From Pseudomonas sp. NC02 (GTDB lineage: Bacteria; Pseudomonadota; Gammaproteobacteria; Pseudomonadales; Pseudomonadaceae), in assembly GCF_002874965.1 (NCBI RefSeq), contig NZ_CP025624.1, forward strand, positions 434,001-498,000: a stretch of DNA of 64,000 nucleotides. Direction: 5' to 3'. Under the pieces are notes generated by a model, which saw only the letters and a program-made list of their open reading frames with translations, searched no databases and was not told the origin of the DNA. Shown here one piece after another: positions 1-64,000 of this stretch (positions within the stretch are counted from its first letter, which is position 1; each line of letters opens with the position of its first letter). A program made the position numbers and the translations under genes.

Positions 1-231
1 CAGCGGCGGCGTGCTGTCGAGGATGGCCACGGCGGGCTTGAGCTTCTCGGCGGGCACTTCGCTGTGATCGGCGACCTCCACCAGGATGCCGATCATCTCC
101 CGCCGGCCAAACGGTACCCGTACGCGCATGCCGGGCTGCAACTGCGACCGCAATACGCCGGCAGGGGCCCGATAATCGAACAGGCGGCGCAGGGGCGAGG
201 GCAGGGCGAGGCGCAAAATGGCGTCGGGCAC
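1..231 (-). CDS. priA: Primosomal protein N' (PriA), N-terminal part, cut by window edge
   Basis: This is the first 77 codons of the replication-restart helicase PriA; the rest lies beyond the left edge. The visible part, beginning (M)PDAILRLALPSPL and continuing with RLFDYRAP and RVRVPFGRRE, matches the 3'-DNA-end-binding domain at the start of PriA. PriA binds stalled or recombined forks and loads the DnaB helicase. I chose the GTG at 229-231 because homology starts there; the ATG at 243-245 is in another frame. It is divergent from rpmE, the usual arrangement in Pseudomonas. The helicase domain is not visible, so integrity cannot be judged. Confidence 0.9.
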   Translation of the reverse strand, partial: MPDAILRLALPSPLRRLFDYRAPAGVLRSQLQPGMRVRVPFGRREMIGILVEVADHSEVPAEKLKPAVAILDSTPPL

Positions 232-293
232 GCGGGGGTTCTCATATGACGGGCGGCGAAGAAGGGCGGGAGCCTAGCAGACCAGCGGTGGAT

Positions 294-380
294 GTGGGAG
301 CCGGGCTTGCCCGCGATAGTATCGACACGGTGCACCTGAGGCACCGCCGCGCCTGCATCGCGGGCAAGCCCGGCTCCCAC
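294..380. repeat. REPIN (inverted REP pair, GTGGGAGCCGGGC variant)
   Basis: Two inverted arms of about 24 bases, beginning GTGGGAGCCGGGCTTGCC and ending with its complement, enclose a short spacer. It lies in the 297-base priA-rpmE gap. Arms carry CCGGG and CCCGCGAT where most copies in this window have GCGGG and CTCGCGAA, so it is a sequence variant of the main family. The rest of the gap holds only the rpmE promoter and leader. Confidence 0.9.
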
Positions 381-430
381 AGGGCCTTGTGTATGCCGCG
401 CTTTTCTGATGAAAGGGGCCGTTGTGCTTC

Positions 431-458
431 TTGCGCGTTTAAAAAGGTCTGGTAGAAT
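431..458 (+). promoter_or_regulatory. Sigma70-type promoter of rpmE
   Basis: A -35-like TTGCGC (431-436) and a -10 TAGAAT (453-458) are separated by 16 bases, about 70 bases upstream of the rpmE start codon. A purine-rich site (TGAGGAA) precedes the ATG. No Zur-like palindrome was recognised. Confidence 0.6.
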
Positions 459-528
459 CCGCGGCCTAATTACGTGCGGTATTCAACAATAGTGTTGATT
501 GGCGGCACGCTAGCCTGAGGAATACACC

Positions 529-759
529 ATGAAAGCCGATATCCATCCAAACTATGTTGCCATCGACGTTACCTGCAGCTGCGGTAACAAGTTCGAGACC
601 CGTTCGACTTTCGGCAAAGCTCTGCCAATCGACGTGTGCAACGAGTGCCACCCGTTCTACACCGGTAAGCAGAAGACTCTGGATGTTGGCGGCCGTGTTG
701 ACCGCTTCAAGACCCGCTTCGGTGCTTTCGGCGCTAAAGCTGCTCCTAAAGCCGAGTAA
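529..759 (+). CDS. rpmE: 50S ribosomal protein L31, zinc-binding type
   Basis: This 76-residue protein is the full-length L31 of the large ribosomal subunit, which bridges to the small subunit head. It starts [10 protein letters not shown] and has Cys16-x-Cys18 and Cys37-x-x-Cys40, the zinc-binding set of the C+ type, in contrast to the Cys-free paralogue made under zinc starvation. A ribosome binding site (TGAGGAA) lies just before the ATG. It is divergent from priA. Its only evident terminator lies inside the next gene (804-833). Confidence 0.97.
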
Positions 760-800
760 GGCTGGTCCGCTTGGATGGCCTGTATGGCTTGTCCTCGCTG

Positions 801-1589
801 ATGAAAAAGGCGTCCCTTGTGGGCGCCTTTTTTGTGTCTGCGATTTGGCTGGCGCCCGCCCAGGCCGAGGTGTTCTGCCCGGCGCCCGGCGATGTCGCGA
901 CCTTCGACGTGCAGCGGGTAGTGGATGGCGACACCGTGCGCCTCAAGGATGGCCGCAGCATACGCATGATCGGCGTCAATGCCCCGGAAACCGGCAAGCA
1001 GGGGCGCACTGACGAGCCCTTCGCCGTGGCCGCTCGCGAGCGCCTGCAAAGTCTTGTGGGCGCGAGCGGTGGGCGCGTTGGAGTGGTGCCCGGACGGGAG
1101 AGCAAGGACCGTTACGGCCGCACCCTGGCCCATCTCTACGGTGCCAATGGAGCAAATCTGGAAGCGCAGTTGCTCGCCGAAGGCCTTGGCTTCCAGGTGG
1201 CGGTCGCGCCGAATGTGGCACTGGTGGCCTGCCAGCAAGCCGCCGAACGCAGCGCCCGGCAGGCCCGGCTGGGGGTGTGGCGCCGGTCACCGGTGGTCGA
1301 TGCGGCGAAGATCCGGCGCTCGGGCTTTGCGGTGGTCAGCGGTCAGGTGAACAAAATCGAACGCAATCGCGGCGGAGTCTGGATTGAGTTGCAGGGCTCA
1401 CTGGTACTGCGCATTGCACCCAATCTGGTGGGCCGATTCGACAGTGCACTGTTGAAGGGTTTGCAGGGCCAGTCCATCGAAGCCCGCGGCTGGGTGCTGG
1501 ACCGCTCCCGACGCGGCGGCCTGGAAAAGGGCCAGGCACGCTGGCTGTTGCCACTGACCGATCCCGGCATGCTCGAGCAGGCGCCGTAA
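801..1589 (+). CDS. Secreted thermonuclease (SNase) family protein
   Basis: A protein of about 262 residues from the ATG at 801. MKKASLVGAFFVSA...APAQA is a clear signal peptide, so it is exported. The SNase/TNase fold follows: RVVDGDTVRL, RMIGVNAPETGKQ and DRYGRTLAHLY contain the conserved Asp/Arg/Glu set of staphylococcal-nuclease-like enzymes, which cleave DNA and RNA with calcium. The last 90 or so residues form an uncharacterised C-terminal domain, perhaps OB-like. A TTG at 771 with AAGG upstream would add ten residues and place the start 11 bases after rpmE. The start region overlaps the rpmE terminator hairpin, so expression may depend on readthrough or an unseen internal promoter. Confidence 0.85.
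   Translation: MKKASLVGAFFVSAIWLAPAQAEVFCPAPGDVATFDVQRVVDGDTVRLKDGRSIRMIGVNAPETGKQGRTDEPFAVAARERLQSLVGASGGRVGVVPGRESKDRYGRTLAHLYGANGANLEAQLLAEGLGFQVAVAPNVALVACQQAAERSARQARLGVWRRSPVVDAAKIRRSGFAVVSGQVNKIERNRGGVWIELQGSLVLRIAPNLVGRFDSALLKGLQGQSIEARGWVLDRSRRGGLEKGQARWLLPLTDPGMLEQAP
804..833 (+). terminator. Intrinsic terminator of rpmE, inside the nuclease signal-peptide codons
   Basis: AAAAAGGCG (804-812) and CCC (814-816) pair with GGG (821-823) and CGCCTTTTT (824-832) around a TTGT loop with one bulged T, followed by a run of six T. It is a canonical factor-independent terminator 45 bases after the rpmE stop, and it encodes the residues after MK of the nuclease signal peptide. Confidence 0.85.
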
Positions 1590-1770
1590 GAAAAAATTGT
1601 AGACATTTTTCAGGTCGATTGTGAACAGTTGAGCCCTTGTATCCCGTGGCTCTTGGCCAAAAGTCGTAGGGCAGGGCCCTTGACACCTGTGACTGCCCAG
1701 TCTTGTGGGGACTTTGCGACACGCGTATCCTCGGCGGTCCGTCGACCAACAGTAAAAGCGGAATGCCGAT

Positions 1771-3039
1771 ATGTCTGATTTGAAAACTGCCGCTCTCGAA
1801 TATCATGCCCATCCTCGTCCAGGAAAGCTGAGTGTAGAGCTCACCAAAGCCACTGCCACCGCCCGCGACCTGTCGCTGGCCTACAGCCCTGGCGTTGCCG
1901 AGCCCGTACGTGAAATCGCCCGCGATCCTGAACTGGCCTACAAGTACACCGGCAAAGGCAACCTGGTTGCAGTGATCTCTGATGGCACCGCGATCCTCGG
2001 CCTGGGTAACCTCGGGCCATTGGCTTCCAAGCCAGTCATGGAAGGTAAAGGCGTGCTGTTCAAGCGCTTCGCCGGCATTGACGTATTCGATATCGAAGTG
2101 GATTCCGAAAGCCCGCAGGCTTTCATCGACACCGTCAAGCGCATCTCCATCACCTTCGGTGGCATCAACCTGGAAGACATCAAGGCACCTGAGTGCTTCG
2201 AGATCGAAAAGGCCCTGATCGAACAGTGCGACATCCCGGTATTCCACGATGACCAGCACGGCACCGCGATCGTTACCGCGGCCGGCATGATCAACGCCCT
2301 GGAAATCGCCGGCAAAACCCTTGGCGAAGCCAAGATCGTTTGCCTGGGCGCCGGCGCCGCGGCCATCTCCTGCATGAAGTTGCTGGTGAGCATGGGCGCC
2401 AAGCTGGAAAACATCTACATGGTCGACAGCAAGGGCGTTGTGCAGTCCGAGCGTACCGACCTGAACCAGTACAAGGCGATGTTCGCGCATCCGTCCTCCA
2501 AGCGTACCCTGGCTGATGCCCTGGACGGTGCAGACGTGTTCGTTGGCCTGTCCGGCCCGAACCTGCTGAGCGCCGAAGGCCTCAAGTCCATGGCCGCCAA
2601 CCCGATCGTGTTCGCGTGCTCCAACCCGGATCCGGAAATCTCCCCGGAACTGGCCCATGCCACCCGTAACGACGTGATCATGGCCACCGGCCGTTCGGAC
2701 TACCCGAACCAGGTCAACAACGTACTGGGCTTCCCGTTCATCTTCCGTGGTGCCCTGGACGTTCGCGCCAAGCGCATCAACGAAGAGATGAAAGTCGCGG
2801 CCGCCAACGCCCTGCGCGAACTGGCCAAGCTGCCGGTTCCTCAGGAAGTGTGCGACGCCTACGGCGGCATCAAGCTGGAATTCGGTCGTGAGTACATCAT
2901 CCCGAAACCAATGGACAAGCGCCTGATCACCCTGATCTCCGATGCCGTGGCCAAAGCCGCAATCGAGACGGGTGTGGCCACCCTGCCGTATCCGAAGAAC
3001 TACCCGCTGCAAAGTGTGGATGATGTGTTCAACGGCTAA
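1771..3039 (+). CDS. maeB: NAD(P)-dependent malic enzyme, short form
   Basis: This 422-residue protein catalyses oxidative decarboxylation of malate to pyruvate, linking the TCA cycle to pyruvate and NADPH supply. It has the malic N-domain (LAYSPGVAEPV; KGNLVAVISDGTAILGLGN; metal-binding FHDDQHGTA) and an NAD-binding domain (CLGAGAAAISC; FACSNPDPEI). It lacks the C-terminal phosphotransacetylase-like domain of the long MaeB of E. coli (about 760 residues). It is monocistronic, with its own terminator at 3059-3094. The 181 bases upstream include TTGACA at 1680-1685 but no convincing -10 element. In P. aeruginosa the same gene also lies between rpmE and ponA. Confidence 0.95.
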   Translation: MSDLKTAALEYHAHPRPGKLSVELTKATATARDLSLAYSPGVAEPVREIARDPELAYKYTGKGNLVAVISDGTAILGLGNLGPLASKPVMEGKGVLFKRFAGIDVFDIEVDSESPQAFIDTVKRISITFGGINLEDIKAPECFEIEKALIEQCDIPVFHDDQHGTAIVTAAGMINALEIAGKTLGEAKIVCLGAGAAAISCMKLLVSMGAKLENIYMVDSKGVVQSERTDLNQYKAMFAHPSSKRTLADALDGADVFVGLSGPNLLSAEGLKSMAANPIVFACSNPDPEISPELAHATRNDVIMATGRSDYPNQVNNVLGFPFIFRGALDVRAKRINEEMKVAAANALRELAKLPVPQEVCDAYGGIKLEFGREYIIPKPMDKRLITLISDAVAKAAIETGVATLPYPKNYPLQSVDDVFNG

Positions 3040-3058
3040 GCCGTTGTAGCGCACCACC

Positions 3059-3094
3059 AAAAAGCCCCGGCTCTTGCGAGTCGGGGCTTTTTTT
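3059..3094 (+). terminator. Intrinsic terminator of maeB
   Basis: AAAAAGCCCCGGCTC pairs with GAGTCGGGGCTTTTTTT around a short loop (TTGC), with one A/T shift in the stem, 20 bases after the maeB stop. The A-rich left side means it may also act on the opposite strand, behind mrcA. Confidence 0.9.
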
Positions 3095-3133
3095 GTGGCT
3101 GGCAATTGGCTCGAGCCTGGCGGTGATCCAACT

Positions 3134-3220
3134 GTGGGAGCGGGCTTGCTCGCGAAGACGGTGTGTCAGTCGGCCCATCTGAGCCTGATACTCCGCTTTC
3201 GCGAGCAAGCCCGCTCCCAC
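3134..3220. repeat. REPIN, main family
   Basis: Inverted arms starting GTGGGAGCGGGCTTGCTCGC and ending with the complement enclose a variable centre. It lies between the convergent 3' ends of maeB and mrcA, the typical location for these elements. Confidence 0.92.
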
Positions 3221-3234
3221 ATTGGAACTGCGTG

Positions 3235-5694
3235 TTAGAACAAGTCGATCGGCGCCGCCTCGTCCGCCGGCAGCGGGCTGCCCGGTGCAACACCATTGCC
3301 CAGCTCGTTGACCGACGGCGGCGTGTCCTCGCTCTTGAACAGCTCGAAGTACGCATTCGGCGTGCTCGGCGCTGCTGCACGGCCGCTGACCGGGTCGATC
3401 CGCAGGCTCAGGATGCCTTCCGGTTCCGGCTGGGTATGCAGCGGCATATCCTTCAGCGCGGCGCCCATGTAGCTCATCCAGATCGGCAGCGCGACGGTGC
3501 CGCCGAACTCCCGGCGACCGAGGCTTTCCGGCTGGTCGTAACCGGTCCATACGGTGGTCACGTAGTCGGCGTTGTAGCCGGAGAACCAGGCATCCTTGGA
3601 ATCGTTGGTGGTACCGGTCTTGCCGGCGATATCGGCACGGCCCAGGGCCAGGGCGCGACGCCCCGTACCTTTCTTGATCACGTCTTCCAGGATGCTGTTG
3701 AGGATGTAGGTGGTACGGCCATCCACAACGCGTTCGGCTACCGCCGGCGCTTGAGGTGCGGCGGGGGCGCCGGCTGCCGGGGCTTCGCCTGGCGTCGGCT
3801 CGATGGTGATGCCGCCGTTGGCCGGTGCTGCCTGGCCGTCAGTGGCCGCGACGCCATTGACCACGTCGCCCGGTACCCGTGGTGGGTTGGCGGTGAACAG
3901 GGTTTCGCCGCTACGGCTTTCTATCTTGTCGATCAGGTACGGGGTGATCTTGTAGCCGCCGTTGGCAAAGGTGCTCCAGCCGGTGGCGATTTCCATCGGC
4001 GTCAGCGTGGCGGTACCCAGTGCCAGGGACAGGTTGGGCGGCAGGTCCGACTTGTTGAAGCCGAAGCGGGTGATGTAGTCGATGGTCTTGCCTACGCCCA
4101 TCGCCTGCAGCAGGCGGATCGACACCAGGTTACGCGACTTGTACAGCGCCTCGCGGACGCGGATCGGGCCGAGGAAGGTGTTGGTGTCGTTCTTCGGGCG
4201 CCAGACCTTGTCCAGGTACTCGTCGACGAACACGATCGGTGCATCGTTGACCAGGCTGGCGGCGGTGTAGCCGTTATCCAGTGCAGCGCTGTAGATGAAC
4301 GGCTTGAAGCTGGAACCCGGCTGGCGCTTGGCCTGGGTGGCGCGGTTGTAGTTGCTCTGCTCGAAGGCAAAGCCGCCGACCAGGGCACGGATTGCACCGT
4401 TCTGCGGGTCAAGCGACACCAGCGCGCCCTGTGCCACGGGCACCTGGCTGAATTTCAGGCTGTCGTCCTTCTGGCGCTGCACGCGAACCAGGTCACCGAC
4501 CTGGGCCACGTCCGACGGCTGCTTGGGCATCGGGCCCATGCTGTTGGTGTTCAGGAAAGGGCGGGCCCATTTCATGCTGTCCCACGACACATGCTCTTCG
4601 CCGGTGCGCGTCAGTACCTGCACGCCATCTTTCTTCACCTGGGTGACGATGGCGGGTTCAAGGCCGCTGATCGGGCGCTGTTTGCCCAGCTCGACGGTCC
4701 AGGCGCTCAGGGTCTTGCCCGGCAGGCGCGATTCAGGGCCGCGGTAGCCATGGCGCTGGTCATAGGCGACCAGGCCATCGTGTACCGACTTGTTGGCGAT
4801 TTCCTGCAGGTTGCTCGGAATCGTCGTGGTCACGCGGAAACCTTCGGTGTACGCCTCGCTGCCATAGCGGCCGACCATCTCGGCACGGGCCATTTCGGCG
4901 ATATACGGGGCATTCACTTCCGGGGTCGGCACGTGATAGCTGGCGTTCAGCGGCTCGGCCACCGCACTTTCGTACGCGGCCTGGTCGATCTTGCCCAGCT
5001 TGTACATGCGGCCCAGGATCCAGTCGCGGCGCTCTTTGCTGCGCGCCGGGTTGGCCAGCGGGTTGAAGCGCGAAGGCGCCTTGGGCAGGCCGGCAATCAT
5101 CGCCATCTGCGCCAGGCTGGCGTCACGAATCGATTTGCCGTAGTAAACCTGTGAAGCCGCCTCGATGCCGTAGGCGCGGTTGCCCAGATAGATCTTGTTG
5201 ACGTACAGCTCAAGGATCTCGTCCTTGGTCAGCTGACGTTCGATCTGCAACGCCAGGAGGATTTCCGTGGCTTTGCGGGAAAAGCTGCGTTCGCTGGTGA
5301 GGAAGAAGTTCTTCGCCACCTGCATGGTGATGGTGCTGCCACCGGATTGAATGTGTCCGCTTTTTACCAACTGCGTGGCCGCCCGCACCAGGCTGCTTGG
5401 GTCGACGCCATAGTGATTGGCGAAGTTATCGTCTTCAGCCGACAGCAGGGCGTTGATGAAATTGGGTGGAATGTCGGCGAAACGGATCGGTGTGCGGCGC
5501 ATTTCGCCGAACTCCGCGATCAGTTTTTCGTCGCTGCTGTAGACCCGCAAAGGAATCTGCAACTGGATACTTCTCAGGGCCTCTACGGAGGGCAAACCGG
5601 GACTAAGGTAGAGATAGGCCCCGCTGAGCACGAGCATCAGCCCGCAGACGATCGCGACAATGGAGTACCCGAAAAACTTCAGCAGACGAATCAA
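3235..5694 (-). CDS. mrcA: Penicillin-binding protein 1A (class A)
   Basis: An 819-residue bifunctional inner-membrane enzyme that polymerises glycan strands and cross-links peptides. A membrane anchor spans about residues 9-30. The GT51 domain carries AEDDNFANHYGVD (catalytic Glu87). A PBP1A-specific OB-like insert precedes the transpeptidase domain with SSFK (nucleophile Ser461), SRN (520-522) and KTGTT (692-696). An Ala/Pro-rich insert at about 610-655 lies just before the KTG region. The start is TTG at 5692-5694; the adjacent ATT aligns with the usual MRLLKF start, so the exact codon is uncertain. It is divergent from the pil genes, the arrangement conserved across gammaproteobacteria. 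Confidence 0.95.
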   Translation of the reverse strand: MIRLLKFFGYSIVAIVCGLMLVLSGAYLYLSPGLPSVEALRSIQLQIPLRVYSSDEKLIAEFGEMRRTPIRFADIPPNFINALLSAEDDNFANHYGVDPSSLVRAATQLVKSGHIQSGGSTITMQVAKNFFLTSERSFSRKATEILLALQIERQLTKDEILELYVNKIYLGNRAYGIEAASQVYYGKSIRDASLAQMAMIAGLPKAPSRFNPLANPARSKERRDWILGRMYKLGKIDQAAYESAVAEPLNASYHVPTPEVNAPYIAEMARAEMVGRYGSEAYTEGFRVTTTIPSNLQEIANKSVHDGLVAYDQRHGYRGPESRLPGKTLSAWTVELGKQRPISGLEPAIVTQVKKDGVQVLTRTGEEHVSWDSMKWARPFLNTNSMGPMPKQPSDVAQVGDLVRVQRQKDDSLKFSQVPVAQGALVSLDPQNGAIRALVGGFAFEQSNYNRATQAKRQPGSSFKPFIYSAALDNGYTAASLVNDAPIVFVDEYLDKVWRPKNDTNTFLGPIRVREALYKSRNLVSIRLLQAMGVGKTIDYITRFGFNKSDLPPNLSLALGTATLTPMEIATGWSTFANGGYKITPYLIDKIESRSGETLFTANPPRVPGDVVNGVAATDGQAAPANGGITIEPTPGEAPAAGAPAAPQAPAVAERVVDGRTTYILNSILEDVIKKGTGRRALALGRADIAGKTGTTNDSKDAWFSGYNADYVTTVWTGYDQPESLGRREFGGTVALPIWMSYMGAALKDMPLHTQPEPEGILSLRIDPVSGRAAAPSTPNAYFELFKSEDTPPSVNELGNGVAPGSPLPADEAAPIDLF

Positions 5695-5911
5695 GGCTTT
5701 TGGATTTCCAAGGAAAAGAATGGGTTAGGCGTCGGGGCATGCACGGCAAGTGGTGGATCGACCCGGCCAGCAGATAAACGCGGGAAAAAACGCTGGGCAT
5801 TAAAGCATTTTTCGGCTTCGGGCGTCATTCGCGCCGCTCATACAAGCCGACCGAATGCAGGAAGCCTGGCAGCAATCAGTCCGTAAGACAGGGAAAGTTT
5901 TGGGGAGTTTT

Positions 5912-6565
5912 ATGAGAAAGGGATTTTTCAGGCGAAAAGCCGATGCCGTCCTGGGTATCGACATCAATGACACCGGCGTCAGGCTGGTGGAGCTGGAGGC
6001 TTCAGGCACTGGCTACAGCGTGCGTGGCTACGCCATGCAGCAGTTGCCGGCCCATGCGGTGGTCGACAGCAGCGTGGTTGATTTCGATGCCGTCGCGCAG
6101 GCACTTTCCCGGGCGCTGGTACAGGCGCATACATCACTCAGGCATGCCGCCGTGGCCGTGGCAGGGCCCTCGGTGATTACCCGCGTGCTGGAGATGGACA
6201 CGGGGCTGACGGATGCTGAAATGGTGCGTCGAATCCATGGGGAAGCAGACCAGTACATTCCTTATCCGCTGGAGGATGTGGCTATCGACTTCCAGGTGCA
6301 GGGCCCGTCGGCCCATGACCCGCAAAGCGTCGATGTGCTGCTGGTTGCCTGCCTCAAGGAACAGGTGGAGGCCCGTGAGGCGGTTTTGGCCCTTGCGGGG
6401 CTGGCGACGCGGATAGTGGATGTCGAAGCATTTGCATTGGCTCGCGCGGGCAGGCAGGCTTCGGACAGCATCACGCCGGGCCGTCGTGTCGATGGCGCGC
6501 AATGGGCCGTGGATGCCCAGGGAATGGGAGTGGCCTGCGGGCTGGCCCTGAGGAGTTTCGACTGA
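5912..6565 (+). CDS. pilM: PilM-like assembly protein, shortened
   Basis: PilM is an actin-like cytoplasmic ATP-binding protein that binds the PilN tail in the type IV pilus alignment complex. From the ATG at 5912 (TGGGGAG upstream) this copy has only 217 residues, against about 354 usually. The first half is normal: VLGIDINDTGVRLVELEAS, AAVAVAGPSVITR, EADQYIPYPLEDVAIDFQVQ and RIVDVEAFAL. After about residue 177 roughly 135 residues of the second actin-like lobe are absent, yet the protein ends with the canonical ACGLALRSFD. This suggests an in-frame internal loss. The short HofM and ComA proteins of DNA-uptake clusters are similar in size. The next gene overlaps by one base. Confidence 0.85.
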   Translation: MRKGFFRRKADAVLGIDINDTGVRLVELEASGTGYSVRGYAMQQLPAHAVVDSSVVDFDAVAQALSRALVQAHTSLRHAAVAVAGPSVITRVLEMDTGLTDAEMVRRIHGEADQYIPYPLEDVAIDFQVQGPSAHDPQSVDVLLVACLKEQVEAREAVLALAGLATRIVDVEAFALARAGRQASDSITPGRRVDGAQWAVDAQGMGVACGLALRSFD

Positions 6566-7116
6566 TGACACGAATCAACCTGTTGCCGTGGCGCGCAGAA
6601 CGGAATGAGCGGCGGCGCAAATATTTTCTGGTGTTTTTGGCAGGGGCTGCAGCGGTGGCGCTGGCTGCGGTTTGGCTGGCAGACCAGGTGATCGACCGTG
6701 CAATCGATCGGCAGTTGGCCCGCAATAACCAGTTGAGCCAGGGTGTCATCGGGCTCGACTCGCGGATCAAGGCCATCGACGAACTGCATGAGCAGCGCCA
6801 GCAGTTGATGGAACGGATGAAAGTTGTGCAGGGTTTGCAGGACGATCGTGCGGCGGGTGCTCAGTTGCTGGACCAGTTGGCCCGTGCCGTGCCGGACGGG
6901 GTGCAGTTGCGTGAAGTGAGCGTCGACGGCGGTTCTGTTTCCATCAGCGGCACGGCCGGATCGAACCGGGACATTGCTCAGTTCATGCGTGGCCTCGAAG
7001 CTGCCGAAGACTTGGAAGCGCCCCGGCTTCAACGGGTTCGCGGCGCGCAGGAGGGCGACGACAATGGCTTCCAGTTGACGGTTCGCCATGGTCACTCGGA
7101 TGAGGTGCGCCAATGA
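6565..7116 (+). CDS. pilN: Type IV pilus/DNA-uptake inner-membrane protein PilN
   Basis: A 183-residue bitopic protein. The N-terminal MTRINLLPWR is the conserved cytoplasmic motif that docks into PilM. One membrane helix covers about residues 20-40, followed by a coiled coil (LDSRIKAIDELHEQRQQL) and a periplasmic ferredoxin-like region ending in the SGTAGSNRDIAQFMRGLE segment. Length is normal for the family. It overlaps the pilM stop by one base (TGATG) and the next gene by four (ATGA), indicating translational coupling. In the full complex PilN pairs with PilO; here that partner is part of a fusion. Confidence 0.92.
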   Translation: MTRINLLPWRAERNERRRKYFLVFLAGAAAVALAAVWLADQVIDRAIDRQLARNNQLSQGVIGLDSRIKAIDELHEQRQQLMERMKVVQGLQDDRAAGAQLLDQLARAVPDGVQLREVSVDGGSVSISGTAGSNRDIAQFMRGLEAAEDLEAPRLQRVRGAQEGDDNGFQLTVRHGHSDEVRQ

Positions 7117-8138
7117 GAGGGGCGTCAGGCCTGCCAGGGCTGACGGAATCCGATATAACCCAGCTCTGCCAGAACGCCGCCAACTGGCCCTTGCCGGGCA
7201 AGGCGTTGCTGGCTGGCGCGGTGGTTTGCCTGCTGTGGGCGGTGGGCAATACCTTCTACTTGAGTGGGGCGCGGGAGCAACTGCGCCAGCTTGAGTCGCA
7301 GGAAGTGGCGCTTGAACAGCAGGTCGCGCTGAAAACCATCCAGGCTGCCGGCCTGGAGTCCCTGGTCCGCGAACTCGAAACAATGCGAGGCCATTTCGCC
7401 AACCTGTTACGGCGGCTGCCTGCCGACACCCAGGTACCCGGCCTGCTTGAAGATATTGGCCGCCTGAGTGCCGCCAATGGCTTGGTGCTGGAGGCCATCG
7501 AACTTCGGGATGACCAGCCTCGTGCCCTGTACATCGAATCGCCCATGCAGATTGGCGTCACCGGGACTTTTCACGACCTGGCGGCGTTCATCAACGGCAT
7601 GGCCAGCTTGCCGGGAATTGTCACGGTGCATGACTTGGCATTCAGTCCTGTCGATCCCTCGGTGTTGCATCTCAGTCTGGTAGCCAGGACCTATCGTCAC
7701 AACCGCCAGGCGGGCGATGACCTGGAGGTTGATTTGCACCCGCCGGCACAGGCTGTCGCCGAGCCCGGGCCGCAGCAAGTGGCGTACGATTTTGCAGCCT
7801 TGCGCGACCCTTTCCAGCCGCCCTCTCGCCAACTGGTTCGACCCGCCGGGCGACCGGCTGCCGGACCTGATCTCGCCAGGCCTCGCGGAATCCTCGAAGG
7901 CTTCGCCGTGGAGCAGTTCGAAATGGTCGGGACCTTGTCCCTGGGGGCTCAAACCTTCGCCCTGCTGCGCGGAGCGTCGTCTGTCCATCGGCTGGCAATC
8001 GGCGATTACCTGGGTCCGGACCACGGGCGCATCACGGCGATTCATGACTCCCATGTCGAACTGGCCGAGCTTTTCCCGGATGGCCAGGGCGCGTGGCTGG
8101 AACGCTCGCAAACCCTTGCCCTGAACGTGAACTCATAA
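7113..8138 (+). CDS. PilO-PilP fusion protein
   Basis: A 341-residue protein joins two components that are normally separate. Residues 1-200 are PilO: a membrane helix at about 30-50, a coiled coil (REQLRQLESQEVALEQQ) and a ferredoxin-like periplasmic domain. Residues 225-341 are PilP: YDFAALRDPFQPP, then RGILEGFAVEQFEMVGTL, VHRLAIGDYLG and the AWLERSQTL end, the beta domain that contacts the PilQ secretin. The PilP signal peptide and lipobox Cys are missing, so PilP is anchored only through the PilO helix. It starts by ATGA overlap with pilN and stops 12 bases before pilQ. There is no frameshift or stop at the junction. Confidence 0.85.
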   Translation: MRGASGLPGLTESDITQLCQNAANWPLPGKALLAGAVVCLLWAVGNTFYLSGAREQLRQLESQEVALEQQVALKTIQAAGLESLVRELETMRGHFANLLRRLPADTQVPGLLEDIGRLSAANGLVLEAIELRDDQPRALYIESPMQIGVTGTFHDLAAFINGMASLPGIVTVHDLAFSPVDPSVLHLSLVARTYRHNRQAGDDLEVDLHPPAQAVAEPGPQQVAYDFAALRDPFQPPSRQLVRPAGRPAAGPDLARPRGILEGFAVEQFEMVGTLSLGAQTFALLRGASSVHRLAIGDYLGPDHGRITAIHDSHVELAELFPDGQGAWLERSQTLALNVNS

Positions 8139-8150
8139 CGGAAACAAACA

Positions 8151-9545
8151 ATGAAAAGGACTTTTTCGTCCTTCGGTGTGGCGCTATGGATAGCGTTCAC
8201 GGCACCGATGGTCATGGCTGTGCCCAATCGAATCGACTTGATTCACCTGCCGCCACCTGGCAATGCGCCCCTGAGTACCGGACGCGTGGCATTCACCGGG
8301 GACAAGCTGTCCCTCAACTTCCAGAACATCGAGTTGCGCGCGGTGCTGCAGCAGATTGCTGACGTTGCCGGCCTCAATCTGGTGACCAGTGACGACGTGC
8401 AGGGTTCGATCACCCTGCGCCTCAAGGACGTGCCCTGGGACCAGGCCCTGGACCTGGTGTTGCAAACCAAGGGGCTGGACAAGCGTGTGACGGCCAATGT
8501 GCTGCTGGTCGCGCCGGCCGAGGAGTTGGCCGCCCGCGAGTTGCTGGCGATGGAGTCGCGCAAGCAAATGACTGAGTTGGCACCGCTGCGCCGCGAGTTG
8601 CTGCAAGTCAATTACGCCAAGGCGTCGGACCTGGCCAAGCTCTTCCAGTCGGCCGTGGGCCTGGAAGGTGCAACCGATGAGCGCGGCTCGGTGGCGGTGG
8701 ATGACCGCACCAACAACATCATCGCCTACCAGACCCGGGAGCGGCTGGAGGAGCTGCGCACGATTGTGGCGCAACTGGATATTCCGGTAAGGCAGGTGAT
8801 GATCGAGGCGCGGATCGTCGAGGCCAATGTGGATTACGACAAAAGCCTTGGCGTGCGCTGGGGCGGGCAACTGAATCGGGGTAACTGGAGCGCTGGCGGG
8901 ATCAGGAAACCGCTGGCCGAAGGCGCCGAGCCGCCTGAAACCCCGCCCAGCTCGCCGTTTGTGGACCTGGGGGCGGTCAACGGCAGCGCCGGCCTGGGTG
9001 TCGCGTTTATCACCGACAACCTGCTGCTGGACCTGGAACTGACCGCCATGGAAAAAACCGGCAATGGTGAAATCGTTTCGCAGCCCAAGGTCGTCACCTC
9101 CGACAAGGAAACCGCGCGAATCCTCAAGGGCACCGAGATTCCCTATCAGGAGTCCAGCTCCACCGGCGCGACCTCGGTGTCGTTCAAGGAGGCCTCCTTG
9201 TCATTGGAAGTGACCCCGCAAATCACCCCGGACGGCTGGGTGATCATGGAGGTCAAGGTCACCAAGGATGAGCCCGACTACCTGAACAGGCTCAACGATG
9301 TGCCGCCGATCAAGAAAAACGAGGTCAATGCCAAGGTGCTGGTCAAGGACGGGGAGACCATCGTGATCGGCGGGGTTTTCTCCAATACTCAAAGCAAAGT
9401 GGTAGATAAAGTGCCATTTTTGGGCGATGTGCCGTATCTTGGCCGCCTTTTCCGGCGGGATGTGGTTTCGGAGAAAAAATCCGAGCTGCTGGTATTCCTG
9501 ACTCCGCGTATTATGAATAACCAGGCGATTGCTGTGAGTCGTTGA
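8151..9545 (+). CDS. pilQ: PilQ/HofQ-type outer-membrane secretin, short form
   Basis: A 464-residue secretin subunit that forms the outer-membrane pore for pilus or DNA passage. A signal peptide covers about residues 1-23. An STN-like domain follows ([22 protein letters not shown]), then the N1 domain ([24 protein letters not shown]) and the secretin core ([62 protein letters not shown]). P. aeruginosa PilQ has about 714 residues and begins with AMIN peptidoglycan-binding domains, which are absent here. The size is close to HofQ (412) and Haemophilus ComE (445). It ends 4 bases before aroK. Confidence 0.88.
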
Positions 9546-9549
9546 TTCT

Positions 9550-10068
9550 GTGCGAAATTTGATTCTTGTAGGACCGATGGGGGCTGGAAAAAGCACCATC
9601 GGCCGTTTGCTGGCCAAAGAGCTGCGCCTGCCATTCAAAGACTCCGATAAGGAAATTGAATTGCGCACGGGCGCCAATATCCCGTGGATCTTCGATAAGG
9701 AAGGCGAACTGGGCTTTCGCGACCGCGAGCAGGCGATGATTGCCGAACTGTGCGGCTGCGATGGCGTGGTATTGGCCACCGGCGGTGGCGCAGTGATGCG
9801 CGACGAGAATCGCCGGGCGTTGCACGCCGGCGGTCGCGTGGTTTATCTGCACGCGTCTGTCGAGCAGCAGGTGGGCCGCACCGCTCGCGACCGCAATCGC
9901 CCATTGCTGCGCACCGCCGACCCGGCAAAAACCCTGCGGGACCTGCTGACGCTGCGCGACCCGCTTTATCGGGAAATCGCCGATCTGGTGGTGGAAACCG
10001 ATGAGCGGCCGCCACGAATGGTGGTTCTCGACATTCTCGAGCGCCTGGCACAGTTGCCACCCCGTTAA
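9550..10068 (+). CDS. aroK: Shikimate kinase
   Basis: A 172-residue enzyme that phosphorylates shikimate at the 3-hydroxyl, step five of the chorismate pathway. The P-loop is GPMGAGKST (near the N-terminus), followed by DSDKEIE (shikimate/Mg2+ site), FRDREQ, ATGGGAV and the lid RDRNRPLL. Length is normal. The start is a GTG at 9550, four bases after the pilQ stop, so expression is probably coupled to the pil operon. The pilQ-aroK-aroB linkage is ancient in proteobacteria. Confidence 0.96.
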
Positions 10069-10215
10069 AGCCAGGGCCGAAATGCGCTATCCTCGGCGGC
10101 GCGTCATGACCGTCCGAGTTGTGGCGTAGAGCCATCAGGCAGCGTCAGATCCCGACGTTGCCGACAACGTTAATGTAGGGCAGGACGCCTGCTTTCATCT
10201 TCAACGCGGGGACAC

Positions 10216-11316
10216 ATGCAGACACTTAAGGTCGATCTTGGCGAGCGCAGCTACCCGATCCATATTGGCGAAGGTTTGTTGGACCAGCCCGAGTTGCTCG
10301 CACCGCATATTGCCGGGCGGCAAGTGGCGATCATCTCCAATGAAACGGTCGCGCCGCTGTATCTTGAGCGTCTGAGCCGCAGCCTGGCGTCGTACTCGGT
10401 GATCTCGGTGGTGCTGCCGGACGGCGAGGCCTTCAAGACCTGGGAAACCCTGCAACTGATCTTTGATGGCCTGCTGACGGCCCGTCATGACCGGCGCACC
10501 ACGGTGGTTGCCCTGGGTGGCGGTGTGATCGGCGACATGGCTGGCTTTGCAGCCGCCTGCTATCAGCGCGGCGTGGACTTTATCCAGGTACCGACCACCT
10601 TGCTGTCCCAGGTCGATTCGTCGGTGGGCGGCAAGACCGGCATCAACCACCCGCTGGGCAAGAACATGGTCGGCGCGTTCTATCAGCCGAATGTGGTGCT
10701 GATCGACACTGCCACCCTCAATACCCTGCCACCCCGCGAGCTGTCGGCGGGCCTGGCGGAAGTCATCAAGTACGGACTGATCTGCGACGAGCCGTTCCTG
10801 ACCTGGCTGGAAGAACACGTCGACGCCCTGCGCGCCCTCGACCAGGTGGCACTCACCGAAGCGATTTCCCGCTCCTGCGCCGCCAAGGCGCTGGTGGTGA
10901 ATGCCGACGAACGTGAGTCCGGCGTGCGCGCCACCTTGAACCTCGGCCACACCTTCGGCCATGCGATCGAGACCCACATGGGCTATGGTGTGTGGTTGCA
11001 TGGAGAGGCCGTAGCGGCTGGCACAGTGATGGCATTGGAGATGTCGCAACGCCTGGGCTGGATCAGCGCCCAGGAGCGTGATCGCGGGATCCGCCTGTTC
11101 CAGCGCGCCGGGTTGCCGGTCATTCCTCCCGAGGAGATGACCGAGGCAGATTTTCTCGAACATATGGCAATAGACAAGAAAGTGATCGACGGTCGACTGC
11201 GACTGGTGCTGTTGCGCCGAATGGGCGAAGCGGTAGTGACCGACGATTATCCGAAAGAGATTTTACAGGCCACGCTGGGAGCGGATTACCGCGCCCTGGC
11301 CCAGCTTAAAGGTTAA
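10216..11316 (+). CDS. aroB: 3-dehydroquinate synthase
   Basis: A 366-residue NAD- and zinc-dependent enzyme converting DAHP to 3-dehydroquinate, step two of the shikimate pathway. Seen are the NAD-binding [34 protein letters not shown], and the zinc ligands in [13 protein letters not shown] and [11 protein letters not shown], with a further His in [11 protein letters not shown]. The start ATG follows GGGGACAC. The 147-base gap after aroK may hold a promoter but none is clear. Confidence 0.97.
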
Positions 11317-11326
11317 TAAGATCCCG

Positions 11327-12886
11327 ATGACTAGTTTGCATGCCGACGAGGCGTTCCTCGGCCATTACCAGTTAAGCCACGACCCTTTTGCTCCTCGGGT
11401 GCCTGGTTTCAAGTTTTTCCCTGCGCAACGCAAGCCGGTGCTGGGACAACTGCACCACCTGGCGCGCTACAGCCAGTTGCTGCTGGTGGTCACCGGCCCA
11501 TTGGGCAGCGGCAAGACCTTGCTGCGCCAGGCACTGGTGGCCAGCACCAACAAGCAATCGGTACAGAGCGTGGTGGTTTCCGCCCGTGGTGCCGGTGATG
11601 CGGCAGGCGTGTTGCGTCAAGTGGCCCAGGCCCTCGACGTGTCCACTGCCGAGCCGAATGCGATCCTCAAGCAAGTGGTGCAACTGGGCCTGACCGGCCA
11701 GGAAGTCTACCTGCTGGTGGATGACGCCGAGCAGCTCGACGAATCTGCCCTGGAAGCGTTGCTGGCCCTGGCGGCCGGTACGCCTGAAGGGCGCCCGCAT
11801 GTGTTTCTGTTTGGCGAGTCTTCGCTGATCGCCGAACTTGAACAGATCAGCGGCGAGCAGGAGCTGTTCCACGTCATCGAACTGCAGCCTTACGAAGAAG
11901 AAGAAACCCGCGAATACCTGGCCCAGCGGCTGGAAGGCGCAGGGCAGGGCATCGAACTTTTCTCCGCTTCGCAGATCTCTGATATTCACGAAAGCTCCGA
12001 CGGCTGGCCTGGCACCATCAACCAGGTTGCCCGGGATGCCATGATCGAAGCCATGATTGCCAGCCGCTCAGCGGTAAAGCGTCCAAAGATGGGGTTTACT
12101 ATGCCGAAGAAGCACGTATTGGCAATTTCTGCCGTTGTCGTGGTTGCCGTCGCCGCCGCCTGGTTGATTCCAGGTCGCAACAAAGCACCGACCACCGCTG
12201 GCGCGCCAACCGAACAGGCGCAGTTGCCACTGGGCAAGCCAACACCGAACGTTGAGTTTGCCAACTCCGGCCAACCCACCAACCTGCCAATGGTCGGCCA
12301 ACCGGTGATGCGCGGCCCGCTCGCCGAAGAAGCTGGCGGCATCTCCGAAGGCGACGATGGGGTGCCCGTTGAAGGCTCCAGCGCCACGCCGCCGACCGTG
12401 ACCACCACCGCGCCACCTGCGGGCGTGCCAGCCGGTCAGCCAGCGGCCAAGCCGACGCCAGCGCCAGCCCAGGTCGCCACCGCCAAGCCTGCGCCTGTTG
12501 CCAAGCCGGTCGCCCCGGCGCCTGCGGCCAAACCGGCTCCAGCCGCCAAGCCTGCCGAAAAACCGGCCGTCGTGGCCAAGGCCGCGACTGGCGCTGCCGG
12601 CAGCAGCTGGTATGCCAGCCAGCCTACCGGTAATTTCGTGGTGCAGATCCTCGGCACCAGCTCCGAAGCCAACGCCCAGGCGTTCGTGAAAGAGCAGGGC
12701 GGCGAGTACCGTTATTTCAAGAAAGTGCTCAACGGCAAGCCTCTCTATGTAATCACGTACGGCAACTTCTCCAGCCGTACAGCAGCGGAATCCGCTATCA
12801 AGGCCTTGCCAGCGAAGGTTCAGGCTGGTAAACCTTGGCCTCGCACTGTCGCCAGCGTTCAACAAGAACTGGCAACAACTCGCTGA
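11327..12886 (+). CDS. DamX-like AAA ATPase with C-terminal SPOR domain
   Basis: A 519-residue inner-membrane protein. Residues 1-255 form a cytoplasmic AAA/ExeA-like ATPase with Walker A GPLGSGKT (57-64) and Walker B YLLVDDAEQ. A membrane helix follows at 263-281, then a long Ala/Pro/Lys-rich linker, and a C-terminal SPOR domain (about 435-515: GNFVVQILGTSSEANAQ...YVITYGNF), which binds denuded peptidoglycan at the septum. E. coli DamX, also next to aroB, has the same helix-linker-SPOR plan. The role is therefore in cell division; the ATPase function is not known to me. It begins 10 bases after aroB, probably in the same operon. Confidence 0.88.
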   Translation: MTSLHADEAFLGHYQLSHDPFAPRVPGFKFFPAQRKPVLGQLHHLARYSQLLLVVTGPLGSGKTLLRQALVASTNKQSVQSVVVSARGAGDAAGVLRQVAQALDVSTAEPNAILKQVVQLGLTGQEVYLLVDDAEQLDESALEALLALAAGTPEGRPHVFLFGESSLIAELEQISGEQELFHVIELQPYEEEETREYLAQRLEGAGQGIELFSASQISDIHESSDGWPGTINQVARDAMIEAMIASRSAVKRPKMGFTMPKKHVLAISAVVVVAVAAAWLIPGRNKAPTTAGAPTEQAQLPLGKPTPNVEFANSGQPTNLPMVGQPVMRGPLAEEAGGISEGDDGVPVEGSSATPPTVTTTAPPAGVPAGQPAAKPTPAPAQVATAKPAPVAKPVAPAPAAKPAPAAKPAEKPAVVAKAATGAAGSSWYASQPTGNFVVQILGTSSEANAQAFVKEQGGEYRYFKKVLNGKPLYVITYGNFSSRTAAESAIKALPAKVQAGKPWPRTVASVQQELATTR

Positions 12887-12892
12887 AGATCC

Positions 12893-12913
12893 GGCGGCCT
12901 TACCCAGGCCGCC
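12893..12913 (+). terminator. Hairpin after the DamX-like gene, possible weak terminator
   Basis: GGCGGCC pairs with GGCCGCC around a seven-base loop, 7 bases after the stop codon. No T-run follows, so intrinsic termination is doubtful. It lies in the 350-base gap before gltB, which otherwise holds the gltB promoter and leader. Confidence 0.4.
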
Positions 12914-13096
12914 CTCTCGGCACCTCAAAAAAAACAACACAGCGTGCAGCCCTGAAGGCCGCGCGCTTTGTGGTGTCTGCGTCACAGTGGCTTTTGAGTC
13001 GTAGCGGTCAAAATTAAAAAAGTTTTGACTAGCACAGCATATCGCTTTAAACCTTTCATAAATGCGACATAGATTTGCGACATTTCGTCGCTAAAT

Positions 13097-13125
13097 TTGT
13101 GAGCGTCTGTGTCGGTGTGTACAAT
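13097..13125 (+). promoter_or_regulatory. Sigma70-type promoter of gltBD
   Basis: TTGTGA (13097-13102) and TACAAT (13120-13125) are separated by exactly 17 bases, giving a leader of about 105 bases. A second, weaker pair (TTGACT 13025-13030 with TTTAAA) lies upstream. A hairpin TGCCTC/GAGGCA (13199-13217) sits just before the gltB ribosome binding site and may affect translation. Confidence 0.6.
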
Positions 13126-13236
13126 GACCTCCCTTTTGCCCCCGCTAAGCCGGCGTACGTTCGGCGTGGAAGGTAACCGGTTGAATTGAAAAGAAATTTG
13201 CCTCGGAATAAGAGGCAGCCTGGTGAGAAAGTGTCT

Positions 13237-16200
13237 ATGAAAGCAGGTCTGTACCAACCCGATGAATTCAAGGATAACTGCGGTTTCGGCCTGATAGCCC
13301 ACATGCAGGGCGAGCCCAGTCATACCCTTTTGCAAACGGCCATCGAGGCCCTGACCTGCATGACCCACCGCGGTGGGATCAACGCCGACGGCAAGACCGG
13401 TGACGGTTGCGGCTTGCTGATTCAAAAGCCCGACCAGTTCCTGCGCGCAGTCGCCAAGGAACATTTCGGCGCCGATTTGCCCAAGCAGTACGCTGTGGGC
13501 ATGGTGTTCTTCAACCAGGACCCGGTAAAAGCCGAAGCTGCTCGCGAGAACATGAACCGCGAGATCCTGGCCGCTGGCCTGCAGCTCGTCGGCTGGCGCA
13601 AAGTGCCGATCGACACCAGCGTACTGGGCCGCCTGGCCCTGGAGCGCCTGCCGCAGATCGAACAAGTGTTCATCGCAGGCGACGGCCTGAGCGACCAGGA
13701 CATGGCGATCAAGCTGTTCACCTCTCGTCGTCGCTCGTCCGTGGCCAATGCCGCCGACACCGACCACTACATCTGCAGCTTTTCCCACAAGACCATCATT
13801 TATAAAGGCCTGATGATGCCGGCGGACTTGACCGCCTTCTATCCAGACCTGAGCGATGAGCGCCTGCAAACCGCAATCTGCGTGTTCCACCAGCGCTTCT
13901 CCACCAACACCCTGCCGAAATGGCCGCTGGCCCAGCCATTCCGCTTCCTCGCCCACAACGGCGAGATCAACACCATCACCGGCAACCGCAACTGGGCCGT
14001 GGCCCGTCGCACCAAGTTCGCCAACGACCTGATGGACCTGGAAGAACTCGGCCCGCTGGTCAACCGCGTGGGTTCCGACTCCTCCAGCATGGACAACATG
14101 CTCGAACTGATGGTCACCGGCGGCATCGACCTGTTCCGTGGCGTGCGCATGATCATTCCGCCAGCGTGGCAGAACGTCGAGACCATGGACCCCGACCTGC
14201 GGGCGTTCTATGAGTACAACTCGATGCACATGGAACCGTGGGACGGCCCGGCCGGCGTGGTAATGACCGACGGTCGCTACGCCGTGTGCCTGCTCGACCG
14301 TAACGGCCTGCGCCCGGCGCGTTGGGTGACCACCACCAACGGCTTTATCACCCTGGCGTCGGAAATCGGCGTGTGGAACTACAAGCCGGAAGACGTGATC
14401 GCCAAGGGCCGTGTTGGCCCGGGCCAGATCCTCGCCGTGGACACCGAGACCGGTCAGATCCTTGACACCGATGCCATCGACAACCGCTTGAAGTCCCGTC
14501 ATCCGTACAAGCAATGGCTGCGCAAGAATGCCCTGCGCATCCAGGCAACCATGGAAGACAACGACCACGGTTCTGCCTTCTACGACGTCGACCAGCTCAA
14601 GCAGTACATGAAGATGTACCAGGTCACCTTCGAAGAACGTGACCAGGTGCTGCGCCCACTGGGCGAGCAGGGCTACGAAGCCGTCGGCTCCATGGGCGAT
14701 GACACGCCAATGGCCGTGCTGTCCCAGCGCGTGCGCACGCCGTACGACTATTTCCGCCAGCAGTTCGCCCAGGTGACCAACCCGCCGATCGACCCGCTGC
14801 GCGAAGCCATCGTGATGTCCCTGGAAGTGTGCCTCGGTGCCGAGCGCAACATCTTCCAGGAATCGCCTGAGCACGCTTCCCGCGTGATCCTCAGCTCGCC
14901 GGTCATTTCCCCGGCCAAGTGGCGCTCGTTGATGACCCTGGATCGCCCAGGCTTCGACCGGCAGATCATCGACCTGAACTACGACGAGAGCCTCGGCCTG
15001 GAAGCCGCGGTGCGCAATGTCGCCGATCAGGCGGAAGAAGCCGTGCGTGCCGGCCGTACCCAGATCGTGCTGACCGACCGCCATATCGCCCCGGGCAAGT
15101 TGCCGATCCACGCTTCCCTGGCCACCGGCGCGGTACACCACCGCCTGACCGAAAAGGGCCTGCGTTGCGATTCCAACATCCTGGTTGAAACCGCCACCGC
15201 CCGCGACCCGCATCACTTTGCGGTGTTGATCGGCTTCGGCGCCTCGGCGGTGTATCCGTTCCTGGCTTACGAAGTACTCGGCGACCTGATCCGTACCGGC
15301 GAAGTCCTGGGCGACCTCTACGAGGTGTTCAAGAACTACCGTAAAGGCATCACCAAGGGCCTGCTGAAGATCCTGTCGAAGATGGGCATCTCCACCGTCA
15401 CGTCCTACCGCGGCGCGCAATTGTTCGAAGCCATCGGCCTGTCGGAAGAAGTTTGCGAGATGAGCTTCCGTGGCGTGCCAAGCCGCATCAAGGGCGCACG
15501 TTTCGTCGACATCGAAGCCGAGCAGAAAGCCCTGGCCGCCGAAGCCTGGAGCGCGCGCAAGCCGATCCAGCAAGGTGGCCTGCTGAAGTTCGTGCACGGT
15601 GGCGAATACCACGCCTACAACCCGGACGTGGTCAACACCCTGCAAGCCGCCGTGCAGCAAGGCGACTACGCCAAGTTCAAGGAATACACCGCGCTGGTGG
15701 ATAACCGCCCGGTGTCGATGATCCGCGACCTGTTCAAGGTGAAAACCCTGGACACGCCGCTGGCCATCAGCGAGATCGAGCCACTGGAATCGATCCTCAA
15801 GCGTTTCGACTCCGCCGGTATTTCCCTGGGCGCCTTGTCGCCTGAGGCTCACGAAGCCCTGGCCGAAGCCATGAACCGCCTGGGTGCGCGTTCCAACTCC
15901 GGCGAAGGCGGTGAAGACCCGGCGCGCTACGGCACCATCAAGAGCTCGAAAATCAAGCAGGTCGCCACTGGCCGCTTTGGTGTGACCCCGGAATACCTGG
16001 TCAACGCCGAAGTGCTGCAGATCAAGGTTGCCCAGGGCGCCAAGCCGGGCGAAGGCGGGCAACTGCCAGGCGGCAAGGTCAACGGCCTGATCGCCAAGCT
16101 GCGTTATGCAGTGCCGGGCGTGACCCTGATTTCGCCGCCGCCGCACCACGACATCTACTCGATCGAGGATTTGTCGCAGCTGATTTTCGACCTGAAACAA

Positions 16201-17682
16201 GTCAACCCGCAGGCCCTGGTCTCGGTGAAACTGGTAGCGGAAGCCGGCGTGGGCACCATCGCCGCCGGTGTGGCCAAGGCCTATGCCGACCTGATCACCA
16301 TCTCCGGCTACGACGGCGGCACCGGCGCTTCGCCGCTGACCTCCATCAAGTACGCCGGTGCGCCGTGGGAACTGGGCCTGGCCGAGACTCACCAGACCCT
16401 GCGCGGCAACGACCTGCGCGGCAAGGTCCGGGTGCAGACCGACGGTGGCCTGAAAACCGGCCTCGACGTGATCAAGGCCGCAATCCTCGGCGCCGAAAGC
16501 TTCGGCTTCGGCACCGCGCCAATGATCGCCCTGGGCTGCAAATACCTGCGCATCTGCCACCTGAACAACTGCGCCACCGGCGTGGCGACTCAGAACGAGA
16601 AGCTGCGCAAGGACCACTACATCGGTACCGTCGACATGGTGGTGAACTTCTTCACCTACGTCGCCGAAGAAACCCGTGAGTGGCTGGCCAAGCTGGGCGT
16701 GCGTTCCCTGGAAGAGCTGATCGGCCGTACCGACCTGCTGGACATCCTCGAAGGCCAGACCGCCAAGCAACAGCACCTGGACCTGACGCCGCTGTTGGGC
16801 AGCGATCACATCCCGGCCGACAAGCCACAGTTCTGCCAGGTTGACCGCAACCCGCCGTTCGACAAGGGCCTGCTGGCCGAGAAGATGGTCGAGATGGCCA
16901 CTTCGTCGATCAACGACGCAAGCGGCGGCGAATTCGCCCTGGATATCTGCAACTGCGACCGTTCCATCGGCGCACGCATCTCCGGCGAAATCGCGCGCAA
17001 GCACGGCAACCAGGGCATGGCCAAGGCGCCGATCACCTTCCGCTTCAAGGGTACCGCTGGCCAGAGCTTCGGCGTATGGAACGCCGGTGGCCTGAACATG
17101 TACCTCGAAGGCGACGCCAACGACTACGTGGGCAAGGGCATGACCGGCGGCAAGCTGGTGATCGTCCCGCCAGTGGGCAGCGTCTACAAGACTCAAGACA
17201 GTGCCATCATCGGCAACACCTGCCTGTACGGCGCAACCGGCGGCAAGCTGTTTGCCGCGGGCACGGCCGGTGAGCGTTTCGCAGTGCGTAACTCCGGTGC
17301 CCACACCGTGGTTGAAGGCACGGGCGATCACTGCTGCGAGTACATGACCGGTGGTTTTGTCGCGGTGCTGGGCAAGACCGGCTACAACTTCGGTTCGGGC
17401 ATGACCGGCGGTTTCGCCTACGTGCTCGACCAGGACAACACCTTCGTCGACAAGGTGAACCACGAGTTGGTGGAGATCCAGCGGATCAGCGGCGAAGCGA
17501 TGGAATCCTATCGCAACCACTTGCAGCATGTGCTGGACGAATATGTCGAGGAAACCAACAGCGAATGGGGTCGCAACCTCGCTGAAAACCTCGATGACTA
17601 CCTGCGTCGTTTCTGGCTGGTCAAGCCCAAGGCTGCCAACCTGAAATCGTTGCTTTCCAGCATCCGTGCCAACCCGCAGTGA
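13237..17682 (+). CDS. gltB: Glutamate synthase (NADPH) large chain
   Basis: A 1481-residue subunit that takes the amide nitrogen of glutamine and transfers it to 2-oxoglutarate. The ATG at 13237 follows GGTGAGAAA. The N-terminal class-II glutaminase domain begins [19 protein letters not shown]; Cys15 should become the N-terminal nucleophile after processing. Then come the central domain, the FMN-binding synthase barrel ([24 protein letters not shown]) and the 3Fe-4S cluster Cys set in [18 protein letters not shown]. The C-terminal GXGXG beta-helix domain completes the protein. It forms an operon with gltD, 32 bases downstream. Confidence 0.97.
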
Positions 17683-17705
17683 TATGCGCCTGAAGAGTTT
17701 GATGA

Positions 17706-19133
<1,428 letters not shown>

Positions 19134-19164
19134 CCCCGATCCCGGATTGAAATGGGATCAAAAT

Positions 19165-19252
19165 GTGGGAGCGGGCTTGCTCGCGAATGCGGTATATCAG
19201 TCACCAGATGTGTTAGCTGACCCACCGCTTTCGCGAGCAAGCCCGCTCCCAC
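19165..19252. repeat. REPIN, main family
   Basis: Arms GTGGGAGCGGGCTTGCTCGC and their complement enclose about 40 bases. It lies 31 bases after the gltD stop, between gltD and hemE on the same strand. Confidence 0.92.
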
Positions 19253-19300
19253 ATTTGTTTTGTGGCGCTTTCATATCCGCGACAAATTGACCCGATAGAC

Positions 19301-19328
19301 AAAAGGCACGGCTCTTGCCGTGCCTTTT
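19301..19328 (+). terminator. Probable gltBD terminator
   Basis: AAAAGGCACGGC pairs perfectly with GCCGTGCCTTTT around a TCTT loop. Only four T end the stem, so it is weaker than the maeB or hemE terminators. It is 48 bases before the hemE start. Confidence 0.6.
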
Positions 19329-19375
19329 GCGTCGCGCTCTGAGAAAATGCCCGCACTTTTTTTGCGGATGCCGAC

Positions 19376-20443
19376 ATGACTGCCCTCAAGAACGACCGTT
19401 TCCTTCGTGCCCTGCTCAAGCAACCCGTGGACGTCACCCCTGTGTGGATGATGCGCCAGGCCGGTCGCTACCTGCCGGAATACCGCGCCAGTCGCGCCCA
19501 CGCCGGCGACTTCATGAGCCTGTGCATGAACCCGGAGTTCGCCTGCGAAGTCACCATGCAACCGCTGGACCGCTATCCACAGTTGGATGCGGCCATCCTG
19601 TTCTCCGATATCCTGACCATCCCTGATGCGATGGGCCAGGGCCTGTACTTCGAAACCGGCGAAGGCCCGCGTTTCAAGAAAGTCGTCAGTACCCTGGCCG
19701 ACATCGAAGCCCTGCCGATCCCCGATCCCCACAAGGACCTGGGCTACGTCATGGACGCCGTCAGCACCATCCGCCGCGAGCTGAACGGCCGCGTGCCGCT
19801 GATCGGCTTCTCCGGCAGCCCGTGGACCCTGGCCACCTACATGGTCGAAGGCGGCTCGTCGAAAGACTTCCGCAAGACCAAGGCCATGCTGTACGACAAC
19901 CCGCAAGCCATGCACCTGCTGCTGGACAAGCTGGCGCAGTCGGTCACCTCCTACCTCAACGGCCAGATCATGGCCGGCGCCCAGGCGGTGCAGATCTTCG
20001 ACACCTGGGGTGGCAACCTGTCGGCGGCGGCGTACCAGGAGTTCTCCCTGGCCTACATGCGCAAGATCGTCAGCGGCCTGATCCGCGAACACGAAGGCCG
20101 CAAGGTGCCGGTGATCATGTTCACCAAGGGCGGCGGCCTGTGGCTGGAAAGCATCGCCGACGCCGGCGCCGACGCGCTGGGCCTGGACTGGACCTGCGAC
20201 CTCGGCGAAGCCCGTCGCCGCGTGGGCAACAAGGTTGCGCTGCAAGGCAACATGGACCCGACCGTGCTGTACGCCAAGCCGGAAGCCATCCGCACTGAAG
20301 TCGGCCGCATCCTCGCCAGCTACGGCAAAGGCAGTGGTCACGTGTTCAACCTTGGCCACGGCATTACTCCGGAAGTTGATCCGGAGCACGCAGGCGCGTT
20401 CCTGCGGGCGGTGCACGAGTTATCGGCGCAGTATCACGAGTGA
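19376..20443 (+). CDS. hemE: Uroporphyrinogen decarboxylase
   Basis: A 355-residue cytoplasmic enzyme of heme biosynthesis that removes four carboxyl groups from uroporphyrinogen III to give coproporphyrinogen III. The conserved substrate-binding N-terminus [17 protein letters not shown], the FSDIL Asp motif, [13 protein letters not shown] and the NLGHGI C-terminal His motif are present. Length is normal. It is monocistronic, between two hairpins, and convergent with the MFS gene. Confidence 0.97.
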
Positions 20444-20456
20444 TCGCGCGGCAATG

Positions 20457-20485
20457 AAAAAGCCCGGCAGATGCCGGGCTTTTTT
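20457..20485. terminator. Bidirectional terminator between hemE and the MFS gene
   Basis: AAAAAGCCCGGC pairs with GCCGGGCTTTTTT around an AGAT loop, 13 bases after hemE. The A-run on the left makes it usable for the convergent gene ending at 20497. Confidence 0.9.
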
Positions 20486-20496
20486 GTAAGCGCTGG

Positions 20497-21771
20497 TTAA
20501 GCCTTGGCTTCCTGCAACGGCGGCAACTTCGCCAGCTTCAACGCCACCAGCAACGCGACGATCAACAGCGCGACGATAAACCCGCCAATCCCGTTCCACC
20601 CGGCGTAGTGCCAGAAGAAACCACCCGCCGTCCCCGCAATACTCGACCCCACGTAGTAACTGAACAGGTACAGCGACGACGCCTGGCCCTTGGCTTTCAG
20701 CGCGCGGCGGCCGATCCAGCTGCTGGCCACCGAGTGGGCGCCGAAGAAGCCGAAGGTGAAGATCAGCATGCCGGGCACTACCAGCCACAGCGGGGTAAAC
20801 AGCGTCAGGGCGATGCCGCCGAGCATCAGCACGATGGTGCCCCACAGCACTCGGCGACGGCCCAGGCGGTCGGCCAGGGAGCCGATTTTCGCCGAGCTGT
20901 AGATACCCGAGAGGTAGACCAGCGACAGCAGGCCTACCACGGCCTGGCTCAAATCGTACGGGTCCGCCAGCAAGCGGTAGCCGATGTAGTTGAACATCGT
21001 CACAAAGGCGCCCATCAGCACGAAGGCTTCGAGGAACAGCCACGGCAGGCCGGCGTCCTTGAAGTGCATGGTGAAGCCGTCCACCAGGCTGCGCGGGTGC
21101 AGGGTGCTGGCGCGGAAGTTGCGCGATTCGGGGAGGATCTTCCAGAACACCGTGGCTGCGATCAGCGCCAGGGCTCCGATGATCAGCATCGCCGTGTGCC
21201 AGCTGACGAAGTCGATCAGTACGCCGATGATCAAGCGCCCGCTCATGCCACCGATGGCGTTACCACCGATGTACAAACCCATGGCCAAGCCGATGTGTTG
21301 CGGGTGGATCTCTTCACTCAGGTAGGTCATGGCCACCGCTGCCAGGCCGCTGAGGGACAGGCCCACCAGTGCGCGCATCAGCAGGATGCCTTCCCAGCTT
21401 GGCATCAGGCCGCTGGCGATGGTGCACAGTGCGGCGCAGAACAGCGCGGCAACCATCACCGGCTTGCGCCCCAGGGTGTCGGAAATCGGCCCGGTGATCA
21501 GCAGGCCAATGGCGAGCATGCCGGTGGCCACCGAGAGAATCAGGCTGCTTTGCGCGGCATTGATGGAAAATTCGTGGGACAGCGCCGGCATCATCGGCTG
21601 TACGCAGTAGAGCAGGGCGAAAGTGGCGAAACCACCGGAGAACAGCGCCAGCACCGTGCGCATGAACATCGGGGTGCCTTTTTCGATGTACTGCTCGTTG
21701 AGCTGTGCCACCACTTCATCGAGGGCGGTGGGCGGTACTTCTTGAGCAAGCGGAGCGACAGCAGATTTCAC
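20497..21771 (-). CDS. MFS transporter, YnfM-like
   Basis: A 424-residue major facilitator protein with 12 predicted membrane segments after a hydrophilic N-terminus of about 36 residues. The MFS loop motif appears as GPISDTLGRKPVM and again as GSLADRLGRRRVL. The overall pattern resembles E. coli YnfM, an inner-membrane exporter of the drug:H+ antiporter family. It starts at GTG 21769-21771 with GAGG seven bases upstream; the Met at residue 34 or 36 is an alternative. It is divergent from a LysR regulator, as ynfM is from ynfL in E. coli. Its substrate is unknown. Confidence 0.85.
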   Translation of the reverse strand: MKSAVAPLAQEVPPTALDEVVAQLNEQYIEKGTPMFMRTVLALFSGGFATFALLYCVQPMMPALSHEFSINAAQSSLILSVATGMLAIGLLITGPISDTLGRKPVMVAALFCAALCTIASGLMPSWEGILLMRALVGLSLSGLAAVAMTYLSEEIHPQHIGLAMGLYIGGNAIGGMSGRLIIGVLIDFVSWHTAMLIIGALALIAATVFWKILPESRNFRASTLHPRSLVDGFTMHFKDAGLPWLFLEAFVLMGAFVTMFNYIGYRLLADPYDLSQAVVGLLSLVYLSGIYSSAKIGSLADRLGRRRVLWGTIVLMLGGIALTLFTPLWLVVPGMLIFTFGFFGAHSVASSWIGRRALKAKGQASSLYLFSYYVGSSIAGTAGGFFWHYAGWNGIGGFIVALLIVALLVALKLAKLPPLQEAKA

Positions 21772-21832
21772 GCGGGACCTCGGGGAGGAAAGGCTGCCAG
21801 GGCTGGCAATGCAAAAAAGAATATAGCTCCCT

Positions 21833-21854
21833 ATTGATTCTTTCCAATATATTG
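21833..21854. promoter_or_regulatory. Possible LysR operator in the divergent gap
   Basis: ATTG-N8-CAAT (21833-21848) overlaps the palindrome CAATATATTG (21845-21854) within an AT-rich stretch between the two divergent genes. This is a plausible site for the adjacent LysR protein; assignment is by position and symmetry only. Confidence 0.4.
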
Positions 21855-21895
21855 TTCGACCTGTTTAAGAGCTTTTACGACCTAATGAGGTTTTC

Positions 21896-22789
21896 ATGGA
21901 ACTGCGCCACCTGCGTTACTTCATCGCCGTGGCTGAAGAGCTGCATTTTGGCCGCGCCGCGCAGGTGCTGGGGATCTCCCAGCCGCCCCTGAGCCAGCAG
22001 ATCCAGGCGCTGGAGCAGGAGATAGGTGCGCGGTTGTTTGAGCGTACCAATCGTCGGGTCGAGCTGAGCGAGGCCGGCAGGTTGTTCCTGCAAGAGGCGC
22101 GGTTGGTGCTGGCGCAGGTGGATAAAGCGGCGGACGTGGCGCGTCGGGCGCAGCTGGGGGAACTGGGGGAGTTGAAGATTGGCTTCACCTCTTCTGCGCC
22201 GTTCAACTCCAGCATCCCACAGGCGATCTTCGCGTTTCGCCAGGCATTCCCGGCGGTGCATTTGAATCTGCAGGAGATGAGCAGCACGGAGGTGGCCGAG
22301 TCGCTGGTGGATGAGTCGATTCAGGTGGGGTTGATGCGACCGTTGCCGTTGCCCGATTCCCTGAGCGTCGTGGAACTGATGCGCGAGCCCTTGGTGGCCG
22401 TGCTGAACGCTGGGCATCCGTTGGTGGAGGGCAGTGAGCGGGGTTTGCACCTGGCGCAATTGGCCGAAGAACCGTTTGTGTTTTTCCCGCGGACTTACGG
22501 CAGCGGGTTGTATGCTCAATTGATGAGCCTGGCGCGTGATGCCGGCTTCAGCCCGCACTTCGCGCAGGAAGCCGGGGAGGCGATGACCATCATCGGCCTG
22601 GTGGCGGCGGGGTTGGGTGTCTCGGTGTTGCCGGCGTCGTATCAGCGGATCCGCATTGATGGCGTGGTGTATCGCACGTTGCTGGATCAGGAGGCGGTGA
22701 CGGCGGTGTGGCTGGTGCAGCGCAAGGGTCAGCAGACGCCGATGGCCAAGGCGTTTGTCGAGCTGCTGACCCGCAAGGCATTGGTATGA
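21896..22789 (+). CDS. LysR-family transcriptional regulator (YnfL/BenM-like)
   Basis: A 297-residue regulator with the N-terminal winged helix-turn-helix (MELRHLRYFIAVAEELHFGRAAQVLGISQPPLSQQIQALE) and a C-terminal inducer-binding domain of the BenM/CatR type (LKIGFTSSAPFN; GLMRPL; VSVLPASYQ). Length is normal. It is divergent from the YnfM-like exporter and very likely controls it and itself. The ligand is unknown. Nothing ties it to the nearby aryl polyene operon, which is convergent with it beyond a REPIN. Confidence 0.9.
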   Translation: MELRHLRYFIAVAEELHFGRAAQVLGISQPPLSQQIQALEQEIGARLFERTNRRVELSEAGRLFLQEARLVLAQVDKAADVARRAQLGELGELKIGFTSSAPFNSSIPQAIFAFRQAFPAVHLNLQEMSSTEVAESLVDESIQVGLMRPLPLPDSLSVVELMREPLVAVLNAGHPLVEGSERGLHLAQLAEEPFVFFPRTYGSGLYAQLMSLARDAGFSPHFAQEAGEAMTIIGLVAAGLGVSVLPASYQRIRIDGVVYRTLLDQEAVTAVWLVQRKGQQTPMAKAFVELLTRKALV

Positions 22790-22800
22790 CCGACGCATAA

Positions 22801-22938
22801 CCTGTGGCGAGGGAGCTTGCTCCCGCTGGGCTGCGCAGCAGCCCCGAAACCCGACGACTGAGTTTTACCAGGCAACCCTCAATCGCAGGTTTCAGGGGCG
22901 CTTCGCGCCCCAACGGGAGCAAGCTCCCTCGCCACAGG
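22801..22938. repeat. REPIN, second family (GTGGCGAGGGAGC)
   Basis: Arms CTGTGGCGAGGGAGCTTGCT and their complement, with CCCGCTGGG/CAACGGG inner parts, enclose about 80 bases that include the hairpin GGGGCGCTTCGCGCCCC. It lies between the convergent LysR and lipoprotein genes. Confidence 0.9.
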
Positions 22939-22950
22939 GCAGCGGGTGTT

Positions 22951-23391
22951 TCAGTTCTGCTTCGACGTCCCGGTCTGCTGGAGCAACTGCGCCGTGTCAC
23001 TCACACCATTGGTGCGCAACGCCGCCAGGATGTCACGGTCCAGCATGCTCACCCAGCGGTTGTAGTTGCGGTGAATCTTGCCGTCCTTGTAGCCCAGGTC
23101 GCGGCTGTCGCGGTAGGTGATGGCGTAGCTGGTGGCGGTGTAGCGGATGTCGATTTCAGCGTGGAACTGGTTGCGCACGTTGATCTCGGCCTGCACCAGT
23201 TGCGGGCTCAGGCGCTGTACCACCCATTGGCGTTTGTTCAAGGCCGCGATAATGGTCTGCTTCATTTTTTCTTCGTTGACCTGCGGGTTCGCCGGCAAGT
23301 CGTGCTGGGTGTTGAGCACCGGTTTGTTGGTGCAGCCAGCGGTGGTGAGCAGGGCCAAAGCGACCAGTGTTGCGCGTAGCAGGGAAGACAT
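22951..23391 (-). CDS. Small lipoprotein at the end of the aryl polyene operon
   Basis: A 146-residue protein with a lipoprotein signal peptide (LALLTTAGC, lipidated Cys about residue 20). The mature part is mixed alpha/beta with no recognised catalytic motif; a helix-strand segment EEKMKQTIIAALNKRQWVVQ opens it, and SYAITYRDSRDLGYKDGKIH follows. It lies 26 bases downstream of the ketosynthase gene on the same strand, so it is probably the last gene of the operon. Function is unknown. Confidence 0.7.
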   Translation of the reverse strand: MSSLLRATLVALALLTTAGCTNKPVLNTQHDLPANPQVNEEKMKQTIIAALNKRQWVVQRLSPQLVQAEINVRNQFHAEIDIRYTATSYAITYRDSRDLGYKDGKIHRNYNRWVSMLDRDILAALRTNGVSDTAQLLQQTGTSKQN

Positions 23392-23417
23392 TCCATTTCT
23401 CCAGTCAGTAAAAAAAT

Positions 23418-24644
23418 TTACACCCAGCGGCGGAAAATCAGCGAAGTGTTGACGCCGCCAAAGGCAAAATTGTTGTTCATCACGTAGTCGCTGTGCAGCT
23501 CGCGGAACTCACCTTGCAGGTAGTCCAGCTCGCCGCAGCGCGGGTCGACTTCGTCGAGGTTGAAGGTGTGCACGTATTGGTTGCGGTTCATCATCTCGAT
23601 GCTGAACCACGACTCCAGCGCGCCGCATGCGCCCAGGGTATGCCCAAGGAAACTCTTCTGCGAACTGATGGGCATGCGGCTGCCGAACAGGCTGCTGGTG
23701 GCCAGGGTTTCGGCGATGTCGCCCTGGTCGGTGGCGGTGCCATGGCCGTTCACATAGCCGATCGCGTCGGGCGCAAGCCCCGCATCTTCCAATGCCAGTT
23801 CCATGGCGCGGCGCATGGTGGCCTGTTCCGGGCGGGTGGTGTGCTGGCCGTCGGCGTTGCTGCCGAAGCCGACGATTTCCGCGTGGATATGCGCGCCACG
23901 GGCCAGTGCATGTTCCAGCTCTTCGAGCACCAGGATGCCACCGCCTTCGCCGATCACCAGGCCGTCGCGGCCACTGTCGTAGGGACGCGGGCTGGTTTGT
24001 GGTGCATCGTTTTTCAGGCTGGTGGCGTACAGCGCATCGAACACCATGGCTTCGGTAGGGCACAGCTCTTCGGCGCCACCTGCCAACATCAGCGGCAGGC
24101 GGCCGAACTTGATGGCCTCATAGGCGTAGCCGATGCCCTGGCTGCCGCTGGTGCACGCGCTGGACGTGGGGATCAGCCGGCCGGTGAGGCCGAAGAAAAT
24201 GCTGATATTCGCTGCCGTGGTGTGGGGCATCATCCGCACGTAGGAGTTGGCGTTCAGCCCCTCGGCCACCGAGTTCAGCAGCATATTGCCGAAGGCCTTG
24301 ATCTCGTCGGTGCTGCCGGTGGACGAGCCACAGGCCACGCCCATGCGCCCGTCCTTGATCGACTCGTCGCCCAGCAAGCCGGCATCTTTCAGCGCCTGCT
24401 CCGCTGCCCATACCGCCAGCCGGGAAACCCGGCCCATGCTGCGCAGTTGCTTGCGGGTCCAGTGGGCGGGTACCACGAAATCATCGATCGGCCCGGCCAG
24501 CCGTGTGTTCAGTTCGGTGAAACGGTCCCACTCATCCATGCGCCGGATGCCGCTGCGGTTGGCGCGGAAGTTGGCGGCGATGGTTGCCCAATCGCTGCCC
24601 AGGGACGTAACGCCGGCCATGCCGGTGACCACCACGCGTTTCAT
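23418..24644 (-). CDS. apeR: Aryl polyene 3-ketoacyl-ACP synthase, ApeR-like
   Basis: A 408-residue condensing enzyme of the FabF type. Catalytic triad residues are Cys164 (SSACTSG), His301 (NGHGTATD) and His335 (KSFLGHTLGA). In described aryl polyene clusters one stand-alone ketosynthase (ApeR) acts beside the KS/chain-length-factor pair; position after apeQ supports this assignment. The start is ATG 24642-24644, sharing a base with the apeQ stop; a start two codons upstream is possible. Confidence 0.85.
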   Translation of the reverse strand: MKRVVVTGMAGVTSLGSDWATIAANFRANRSGIRRMDEWDRFTELNTRLAGPIDDFVVPAHWTRKQLRSMGRVSRLAVWAAEQALKDAGLLGDESIKDGRMGVACGSSTGSTDEIKAFGNMLLNSVAEGLNANSYVRMMPHTTAANISIFFGLTGRLIPTSSACTSGSQGIGYAYEAIKFGRLPLMLAGGAEELCPTEAMVFDALYATSLKNDAPQTSPRPYDSGRDGLVIGEGGGILVLEELEHALARGAHIHAEIVGFGSNADGQHTTRPEQATMRRAMELALEDAGLAPDAIGYVNGHGTATDQGDIAETLATSSLFGSRMPISSQKSFLGHTLGACGALESWFSIEMMNRNQYVHTFNLDEVDPRCGELDYLQGEFRELHSDYVMNNNFAFGGVNTSLIFRRWV

Positions 24645-25372
24645 CAGCACAGGCCTCCATTCACGGCCAGCACTTGGCGGGTGATGTAGCCGGCTTCTGC
24701 CGACATCAGGAAATTCACCGCCCCGGCGACTTCTTCCGGCGTGCCCATGCGCTGGGCCGGGATCATTTTCATCAGCTCTTCCACCGGTACGTTTTCATCG
24801 AGCATCGCGGTGTCGATCAGCCCGGGGGCCACGCAGTTGACGGTGATCTTGCGCTTGCCCAGCTCGATGGCCAGGGCCTTGGCGGCGCCGATCAGGCCGG
24901 CCTTGGACGCGCTGTAGTTGACCTGGCCGCGGTTGCCGATCAGCCCGGATACCGAGGTGATGCACACGATCCGCCCGGCGGCGCGACGACGAATCATCGG
25001 CATCATCACCGGGTGCAGCACGTTGTAGAAACCGTCGAGGTTGGTGCGCATCACCACGTCCCAATCGTCTTCCGACAGCGCTGGAAACGCGCCATCGCGC
25101 GTCAGGCCCGCATTGAGCACCACGCCGTAATACGCGCCATGGGCTTCCACGTCGGCTTCAAGGATCTCCTTGCAGCTGGCGCGGTCCGCCACATCGAATT
25201 GCAACACCCGGGCGCTGCGCCCCAGCGCTTCGATTTCGACCTGCACCGCATCCGCCTCGGCACGCCCGCTGCGGCAGTGCAGCACGATGTCGTGCCCGGC
25301 CTGGGCCAGGCGCACAGCGATAGCGCGGCCGATGCCACGGCTGGAGCCGGTCACCAATACGGATTCAGTCAT
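24644..25372 (-). CDS. apeQ: Aryl polyene 3-ketoacyl-ACP reductase, ApeQ-like
   Basis: A 242-residue short-chain dehydrogenase of the FabG type that reduces the beta-keto group of the growing polyene on its ACP. It has the NADP motif TGSSRGIG (8-15), NAG (87-89), Ser140, and Tyr153-x3-Lys157 (YSASK). It overlaps the dehydratase gene by four bases and the ketosynthase gene by one. Full length, no anomaly. Confidence 0.9.
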   Translation of the reverse strand: MTESVLVTGSSRGIGRAIAVRLAQAGHDIVLHCRSGRAEADAVQVEIEALGRSARVLQFDVADRASCKEILEADVEAHGAYYGVVLNAGLTRDGAFPALSEDDWDVVMRTNLDGFYNVLHPVMMPMIRRRAAGRIVCITSVSGLIGNRGQVNYSASKAGLIGAAKALAIELGKRKITVNCVAPGLIDTAMLDENVPVEELMKMIPAQRMGTPEEVAGAVNFLMSAEAGYITRQVLAVNGGLC

Positions 25373-25830
25373 GGCGTGGTGTCCTTCGATTCATCTAAAT
25401 AGTTGGCCGCCTGGGGCGGTCGAAATACGTTCAAGCGCGCGCTGGCCTGGATGCCGTCGCCGGTGAGGTGGCATTCGAACACACCCATGCCGTTGTCGTC
25501 TTCCAGGGAGCGCAGGCCCTGGATGGTCAGCTCGGTGCCTGCGGGAAAGTGCTCGACGTTGCACTCGAACTTGCGCGTGCCCAGCAGGAAGCCCAACTCC
25601 ACGGCTTCACCTTTCTGGCGCGCGCGGCAACCGGCGTAGGCCGCGACGCTTTGCGCCATCAACTCAATGCCGACCCACGCGGGCAGGCTGCCGTCAGCGC
25701 GGTTGAAAAGCCCGCCGGGCTTGACCGTCAGGCGGGTCTGGATCTGTTCTTCATCAAAGCTCAGGACCTGATCGATCAGGATCATGTCACCGGCGTGGGG
25801 CAGCAGTTCGGCGAGCGGCCAATCAGTCAT
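25369..25830 (-). CDS. apeP: Aryl polyene dehydratase subunit, ApeP-like hotdog protein
   Basis: A 153-residue hotdog-fold protein starting MTDWPLAELLPHAGDM (ATG 25828-25830, overlapping the ketosynthase stop). It carries LPAWVGIELMAQSVAAYAG, with the Glu of the FabA/FabZ active site, but the preceding GHFPG-type His is missing (FNRADGS instead). The ApeI-like domain at the end of the ligase protein shows the reverse. In characterised clusters ApeI and ApeP form a dehydratase heterodimer, which fits this split. Confidence 0.85.
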   Translation of the reverse strand: MTDWPLAELLPHAGDMILIDQVLSFDEEQIQTRLTVKPGGLFNRADGSLPAWVGIELMAQSVAAYAGCRARQKGEAVELGFLLGTRKFECNVEHFPAGTELTIQGLRSLEDDNGMGVFECHLTGDGIQASARLNVFRPPQAANYLDESKDTTP

Positions 25831-26993
25831 GGGGCGTCTCCGATAATCAGGCTGACGTTGTTGCCGCCGAAGGCAAACGAGTTGCTCATCAGGCAGCGTT
25901 TTTCCAGGGCGTCGCCGGGCGACGCCCACTTCAGTACGGGCAGGTCGGGGTCCGCCTGGCCATCCCAGACATGCGGCGGCACTACGCCTTCTGCCAGGCT
26001 CAGCCAGCAGAACGCCGCTTCCAGCGCGCCGGCGGCGCCCAGGGTGTGGCCGGTCATGGGTTTGGTCGAGGAGCAGGCTACGCCGTCCGGGAACAGGGCC
26101 GCGACCGCCAGGCTTTCCATGGCATCGTTATGTTGGGTAGCGGTGCCGTGCAGGTTCAGGTAACCGATTTGTCCGGGCGCCAGTTGTGCGCTGGCCAGGG
26201 CCTTGCGCATCGCTTGCAACGCACCCTTGCCGGTAGGCTCGGGGGCGGAAATATGGTGGGCGTCGCAACTGGCGCCACTGCCCAGCAGTGCGAACGGCGC
26301 CGGGGTTTTGCTCATCAGGAACAGCACGGCGGCTTCGCCGATATTGATGCCGTTGCGGTTCAGCGAAAACGGATTGCAGCGCTCTGCCGAAACCGCCTCC
26401 AGCGACGAAAAACCATTGAGGGTCAGCTTGCACAGCGTGTCGACGCCACCGCAGATCACCGCATCGCACACGCCCAGGTCCAACAGGCGTTGGGCACTCA
26501 TCAGCGCTCGTGCGCTGGAGGTGCAGGCGGTGGAAATCACGTAGGCCGGGCCGCTCAGTTGCAGCCAGTCGGCGAGGAAATCGGCCGGGGCGCCAAGCGC
26601 CTGTTGCTGATAGTCGTAGTCGGCGGGGAACTGGTTTTCCCGCAGATAGTGGGCGATGCCACGGCTGGCTTCATCGATGCCCGAGGTGCTGGTGCCGAGC
26701 ACGATGCCAATGCGCGACGCGCCGAACGTCTGGATCGCTTGCCGGATCTCGTCGTCAATCTGCAACGCGGCTTCCAGCAGCAACTGGTTATTGCGGCTGC
26801 GATGGGATTCCAGCCCGGGCGGTATCGCCGCCAGTTCACCGTGCACAGCGGCCACCGGCAACACACGCTCCGGCACCCAGCCGCTTTCGGCGCGCATGCC
26901 GGAGCAGTCGCCGGCAAACAGGCTGCGGCTGACTTCGCGCTTGTCGCGGCCCAGGGCGCAGATCACGCCGAGGGCATTGAGGTAGGCGCTCAT
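25827..26993 (-). CDS. apeO: Aryl polyene ketosynthase, ApeO-like
   Basis: A 388-residue ketosynthase with an intact triad: Cys157 (TACTSS), His282 (LHGTATQHND) and His316 (KPMTGHTLGAAG). In aryl polyene pathways ApeO pairs with the chain-length-factor-like ApeC to extend an aryl starter with malonyl-ACP units. Here apeC is the first gene and apeO lies 12 kb downstream in the same operon. Both ends have ATGA overlaps. Confidence 0.87.
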   Translation of the reverse strand: MSAYLNALGVICALGRDKREVSRSLFAGDCSGMRAESGWVPERVLPVAAVHGELAAIPPGLESHRSRNNQLLLEAALQIDDEIRQAIQTFGASRIGIVLGTSTSGIDEASRGIAHYLRENQFPADYDYQQQALGAPADFLADWLQLSGPAYVISTACTSSARALMSAQRLLDLGVCDAVICGGVDTLCKLTLNGFSSLEAVSAERCNPFSLNRNGINIGEAAVLFLMSKTPAPFALLGSGASCDAHHISAPEPTGKGALQAMRKALASAQLAPGQIGYLNLHGTATQHNDAMESLAVAALFPDGVACSSTKPMTGHTLGAAGALEAAFCWLSLAEGVVPPHVWDGQADPDLPVLKWASPGDALEKRCLMSNSFAFGGNNVSLIIGDAP

Positions 26994-27472
26994 CGGGCAG
27001 CCCCTAGCGGCGAGATGTGGTAGGTCAGGTGTTGCCCGATCACGTCCACGCGAAACACCAGGGAGGAGTGATAGGTGATCTTCCAGTGGGACGGCAGGGT
27101 GCGGATCAGGTCCATTTCCTGGGTCCCGGGGTACAGCCTGGAAACTTCATCCGCCGAGGTCAGGGCGAACAACAGCGCGGCAAACAGTTCACGCGCCTGG
27201 GGATTGGGCGGCAGCAGACCGTCGGCCTGCCAGGCGCCATTGATCAGCATCTGCCGAGCCTGGGGAATGCCCAGCGGGTCCATCATCGACCAGCGAATCC
27301 CGCCGCCTTCGCGCTGCATCACCAGCAACCAGTCCTGGCGTTGGCCATCCTGTTCGCGCTGCACATGCAGTTGCAACGGCAGGCTCAGCACCGGGGTTTT
27401 CGACGGCAACGGCGGCTGGCTGGCGCACGCGCCCAGCAGCAACAGGCAGCCGATCAACAGCATTCGGATCAT
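26990..27472 (-). CDS. DUF3261-type outer-membrane lipoprotein
   Basis: A 160-residue protein with a lipoprotein signal (CLLLLGACAS, Cys about residue 16). The mature part resembles the DUF3261 family found in aryl polyene clusters, likely helping to place the product in the outer membrane next to the LolA-like carrier; this role is inferred from context. In Xenorhabdus-style naming it would be ApeN. It overlaps both neighbours by four bases. Confidence 0.75.
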   Translation of the reverse strand: MIRMLLIGCLLLLGACASQPPLPSKTPVLSLPLQLHVQREQDGQRQDWLLVMQREGGGIRWSMMDPLGIPQARQMLINGAWQADGLLPPNPQARELFAALLFALTSADEVSRLYPGTQEMDLIRTLPSHWKITYHSSLVFRVDVIGQHLTYHISPLGAAR

Positions 27473-28203
27473 GTTTCAGCGCTCGCCAGAGGTTTGCGGG
27501 CGACCACGTTGACCAGGGTTTCTTCGCGCTGGCCGGCCGGTTTTGGCTGGCGCAGGCCCCAGCGCTCAAGCAGGCCGAAATCGGTGGCGCGGCTCCACCA
27601 CAGGTACGGGTACGAGACGTTCTGCGGGCCGAACTCAAAGCCCTGCTCGCGAATCATCTCAAGGTACTCCTCGGCGCTTTTCTGCACATGCATCGGGTGA
27701 CGAAACAGCCAGCGGATTACCCAGGTGTCGATATAGGCCTCGGTGGATTCGGCAAACAGCAGGTAGCCGCCTGGCTTGAGCACCCGATAGAACTCTTTCA
27801 GGGCGCGATGCTGTTCCACCAGATGATGGAAGGTCTGGTGACAGAACAGCACGTCGACACTGGCGTCGGCCACGTCGAGGGTCGCGCAGTCGCTGCCGAT
27901 CAACTCGATGGCGATACCCTGGCGCGCGGCTTCGGCGCGGCTCAGGTCGAGGCTGTGGGGGTCGGCGTCGAGGCCGATCAGGCGTTCGGGGGCGAACACC
28001 TGCTGCAGGTACTGGAACGACTTGCCCTGGCCGCAGCCGGCGTCCAGCAGCACCGGGGCAACCGGCAGCGGGTCGCTGAACAGGCTGCGCAGGTCGTTGA
28101 TGGCCACGCGCAGCACATGGTGCTGCCAGGTGTGGCTGCGCAGGAACCAGAAGCCGAATTTGGTTTCTTCGACGTAGTTTTTACTCAGGTATTGGCTGCT
28201 CAT
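27469..28203 (-). CDS. SAM-dependent methyltransferase of the aryl polyene operon
   Basis: A 244-residue class I methyltransferase starting MSSQYLSKNYVEETKFGFW (ATG 28201-28203). SAM-binding motifs are VLLDAGCGQGKSF, LIGLDADP and the post-II region FCHQTFHHL/RVLKPGGYLLF. Aryl head groups of these pigments are often O- or C-methylated, so the likely substrate is the aryl moiety or the finished acid; that is inference. ATGA overlaps join it to the MMPL gene and the DUF3261 gene. Confidence 0.8.
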   Translation of the reverse strand: MSSQYLSKNYVEETKFGFWFLRSHTWQHHVLRVAINDLRSLFSDPLPVAPVLLDAGCGQGKSFQYLQQVFAPERLIGLDADPHSLDLSRAEAARQGIAIELIGSDCATLDVADASVDVLFCHQTFHHLVEQHRALKEFYRVLKPGGYLLFAESTEAYIDTWVIRWLFRHPMHVQKSAEEYLEMIREQGFEFGPQNVSYPYLWWSRATDFGLLERWGLRQPKPAGQREETLVNVVARKPLASAET

Positions 28204-30518
28204 CTCATCTTCCTTGTCCCGGACGGGCTGGCCCACGGCGCCAGCATGAAGCTGAACGCCAGCCCCAGGCTCACCGACAGCCCAAAATTACTCACCGCCG
28301 GTGTGCTGGAAATAGCCAGCAGGCCGAACGATAGCCAAGTAGTCACGGCCGCCAACAGTGTGCCCAACAGGCTCACGGCGGCGCCGCCAATTTGTTCACG
28401 CATCAGGATCGCGTAGTCGACGCTGATGGCGGTCACCAGCAGCAGGCCGAACAGGCTGAACAACGTCAACGGCTGCCCCAGCCAACCGAGGCTGGCCAGG
28501 CTGCACAGCGCCGCCAGCAACGGCAGGGCGACGATGCGCAAGGCACCGCCGAAGCCGAACGGCAGGATCAGCAGCAGTACGATCAACACGCAGGACATCA
28601 ATTTCAATTCCGCCGCGCTGATCTGTGTGGCAGCGAATACCTGGTTCAAGTCGCCGAGGCGATCCACCAACTGCACGCCGGGCAGATCCAGGGCCTGCAC
28701 CCGCAGCAAGGCCGGGTTGTTCAACCCTTGCAGGCTCACCATCGCCGCCACGCCACCGTCGACATTCCCCAGCCACAGCGTGCGCCACGGCTCGGCCAGC
28801 GGGCCGACCAGTGCTGCGTCGATGTCTTCGGTGGGCAAGGCCTGCAACTGGGCCAGCTCGGCTTGCAGCGCGCTGGCGGGCACACCGAGGTCCAGCAATG
28901 GCTGCCAGTACTGCGGCAGCTGTTTCAGGGCCTCGCGCAGTTGCTGTTGCTCCGCCGGCGCGCTGACCAACTGGTTGAGCGCCAGGTAACCCTGGAGCTT
29001 GTCCATGTTCACCAACTGATCCAGGCGCTGGCTCAGCGCGGCCTGGCGTTCCAGCAACTGCTGCTGGTTGTCCGCCCGCACCAGGAAGAACTGGCTGGTG
29101 GGCTGGAACCCGGTAATCCGCGCAACGGCCTGGGCTTCCTGCAGCAACTGCGGTGGCGCACCGATCCACTGGCGGATATCGTTTTTGCTGTTCAGGTGCC
29201 ACAGCCCACCGGCGCAAAACACCAACACCAGTATCAACAACACCGGGCTTGGCAGGCGCTTGAGCAGCGACTCGCGCACGCTCAGCAGGAACTCGGCAAT
29301 GCGCAGGGGCCATTGCGCCGGGCGCAGCTCGACGCCTTTGAGCAAGGCCGGCAACAGGCACACGGCCGACAGGTAAGCGCCCACCAGACCGGCAGCGGAG
29401 AACACCGCGATTTGCGTCAGCGCCGGGAACGGCGTCCACGCCAGGGCCAGGTAACCGATGCAACTGGTGGCCAGGCTCAGGCTCAGGCCCGGCAAGGTCA
29501 CGCGCAACGCTGGCCAACTGCGCCAAGGGCTCATGCTCCAGCTCTTGGACAGGTAATGCAGCGGGTAATCCACCGCCACGCCGATCAGGCTCGAGCCCAG
29601 CACCAGCGTGATCACATGCATATGCCCGAACAGCGCCACGCAGGCCACCGCACCAAACAGCATGCCCACCAGCACCGGCACGAACGCCAGCAACACCCGC
29701 CAGCGGCGGAACGCAAGCAGCAGCAATAACAGGATGCCTACCGTCGCGCCGCCGCCGACCCAAGTGATTTCCCGGGTGGCCTGCTGCTGACCATTGGCTG
29801 CATACAGCAGGCCGCTTGCGGCGAGCAATTGCGCGCCTTGCTGGTCGGCCTGCTCGCGGCTGGCCTTGAGCAGGTCAGCCACTTGCATCGGCAGTTTCAT
29901 GTCGAAGGCATTGCCGGTGGTGCGGGCCCGCAGCAGTACCCAGCTTTTGCCGTCGGCATCGGCGATCAGCGCGCCGCTGCCGATATCCAGCTGCACCGAA
30001 CCGTGTTGCGGCTGGCTGTTCTGGATGCGCCCGGTGAGGCCCAGCCAATCGTCCTGGCTGGGCACCAGGCTGAAGCCGGTGAACGGGTCGAACAGCGCCT
30101 GAACCCGCTGCTGAATAAACGCCTGGGGCTCGTCGATCAGTTGCTCGCGATCCTTGGCCGAGAGCATCGCCAGCCGGCCTTGCAGCAACTGCTGACGCAG
30201 GGCCGGCAGGTCGGCTTGGAGGTTCCACTGAACTTTCTCAAACAGGCCGCTGGCTTGCCAGGCTTCGCCCAATTGTGTCGCCATGGCCACGGCTTTTTGT
30301 CGATCGGCATGCCCCACCAGCACCAGCATTTCGCGGTTCAGTGGTTCCTGCATGCGCTGTTCGGCGCGCAGCTCCAGCGCATCCGGCGCGGTGCCGGGCA
30401 CCAGTTCCATCAGGTTCGCCGACAGCGGTGCGCCATGGCGCCATTGCCAGCCCGCCAGGGCCAACACGGCCACCAGCAGGATCAGGAACAGGCGCGGCAA
30501 CCAGCGTTCACTCGGCAA
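28200..30518 (-). CDS. MMPL/RND-family exporter of the aryl polyene operon
   Basis: A 772-residue inner-membrane protein with two repeats of one helix, a large periplasmic domain and five helices. The second repeat holds the TAISVDYAILMREQ motif and the first the VAVDYPLHYL counterpart. Such proteins export lipid-like products and are a fixed part of aryl polyene clusters (ApeM). The start is TTG 30516-30518, overlapping the LolA-like stop by 11 bases; a TTG six codons later is an alternative. Confidence 0.85.
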   Translation of the reverse strand: MPSERWLPRLFLILLVAVLALAGWQWRHGAPLSANLMELVPGTAPDALELRAEQRMQEPLNREMLVLVGHADRQKAVAMATQLGEAWQASGLFEKVQWNLQADLPALRQQLLQGRLAMLSAKDREQLIDEPQAFIQQRVQALFDPFTGFSLVPSQDDWLGLTGRIQNSQPQHGSVQLDIGSGALIADADGKSWVLLRARTTGNAFDMKLPMQVADLLKASREQADQQGAQLLAASGLLYAANGQQQATREITWVGGGATVGILLLLLLAFRRWRVLLAFVPVLVGMLFGAVACVALFGHMHVITLVLGSSLIGVAVDYPLHYLSKSWSMSPWRSWPALRVTLPGLSLSLATSCIGYLALAWTPFPALTQIAVFSAAGLVGAYLSAVCLLPALLKGVELRPAQWPLRIAEFLLSVRESLLKRLPSPVLLILVLVFCAGGLWHLNSKNDIRQWIGAPPQLLQEAQAVARITGFQPTSQFFLVRADNQQQLLERQAALSQRLDQLVNMDKLQGYLALNQLVSAPAEQQQLREALKQLPQYWQPLLDLGVPASALQAELAQLQALPTEDIDAALVGPLAEPWRTLWLGNVDGGVAAMVSLQGLNNPALLRVQALDLPGVQLVDRLGDLNQVFAATQISAAELKLMSCVLIVLLLILPFGFGGALRIVALPLLAALCSLASLGWLGQPLTLFSLFGLLLVTAISVDYAILMREQIGGAAVSLLGTLLAAVTTWLSFGLLAISSTPAVSNFGLSVSLGLAFSFMLAPWASPSGTRKMR

Positions 30519-31233
30519 AGTCGTGTTGCTCCGCGTCGCTCAAGGGCTGGCTGCTGGTGCTGTCCTGCATGCGCAGTACGGTGCTGTCGCCCTGGGTTTC
30601 CAGCAGCTCGATCTTCTGCACCAGTTCGCCGCCGTCGATATTGATTTGGGTGAACACCTGCTTGAGCAGCAGCGAGCGCGGGATCAACGTGAGTTTCCAC
30701 TGCTGGGCTTCGCCTTGCAGTTGCAGCTCGAAGTCACGCTGCAAGCCGCTGCTGTCGCCCTGTAACACGGCGAGGAACAAACGGTTCTGCTCGGCGCCGG
30801 CGCTCTTGTTCGGCAGCAATTGCCAGCCGTTGGCGTCACGCCGGGCGATGCCGTTGGCGCTGATGCGGTAGTCCTGTTGCAGCGGGGTTTTCAGCAGCCA
30901 CAGCAGGCCGTGGTCCTTGGCCAGGACGAAGGTGCCCTTGCTGGTCAGCGGCTGCGGCAGCGCGCGCAGGTGTTTTTCCTGGATGAAGTTGCCGTGGATC
31001 ACCGACGGTTTTGCCAGCTGATCGCTGAGTTGTTGCAGGTCGAAAGCATGGGCCAGGCCTGGAATGCCCAACAACAGAATGAAGGCGATTCCTGTGGGAG
31101 CGGCGGTGCGACGATTCGACTTGCTCGCGAAGAACCTGAGGGCGCCACGGGGTGTCAGGCGGCCTGCGTTATCGTTGACGATTTTCGCGAGCAAGTCGAA
31201 TCGTCGCACCGCCGCTCCCACAGGGAATCTCAT
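30508..31233 (-). CDS. LolA-like periplasmic carrier with a REPIN-encoded N-terminal insert
   Basis: A 241-residue reading frame. From residue 64 it is a LolA-family outer-membrane carrier (FDLQQLSDQLAKPSVIHGNF; TSKGTFVLAKDHGLLWLLKTPL), the ApeL component expected to carry the pigment or its lipid across the periplasm. The signal-peptide core IAFILLLGIPGLAHA is at 49-63. Residues 4-48 are encoded by a complete REPIN (31093-31222). The ATG at 31231-31233 overlaps the thioesterase stop, so MRF is the original start, separated from its hydrophobic core by about 45 residues rich in Arg. The frame is open, but export may be impaired. Confidence 0.8.
   Translation of the reverse strand: MRFPVGAAVRRFDLLAKIVNDNAGRLTPRGALRFFASKSNRRTAAPTGIAFILLLGIPGLAHAFDLQQLSDQLAKPSVIHGNFIQEKHLRALPQPLTSKGTFVLAKDHGLLWLLKTPLQQDYRISANGIARRDANGWQLLPNKSAGAEQNRLFLAVLQGDSSGLQRDFELQLQGEAQQWKLTLIPRSLLLKQVFTQINIDGGELVQKIELLETQGDSTVLRMQDSTSSQPLSDAEQHDFAE
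31093..31222. repeat. REPIN inserted inside the LolA-like gene
   Basis: Arms of at least 38 bases (TGTGGGAGCGGCGGTGCGAC... and its complement) enclose about 54 bases. The same GTGGGAG and TTGCTCGCGA blocks occur in the main family but with a GGTGCGACGATTCGA insert in each arm. Symmetry continues outward to ATTCC/GGAAT. The length keeps the reading frame. Confidence 0.92.
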
Positions 31234-31655
31234 TTCAAGGCTCTCTCTATGGCGTCAGTGAATATTTTTGGCGACGCCAACTGCATTTCGCGGCTGGCAA
31301 TTTCCACCGCCACTTGCACGGTGCTGGCGCGGGTCAGGCGTTCACCGGTGGCCTTGTCGCTGATCAGGTAATTGACCTTCAAGCGGTTCTCCCACTCCAC
31401 CAGGCTGGCGCGCACGTTGATGGTCTGGCCGAAGGTCGCGCCGCGCACATAGCGCAGTTGCATGTCGATCACCGGCCAGGCGTAGCCCGCTTGCAGCATC
31501 GCTGTGTAGTTGTGGCCGATCTTGTCCAGCAAGGCGCAGCGGGCGACTTCCAGGTACTTTACGTAGTGCCCGTGCCACACCACGTTCATGGTGTCGATGT
31601 CGAAAAACGGCACGAGGATTTCAGTGTCGCAGTGCAACACGCCGGGGCTACGCAT
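31230..31655 (-). CDS. 4-hydroxybenzoyl-CoA thioesterase-like protein, ApeK-like
   Basis: A 141-residue hotdog thioesterase of the 4HBT/YbgC type. The active-site region FFDIDTMNVVWHGHYVKYLEVAR has the conserved Asp and the WHGHYVKYLE helix. It probably releases the polyene from its ACP or edits starter thioesters. It overlaps the ammonia-lyase stop region by eight bases and the LolA-like start by four. Confidence 0.85.
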   Translation of the reverse strand: MRSPGVLHCDTEILVPFFDIDTMNVVWHGHYVKYLEVARCALLDKIGHNYTAMLQAGYAWPVIDMQLRYVRGATFGQTINVRASLVEWENRLKVNYLISDKATGERLTRASTVQVAVEIASREMQLASPKIFTDAIERALK

Positions 31656-33189
31656 GCAGCCTCCAGTGTTGCTCGGCGATGCGTTTCAGGCACAGGCGCA
31701 GTTCGCCTTCCAGGGCGCGGTCTTCGATGACCGGCGGGAAGTCCTTGGCCAGCTCGATTTGCATGGCGGCCAGCGCCGGCGGCAGCGGGCGTGCGTCTTC
31801 AGCCTGGGCCCGCAGCCATACGCCCTGGTTGGCGGCGAGCAAGGTGGCGGCGGCGACTTGTTCGGTCAGTTCCAGCACACGAATCGCATCGCGGGCGGCG
31901 ATGGTGCCCATGCTCACCTTGTCCTGGTTGTGGCACTCGGTGGAGCGCGAGAACACGCTGGCCGGCATGGTGTTTTTCAGCGCTTCGGCGGTCCAGGCGC
32001 TGGTGCCGATCTGCACAGCCTTGAAGCCGTGGTTGATCATCGCCCGCTCGGCTGGCGCACCGGACAAATTGCTCGGCAAGCCGTGGTTGTAACGCACGTC
32101 CACCAGCAGCGCGAGCTGGCGGTCCAGCAGATCGGCGACGTTGGCCACCAGGGTCTTGAGGCTGTCCATGGCGAACGCGATGTGGCCGCCGTAGAAGTGG
32201 CCGCCGTGCAGCACGCGTTCTTCTTCGGCGTCGATGATCGGGTTGTCGTTGGCGCTGTTGAGTTCGATCTCGATGAACGAGCGCAACCAGTTCAGGCTGT
32301 CGGCCAGCACGCCCAGGACGTGGGGCGCGCAGCGCAGGGAGTAACGGTCTTGCAGGCGATGCAGCGGCGCGGTCGGCGCGTCAATCGCCAGATCCTTGCG
32401 CAGCCAGGCGGCGACTTGCATCTGCCCCGGGTGCGGCTTGGCGGCGAACAGGCGCTCGTCGAAATGCTCCGGGTTGCCTTGCAGCGCCACCACGTTCAGC
32501 GCGGTGATGCGCGTGGCCAGTTGCAGCAGGTAGTCGGCGCGGGCGAAGGCCAGGCAGGCGAGGCCGGTCATCACGGCGGTGCCGTTCATCAGTGCCAGGG
32601 CCTCTTTCGGGCGCAGTACCAGCGGGTCCCAGCCCAGCTCGCGGTGCACCTCCGCCGCCTGGCGGCGTTCGCCACGGAACATCACTTCGCGCTCACCAGA
32701 CAAGGTTGCGGCCACGTAGGACAGCGGCGTCAAGTCACCGCTGGCGCCTACCGAGCCTTCTTCCGGAATCAGCGGCAGCACGTCGAATTCCAGGAACGCG
32801 TGCAGGCGCTCCAGCAACTCCACGCGCACGCCCGACACGCCATGGCACAGCGACTGCAACCGCGCCGCCAGCACCGCGCGGGTGGCTTGCGCATCCAGCA
32901 ACTTGCCCAGGCCGCAGCCGTGGAACGTGTAGAGGTGGCGGGGCAACGCTTCGACGTGCTCCAGCGGCACCGCCACCACGCACGAGTCGCCGTAGCCGGT
33001 GGTCACGCCGTAGATCACGCCTTCCTTGTCCAGCAACGAATCCAGGAACTGCGCGCCCTTGGCGATGCGCTGGCGGTACTTGGCGTCAGCTTGCAGTTGA
33101 GTCGGCGCCTGACGGTTGGCCAGGGCCAGCACGTCTTCGATGCGCAGGGGAATTTCGCCGAAGGTTACCGGCTCAAGATGCGTCGTCAT
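31648..33189 (-). CDS. Aromatic amino acid ammonia-lyase (HAL/PAL/TAL family)
   Basis: A 513-residue lyase with the MIO cofactor triad Ala149-Ser150-Gly151 in GSVGASGDLTPLSY, the catalytic Tyr60 in VIYGVTTGYGD, and downstream NSANDNPI and TECHNQDKVS motifs. The substrate-selectivity pair is Phe89-His90 (YTFHGCG), unlike the Ser-His of histidine lyases, His-Leu of tyrosine lyases or Phe-Leu of phenylalanine lyases. Inside an aryl polyene operon it most likely makes cinnamate or 4-coumarate as the aryl starter; true hut genes are absent. It overlaps both neighbours. Confidence 0.85.
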   Translation of the reverse strand: MTTHLEPVTFGEIPLRIEDVLALANRQAPTQLQADAKYRQRIAKGAQFLDSLLDKEGVIYGVTTGYGDSCVVAVPLEHVEALPRHLYTFHGCGLGKLLDAQATRAVLAARLQSLCHGVSGVRVELLERLHAFLEFDVLPLIPEEGSVGASGDLTPLSYVAATLSGEREVMFRGERRQAAEVHRELGWDPLVLRPKEALALMNGTAVMTGLACLAFARADYLLQLATRITALNVVALQGNPEHFDERLFAAKPHPGQMQVAAWLRKDLAIDAPTAPLHRLQDRYSLRCAPHVLGVLADSLNWLRSFIEIELNSANDNPIIDAEEERVLHGGHFYGGHIAFAMDSLKTLVANVADLLDRQLALLVDVRYNHGLPSNLSGAPAERAMINHGFKAVQIGTSAWTAEALKNTMPASVFSRSTECHNQDKVSMGTIAARDAIRVLELTEQVAAATLLAANQGVWLRAQAEDARPLPPALAAMQIELAKDFPPVIEDRALEGELRLCLKRIAEQHWRLHA

Positions 33190-34108
33190 CGGTCTTCCAG
33201 AAAGGGTAAAAGTTGAACCATTGTTGGGGCGCTTCCAGGCAGAACTGGCCCAGGCGCTCGGCGTAGCGGGCGGTCCATTGTGCGATCACCTGCTGGCGGT
33301 CGCTGCGTTTCCATTCGATCAACTGGGCAAACGGCTCGATGATCAGGCGATAACGGCCTTGGTGCTTCAAGCACATCAGCAGGTTGACCGGGCATTTCAG
33401 CAAACCGGCCAACAGCCACGGGCCTTGGGGGAAGGCGGCGTCATGGCCGAGGAAATCCACGCGTACCGTGCGCCCGCCATGCAGCGGTACGCGGTCGCCG
33501 GCAATCGCCAGCCACTCGCCGTCGTCGAGGCGCTGGCTGAGCAGCATCATCACCGCCGGGTCAAGTTCGCTGACCTGGATCAGGCGCAGATTGGTCGCCC
33601 CGGCTTCGCCCAGAATCCGGTTGAAACGTTCAGCGTGCTTGGTGTGCACCAGCACGTTCATGGTGACCTTTTCGCCCAGTTCGGCGAGGGCGCGGCACAC
33701 CTCAAGATTGCCCAGGTGCGCGCCCACCAGCATCTGCCCGCGTTCGCTGCGCAGCTGGCCGCGCAGTTGGGCCGGGTCGATGATTTCGATCTGCTCCAGG
33801 CGCAGCTTGCCGTTCCATACGTCGAGCTTGTCCAGCAGGGCGTCGGCGAACGCCATGAACTGGCCGAAGACGCTTCTGTGGGTAGGGCGCAGGTCGTCGC
33901 GCCGGCTCCAGTCGGCCAGGCGCTGCTGGTATTGCCAGGCGCTTTGGCGGGCCGTGCGGCCGAACAGAAAGAAGTAGAAAACGATGCCGTAGAGCAGCGG
34001 GCTCAGCAGCCGGCGCCCGAGGACCTTGGCGGCGAAGGCGGTGAATTTCATCAGCCAGAAGCTGCCGCGCTCCTCGCGGTCGGCCCAGTGCTTGGTGTCC
34101 TGGCTCAT
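33173..34108 (-). CDS. LpxL-like lipid acyltransferase
   Basis: A 311-residue protein starting MSQDTKHWADREERGS (ATG 34106-34108, ATGA overlap with the glycosyltransferase). One N-terminal membrane helix (LLYGIVFYFFLFG) and the LABLAT/HtrB motif GAHLGNLE (His-x4-Glu) identify the lipid A acyltransferase family. It probably attaches the aryl polyene acyl chain to a lipid or sugar acceptor; in some clusters it is fused to the glycosyltransferase. It overlaps the ammonia-lyase start by 17 bases. Confidence 0.82.
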   Translation of the reverse strand: MSQDTKHWADREERGSFWLMKFTAFAAKVLGRRLLSPLLYGIVFYFFLFGRTARQSAWQYQQRLADWSRRDDLRPTHRSVFGQFMAFADALLDKLDVWNGKLRLEQIEIIDPAQLRGQLRSERGQMLVGAHLGNLEVCRALAELGEKVTMNVLVHTKHAERFNRILGEAGATNLRLIQVSELDPAVMMLLSQRLDDGEWLAIAGDRVPLHGGRTVRVDFLGHDAAFPQGPWLLAGLLKCPVNLLMCLKHQGRYRLIIEPFAQLIEWKRSDRQQVIAQWTARYAERLGQFCLEAPQQWFNFYPFWKTDDDAS

Positions 34109-34839
34109 GCCTGCCACCGGCGCCAGAGGATCATCGGCGCGCGCACCAACATGCCGAAGAACAGCCGGGTGTGCATCGAGGAAATCAGCGCGTTGTCGTG
34201 GAACAGGCGAAAGTGCGACAGGCCGTCGGCGGGGTAGTGCACCTTGGTCGGCAGCCAGCGCATCGGCTGGTTGCGCCAGGCCAGGCGCACCAGGATGTCG
34301 GAGTCGAAATCCATGCGTTTGCCGATGTTGGCCGAGTCCATCAAGGCCAGGGTCGGTGGCAGTGGGTACACGCGAAAGCCGCACATGGAATCGCGGATCT
34401 GCAGCGACAAGGTGTTGATCCACACCCAAACGTGGGTCAGGTAGCGCGCGTAAAGGCGGCCCTTGGGCACGCTGTCGTCGTATTCCGGGTAGCCGCAGAT
34501 CACCGCATTCGGGTGGGCGCGGGAGGCGTCGAGGAAGGTACCGACTTCCCGCAGGTCGTGCTGGCCGTCGGCGTCCACTTGCAGGGCGTGGGTGAAACCC
34601 AGGCGTGCGGCTTCGCGAAAGCCGGCCATGACGGCGGCGCCTTTGCCCTGGTTGGCGGGCAGGGTCAGCAGGGACACGTTGTCGAGGGTTGCCAGTTGCG
34701 CCAGTACGGCGGCGCAGGTGGCGCTGCTGCCATCGTCTACCAGCAGGCATGGCAGGCCGCTGGACAGCACGCTATGAACCACGGCGGGCACGGCGGCTTC
34801 GTGGTTATAGACCGGGATCAAGGCGCAGGGCTTATGCAT
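34105..34839 (-). CDS. Family 2 glycosyltransferase
   Basis: A 244-residue GT-A enzyme starting MHKPCALIPVYNHE (ATG 34837-34839). Nucleotide-sugar motifs are LLVDDGSS and the metal-binding LQVDADGQHD; FRVYP and a C-terminal helix follow. It probably adds a sugar to the lipid carrier or headgroup of the pigment. Acceptor and donor cannot be told from sequence. It follows a REPIN that splits the operon into two runs of overlapping genes. Confidence 0.82.
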   Translation of the reverse strand: MHKPCALIPVYNHEAAVPAVVHSVLSSGLPCLLVDDGSSATCAAVLAQLATLDNVSLLTLPANQGKGAAVMAGFREAARLGFTHALQVDADGQHDLREVGTFLDASRAHPNAVICGYPEYDDSVPKGRLYARYLTHVWVWINTLSLQIRDSMCGFRVYPLPPTLALMDSANIGKRMDFDSDILVRLAWRNQPMRWLPTKVHYPADGLSHFRLFHDNALISSMHTRLFFGMLVRAPMILWRRWQA

Positions 34840-34870
34840 AACAGATACCCCATTGGCAGAAGCGCTGTGC

Positions 34871-35000
34871 GTGGCGAGGGAGCTTGCTCCCGCTGGGCTG
34901 CGAAGCGGCCCCAACACAGGCGACACCGATTTGCCTGACAAACCACAGTGCCTGGGTTGGGAGCGCTGCGCACTCCAGCGGGAGCAAGCTCCCTCGCCAC
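34871..35000. repeat. REPIN, second family, inside the aryl polyene operon
   Basis: Arms GTGGCGAGGGAGCTTGCTCC and the complement enclose about 80 bases. It lies in the 167-base gap between the ligase gene and the glycosyltransferase, the only sizeable gap in the operon core, and ends 6 bases before the ligase stop codon. Confidence 0.9.
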
Positions 35001-35006
35001 AAAAGC

Positions 35007-36677
35007 TTAATCACTGACCCTCTCCAGCACGATCCGCCCACTGGAGCAGGCGGCCGCCTCATTGCGGTAGGCGAAGTACAACTTGCCGCGCTCCTGATCG
35101 AACCGCAGGTGCAGTTCGATCCGGTCATCCGGGCGTACCAGTTGCTGGAACTTGAGCACTTCCATCCCGGCGAACGGCCCCGGCAGCTTGAGCAGTTGCT
35201 GGCCCAGGCTCAGCGCCCAATCCACTTGCACCACGCCCGGTAGCACCGGGGTTTGCGGGAAGTGGCCGCTGAAGTAGGCGAGGTCCGGCGGGATCGCCAG
35301 TTGCAGGGTCCATTCACCGTTGGCTTCGACTTGTTCCAGTACTTCCGGGGCTTTCGGGCGCGGTGCCAGCAGCAGGGCTTCGACGTCGGCCTGGGGCAGC
35401 TTGCCTTGGGTGTTCAGCGGCAATTGGCGCAACAGGCGCCAGCGGCGGGGCAGGGCCAGGGCTTCGCAGTGTTGGCTCAAGTGCTGGCGCAGGGTCTGGG
35501 TGACGGTGCGCCGGCCCTGGTTACGCAGGGCATGCAAGCCGTCTGCGCTGAGCACCACGAGGGCGCCGAGGGAGGCGCGGTTTTCCTGCACCACGCCCAG
35601 GCGCGTTTCAGCGACCCAGGCATGGTCCATCAGCGCCTGTTCCAGCATCGGCAGGGAGATGCGTTTTTCTTCCAGCTTGACGATGCGGTCCAGGCGGCCG
35701 AGCAATTCGAAGCGGCCGTCGGCGTGGATGGTGGCGGCGTCGGCGGTCTGTTCGACATGGCCGGCGGGCAAGTATGGCGAGGCGATGCGCAAGGCGCCGT
35801 CGGCGTCCTGGCTCAGCTGCACGTCGGCAAACGGCTGCCACGGTTGTTCGCCCTGGCGCCAGGCGATGCCGCCGGTTTCCGAGCTGCCGAGGATTTCCGT
35901 CGGCCATTGCTGCAAACGCTGATGCAGGCTGCCGGCGGCCTCAAGGGGCAAGGCGCCGCCGGAGGAAAACACCCGTTTGACCGGTGTAAGCGCTGGCCAG
36001 TCGAGGTTGTCACCCATGCGCTTGAGGAGCGCCGGGCTGGCGACCCAGGCAAATTGCGCATGCTCGCGGCTGGCGCGCTGCAAGTCCTCGGGAAATGCCA
36101 ACTGTTGGCGCACAAAGGTGCGCCCGGCACACAACGGCCACAGCACCCGGAACAGCAAGCCATAGATATGCTGGGTGGCGACGCTGCCGATGATGCACGC
36201 CTCGCCCAGGTCGGCGCCCCACAAGGTTTCCAGCGCCTGGACTTCATTGGCCATCTGGCGCAGGGTTTTGTCGATGCGCTTGGGTTCGCCGCTGGAGCCG
36301 GAGGTGCACAGGCTCAGGCAGCAGGCATCCAGGTCCAGGGCTTCGGCGCTTGATGGCGCTTGATACAGCGCGTCCAAGTCGCTGGCCTCGGTCAACCAGG
36401 CGTCGACGGCATCGTCCCAGCGTTGGCGCGTTTGTGGTTGCAGGTCGGCAGGCAACAACACGCTGACGCCTGCTCGCCACGCACCCAGCAGGGCGATCGC
36501 CAGCAAGCCGGCATCTTCCAGGTACACCGCCAGGCGCTGGATGCCCCGGGCTTGCAACCCGGCGGCCAGGCTCAGGGACTTCTCCCACAGGTGTGGGTGA
36601 TCCAGGGCAGGTTCGGTGGTGACCAAACGCTGCTCCACAGGCTCAAGCAGCAAGTGCTCAAGATTCAACCAATTCAT
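35007..36677 (-). CDS. apeH: Aryl-ACP ligase fused to an ApeI-like dehydratase domain
   Basis: A 556-residue protein starting [13 protein letters not shown] (ATG 36675-36677, ATGA overlap). Residues 1 to about 440 are an AMP-forming acyl/aryl ligase: P-loop [20 protein letters not shown], and [19 protein letters not shown]. It should activate the aryl acid and load it on an ACP. From about 460 a hotdog domain follows ([22 protein letters not shown]), matching ApeI. The catalytic His is kept but Asp stands where FabZ has Glu. In described clusters ApeH and ApeI are separate, so this is a fusion. Confidence 0.85.
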
Positions 36678-37219
36678 ACGCGGCCTCGAACCCTTTGTCG
36701 TACCAGCCATTCCACGGCAAACAACAGCCCCATCAGCCCGTAGGCGATCATGCCGTTGTACAACGTCCACCAGCTCAGCGGCGCCCACAGGGTGAGGGCG
36801 GCGGCGAGCAGGCCGTTACACAGGAAAAATACACTCCACACCACGGTGACCTGGCGGGTATACACAATCGCTTTTTCGGGCAGTTGCGGCTCGCTCATGC
36901 GCGCCAGGCGCTCGACCATCGGCGGCCCGTATTTCAGGCTCAGGCCGAACAGTGCCAGCATGAAGGCGCTGACCAGGCTCGGGTACCAGCGCAGCATCTG
37001 CGGGTTGTCGAACCAGGCGAGCAGCAGGCAAAAGACAATGATCGCCGCCGCCATCCAGCGGCTGCCCGGGCGCCTGGCGCCGGTCAGGGCGCGCAACAGC
37101 CACAGGCTGCCCAGCAGCAGGCCAAATTGCCACGGGGCAAAATGCTCAGTGCCGTAATACACCGCAAAAGGGTACAGCAGCCCCGCCAGCAACAGGCCAA
37201 GGGCGATCAGCCGGCTCAT
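36674..37219 (-). CDS. COG4648-type membrane protein, ApeG-like
   Basis: A 181-residue protein with about five hydrophobic segments (LIALGLLLAGLLYPFAVYYG; WMAAAIIVFCLLLAWF; VSAFMLALFGLSLKYG; VFFLCNGLLAAALTLWAPL; MIAYGLMGLLFAVEWL). The pattern matches the COG4648 membrane protein always found between the ACP and ligase genes of aryl polyene clusters. Its biochemical role is not known. It overlaps the ACP and ligase genes by four bases each. Confidence 0.8.
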   Translation of the reverse strand: MSRLIALGLLLAGLLYPFAVYYGTEHFAPWQFGLLLGSLWLLRALTGARRPGSRWMAAAIIVFCLLLAWFDNPQMLRWYPSLVSAFMLALFGLSLKYGPPMVERLARMSEPQLPEKAIVYTRQVTVVWSVFFLCNGLLAAALTLWAPLSWWTLYNGMIAYGLMGLLFAVEWLVRQRVRGRV

Positions 37220-37470
37220 GCGGCCGGTTGAACCAGGCGGTAGACCGCCTCGACCACGTCATTCACGGTACGCACGGCCTTGAACTCTTCGGCGGCGATT
37301 TTCTTGCCGGTCTGGCGCTTGATGTGGTCGATCAGGTCCACTGCATCAATGCTGTCGATTTCCAGGTCCTGGTACAGGTTGGCGTCGAGCGTGACGCGTT
37401 CCGGTTCCAGTTCAAACAGTTCCACCAGGGCGTCGCGCAAGGTGTTGAAAATATCGTCACGAGTTTGCAT
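37216..37470 (-). CDS. apeF: Acyl carrier protein, ApeF-like
   Basis: An 84-residue carrier protein. The phosphopantetheine attachment Ser lies in DLEIDSIDAVDL, within a four-helix acidic protein. One of two adjacent ACPs; in aryl polyene clusters one carries the aryl starter and growing chain. It ends by ATGA overlap with the membrane protein gene and starts 9 bases after the other ACP stop. Confidence 0.88.
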   Translation of the reverse strand: MQTRDDIFNTLRDALVELFELEPERVTLDANLYQDLEIDSIDAVDLIDHIKRQTGKKIAAEEFKAVRTVNDVVEAVYRLVQPAA

Positions 37471-37479
37471 GGTACGGTC

Positions 37480-37749
37480 TCAAGCTGCCTGTCGGGCCGT
37501 GACGAACGCCGCGAGGCTGGCCACGTTGGTGAAGTGATTGCGGGTGTCCTTGGCGTCGGCATCGATCTTGATGCCGTACTTTTTCTGGATCGCCAGGCCC
37601 AATTCCAGGGCGTCGACTGAATCCAGGCCAAGGCCTTCGCCGAACAGGGTTTGCTCGTTGCCGATGTCGCTCTCGCTGATGTCTTCCAGGCCCAGGGCCT
37701 CGATGATCAGCGTTTTTATGTCGTGCTCAAGGCGGTGTTGGTCGCTCAT
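37480..37749 (-). CDS. apeE: Acyl carrier protein, ApeE-like
   Basis: An 89-residue carrier protein starting MSDQHRLEHDIKTLII (ATG 37747-37749). The attachment Ser is in EGLGLDSVDALEL. It overlaps the acyltransferase stop by 23 bases. It differs clearly in sequence from the second ACP, so the two are not a recent duplication. Its phosphopantetheinyl transferase is not in the window. Confidence 0.88.
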   Translation of the reverse strand: MSDQHRLEHDIKTLIIEALGLEDISESDIGNEQTLFGEGLGLDSVDALELGLAIQKKYGIKIDADAKDTRNHFTNVASLAAFVTARQAA

Positions 37750-38539
37750 CTTCGGCGAGCTCCTTAATAAAATACTGGTGCAGGTAATCGTTGAGCTTGC
37801 GTGATGCCTGGGGCGCGGGCCCTTGTGCGGCAAACGCCTGTGGTTCTATATCGGCACCCACGCGCAAACTGAAGTGAAAGCGGCGATTCGGGATGCGATA
37901 CCAGGGTTCGGCCTTGGTCAGGGTGGTGGGGCTGACCTTGATCACTACCGGAGTGATGATGCTCGCACCGCGCAGGGCAATGGCGGCGGCGCCGCGATGA
38001 AAGGTCGGTGCCTGGCCCGGTGAGGTGCGGGTGCCTTCCGGGAAAATGATCAGGGTCTGGCCGTCCCGCAGGGCATCGGCGGCGGCGTCGAGCATGTCGG
38101 CGCTGCCGTCGTTGCTGATGTAGCCGGCGTCGCGCACCGGGCCCCGGGTGAAGGGGTTCTGCCACAGGCTCTGCTTGACCACGCAGTTGGTCTGGCGCAT
38201 CTGGGCGATCAGGAACACCACGTCCACCAGCGATGGGTGGTTGGCAATGATCATCTGGCCCGGGCGGCCGAGCTTTTCCGCGCCTTCGACGCTGTAGGTC
38301 AGGATGCCCAGGCGCGTCATCATGCGGATAAACAACCAGAACAGGCAGCTGATGGTGTGGCGGGCGCGTCGCTGATGCTGTTTGGCATCACCCGGCAGGC
38401 AACTGAGCAGCGGAAACACCAGGACACGCAGGCACAGGCCGCCGAGGCCAAACAGGGCGAAGGCGGTGGCAGTGGCGAACAGGCGCCAGTAGTAGGCCTT
38501 CCGGGGCTTTTCGGTCAGGACTTGCGTTGCCAGTTCCAT
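37727..38539 (-). CDS. 1-acyl-glycerol-3-phosphate acyltransferase-like protein, ApeD-like
   Basis: A 270-residue PlsC-family protein starting MELATQVLTEKPRK (ATG 38537-38539). An N-terminal hydrophobic region (about 20-50) precedes the catalytic NHPSLVD (His-x4-Asp) and the substrate motif FPEGTRTSPG. It may transfer the polyene to a glycerol-phosphate-type acceptor. It overlaps the preceding gene by 25 bases and the first ACP gene by 23. Confidence 0.85.
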   Translation of the reverse strand: MELATQVLTEKPRKAYYWRLFATATAFALFGLGGLCLRVLVFPLLSCLPGDAKQHQRRARHTISCLFWLFIRMMTRLGILTYSVEGAEKLGRPGQMIIANHPSLVDVVFLIAQMRQTNCVVKQSLWQNPFTRGPVRDAGYISNDGSADMLDAAADALRDGQTLIIFPEGTRTSPGQAPTFHRGAAAIALRGASIITPVVIKVSPTTLTKAEPWYRIPNRRFHFSLRVGADIEPQAFAAQGPAPQASRKLNDYLHQYFIKELAEDERPTPP

Positions 38540-39237
38540 ACTCGGTTCTTCCAGGCATGTTGGCAGGCGCCCTGTTCGTTCAGCAGGGTGCGCAGCAGGT
38601 TCAGGGCGTGGGGCCACTGGGCTTTGGTGGTGGGTTGGACAGCGGCTGTATTCAGTTCCAGCTGCCACTCGTCTCCCGGTGTCAGCAGCAGGCCGAGGGC
38701 GTAGGGGAAGGGCACGTCCTCGATCCAGCGCGCATAGGCTTCGGGGGGCTGTTCCTCGGTAATGATCAGCAATACAGACGGTGCGCCTTCATTGAGCAGG
38801 GCAGCGGCTTCGAGCATGCCGTGCTCCAGGCCATCGCCGGCGGCGGCGAGGGCGGTCATTTCGCTGGTTTCATTGCGCAGGATCGACCACAGGCCAATCA
38901 CCGCGTTATGCACCGACAGGCTGAACTGGGTCGGCGACAGGGGCTCGTCGTTGGCCAGGTCGCTGAGAATATCGAGGGTGCGTGGGGTTTCGCCGTGACG
39001 GGAAACAAACACCAATGGCAACTGTTGCAAGCCTTCGGCCAGGGGCCAGCCCACACTGAAGGCCATGCGCGCCAGGCGGCTCAGGCGCCGGCGCTGCATG
39101 GCCGGCAGGAAGGACACATCGGGTGCCGCGTCGGTGCGGGCGAGCAATGTCGGCTGCCGGCACCAGGTGCGCCAGTCGTCCGCGCTTTCGAGCCCGGGAG
39201 CCCAGGCGCGCCATTGGGCGATGTTGAAATTGATCAC
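38515..39237 (-). CDS. apeC: Beta-ketoacyl synthase-like chain length factor, ApeC-like
   Basis: A 240-residue protein corresponding to only the N-terminal half of a ketosynthase (PLVFVSRHGETPRTLDIL; PLSPTQFSLSVHNAVIGLWSI). At the position of the active-site Cys it has TALAAAGDG, so it cannot condense by itself, as expected for the ApeC partner of ApeO. The GTG at 39235-39237 gives M-INFNIAQWRAW; an upstream start would add 14 residues without family similarity. It is the first gene of the operon. Confidence 0.83.
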   Translation of the reverse strand: MINFNIAQWRAWAPGLESADDWRTWCRQPTLLARTDAAPDVSFLPAMQRRRLSRLARMAFSVGWPLAEGLQQLPLVFVSRHGETPRTLDILSDLANDEPLSPTQFSLSVHNAVIGLWSILRNETSEMTALAAAGDGLEHGMLEAAALLNEGAPSVLLIITEEQPPEAYARWIEDVPFPYALGLLLTPGDEWQLELNTAAVQPTTKAQWPHALNLLRTLLNEQGACQHAWKNRVWNWQRKS

Positions 39238-39323
39238 TGAGAAGTTATCCCGCCCCTGCGGGCTTCCTTGTGCGGCCATTGGCCCCGAATACCGGGACAG
39301 GGTGCAATCGCCGAATGGCGCGC

Positions 39324-39352
39324 ATTATCCCGGTGCTGCGGGGTTCTAGCAA
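39324..39352 (-). promoter_or_regulatory. Sigma70-type promoter of the aryl polyene operon
   Basis: Reading the minus strand, TTGCTA (39347-39352) and GATAAT (39324-39329) are separated by 17 bases, with a leader of about 80 bases to the apeC start. It lies in the 348-base divergent gap with parA. The remaining part toward parA is AT-rich, with no confident promoter seen for parA. Confidence 0.65.
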
Positions 39353-39585
39353 ACTTTGGTAAAGAATTGTTCACGGATGATTACAAATTCGCTGGAAAGA
39401 ATTACCGATTGTCCATCATGCAGGTAGGGCAGCAGGTGTCAGGCAATTCCTGCTTTGTCGGACAGACGGGAAATTGTTATGCGAGATAGAGCCTCTGATG
39501 CTGTAGTACAGGAACAAACGAGGTAGCTAACGGGCGCTTTTGCCCTCTACACTCGGGTCATTCATTGATACACGGAGGTTTTTCC

Positions 39586-40356
39586 ATGCGGCGCGTGGTG
39601 TTCAACCAAAAAGGCGGTGTTGGCAAGTCCAGCATTGCCTGCAACCTGGCGGCGGTCAGCGCCAGCGAAGGCTATCGAACCCTGTTGGTGGACCTCGATG
39701 CCCAGGCTAACTCTACCCAGTACCTCACCGGGCTGACCGGCGACGATATCCCCATGGGAATCGCCGACTTCTTCAAGCAAACCCTGTCTTCCGGGCCGTT
39801 TTCGAAGAAGAACCAGGTGGATATCTACGAAACCCCGTTCGACAACCTGCACGTCATCACCGCCACCGCGGAACTGGCCGACTTGCAGCCCAAGCTCGAG
39901 GCCAAGCACAAGATCAACAAGCTGCGAAAGCTGCTGGATGAATTGAGCGAGGACTACGACCGGATCTACCTGGATACGCCGCCGGCGCTGAACTTTTATG
40001 CCGTTTCAGCGCTGATTGCCGCTGATCGCGTGCTGATCCCCTTCGATTGCGACAGCTTCTCCCGCCAGGCGCTGTATGGCCTGTTGGCCGAGATCGAAGA
40101 ATTGAAGGAAGACCACAACGAAGGGCTGGAAGTGGAAGGCATCGTGGTCAACCAGTTCCAGGCCCGGGCGAGCCTGCCGCAGCAGATGCTGGATGAATTG
40201 ATTGCCGAAGGGTTGCCGGTACTGCCGGTGTACCTCACCAGCTCGGTGCGCATGCGTGAATCGCACCAGGCGAACATGCCGCTGATCCACCTGGACCCAC
40301 GGCACAAGCTGACACAGCAGTTTGTGGAATTGCATAACTTGCTGGAAAACGCGTGA
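39586..40356 (+). CDS. Orphan ParA-family ATPase
   Basis: A 256-residue deviant-Walker ATPase starting [16 protein letters not shown], with [12 protein letters not shown] and [17 protein letters not shown]. The ATG at 39586 follows ACGGAGG. ParA/Soj proteins position cargo by DNA-bound ATP/ADP cycles, but no parB, parS-like site or chemotaxis partner is adjacent and the true chromosomal parAB locus is elsewhere. Its cargo is unknown. It is divergent from the aryl polyene operon. Confidence 0.85.
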
Positions 40357-40380
40357 TTTAGCAGGCAACACATCACCCAT

Positions 40381-40468
40381 GTGGGAGCGGGCTTGCTCGC
40401 GAATGCGGTGGATCAGTCGAATTCTCTATTGACTGACTCACCGCATTCGCGAGCAAGCCCGCTCCCAC
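40381..40468. repeat. REPIN, main family
   Basis: Arms GTGGGAGCGGGCTTGCTCGC and their complement extend inward as GAATGCGGTG/CACCGCATTC. It starts 24 bases after the parA stop, in the 441-base gap before the DUF3077-like gene; the rest of the gap is the structured leader described separately plus about 125 bases with nothing recognised. Confidence 0.92.
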
Positions 40469-40594
40469 ATTTGGTCTTTGTTCCTACAGGGAAATCGTCG
40501 TCTTGCGCCGTTGCCTACAGTTACGCCAGAATCCGCCGGCTTGTGCGTCTGGATGGGCGTCTCTAAGGTTGTTCGGTCGCTGAATTCTCAGTGA

Positions 40595-40778
40595 TCGGGT
40601 TTAGTAGCCCGAGTGTTTGTCGTTAAGTGCATAAGCTTCATCTTTCAGGCGCTGAGTCTGTGCTTGATGGTAGCTGTGCGTAGGGCGTCTTCGGGCGCGC
40701 CGGCTTCGACATTTCCCGGTCTACTAACCTGCGTACAGCTGCCACCCTAATTCGTTTAGTAGCGATCAGATGGCGGCT
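40595..40778 (+). promoter_or_regulatory. Candidate structured leader with interleaved complementary segments
   Basis: A hairpin TCGGG/CCCGA with TTTAGTAG in its loop (40595-40612) opens the element. Further on, CTACTAA (40721-40727) is complementary to TTAGTAG (40756-40762), and AGCTGCCA (40737-40744) to TGGCGGCT (40771-40778, one G-U). These two pairings interleave, so as RNA they form an H-type pseudoknot or two exclusive states. TTTAGTAGC occurs twice. The element ends 19 bases before the small gene's ATG. From memory, similar leaders precede DUF3077/DUF6124 genes in other pseudomonads; that is not checked here. Confidence 0.5.
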
Positions 40779-40797
40779 CCAATCAGGAATGTCGACC

Positions 40798-41047
40798 ATG
40801 TTTAAAAGCTACTCCAAATCCCCCGTCGTACCTTTTTACAGTCAGCCCCGGCCAAGCCACCGAAACCCTGATCCTCAATACCTACGAAACCTTCTCCTCA
40901 GTCACCACCCTCTTGCTCGACCTTTCCGACGACCTCACCGGCAAGCAGCGCGATGTCGCGTTGGCCATTCATCAGTTGAGCGAATTGGGCGTATTGCTGA
41001 TGGGGCAAGTGATGGACCGGGGTGTCCCGTTACCTCAAACGCCCTGA
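40798..41047 (+). pseudogene. DUF3077-like small protein gene with a +1 frameshift
   Basis: The ATG at 40798 opens MFKSYSKSPVVP. After a run of five T (40833-40837) the sensible reading shifts by one base to TVSPGQATETLILNTYETFS, then LLLDLSDDLTGKQRDVALAI and QLSELGVLLMGQVMDRGV, ending at TGA 41045-41047. Joined, this gives an 82-residue helical protein resembling the DUF3077 family. The unshifted frame continues as a Pro/Arg/His-rich chain typical of a wrong frame. One extra T, programmed +1 slippage at UUU-U, or a sequencing error would each explain it. The 3' end overlaps trxC by 13 bases. Confidence 0.65.
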
Positions 41048-41469
41048 CTGCGCAGCCAGCTCATCAACTGCGGTAACGGAAACGCACCGCTCTGACGCGC
41101 CACTTCCCGGCCATTCTTGAACAGGATCAGGCTGGGAATCGAGCGAATCCCCAACTGAGCGGATAACTGCTGATTGGCCTCGCTATCGAGCTTGGCCAAT
41201 CGACACTTCCCGGCCAACTGCCCGGCGGCCTGCTCAAACACCGGCGCAAACGACTTGCACGGCCCGCACCATTCGGCCCACACATCCACCAGCAACGGCA
41301 GGTCGCCCTTGATCTGGCTGGCGTAATCGCCCTGTTTCAGCTCAAAGGGTTTGCTCAGCAGCACCGGTTGCTTGCAGCGCCCGCATTTAGGCGCATCGCC
41401 CAGGCGTTCATTGGGGATGCGGTTAAGACCGTTGCAGTGGGGGCAGGGGATTACTAGAGAGTCGGACAT
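41035..41469 (-). CDS. trxC: Thioredoxin 2 (TrxC), zinc-binding
   Basis: A 144-residue cytoplasmic disulfide reductase. The N-terminal zinc finger has Cys9-x2-Cys12 and Cys29-x2-Cys32; the thioredoxin fold carries the active site WCGPC (67-71). E. coli TrxC is OxyR-regulated and has the same plan. Start ATG 41467-41469 (MSDSLVIPCPHC). It is convergent with the frameshifted small gene, overlapping its end. Confidence 0.95.
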   Translation of the reverse strand: MSDSLVIPCPHCNGLNRIPNERLGDAPKCGRCKQPVLLSKPFELKQGDYASQIKGDLPLLVDVWAEWCGPCKSFAPVFEQAAGQLAGKCRLAKLDSEANQQLSAQLGIRSIPSLILFKNGREVARQSGAFPLPQLMSWLRSQGV

Positions 41470-41545
41470 GCTGGGCTCCGTGAAAGTGGCCAATGGGTTC
41501 TATTTGGAGCCGCCGTCGGGGTTTATCAAGGAACAACACAAGCCA

Positions 41546-42727
41546 TCAGCGTGCAATCTTCTTTCGTGCCAGTTGGCAGGCAAACACGTTGCCCACAGCA
41601 CAACCCCCAATCACCAGCATCAGAGTGAAAAGCAGTGGTGCATTCCATTGAGACCCTAGCCAGGTTAATAATCCTGCCCCGGCCACAGTGATGCATCCGA
41701 AAACCGCAGAAGCTTTGGCTTGGTGAGACGCGTCGATATCCAGTGCCCAGCTGGTCGCAAGGGGCAACAAAATGCAGAAGGCAATACTGGTTGCTGCTGC
41801 AGCTGCCAGGTAAAGGTAGATATTGACATGTAGCCATGCCGCTACCATCAACAGTGCGGCGAGGCACTGAGAGGCGGATCCTGCATTTAGGCGTTGGGCG
41901 TCACTGAATCGTGTGACGGCTTTCCCTGAAAAGAAAAAACCTGCCGCTACCAGCGCCGCCCAACCTGAAAGGATCATGCCTGTTGCTTGTGGTGAGAGAT
42001 GAAAAACTCCCTGCAGGGCAAACGCCTTGCTGAGGTTCAGCTGTGTGAAGGCGCTCTGTATCAGGAGTGCAAGCAGTAAACCGCAGATGAATTTCGGGTG
42101 TTTCCCTAGTAAAGATTGGGTTTCAGTTGCAGCCTGTTGGCCTTGGTCGGTTGCCTTGCCGTGATGAGTGGCCAGAAGTCCCAGGCCGATTATAAAAAGC
42201 AGGCAACCGAGTACGCCAAAAACCCATCTCCACCCCCAAAACGAGGCTGCCGCCAGCAGAGTCGGCGGGCTTATTACCGTAAGGACGCTAATAGCACTCA
42301 AGAGATAAGCTGTCGCGCTTTGGAAGGTTGTTTGCCCGAGTCGTTGACGTAGCCAAAGGCGTGAAGAGGTTGCTGCCACCGCGTTGGCGATGAACATGAA
42401 AGTAAAGATGATCGATAGCATGAGGGCGCTTGTTGATAACGCCACTGCGACACATAGCAGCGCGATCAGCACCGATGCACCGGCCAGGCTGACGCTGGTT
42501 CCCAGTCGGTTGACCAGCGGCGTTGAAAACAACTGGCTGAATGCGAAAGCCATCAGGCACAAGCCGAGCATGCCTTGAAAGAATGCCGGAGAAACACTCA
42601 AGTCCTGAGCGATTAACGGAGAAAGAGGAACAAGAGCGTCGAAAACAACCGCACTGACCAGCGTCCTGGCCACCACGACCCTAAGGCCTGGGGTCAAGGT
42701 TTTATGTTTCAAATTTGATTTACACAT
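41546..42727 (-). CDS. MFS transporter, probably acquired
   Basis: A 393-residue major facilitator protein with about 12 membrane helices (for example GMLGLCLMAFAFSQLFSTPLVNRLG; LSIIFTFMFIANAVAA; ILSGWAALVAAGFFFSG). It resembles the Bcr/CflA or arabinose-efflux type of drug exporters. The gene is visibly richer in A+T and in codons such as TTA, AGA and ATA-like contexts than its neighbours, suggesting recent transfer. It starts at ATG 42725-42727. It lacks an adjacent regulator. Substrate unknown. Confidence 0.75.
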   Translation of the reverse strand: MCKSNLKHKTLTPGLRVVVARTLVSAVVFDALVPLSPLIAQDLSVSPAFFQGMLGLCLMAFAFSQLFSTPLVNRLGTSVSLAGASVLIALLCVAVALSTSALMLSIIFTFMFIANAVAATSSRLWLRQRLGQTTFQSATAYLLSAISVLTVISPPTLLAAASFWGWRWVFGVLGCLLFIIGLGLLATHHGKATDQGQQAATETQSLLGKHPKFICGLLLALLIQSAFTQLNLSKAFALQGVFHLSPQATGMILSGWAALVAAGFFFSGKAVTRFSDAQRLNAGSASQCLAALLMVAAWLHVNIYLYLAAAAATSIAFCILLPLATSWALDIDASHQAKASAVFGCITVAGAGLLTWLGSQWNAPLLFTLMLVIGGCAVGNVFACQLARKKIAR

Positions 42728-42802
42728 CCGCTAAACCCTAAGCCGGATGTGTATTTGGGGATGTCAGGCGCGTCCGATACTTATTTCTGGATATATCCGT
42801 GT

Positions 42803-42832
42803 TGTGGCGAGGGAGCTTGCTCCCTCGCCACA
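42803..42832. repeat. Compact REP palindrome, second family
   Basis: TGTGGCGAGGGAGC is followed almost directly by its complement GCTCCCTCGCCACA, giving a 30-base near-perfect palindrome with no spacer. It looks like a REPIN of the second family that lost its centre. It lies just downstream of selO. Confidence 0.85.
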
Positions 42833-42843
42833 TTGGCTCGCTC

Positions 42844-47708
<4,865 letters not shown>

Positions 47709-47778
47709 AGAGACCGGTCGAGCAAGGTGAAAAATAGGGGGCGTCCCGACATCGACTGGCGCGCCGTCGCCCCGCAGT

Positions 47779-49521
47779 TTAGAGGAAGAGTCCGGGGCCC
47801 GGGCGACTTCCTTCGGGGAATCTGACGCCGACTTTGCCGATCTTGTTCCCGTCCATGACCGCGACGGTCCAAATGGTGTTGTTCCATTCCACCTGGTCGC
47901 CGACCACGGGTGCCCCGCCGACTTTCTGGGTGATGAAACGACTCAGTGGCATGTCCGGGTCGATGCCCTCGAGCTTGAGCCCGTACAGGGCCGAAACCGC
48001 GCCCAGCTGGGCGTCGCCTTCCAGCACGAAGTCACCGAAGAAGCGCAGGTCGAGGCCCCGTTGTGGTGCCTGGCTGAACAGTTTGCCGAGGGCCGGCAAG
48101 TTGTGTTCATGGCCGATTACGCATAGCAGATCGTCGACTTCGAGCACCGTACTACCCGACGGATGGAGCAGTTGCTGGCCACGAAACAGCGCGGCGATCC
48201 GTGTGCCTTCGGGCATTTTCAGCTCCCGCAGGGCGGCGCCGATGCACCATTTTTCGGCGCCCAGGCGGTAGACGAACAGCTCCCACTCGCTGGTGACGTG
48301 CACTTCCAGGGCCGCCCGGGAAATCGGCGCCGGCTCTGGCGGTACCGTCACTTTCAACAGTTTGGCGACCCAGGGCAGGCTCGTACCCTGCACCAGCAAC
48401 GACACCAGCACGATAAAGAACGCCAGGTTGAAGTACAGCTGCGCGTGGGGCAGGCCGGCCATCAGCGGGAACACCGCCAGAATGATCGGTACCGCACCGC
48501 GCAGGCCGACCCAGGCGATAAAGGCTTTCTCTCGGCCATGGAAGGCCTTGAACGGCAACAGGCCGACGATCACCGACAGCGGCCGTGCGAAGAGAATCAT
48601 CCACAGCGCCAGGCCCAGGGCCGGCAGCGCGATGGGCAGCAAATCATGGGGCGTGACCAGCAGGCCCAGCACCAGAAACATGCCGATCTGTGCCAGCCAG
48701 GCCATGCCGTCGAGCATATGCAAAATGCCGTGCCGGCTGCGCACCGGGCGGTTGCCGATCACCAGGCCGCACAGGTAAACGGCGAGGAAACCGCTGCCGT
48801 GCAAGGCGTTGGTCAGGGCGAACACCACCAGGCCGCCGGAAATCACCAGGATCGGGTACAGGCCGTTGGCCAGGTTGATCCGGTTGACCATCTGCAGCAT
48901 CAACCAGCCGCCGCCCAGGCCGATGATGCCGCCGATGCCAAACTCACGGATCAAGTGGCCCAGCAGGCTCCAGTGCAGGCCGGTCTGGCCGCTGGCAAGC
49001 ATGTCGATCAGGGTGACGGTGAGGAACACCGCCATCGGGTCGTTGCTGCCGGATTCGATTTCCAGGCTGGCGGTGACCCGTTCGTTCAGGCCTTTGCCGC
49101 CCAGCAGCGAGAACACCGCTGCGGCGTCCGTGGAGCCGACGATGGCGCCGATCAGCAGGCCTTGAATGATGTTGAGGTTGAACAGCCAGGCGGCTGCCAT
49201 GCCGGTGAGGCCGGTGGTGATCAGCACCCCGACCGTCGCCAGGGACAACGCAGGCCAGAGGGCTACACGGAAACTGGCTACCCGCGTTCGCAGTCCGCCG
49301 TCGAGCAGGATCACGGCCAGGGCGAGGTTGCCCACGAGGTAGGCAGTCGGGTAGTTATCGAAGATGATGCCGCCGCCGTCGACGCCGGCGATCATGCCCA
49401 CGGCCAGGATGATCACCAGGATCGGAATCCCCAGACGGGACGAAAGAGAACTCACCAGAATGCTCGCACCTACCAGCAACGCGCCGATCAAGAACAGGCT
49501 GTTGATGGTCGTCGCATTCAA
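47779..49521 (-). CDS. nhaP2: CPA1 cation/proton antiporter NhaP2/CvrA type
   Basis: A 580-residue inner-membrane antiporter exchanging K+ (and perhaps Na+) for protons. The start is TTG 49519-49521 ([18 protein letters not shown]) with GGAG seven bases upstream; related proteins start MDATTINS. About 12 membrane helices contain the CPA1 signatures [17 protein letters not shown] and [20 protein letters not shown]. The cytoplasmic tail has a TrkA-C-like domain ([17 protein letters not shown]) and a CorC/HlyC-like domain. It precedes mscK by 70 bases on the same strand; both concern ion balance. Confidence 0.92.
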
Positions 49522-49646
49522 AGGCAGTACTCCATGAGCAGGAAAGACGAGGCGCAAACTGACCATGCAGTCTGCGTGCCAGCGATTCTAACCTGTTGAA
49601 TTGCTGTGCTGTCAAAAAGGTTTTGAATGGCTGGCGCATATTCAAT

Positions 49647-49733
49647 GTGGGAGCGGGCTTGCTCGCGAAAGCGGTGTGTCAGTCGCGTTATGCGTAGCTG
49701 ATCCACCGCATTCGCGAGCAAGCCCGCTCCCAC
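49647..49733. repeat. REPIN, main family
   Basis: Arms GTGGGAGCGGGCTTGCTCGC and their complement enclose about 40 bases. It lies between the antiporter start and the 3' end of the chemoreceptor gene, both on the minus strand. Confidence 0.92.
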
Positions 49734-49755
49734 ATTTTTAGCCCTGCGGTATCCG

Positions 49756-51381
49756 TTAAAGCCTGAACCGCCCCACCATCCCGTTCAAATCCACCGCCAA
49801 CCGCGACAGCTCACTGCTCGCCGCACTAGTCTGGCTGGCGCCGGTTGCCGACTGCACCGACAAGTCACGAATATTCACCAGGTTACGATCCACTTCCCGC
49901 GCCACCTGCGCCTGCTCTTCAGCGGCACTGGCGATCACCAGGTTGCGCTCGTTGATTTCAACGATGGCAGTGTTGATGGTGTCCAGCGACATCCCCGCAC
50001 CCTTGGCGATGTTCAACGTCGATTCCGCCCGCTCGGTGCTGTTGCGCATCGAATCCACTGCATGCTCGGTACCGGCCTGAATGCTGCCGATCATCCGCTC
50101 GATTTCGCTGGTGGACTGCTGGGTGCGATGGGCCAGGGCCCGCACCTCATCCGCCACCACCGCAAAACCACGCCCGGCTTCACCGGCACGCGCCGCTTCA
50201 ATCGCGGCGTTCAGGGCCAGCAGGTTGGTCTGGTCAGCCAAACCACGAATCACGTCCAGCACCTTGCCGATGTCCCGGGACTCTTCCGCCAGGTTGCCGA
50301 TCAAGGTGGCAGTGGCTTGCACGTCGCTGCTCATGCGTTCAATGGCGCTGACGGTTTCCTGCACCAAATCACGTCCATCGCCCGCAGACGACGTGGCGTT
50401 CTTCGAGGCTTCGGAAGTGCTGACCGCGTTGCGGGCCACTTCTTCAACCGCGCTGGTCATCTCGTTCACCGCCGTGGCGGCCTGTTCGATTTCGTTGTTT
50501 TGCTGGGTCAGGCCACGGGCGCTTTCGTCGGTCACGGCATTCAGCTCTTCCGCGGCGGAGGCCAATTGGGTGGCCGAGCCGGAAATGCGCTGCAAGGTGT
50601 CCTTCAATTTGTCCTGCATCTTGGCCATTGCCAACAGTAGTCGGCCGGCTTCGTCGTTGCCTTCCACCTTGATCGGGCGCGTCAGGTTGCCTTCGGCGAT
50701 TTCCTCGGCGGCATCCAGGGCCTGGGCGATCGGCAGGGTGATGCTGCGGGTCAGCAACCAGGCGAACAGCATGGTCAGCGCCGTGGCGAGGATCAGCAGG
50801 ATCACCACCAGCTCAAACGCCATGTCGTACTGGTCGGCAGCTTGCTGGTTGGTGGCCAGCGCCATCTTGTTGTTGATGTCCAGCAGGCGGTTCAGTACGG
50901 CGTTGACCTGATCCGAGTTGTTCAGCAGCTCGGTATTCAGCAGCGTGCGCAGCTCTTCCACCTGATTGGCCCGTGACAGGCTCTTCATGCGCTCTTCAAT
51001 CTGATGGTACTGGGCCAGCAGACGCACGTATTCATCGTAGGCAGCACGTTCTTCGCTGCTGTCGATCAACTTCTCGTAGACCGCCTGGGCCGTACGAATC
51101 TGCTGATTGCGCACGTCAAAAGACTCAAGGGTCTTTTGCTGGACGTCAGGCTCGCGGTTGGTCAGCAGGCGATACGACAGCACCCGCAGGCGCAGGGTCA
51201 GTTGAGTGAACTCGTCCAGGGCGCGAATGCTCGGCACGCTGCTAAGGGTGATGTCTTCCGTCGCCGCACGGATCTTGCTCATCTGGTTCAGGGCGAACAC
51301 ACCGAGAAACAACATCAGCGCGCCAATCAACGCGAAGCCGAGAAAGGCCCGCGGCGCGATATTCATATTACGAAGAGACAT
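49756..51381 (-). CDS. Methyl-accepting chemotaxis protein
   Basis: A 541-residue transducer starting [13 protein letters not shown] (ATG 51379-51381, AGGA eight bases upstream). It has a first membrane helix at about 10-30, a periplasmic four-helix-bundle (4HB) ligand domain (about 31-187), a second helix, a HAMP domain, and a cytoplasmic signalling domain with the hairpin tip [48 protein letters not shown] and flanking methylation helices. The ligand is unknown. A FliA-type promoter lies upstream. Confidence 0.93.
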
Positions 51382-51438
51382 GTTGTGATCCTGGGGAGAA
51401 GCGCGATCCATGCGGGGTTTGAGCGGGGTGTCCATGAC

Positions 51439-51465
51439 CTATCGGTCATACGACTAAAGTCTTGA
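51439..51465 (-). promoter_or_regulatory. FliA (sigma28) type promoter of the chemoreceptor gene
   Basis: On the minus strand, TCAAGACT, 11 bases, then ACCGATAG matches the flagellar sigma28 pattern TAAAGTTT-N11-GCCGATAA with correct spacing, about 58 bases before the start codon. The -10 half lies in the perfect palindrome ATGACC-TATC-GGTCAT (51434-51449). Confidence 0.7.
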
Positions 51466-51658
51466 GGGGGTGCGCGCTTTTGTCGCAGATCGGGGCGGGC
51501 CGACGGGATTCAGGAACCAGATGCCATAAATGCAGTCACTAAGGCTCGAAAGCGTGGCCTGCCCTGTAAAATCAAGGCCCCGCGCCAGGGATAACCCTGG
51601 CATCCGAGGTGAATTTTCTTTATCGTCACCGCCCTTTGAAAAAGCCCGAGAAATCAAA

Positions 51659-51889
51659 ATGTTAGAAGCATCCCTCAGCCAATTGGAACAACTGGTCAGC
51701 GACCTGGTACAGCAGAACCAGGATCTACTGGGCACCAACGAATCCCTCAAGGCCGAACTGGCTCGCGCCAAGGATGAAAACGACAGCTTGCAGCTGAACC
51801 TGATGGAACAGGAAGAAAAGCAGGGCGCCACCGCTGCCCGTATCCAGGCGTTGGTTGAGCGTGTGAGCGCAGGTCCTGTCGGCGCATGA
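51659..51889 (+). CDS. Small coiled-coil protein of the TIGR02449/ZapB-like family
   Basis: A 76-residue protein from ATG 51659 that is almost entirely a heptad-rich coiled coil (LSQLEQLVSDLVQQNQDLLG; LKAELARAKDENDSLQLNLM). In pseudomonads such proteins are encoded just before zapA and are expected to act in division-ring bundling. It overlaps the zapA-like gene by ATGA. A longer in-frame start at 51530 is unlikely because the upstream codons look non-coding and Pro/Arg-rich. Confidence 0.75.
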   Translation: MLEASLSQLEQLVSDLVQQNQDLLGTNESLKAELARAKDENDSLQLNLMEQEEKQGATAARIQALVERVSAGPVGA

Positions 51890-52179
51890 ATGAAGGGATA
51901 AAGGTCGTTTCGATTCTCGGTGAGGATTACTCGATCAAGGCACCGGAGGGGGAAGACAACACCCTGATGAGCGCCGTGACGATGCTCAAGGCATCCCTGG
52001 CCACCACCAAGAAAAAGTACCCGACGCTGATCGGTGACAAGCTATTGGTGCTGGCGGCGCTGAACCTGTGCGCCGAGCAGATCGAAATGCAAAAGCACCA
52101 TCAGCAGGAACTCGACCGTTACCAAGAGCAAGTCAGCGCCACGGTCGAGGTGATTTCCAAGGCAATCGGAACGCCTTAG
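51886..52179 (+). CDS. zapA: ZapA-like cell division protein
   Basis: A 97-residue ZapA-family protein (KVVSILGEDYSIKAPEGED; ALNLCAEQIEMQ; C-terminal coiled coil). ZapA tetramers cross-link FtsZ filaments. In P. aeruginosa the principal zapA lies with ygfB, the 6S RNA gene and ygfA; none is adjacent here, so this may be a second copy or a relocated locus. It is convergent with the acyl-CoA dehydrogenase gene, overlapping its stop by four bases. Confidence 0.78.
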   Translation: MNEGIKVVSILGEDYSIKAPEGEDNTLMSAVTMLKASLATTKKKYPTLIGDKLLVLAALNLCAEQIEMQKHHQQELDRYQEQVSATVEVISKAIGTP

Positions 52180-53978
52180 AACCACTCATCCTGCATCCCC
52201 AGGCACGTGTCATCGCGTGCCTCGAGAATCGCCAGTTCATGATGGCAGCCCGGTATTTCCCACGTCAGGAAGTACCGAGCGGCCTGGAGCTTGCCCTTAT
52301 AGAAGGCGACATCGGCAGCATTGCCCCTGGCCAGCCCTTCCTCGGCGCGAATTGCCTGTTCCAGCCAGCGCCAGCCAATCACCGTATGCCCGAACACCTT
52401 CAGGTACAGCGCCGAATTCGCCAGGCTGCTGTTGACCTTGCCCTGGGCGAGATCCGTCAACAGGCCGAGGGTGACCTCTTGCAGGCGCGCCACCAGTTGT
52501 TCCAGCGGTTCCCGCAAGGCATTCAGCGACGGATACTCCTGTGCCCGTGCGCCGGTCTCGGCGATCAGGCGGATCAGTTGCTTCAAGCCCGCACCGCCGT
52601 TCTGCGCCAGCTTGCGCCCGAGCAAGTCCAGCGACTGAATGCCGTGGGTGCCTTCATGGATCGGGTTCAGACGGTTGTCGCGGTAGTACTGCTCCACTGG
52701 GTATTCGCGGGTATAGCCGTGGCCGCCGAGTATCTGGATCGCCAGTTCGTTGGCCTTCAGGCAAAACTCCGATGGCCAGGATTTGACGATCGGCGTCAGC
52801 AGGTCCAGCAGTTCGTGGGCCTGTTTGCGCGCAGCTTCGGTTTCCAGGGTGGTGGTGTCGTCGAACAGGCGCGCGGCGTACAAGCCAAGGTCGAAGGCGC
52901 CTTCCACGTAGGCTTTTTGGGTCAACAGCATGCGTTTGATATCGGCGTGCTGGATGATCGACACCGGCGCGGTGTTGGGATCCTTGCTGTCGGGCAAGCG
53001 GCCTTGGGGACGTTCACGGGCATATTCCAGGGAATACAGGTAGCCGGCGTAACCCAGCATCACCGCGCCCATGCCCACGCCGATCCGCGCTTCGTTCATC
53101 ATCTGGAACATGCAACTCAGGCCCTGATGCGGCTGGCCCACCAGGTAGCCGACGCACTCGCCGTTATCGCCGAAATTCAACGCGGTTGAGGTGGTGCCAC
53201 GCCAGCCCATCTTGTGAAACAGCCCGGCCAGCAGCACATCGTTGCGCTTGCCCAGGCTGCCGTCGTCGTTGACCAGGAACTTGGGCACGATAAACAGCGA
53301 AATGCCCTTCACCCCGGCAGGTGCGTCCGGCAGCTTGGCCAGCACCATGTGCACGATGTTCTCCGACAGCGGGTGATCGCCGCCGGAGATGAAGATCTTG
53401 TTGCCCTTGAGGCGATAGCTGCCGTCAGCCGCCGGCTCTGCGCGGGTACGAATATCCGACAGCGATGAGCCCGCATGGGGCTCGGTCAGCGCCATGGTGC
53501 CAAAGAAGCGGCCTTCGATCATCGGTTGCAGGAAGCGTTGTTTCTGCTCCTCGGTGCCGAAGCTCTCGATCAGGTTGGCGGCGCCCATGGTCAGGAACGG
53601 GTAGGACGTGGATGCGGCGTTGGCCGACTGGAAGTGGGCGAAACACGCCTGGGAGAGCAGGGTGGGCAGTTGCATGCCACCGGCTTCGAAGCTGCGGGCG
53701 GCGTTGAGAAAACCGGCTTCGAGGAAGGCCTCTACCGCCGGTTTCACCTCGGGAATCAGAATCGCCTGACCGTTTTCGTAGCGGGGCTCGTTCTCGTCGC
53801 CCTTGCGGTTATGCGGGGCGAAGAACTTCTCGGCAATGCTGCGGGCGGTGCCGATGGCGGCGTCGAAGGTTTCACGGTTGTGTTCGGCAAACCGCTCGCG
53901 CTGGGTCAGGCCCTCGGCATCGAGGACTTCGTACAGCTCGAAAGCCAGATTGCGGGAACTGAGCAGCGTCTCGGACAT
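52176..53978 (-). CDS. Acyl-CoA dehydrogenase with C-terminal extension
   Basis: A 600-residue FAD enzyme that oxidises an acyl-CoA to the trans-2-enoyl-CoA. Domain order: N-terminal helical (LTQRERFAEHNRETFD...), middle beta domain (MALTEPHAGSSLSDIRTRA; GDHPLSENIVHMVLAK), C-terminal helical domain with the catalytic Glu region NPIHEGTHGIQSLDLLGRK, then the extra C-terminal domain typical of the about 600-residue bacterial class. Chain-length specificity cannot be judged. Monocistronic; its start is followed upstream by a REPIN. Confidence 0.92.
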   Translation of the reverse strand: MSETLLSSRNLAFELYEVLDAEGLTQRERFAEHNRETFDAAIGTARSIAEKFFAPHNRKGDENEPRYENGQAILIPEVKPAVEAFLEAGFLNAARSFEAGGMQLPTLLSQACFAHFQSANAASTSYPFLTMGAANLIESFGTEEQKQRFLQPMIEGRFFGTMALTEPHAGSSLSDIRTRAEPAADGSYRLKGNKIFISGGDHPLSENIVHMVLAKLPDAPAGVKGISLFIVPKFLVNDDGSLGKRNDVLLAGLFHKMGWRGTTSTALNFGDNGECVGYLVGQPHQGLSCMFQMMNEARIGVGMGAVMLGYAGYLYSLEYARERPQGRLPDSKDPNTAPVSIIQHADIKRMLLTQKAYVEGAFDLGLYAARLFDDTTTLETEAARKQAHELLDLLTPIVKSWPSEFCLKANELAIQILGGHGYTREYPVEQYYRDNRLNPIHEGTHGIQSLDLLGRKLAQNGGAGLKQLIRLIAETGARAQEYPSLNALREPLEQLVARLQEVTLGLLTDLAQGKVNSSLANSALYLKVFGHTVIGWRWLEQAIRAEEGLARGNAADVAFYKGKLQAARYFLTWEIPGCHHELAILEARDDTCLGMQDEWF

Positions 53979-54098
53979 GGCGGCTTACCTGTGTGGGAAT
54001 GGGCCTGAGTCTAAGTGCGCAAATAGAGGCTGGATAGCAAGATTGATCTGGGTGATGGAGGGGCAAAACAACAGCGGTGAGTTGCAAACACGGTCAGT

Positions 54099-54186
54099 GT
54101 GGGAGCGGGCTTGCTCGCGAATGCGGTGGATCAGTCAGTACATCTGGCGACTGACACTGCGCATTCGCGAGCAAGCCCGCTCCCAC
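54099..54186. repeat. REPIN, main family
   Basis: Arms GTGGGAGCGGGCTTGCTCGC and their complement, with GAATGCGGTG inner parts, lie between the start of the acyl-CoA dehydrogenase gene and the putA stop. No separate putA terminator is seen, so this element may mark the transcript end. Confidence 0.92.
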
Positions 54187-54207
54187 ATTTTGACCGCGTT
54201 CCGTCAG

Positions 54208-57200
54208 TTAGCCGATGGTCATCAGGCTGGCGTTACCACCCGCAGCAGCAGTGTTGACGCTCAGCGCCCGCTCGATCACCAGGCGCTCCAGGGCAATCCC
54301 GGTTTCGCCCGAAGACAAACCGTGAACCCCGACAATCGCCCTGCCACGCTTGGCCACTTGCTGGCAAACCCCGCGCAGTTGGTCGGAATCGCCGTGATGC
54401 AGCACGGCATCAAACACGGTTTCATCCTTGGTCCAGTCAGCCACCCGCGTGATCTTCGCCTGAATATCCTTCGGCAAGCGTGCGAACACGGCCTTGGTCA
54501 ATTCAGTTTCCGGCCATACCGCCGAGCCGCCGACTGCCAGCACGGCCGCCAGTTGCGTCAGCAGGTCGCCTTCCACTTCCGCCAGGCACAACACGTGCTC
54601 GCGGGGCAGGATGGCATAGCTGTTGCGCTCGCCGGTCGGGCCGGCCAGTTGGCGGGTGATACCGCTTTGGGATTGCGCGGCGAACTGCACGCACAGGGCG
54701 CTCAAGTCGCTGAGCTTGCTGCTGTCGGCCCAGGCTTTCAGGGCGGTCAGCGGCTTGCTCATGGCATCCCGCAGGCGAACATCCGGTGCGGCCAGTGCAT
54801 CACCACGGACGAAGGATTGCTCGATGGCGTCCGTAGGACGGGTCGACAGCAAACGGTACAGATACAGCGGGCCGCCAGCTTTCGGGCCAGTGCCCGACAA
54901 GCCTTCGCCACCGAACGGCTGCACACCGACCACGGCGCCCACGATGTTGCGGTTAACGTAGACGTTACCGGCATGGACGTTGTCGATCACCTTGGCGATG
55001 GTCTCGTCGATGCGGGTGTGCACGCCCAGGGTCAGGCCATAGCCGGAGGCATTGATCTGGCCGATAAGCTGGTCGATCTCTTTGCGCTTGTAGCGCACCA
55101 CGTGCAGCACCGGGCCGAAGATCTCCCGTTGCAGTTCGTCGAAGCTTTCCAGTTCGATCAGGGTTGGCATCACGAAGGTGCCGCGCTTGATCTCTTCGCT
55201 ATCGGCAATCGCGACCTGGTAAACGTTGCGGCCTTTGTCGCGCATGGCCTGGATATGTTTCTCGATGCCAGCCTTGGCTTCGGCGTCGATCACCGGGCCG
55301 ATATCCACCGACAGGCGCTCCGGGTTGCCGAGGCGGCATTCAGCCATGGCACCTTTAAGCATTTCGATGACGCGGTCAGCGGAATCTTCCTGCAAGCACA
55401 GTACGCGCAGGGCCGAGCAACGTTGACCGGCACTGTCGAAGGCCGACGACACTACGTCGATCACCACTTGTTCGGTGAGTGCCGAGGAGTCGACGATCAT
55501 TGCGTTCTGGCCACCGGTTTCGGCGATCAGCGGAATCGGACGACCCTGTGCATCCAGACGGCCGGCGACACTGCGTTGCAGCAAGCGCGCAACCTCGGTG
55601 GAACCGGTGAACATCACGCCCTTGACGCGATCATCACCCACCAGGCGCGCACCGACGGTTTCGCCCTGGCCCGGCAGCAGTTGCAGCACGCCTTCCGGAA
55701 TCCCGGCTTCCAGCAGCAGGCGCACGGCTTGTGCGGCCACCAGCGGTGTTTGCTCGGCAGGCTTGGCCAGTACCGGGTTGCCGGCGGCCAGTGCAGCGGC
55801 GACCTGGCCACTGAAGATCGCCAGCGGGAAGTTCCACGGGCTGATGCACACCACCGGGCCCAGCGGGCGGTGAGCGTCGTTGGTGAAATCGTTGCGAGCC
55901 TGCACCGCGTAGTAACGCAGGAAGTCCACGGCTTCACGCACTTCGGCGATGGCGTTGGCGAAGGTCTTGCCGGCTTCGCGGGCCAGCAGGCCCATCAGCG
56001 GCTGGATCTCGCCTTCCATCAGGTCGGCGGCACGTTCCAGGATCGCGGCGCGTTCGGCGGGCGGGGTGGCCTGCCAGATTGGCGCAGCGTTCAGGGCGCA
56101 CTGGATGGCGTTGTCGACGTCTTCGACAGTTGCTTCCTGTACGTGGCCGACGACGTCACGCAGATCCGACGGGTTCAACACCGGTGCAGCCGCTTCATTG
56201 CTGGAAGCGCAACCGAGCATCGGCGCGGCTTTCCAGTTGTTATGCGCGGTAGCCAGCAAGGCGCAGGACAGCGACGCCAGGCGGTGTTCGTTGGCCAGGT
56301 CGATACCGGCGGAGTTGGCGCGCTCGGCACCATACAGGTCACGCGGCAGCGGGATACGCGGGTGCGGCAGGCCGAAGCCGCCTTCCAGCGTCGCCATCTG
56401 CTCGATGCTGGCCACTGGATCGGCCACCAGCTCCTGGATCGAGATGGATTGGTCGGCAATACGGTTGACGAATGAGGTGTTGGCGCCGTTTTCCAGCAGG
56501 CGACGCACCAGGTAAGCCAGCAGTGTTTCGTGGGTGCCGACGGGTGCGTACACGCGGCACGGACGGTTCAGCTTGCCTTCGGAGACCTTGCCTACAACCT
56601 GCTCGTACAGCGGTTCGCCCATGCCGTGCAGGCATTGGAACTCGTACTGGCCGGGGTAATAGTTCTGGCCGGCGATGTGGTAGATCGCCGACAGGGTGTG
56701 GGCGTTATGGGTAGCGAACTGCGGGTAGATAACTTCCGGTACCGAAAGCAGTTTGCGTGCACAGGCAATGTAGGAAACGTCGGTGTACACCTTGCGGGTG
56801 TACACCGGATAGCCTTCCAGGCCTTCGACCTGGGCGCGCTTGATTTCGCTGTCCCAGTACGCGCCTTTTACCAGGCGGATCATCAGGCGGTGGCGGCTGC
56901 GGCGTGCCAGGTCGATCACGTAGTCGATCACATACGGGCACCGCTTCTGGTAAGCCTGGATCACGAAACCGATGCCGTTCCAGCCGGTCAGTTGCGGCTC
57001 GAAGCACAGGCGTTCCAGCAGGTCGAGGGACAGCTCCAGGCGATCGGCTTCTTCGGCGTCGATGTTCAGGCCGATGTCGTACTGCTTGGCCAGCAGGGTC
57101 AGCGACAGCAGGCGCGGGTACAACTCGTCCATCACGCGCTCGTACTGCGCACGGCTGTAACGCGGGTGCAGGGCCGAGAGCTTGATGGAAATGCCCGGGC

Positions 57201-58161
57201 CTTCATAAATCCCACGACCGTGGGACGCCTTGCCGATCGAGTGGATGGCTTGTTCGTACGAGGCCAGGTACTTCTGGGCGTCGTGTTCGGTGAGTGCGGC
57301 TTCACCGAGCATGTCGTAGGAATAGCGGAAGCCCTTGGCTTCGAACTTGCTCGCATTGGCCAGGGCTTCGGCGATGGTTTCGCCGGTGACGAACTGCTCG
57401 CCCATCAGGCGCATGGCCATGTCGACGCCCTTGCGGATCATCGGCTCGCCGCTCTTGCCGATGATGCGGCTCAGGGATGAGGTCAGGCCGGCTTCGTTGT
57501 GGGTGGCGACCAGTTTGCCGGTCAGCAACAGGCCCCAGGTGGCGGCGTTGACGAACAGCGACGGGCTGTTGCCCAGGTGCGGGTGCCAGTTGCCGGTGCT
57601 GATCTTGTCGCGGATCAGTGCGTCGCGGGTGCCCTTGTCGGGGATGCGCAGCAGCGCTTCGGCGAGGCACATCAGCGCTACGCCTTCCTGGGACGACAGG
57701 GAAAATTCTTGCAGCAGGCCCTGGACGATGCCTGCACGGCCGCCGGCGCTTTTCTGATTGCGCAGTTTCTCGGCGATCGAAGAGGCGAGCTTGTTGGTGG
57801 CCTCGGCCATTGCCGCGGGCAAGCGAGCCTGCTCGATCAGCATCGGCACCACTTCCGGCTCCGGGCGACGGTAGGCGGCGGTGATCGAGGCGCGCAGTAC
57901 GGATTGCGGCAGGATGCTTTCGGCAAATTCCAGGAAGCACTGGTGGGCGTGGTCGGTCTGGACCTCGCCGGCTTCTTCCGCGTCCTTGCTGCCCAGGCCG
58001 TTGAGCTCGGCCAGGGTTGCACCACCCTCGAGTTTCTCCAGGTAATTGAAAATCGCCTGCTTGATCAGCCAGTGCGGCGTGCGATCAATGGAGGTCGCGG
58101 CCGCCTTCAGGCGCTCGCGGGTCGGGTCGTCAAGTTTGACCCCAAGGGTGGTCGTAGCCAT
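54208..58161 (-). CDS. putA: Trifunctional proline utilisation protein PutA
   Basis: A 1317-residue protein starting MATTTLGVKLDDPTRERLK. Residues 1 to about 47 form a ribbon-helix-helix DNA-binding domain. Proline dehydrogenase follows (FAD barrel: YEGPGISIKLSALHPRY; IRLVKGAYWDSEIKRAQ; YPVYTRKVYTD). Then comes the glutamate-semialdehyde dehydrogenase with LIAETGGQNAMIVD and the catalytic Cys in SAGQRCSALRVL. Proline is oxidised to glutamate with substrate channelling. Without proline PutA represses putA and putP; five GTTGCA boxes in the divergent gap support this. The start is ATG 58159-58161 after GAGGAT. Confidence 0.97.
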   Translation of the reverse strand: MATTTLGVKLDDPTRERLKAAATSIDRTPHWLIKQAIFNYLEKLEGGATLAELNGLGSKDAEEAGEVQTDHAHQCFLEFAESILPQSVLRASITAAYRRPEPEVVPMLIEQARLPAAMAEATNKLASSIAEKLRNQKSAGGRAGIVQGLLQEFSLSSQEGVALMCLAEALLRIPDKGTRDALIRDKISTGNWHPHLGNSPSLFVNAATWGLLLTGKLVATHNEAGLTSSLSRIIGKSGEPMIRKGVDMAMRLMGEQFVTGETIAEALANASKFEAKGFRYSYDMLGEAALTEHDAQKYLASYEQAIHSIGKASHGRGIYEGPGISIKLSALHPRYSRAQYERVMDELYPRLLSLTLLAKQYDIGLNIDAEEADRLELSLDLLERLCFEPQLTGWNGIGFVIQAYQKRCPYVIDYVIDLARRSRHRLMIRLVKGAYWDSEIKRAQVEGLEGYPVYTRKVYTDVSYIACARKLLSVPEVIYPQFATHNAHTLSAIYHIAGQNYYPGQYEFQCLHGMGEPLYEQVVGKVSEGKLNRPCRVYAPVGTHETLLAYLVRRLLENGANTSFVNRIADQSISIQELVADPVASIEQMATLEGGFGLPHPRIPLPRDLYGAERANSAGIDLANEHRLASLSCALLATAHNNWKAAPMLGCASSNEAAAPVLNPSDLRDVVGHVQEATVEDVDNAIQCALNAAPIWQATPPAERAAILERAADLMEGEIQPLMGLLAREAGKTFANAIAEVREAVDFLRYYAVQARNDFTNDAHRPLGPVVCISPWNFPLAIFSGQVAAALAAGNPVLAKPAEQTPLVAAQAVRLLLEAGIPEGVLQLLPGQGETVGARLVGDDRVKGVMFTGSTEVARLLQRSVAGRLDAQGRPIPLIAETGGQNAMIVDSSALTEQVVIDVVSSAFDSAGQRCSALRVLCLQEDSADRVIEMLKGAMAECRLGNPERLSVDIGPVIDAEAKAGIEKHIQAMRDKGRNVYQVAIADSEEIKRGTFVMPTLIELESFDELQREIFGPVLHVVRYKRKEIDQLIGQINASGYGLTLGVHTRIDETIAKVIDNVHAGNVYVNRNIVGAVVGVQPFGGEGLSGTGPKAGGPLYLYRLLSTRPTDAIEQSFVRGDALAAPDVRLRDAMSKPLTALKAWADSSKLSDLSALCVQFAAQSQSGITRQLAGPTGERNSYAILPREHVLCLAEVEGDLLTQLAAVLAVGGSAVWPETELTKAVFARLPKDIQAKITRVADWTKDETVFDAVLHHGDSDQLRGVCQQVAKRGRAIVGVHGLSSGETGIALERLVIERALSVNTAAAGGNASLMTIG

Positions 58162-58209
58162 CTTTTTATCCTCATGGGTGCCACTACTGCGTGGCATCAG
58201 CTGGCGGCA

Positions 58210-58238
58210 AGATTAGCTTTGCGCCGAGAGAGGTGCAA
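58210..58238 (-). promoter_or_regulatory. putA promoter overlapping a PutA box
   Basis: On the minus strand TTGCAC (58233-58238) and TAATCT (58210-58215) are 17 bases apart. The -35 lies within a GTTGCA box, so bound PutA would block RNA polymerase. The leader is about 45 bases. Confidence 0.65.
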
Positions 58239-58471
58239 CCGGGTGCAACCCTTTTTATCCATGAAATTTTTGATGCTGATCGGGAAAAATTATCGCCGCA
58301 GCCGAATCGGCTGCGCCTTGGTGCATTTGCTTCTGACTTTGGCTGCTCTTGCTCCGAAAAGGAGCAAAAACACGGTGTTTTTCGCAAAATACATCAAGGT
58401 GCAACTTATTCTCAAGAAACTGGTTGCACCTTATTTGCTTTGTTGAATAGCATTCGCGCCCAAGGTGCAAC
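58234..58471. promoter_or_regulatory. PutA operator array in the putA-putP gap
   Basis: Five copies of GTTGCA or its complement TGCAAC occur at 58234-58239, 58244-58249, 58400-58405, 58423-58428 and 58466-58471; GTTGCA is the known E. coli PutA operator core. Two boxes are close to putA, three closer to putP, as expected for looping repression. Between the groups lie the dyad CGCAGCCGA-A-TCGGCTGCG (58297-58315) and the hairpin TTGCTCC-GAAAA-GGAGCAA (58349-58367). The remaining part of the 458-base gap has no gene. Confidence 0.75.
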
Positions 58472-58619
58472 CTCTTACTGACGGTTCATCGGCTGATGGC
58501 TTTCCTGGGGAAACGTCAGTCATAAATGCGCGGCGCCAGGCTTCGTCTATCCACTAGCAAAGTGGATGGCCGTCCGGACAGACCGCCGCTACATAAAAAC
58601 AAAGCCAGGGCGTAACTCA

Positions 58620-60104
58620 ATGAGCGTAAGTAATCCTACCCTGATCACATTTGTGATCTATATCGCTGCCATGGTGCTGATCGGCTTTATGGCCTATCGC
58701 TCCACCAACAACCTTTCCGACTACATCCTCGGCGGTCGCAGCCTCGGCAGCGTGGTTACCGCGCTTTCGGCCGGTGCCTCGGACATGAGCGGCTGGTTGC
58801 TGATGGGCTTGCCCGGCGCGATCTACATGTCTGGCCTGTCGGAAAGCTGGATCGCCATCGGCCTGATCGTCGGTGCCTACCTGAACTGGCTGTTTGTAGC
58901 CGGCCGCCTGCGGGTGCAGACCGAGCACAACGGCGACGCCCTGACCCTGCCGGATTACTTCTCCAGCCGTTTCGAAGATAAAAGCGGCCTGCTGCGAATC
59001 ATCTCTGCGGTGGTGATCCTGGTGTTCTTCACCATCTACTGTGCTTCCGGCATCGTGGCTGGCGCCCGTCTGTTTGAAAGCACCTTCGGCATGTCCTACG
59101 AGACCGCGCTGTGGGCCGGTGCTGCCGCAACCATTGCCTACACCTTCGTCGGTGGTTTCCTGGCGGTGAGCTGGACTGACACAGTGCAAGCCACGCTGAT
59201 GATCTTCGCCTTGTTGTTGACCCCGATCATCGTGCTGCTGGCCACCGGTGGCGTCGACACCACCTTCCTGGCGATCGAAGCGCAGAACCCTGACAACTTC
59301 AACATGCTGAAAAACACCACCTTCATCGGCATCATTTCGCTGATGGGCTGGGGCCTGGGTTACTTCGGCCAGCCGCACATCCTCGCGCGTTTCATGGCGG
59401 CGGATTCGGTGAAATCTATTGCCAACGCACGTCGCATCTCCATGACCTGGATGATCCTGTGCCTGGGCGGCACCGTGGCGGTGGGCTTCTTCGGTATCGC
59501 CTACTTCTCGGCGCACCCGGAAGTCGCCGGTCCCGTGACCGAGAACCACGAGCGTGTGTTCATCGAGCTGGCCAAGCTGCTCTTCAACCCATGGATTGCC
59601 GGTGTGCTGCTGTCGGCCATCCTGGCGGCGGTAATGAGCACCCTGAGCTGCCAGTTGCTGGTGTGCTCCAGTGCCCTCACCGAAGACTTCTACAAAACCT
59701 TCCTGCGTAAAAACGCCTCCCAGGTCGAGCTGGTATGGGTCGGTCGCGCCATGGTGCTGTTGGTGGCGCTGATTGCCATCGCCATGGCCGCCAACCCGGA
59801 AAACCGCGTACTGGGCCTGGTGAGCTACGCCTGGGCCGGTTTCGGTGCTGCGTTCGGTCCTGTGGTACTGATCTCCGTACTGTGGAAAGGCATGACGCGT
59901 AATGGCGCATTGGCCGGCATCCTGGTGGGTGCGATCACCGTGATCGTGTGGAAGCACTTCAGCCTGTTTGGCCTGTACGAAATCATCCCGGGCTTCATCT
60001 TCGCCAGCCTGGCGATCTACTTAGTGAGCAAGCTGGGCGCTCCGACGGCTGGCATGCTTCAGCGGTTTGACGCAGCCGAGGCGGATTACAACCTCAACAA
60101 GTAA
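58620..60104 (+). CDS. putP: Sodium/proline symporter PutP
   Basis: A 494-residue sodium:solute symporter (SSS family, 13 helices) bringing proline in for PutA. Starts MSVSNPTLITFVIYI (ATG 58620). Conserved parts: SDYILGGRSLGSVVTALSAGASDMSGWLLMGLPG with the Na+-site residues, GLGYFGQPHILARFMA and VMSTLSCQLLVCSSALTEDF. Divergent from putA with shared operators; ended by a strong terminator. Confidence 0.96.
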   Translation: MSVSNPTLITFVIYIAAMVLIGFMAYRSTNNLSDYILGGRSLGSVVTALSAGASDMSGWLLMGLPGAIYMSGLSESWIAIGLIVGAYLNWLFVAGRLRVQTEHNGDALTLPDYFSSRFEDKSGLLRIISAVVILVFFTIYCASGIVAGARLFESTFGMSYETALWAGAAATIAYTFVGGFLAVSWTDTVQATLMIFALLLTPIIVLLATGGVDTTFLAIEAQNPDNFNMLKNTTFIGIISLMGWGLGYFGQPHILARFMAADSVKSIANARRISMTWMILCLGGTVAVGFFGIAYFSAHPEVAGPVTENHERVFIELAKLLFNPWIAGVLLSAILAAVMSTLSCQLLVCSSALTEDFYKTFLRKNASQVELVWVGRAMVLLVALIAIAMAANPENRVLGLVSYAWAGFGAAFGPVVLISVLWKGMTRNGALAGILVGAITVIVWKHFSLFGLYEIIPGFIFASLAIYLVSKLGAPTAGMLQRFDAAEADYNLNK

Positions 60105-60134
60105 TCGGCGGGGGCTTGAATGCCCGCTGAAGTG

Positions 60135-60173
60135 AAAACGGCCCGCATCTTTTGGATGACGGGCCGTTTTTTT
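60135..60173 (+). terminator. Intrinsic terminator of putP
   Basis: AAAACGGCCCG pairs with CGGGCCGTTTT, with an inner CATC/GATG stem and TTTTG loop, followed by a T-run, 30 bases after the putP stop. One unpaired A is present on the 3' side. Confidence 0.9.
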
Positions 60174-60304
60174 GCCTTCCAGATCTCGCAGTGTTGTTTT
60201 CACAGATTCAGATGATCACTGAAGTAAACGGCCAATTTAAGGGCTCGCCTGGTGGCTGTGAGCGTTGAATGTGAGGCGGTTTTTATACTTTGGGAAAAGG
60301 GCTA

Positions 60305-60336
60305 CAAACTACCGTCAGCTATCTGACAGTAGTTTG
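60305..60336. repeat. Unexplained 14-base inverted repeat
   Basis: CAAACTACCGTCAG (60305-60318) and CTGACAGTAGTTTG (60323-60336) pair at 13 of 14 positions around a CTAT loop. It is 37 bases past the end of the DUF2165 gene. No T-run follows on either strand, so it is not a clear terminator; it could be an operator or a mobile-element relic. The other parts of the 268-base putP-DUF2165 gap hold only the putP terminator. Confidence 0.6.
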
Positions 60337-60372
60337 CGAAAGGGCATCCACCGATTTTGAATTCGTGGTTTT

Positions 60373-60867
60373 TCAGTCGTGGTCAGTGTCCGGCTGGTTG
60401 AGAAAAATCAGCACACCCAGGATCGCCATATAGAACTTGAACGCCGCTTCCTGGCCGTTCCACTGATGGGATTGCCACATCAGGAACCACTCGCCGCCGA
60501 TCACCATAAAGCCGAAGAACCACACCACGAAACCCAGGGTCAGCCCGACGATTGCGCTTTTCTTGGCGCGATTGAAGTCGATACCTGTGGCACGACGAGC
60601 CCGCCACAAGGCCAGTGCTCCACGCGCCAGCAGCACGGCCGTCAGGGCTTCACCGGCGATGATCAGCCAATATGCACCGTGCCACAGCCATGGGGTGGTG
60701 ATGGCGCGATACATCGCGGCGTTGCCGGGGAAGGTGGTGTCCATGCTCAGCACATGTTTGACGAAGGCAAAGTTGGAGCCGTAGTCGGTGATGTTGCTGA
60801 AGGCCACGAGTGTGGCGAAGGCTGCCAGGGCAAGGGTCAGGACGATTTTTGCGTAGCGGGTGGCCAT
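60373..60867 (-). CDS. DUF2165-family small membrane protein
   Basis: A 164-residue inner-membrane protein with four hydrophobic segments (IVLTLALAAFATLVAF; WHGAYWLIIAGEALTAVLLARGALALW; AIVGLTLGFVVWFFGFMVIGG; FKFYMAILGVLIFL). Motifs such as NITDYGSNFAFVKHVLSMDTTFPGN match the DUF2165 family. Function is unknown. The start ATG 60865-60867 is followed upstream by about 190 bases with no clear gene, but see the remnant noted near 60974. Confidence 0.8.
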   Translation of the reverse strand: MATRYAKIVLTLALAAFATLVAFSNITDYGSNFAFVKHVLSMDTTFPGNAAMYRAITTPWLWHGAYWLIIAGEALTAVLLARGALALWRARRATGIDFNRAKKSAIVGLTLGFVVWFFGFMVIGGEWFLMWQSHQWNGQEAAFKFYMAILGVLIFLNQPDTDHD

Positions 60868-61055
60868 GTTTTTTCCATTGTCATGGGGCGACGGGGGACG
60901 AATACGCTAGCACGCTGGTGGTAGGGCTTCGATGCCTGATACATGAAGATTAAAGCGCCTGCGATGTAGGGATTTACTGATTTGCCTGCAGCGCACTCAG
61001 CTCGGCAAACAGCTGGTGCAGAATCGGCCACCCACTACTCGCAGAGAAACACCGG

Positions 61056-63089
61056 ATGTTCGCTCCTGCCAATCAAAGTGCCTTTAGCCTGACCCTCGAC
61101 GGTGTGCCAAGTGTTCTCAAGGTGCGTGAGTTCACTGGCGATGAATTCATCAGCCTGCCCTATCGTTTTGACCTTGAACTGGTCAGCGAGCAACCCGACC
61201 TTGACCTGGAAAGCTTGATGCATCGCCAGGCGTTCCTGGGGTTTGATGCGCATGGCCATGGTATTCATGGCCAAGTTTATCGGGTGGCACAAGGCGACTC
61301 GGGCAAGCGCCTGACGCGTTATCAGATCACGCTGGTTCCGCGGTTGGCTTATCTTGAGCACAGCGCTCACCAGCGGATTTTCCAGAACCGGACGGTGCCG
61401 CAGATCATTGCACTGGTGCTGGAAGGGCAGGGTATCCAGGCGGATGCCTTCTCGTTTCAACTGAGCGGGGTGTACCCCGAGCGTGAGTACTGCGTTCAGT
61501 TTGGCGAAACCGATCTGGCGTTCATCCAGCGCTTGTGCGCCGAGTCGGGCATTCACTACCACTTCCAGCATCACCCCGAGCGCCACCTTTTGGTGTTCGG
61601 CGATGACCAGAGCGTGTTCGCCCAGCCTGAGCAAGCCACTCAATACGCGGCGGGTTCAGGGATGGTTGCCGACACGCCGGTGATCAAGCGTTTTACCCTG
61701 GGGTTGAAGACCCGTACCACCGATGTGAATCTGCGGGACTACGACTTCAGAAAGCCACGCCTGAGCTTGGAAAGCACGGCGTCCGGCGGCCAGCGTCCCA
61801 TGCTGGAGGAACAGTGTTATCCCGGGAATTTTACGGATCGCGCTCATGGTAAATACCTGGCGCAACGTAGGTTGGAGCGCCATCGCGGTGACTTTCGCCA
61901 GGCCAGTGGCCATAGCGACCAGCCGTCCCTGGTCAGCGGGCAGTTCCTGAGGATGGGAGGGCATCCTCGCCAGGAATGGAATGATTTGTGGCTGGTCACC
62001 CAGGTGACGCATGCAGGGCGCCAGCCTCAGGTGCTGGAGGAGTCGACCATCGACGCCTCAGGTGATGAATCGGCTCAGGGCTACAGCAATCACTTTGTCG
62101 TAACGCCATGGGAGGTGCCGTTTCGAACACCGCTGCTGGTATCGCGACCGCCGGTGTCTGGCTATCAAAACGCCGTGGTTACAGGGCCGGCAGGCAGCGA
62201 GATCCATTGTGACGAGTATGGCCGGGTCAAGGTGCAGATGGCCTGGGATCGCGCCGGGGAGCACGACGAACATTCCAGTTGCTGGCTGCGGGTGGCCAGT
62301 GGCTGGGCCCATGAGCACTACGGCTCGGTGTTGATCCCGCGGGTAGGCATGGAGGTGCTGGTGGGTTTCGTCGACGGCGACGCCGACACGCCGCTGGTGG
62401 TCGGTTGCCTGGCCAATGCCGCCACGCCGGTGCCGCTGGACCTGCCAGCCGACAAGACCCGCAGCATCTTCCGTAGCCAGACCAGCCCCGGCGGCGGTGG
62501 CTACAACGAGCTGCGCATCGAGGACCGCAAGGGTGCCGAGGAAATCTACCTGCGCGCCCAGCGCAACTGGACCCAGCATGTACTGCACGACCAGCACGTG
62601 CAGGTCGACAACCAGCGCGACGTGATCGTCAAAGGCCTTGATCGTCACGAGCTTCAGGGCGAAGAACAGCGCACCACCCACGGCAACCGCCTGACCGAAC
62701 TCAAGCAGGACGATCACCTGATGGTCGCGGGCTCCCAGCAGGTACGTGCCGGGTTGACCATTCACATCGGTGCCGGGAAAAACGTCGTTATTGATGCGGG
62801 TGCCAGCGTGACCCTCCAGGCCGGTGGGCAGTGGATCAACGTTTCGGCGGGCGGGATTTTCAGCAGCACGCAAATCCAGCTTGGCGGCGCCCCGGCACCG
62901 GCGGGAGCGCCGCTGACGCCGGGGCTGCAGGAAAAGTTGCTGGCGGTAATACCTGCACCGTTGAGTGCCGTCCAGGTGTTAAGCCTGAAGCGCAGCGCAC
63001 CCTTTTGCGAAGAGTGCGAGCGCTGCAGGAATGGCGTGTGCAATACGCCCCTGCATCGCAATACATCACTGCCCGCGGGTGCGCCATGA
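61056..63089 (+). CDS. vgrG: Type VI secretion tip protein VgrG
   Basis: A 677-residue spike protein of the contractile T6SS needle. The gp27-like part is residues 1 to about 370 (SLTLDGVPSVLKVREFTG; YRITLVPRLAYL-like region; FVQRLCAESGIHYHF-like region), followed by the gp5-like OB fold (GPAGSEIHCDEYGRVKVQ) and the beta-helical needle (NVVIDAGASVTLQAGGQWINVSAGGIFSS). A tail of about 45 residues ends in a Cys cluster (Cys651, 654, 657, 662: FCEECERCRNGVC), perhaps metal-binding. No baseplate or sheath genes are nearby, so it is an orphan vgrG. It overlaps the next gene by ATGA. Confidence 0.92.
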   Translation: MFAPANQSAFSLTLDGVPSVLKVREFTGDEFISLPYRFDLELVSEQPDLDLESLMHRQAFLGFDAHGHGIHGQVYRVAQGDSGKRLTRYQITLVPRLAYLEHSAHQRIFQNRTVPQIIALVLEGQGIQADAFSFQLSGVYPEREYCVQFGETDLAFIQRLCAESGIHYHFQHHPERHLLVFGDDQSVFAQPEQATQYAAGSGMVADTPVIKRFTLGLKTRTTDVNLRDYDFRKPRLSLESTASGGQRPMLEEQCYPGNFTDRAHGKYLAQRRLERHRGDFRQASGHSDQPSLVSGQFLRMGGHPRQEWNDLWLVTQVTHAGRQPQVLEESTIDASGDESAQGYSNHFVVTPWEVPFRTPLLVSRPPVSGYQNAVVTGPAGSEIHCDEYGRVKVQMAWDRAGEHDEHSSCWLRVASGWAHEHYGSVLIPRVGMEVLVGFVDGDADTPLVVGCLANAATPVPLDLPADKTRSIFRSQTSPGGGGYNELRIEDRKGAEEIYLRAQRNWTQHVLHDQHVQVDNQRDVIVKGLDRHELQGEEQRTTHGNRLTELKQDDHLMVAGSQQVRAGLTIHIGAGKNVVIDAGASVTLQAGGQWINVSAGGIFSSTQIQLGGAPAPAGAPLTPGLQEKLLAVIPAPLSAVQVLSLKRSAPFCEECERCRNGVCNTPLHRNTSLPAGAP

Positions 63090-63799
63090 TTTCTCCCGGG
63101 CAGTGGCTTGAGGCTGCGCCGTTGCAGGCGGGCGAGCAGTTGTTTGTGGTGATGGGCAATGCCAGCGACTGCAAGCCGCTCGATGCGTGGCGGCGTACCG
63201 ACGGACGTGCACTTAGCCCCATCTGGGCGGGCAGCGAGTATGCAGCGTGGGAGGAGGTCATGCCCTACGTCGCGGTGGTCGCCGTCGACAGCGCTTTTTT
63301 GAAATGGGCCGCTGAATGTGAAGGTATCGACTGGGGTTGGCTGGCGGTGTCGTCCTGTTCCTTGCACACCGTCGTCGAGCATCTGCGCAGCCTGACCAAG
63401 GTACTGTTGCCGGAAGGGCCGGCGGTGTTCTTTCGCTTCTGGGACGGTGCTTATGTCCTGCCTGTGTTGCAGGCGCTGGGGCCACAGGCAAAGGAGTTGC
63501 TCCCGGTGTTCAGTCGCTACTGGATCAATGGTCGCCAGCATGAGGTAGCGGTTACGGCAGCGGGAGCGGCAAAGCCCGGCCCATGGTGGCAAGTGCCGCC
63601 GCATGTTCTCCAGCACCTGGGTGAGCAATCGAGCGTTACGCAGGTGGACAACCTGTTGCAATGGCTGGAAGAACAGCGCCCGGACCTATACAGCGCCTTT
63701 GTGCCAGCGACCTTGAAGCACAAGGTCGCCTACTTCGTGCGCCGGCCGGATGTCAGCCATCAGGCGCTGGCCGCCTGGCTGGCCTCAGAGCTGGGTTGA
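63086..63799 (+). CDS. DUF4123 T6SS effector adaptor (Tap/Tec type)
   Basis: A 237-residue DUF4123 protein starting [14 protein letters not shown]. Recognisable parts: [55 protein letters not shown]4123 proteins load a specific effector onto the VgrG encoded upstream, and their gene normally lies between vgrG and the effector gene. Here the next gene is an unrelated one on the opposite strand, whose stop overlaps by 15 bases, so no cargo gene follows. Confidence 0.85.
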
Positions 63800-64000
63800 G
63801 GTCAGCGACTGCTGCAGGTCCTCGATCAGGTCTTCAATGGCCTCGATGCCCACCGACAGGCGAATCATCTCCGGCTTCACCCCGGCCTTCGCCTGCTCCT
63901 GTTCATTCATCTGGCGATGGGTGGTGGACGCCGGGTGGCAGGCCAGGGACTTGGCATCGCCAATGTTCACCAGGCGCTTGAAGATCTGCAGCGAATCGTA
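63785..64000 (-). CDS. O-acetylhomoserine sulfhydrylase-like PLP enzyme, C-terminal part
   Basis: The last 71 codons of a gene that continues beyond the right edge. The visible [20 protein letters not shown] and [20 protein letters not shown] are the C-terminal signature of the Cys/Met metabolism PLP-dependent family; the [12 protein letters not shown] block is typical of MetY, which makes homocysteine from O-acetylhomoserine and sulfide. The PLP lysine region is outside the window, so the exact family member is provisional. Confidence 0.82.

Follow-up and report, generated by a model that had tools for sequence, protein, structure and literature searches.

A predicted C4 antisense RNA module before a DUF6124 gene in Pseudomonas sp. 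NC02, and related modules across the genus

C4 antisense RNA was first found in phage P1, and RNAs of this kind are known for their role in phage immunity. According to the available sections of one study, RNase P cleaves the C4 RNA of phages P1 and P7 to give a stable product of ~77 bases, which represses translation (PMC5320573). In P1 a single transcript is made, RNase P frees the 5′ end of C4, and C4 blocks a downstream ribosome site, as far as the excerpts of two articles go (PMC5320573, PMC12197685). In one A. baumannii genome, 21 similar Group 1 C4-like sRNAs with a variable a′ loop are described, and their processing at a GGW motif was inferred from RNA-seq for all but two; the sections available identify no target for this set (PMC5320573), whereas most of the C4s reported here match the gene just downstream. 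IsrK of the Salmonella prophage Gifsy-1 stimulates in trans the translation of its own long transcript and has been likened to P4 seqA/CI, C4 not being named in the available text (PMC4825925).

We analysed a stretch of 64,000 nucleotides of Pseudomonas sp. NC02, called the window here. When the window was scanned with Rfam, positions 40663-40749 matched the C4 antisense RNA family RF01695 with 77.5 bits against a cut-off of 45, over the full length of the model (positions 1-87 of 87) and with an E-value of 9.4e-16 to 1.9e-13, depending on search size. The initial annotation had suggested an undescribed cis-regulatory RNA family in this leader; instead, the RNA family itself is already known, and the part upstream of C4 resembles a second one, c4-a1b1 (RF03163). 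Judged from its sequence, the locus is a known kind of system, a C4 antisense module, rather than an undescribed pseudoknot. The identity of C4, the order of the sites and their pairing, co-variation and specificity were all computed in silico. The features, in order along the window, are as follows.

40541..40569, + strand: putative promoter (TTGTGC at 40541-40546, 17-base spacer, TAAGGT at 40564-40569)
40563..40615, + strand: c4-a1b1-like leader, 5′ hairpin plus a1 hairpin (RF03163)
40600..40607, + strand: site a1 (TTTAGTAG), loop of the hairpin 40596-40611
40618..40622, + strand: weak candidate for b1 (TGTCG), 5 pairs, -6.0 kcal/mol
40663..40749, + strand: C4 antisense RNA (RF01695, 77.5 bits)
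40668-40684/40728-40744, + strand: C4 stem P1, the 17-bp outer stem
40685-40698, + strand: C4 stem P2, UUCG loop
40699-40720, + strand: C4 stem P3, 12-base loop
40704..40715, + strand: P3 loop, antisense segment b′, pairing with b2
40721-40727, + strand: CTACTAA, the linker, antisense segment a′, 5′ half of the 7-bp pairing
40737-40744, + strand: AGCTGCCA, part of the 3′ strand of stem P1, 8 pairs with the mid element, -13.9 kcal/mol
40755..40762, + strand: target site a2 (TTTAGTAG), inside a short TCG/CGA hairpin
40756-40762, + strand: TTAGTAG, 3′ half of the 7-bp pairing, within a2
40771-40778, + strand: mid element TGGCGGCT, partner of 40737-40744 and second stem of the initial annotation
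40785-40788, + strand: Shine-Dalgarno sequence AGGA, 9 bases before the ATG at 40798
40786..40795, + strand: target site b2, overlapping the Shine-Dalgarno AGGA
40798..41047, + strand: DUF6124 gene with an early frameshift; domain at 40832-41020, open in a frame other than that of the start

The order of sites is that annotated in phage P1 (AF234172), namely a1, b1, c4, a2, b2 and icd, and the starts of a2 and b2 are 30 bases apart in the window (40756, 40786) and 29 bases apart in P1. Both C4s, that of P1/P7 and that of the window, have three stems, and in both the linker and the P3 loop are matched by complementary stretches in the target, with b2 just before the start codon. Counted as contiguous pairs, the linker of phage P1 makes 7, its P3 loop 11 and the contact of the 3′ strand of stem P1, referred to below as the third contact, 5 (weak). 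Unlike P1/P7, the modules here are chromosomal, have many paralogues per genome and target DUF6124 instead of icd-ant. The gene content of P1 immI is not reproduced in the window, where the downstream gene is DUF6124 and not icd plus an antirepressor, and two DUF6124 representatives gave no match to the Icd-like model of NCBIfam, to which the Icd protein of P1 does match. Antirepressor-type genes of the Bro-N family follow C4 in 2 of 150 modules collected (L023 and L024, of which L023 was put to Pfam).

Upstream of C4, the window matches the c4-a1b1 model end to end at 40563-40615, but its score of 43.7 bits (E 4.8e-10) lies under the cut-off of 46.7, which 8 of the 19 modules of the same genome reach. 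The putative upstream target copy consists of an exact a1 and a weak candidate b1 of only 5 pairs. The putative promoter is based on a conserved TTG and TA...T in an upstream alignment of 137 modules, and a generic sigma-70 scan of this region returned 0 promoters. The window also resembles IsrK (RF01394) in placing a leader before a small gene under translational control, predicted in our case, although the isrK model itself scores 23 bits in the window against a cut-off of 50. Outside the genus, 4 of 12 C4 loci (L032, L164, L167, L169) have an isrK match directly before C4, where the a1/b1 sites are expected. In that position IsrK may correspond to the a1/b1 leader of a C4 system, and leaders of the IsrK type may be sponges of C4. 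The a1/b1 leader may regulate C4 itself.

The initial annotation had described the region 40721-40778 as a 7-bp and an 8-bp pairing that interleave, with loops of 9, 11 and 8 bases and 19 bases from the last paired base to the ATG at 40798. All these coordinates and lengths are exact, as is the upstream hairpin CGGG-TTTAGTAG-CCCG at 40596-40611 with TTTAGTAG as its loop. The first of the two stems is the C4 linker pairing with a2 (7 pairs); the second, AGCTGCCA with TGGCGGCT, includes one G-U. For an interleaved pair of this kind (7 or more and 8 or more pairs, with G-U counted), dinucleotide shuffling of the 59 bases gives 11 cases in 5000, and 70 cases occur among the 3198 overlapping stretches of 59 bases in the 64 kb. 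The geometry is only moderately unusual and by itself weak evidence, and the case rests on comparative evidence. A further contact, absent from the initial annotation, joins the P3 loop at 40706-40715 to b2 at 40786-40795 with 10 pairs, one of them G-U, at -12.6 kcal/mol. In the minimum-energy fold of the leader (40572-40812), C4 forms closed and the a2 segment sits in its own hairpin, while the a1 hairpin gives way to other pairs.

Contacts were compared among 150 distinct modules, comprising 19 from the same genome, 102 from 11 of 12 relatives of the same genus (the top of the list from a first survey) and 29 similar to the window by DNA; they are the better-scoring or window-like hits and not a random draw. 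A profile search of 157 loci gave no hit in 6 (L031, L032, L042, L080, L092, L108), and one partial second hit and the duplicates L049 and L153 were removed before reaching 150. The mean energy of linker:a2 pairing is -8.67 for cognate and -5.50 for non-cognate combinations, and that of P3 loop:b2 pairing is -12.68 and -6.31, respectively. For the upstream sites the corresponding means are -8.70 and -6.00 with the linker, and -10.86 and -7.81 with the loop; for the third contact they are -14.52 and -13.33. In all five contacts the observed cognate mean was reached by 0 of 10,000 permutations, which overstate significance because the compared modules are related; 34 of the 150 have the same linker as the window.

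Among 28 linker heptamers found, 25 have at least one exact a2 match, and an exact a2 is present in 136 of the 150 modules, when random pairing gives a mean of 14.3 and a maximum of 23. Contiguous linker:a2 pairing of at least 7 occurs in 140/150, and in 10 of the 12 loci outside the genus. Likewise, an exact 7-base a1 copy lies upstream in 141/150 (random pairing: mean 15.6, maximum 28), so the upstream TTTAGTAG loop pointed out in the initial annotation is a conserved second site. In 129 of 144 modules the pairing with b2 reaches into the Shine-Dalgarno zone. Compensatory changes in the two stems had been proposed as a check, and co-variation is strong for the 7-bp pairing, while the 8-bp pairing turned out to be the least specific of the three contacts.

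When linker and P3 loop are taken jointly, the own target is best for 107 of 119 C4s in 10 genomes, among the same-genome modules sampled. In the genome of the window, the only one with all its listed modules included in this comparison, the own target is best for 17 of the 19 C4s; viewed in reverse, 4 of the 19 targets pair better with a C4 other than their own. With each contact taken singly, the own target ranks first, alone or tied, for 12/19 linkers, 14/19 P3 loops and 4/19 third contacts. The linker alone is unspecific, and that of the window favours the target strip of L011 (-8.4) over its own (-6.5). As the a′ and b′ segments differ among paralogous modules and co-vary with their own targets, most C4s would mainly control their own neighbour.

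The energy of the third contact is -14.5 against -9.4 with shuffled targets, and it is reached by at most 1 of 20 shuffles in 98 of the 150 modules, while 8-11 contiguous pairs are found in 7 of the 12 loci outside the genus. As complementarity between two stretches of sequence, the contact is genuine. Its preference for the cognate partner is small (AUC 0.606 against 0.926 for linker:a2), because the 3′ strand of stem P1 is conserved. With the order b′, a′ and outer strand in C4 and the order a2, mid and b2 in the target, the linker contact and the third contact would cross. Variants of the P1 3′ strand are uninformative, with the exact pentamer in the target in 19 of 103 (CCACC), 2 of 31 (CCGCC) and 1 of 8 (CCTCC). 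The mid element could instead serve mainly as an mRNA hairpin that hides the Shine-Dalgarno sequence, its match to C4 being incidental, and we give this possibility somewhat less than an even chance. A hairpin covering the Shine-Dalgarno sequence is predicted in 126 of 137 modules, but shuffling of the mid part still leaves an expectation of 116.9 of 137, and an incidental match agrees poorly with the excess over shuffled targets and with the long pairings outside the genus given above.

We conclude that the locus is very probably a C4 module built like the immI leader of phage P1, in which C4 would keep the adjacent gene from being translated. Its transcription and processing, the repression itself and what a1/b1 does we infer by analogy. 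A single transcript, starting perhaps near 40576, would carry a1/b1, C4, a2, the mid element, b2 and the small DUF6124 gene. C4 would be cut out of this leader, as in P1 presumably by RNase P at the 5′ end. Its linker (a′) would then pair with a2 and its P3 loop (b′) with b2, and the b2 pairing would hide the Shine-Dalgarno sequence and keep the gene off. By its predicted pairing, the upstream a1/b1 copy can capture the C4 segments that contact a2 and b2, and it may work as a brake or a sponge. The structured regulatory leader foreseen in the initial annotation is thereby borne out, in the form of a C4 antisense module.

The DUF6124 domain of the window scores 85.4 bits in a six-frame search, and the gene is frameshifted, so there is possibly no protein to control. 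At the same place in genome G054 the gene is intact (82 aa), with DNA 97% identical over 581 bases. At the same site in G101 (L172), a natural deletion has removed the greater part of C4, a2 and the mid element but has left the gene intact and spared the promoter region and the a1 sequence; expression without repression would then seem not to be lethal, provided that the promoter works. The frameshift against the intact G054 copy and the loss of most of C4 in G101 would both suit a decaying relic, a broken gene with a leftover C4 that lacks a present function. We consider this unlikely, as pairing is retained among C4, a1, a2 and b2, and synonymous changes exceed non-synonymous ones in the domain (5 against 1 with G054, 13 against 3 and 8 against 2 in the other comparisons, of 69 codons). 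Since the differences are mostly synonymous, the break would be recent, or else a sequencing error in a short single-base run, and indeed the frameshift may be such a one-base error. With the gene frameshifted or mis-sequenced, the C4 of the module may be silencing a broken gene here. For P. putida KT2440, one study reports that the reading frame of a DUF3077 pseudogene was restored in a strain adapted to furfural (PMC9630843).

Two other elements of the window were noticed. A match to Rfam asponA (anti-ponA RNA, RF02812) with 149.8 bits lies at 5422-5715. Between a ParA-like gene and the C4 module, at 40380-40469, there is a long imperfect palindrome (GTGGGAGCGGGCTTGCTCGCG...), which we take to be REP-like and whose sequence differs in G054.

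The targets of the window's C4 could also lie elsewhere, in paralogues or in incoming DNA, and not in its own gene, much as the C4 of P1 acts on a superinfecting phage. The linker CTACTAA is common to five C4s of the genome, and one phage-named record has a C4 (78.7 bits) directly before a DUF6124-like gene. We nevertheless regard such action as improbable, because the P3 loop of the window pairs at -12.6 kcal/mol with its own b2 but at -2.6 to -6.4 kcal/mol with the other 18 targets of the genome, and because a search with one DUF6124 protein as the query found relatives in no plasmid record and in one phage record. The C4 in the phage-named record (Pseudomonas phage DVM-2008, L174) is at 2368-2454, beyond prtR and at the end of the record, and this region may be phage or flanking host DNA.

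A cis-acting two-state switch, as an H-type pseudoknot within one transcript or by exchange with the upstream TTTAGTAG hairpin, is quite improbable: both pairings exist, an unprocessed transcript could form linker:a2 in cis and the upstream copy is conserved in 141/150, but the best fold has a closed C4 with its 17-bp stem P1 and a2 in its own hairpin, the 8-bp contact has little cognate preference (AUC 0.606 against 0.926), and the P3 loop:b2 contact has no place in such a model. The leader fold and the comparison of contact specificities disfavour a pseudoknot or riboswitch reading, and the pairings are best explained as contacts of an antisense RNA with its target.

Modules of the C4 antisense type are numerous in this genus. 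The genome of the window has 19 C4 hits over the cut-off. In a first survey, C4 was present in 14 of 19 genomes, own included, with 1 to 42 per genome in 12 relatives of the same genus. A wider draw covered 149 genomes of the genus, own included; a C4 match is present in 138 of them and exceeds the cut-off in 137. With scoring limited to 27 candidates in each genome, the C4 counts of this draw are lower bounds. Class-wide, 12 of 229 genomes including the own one have a match, and the other 11 have 1 to 4 copies each. With few copies across the class and many in the genus, the expansion is marked in this genus, and this large chromosomal expansion has apparently not been reported before.

What follows C4 is usually one protein family. 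When downstream frames were clustered (phmmer), the main cluster had a frame in 111 of the 150 modules, and 9 of its 9 members put to Pfam match DUF6124 or DUF3077 above cut-off, in agreement with the recurrence before DUF6124/DUF3077 genes of this genus to which the initial annotation had pointed. By coordinates, 15 of the 17 DUF6124 matches of the own genome come after a C4. The remaining two genes (L170, L171) are without a C4 hit, and L170 retains a TTTGGCGGCTC stretch resembling remains of a2 and the mid element. A second cluster is found in 18 of the 150 modules and a third, of ~53 aa, in 8; three members of the former and one of the latter were run against Pfam, and none scored above cut-off (modules named for the two clusters: L001, L006, L013; L020, L021, L025, L029). 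Other small clusters look like wrong frames, and 11 modules, including that of the window, have no clustered frame downstream. In L023 and L024, from two genomes, C4 precedes mutually related proteins, the L023 protein being of the Bro-N antirepressor type, as in phages. Outside the genus, the 8 downstream proteins tested comprise a Rha regulator (L163), a Bro-N protein (L168), a sub-threshold ORF6C match (L166) and 5 with no match. L010 has a second, partial C4 profile hit (model 31-85) about 1.2-1.3 kb past its first C4.

The DUF6124 protein is modelled mainly as two long helices (mean pLDDT 84.2, pTM 0.53), and 0 of 187 PDB matches reached E <= 0.001 as a fold relative. NCBIfam (two representatives, with five other proteins also run), PHROGs (one representative, with four others) and PADLOC (three proteins) gave no name for DUF6124 proteins. 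In the part of the open literature that was consulted, we found no description of C4-DUF6124 modules or of their co-variation.

For the genus as a whole we propose, tentatively, that a phage immunity RNA has been turned into a chromosomal network of antisense switches, up to ~40 in a genome and largely insulated from one another. In each switch, a 7-base linker together with a P3 loop would direct C4 to the small gene of its own module, which is usually DUF6124/DUF3077. The third contact and an IsrK-like a1/b1 sponge of C4 would add an on-switch to the known off-switch. Naturally matched pairs of loop and target could be used as regulatory parts. Likely C4 targets can be read directly from sequence, with many modules per genome, which makes specificity, insulation and the role of the DUF6124/DUF3077 proteins testable.
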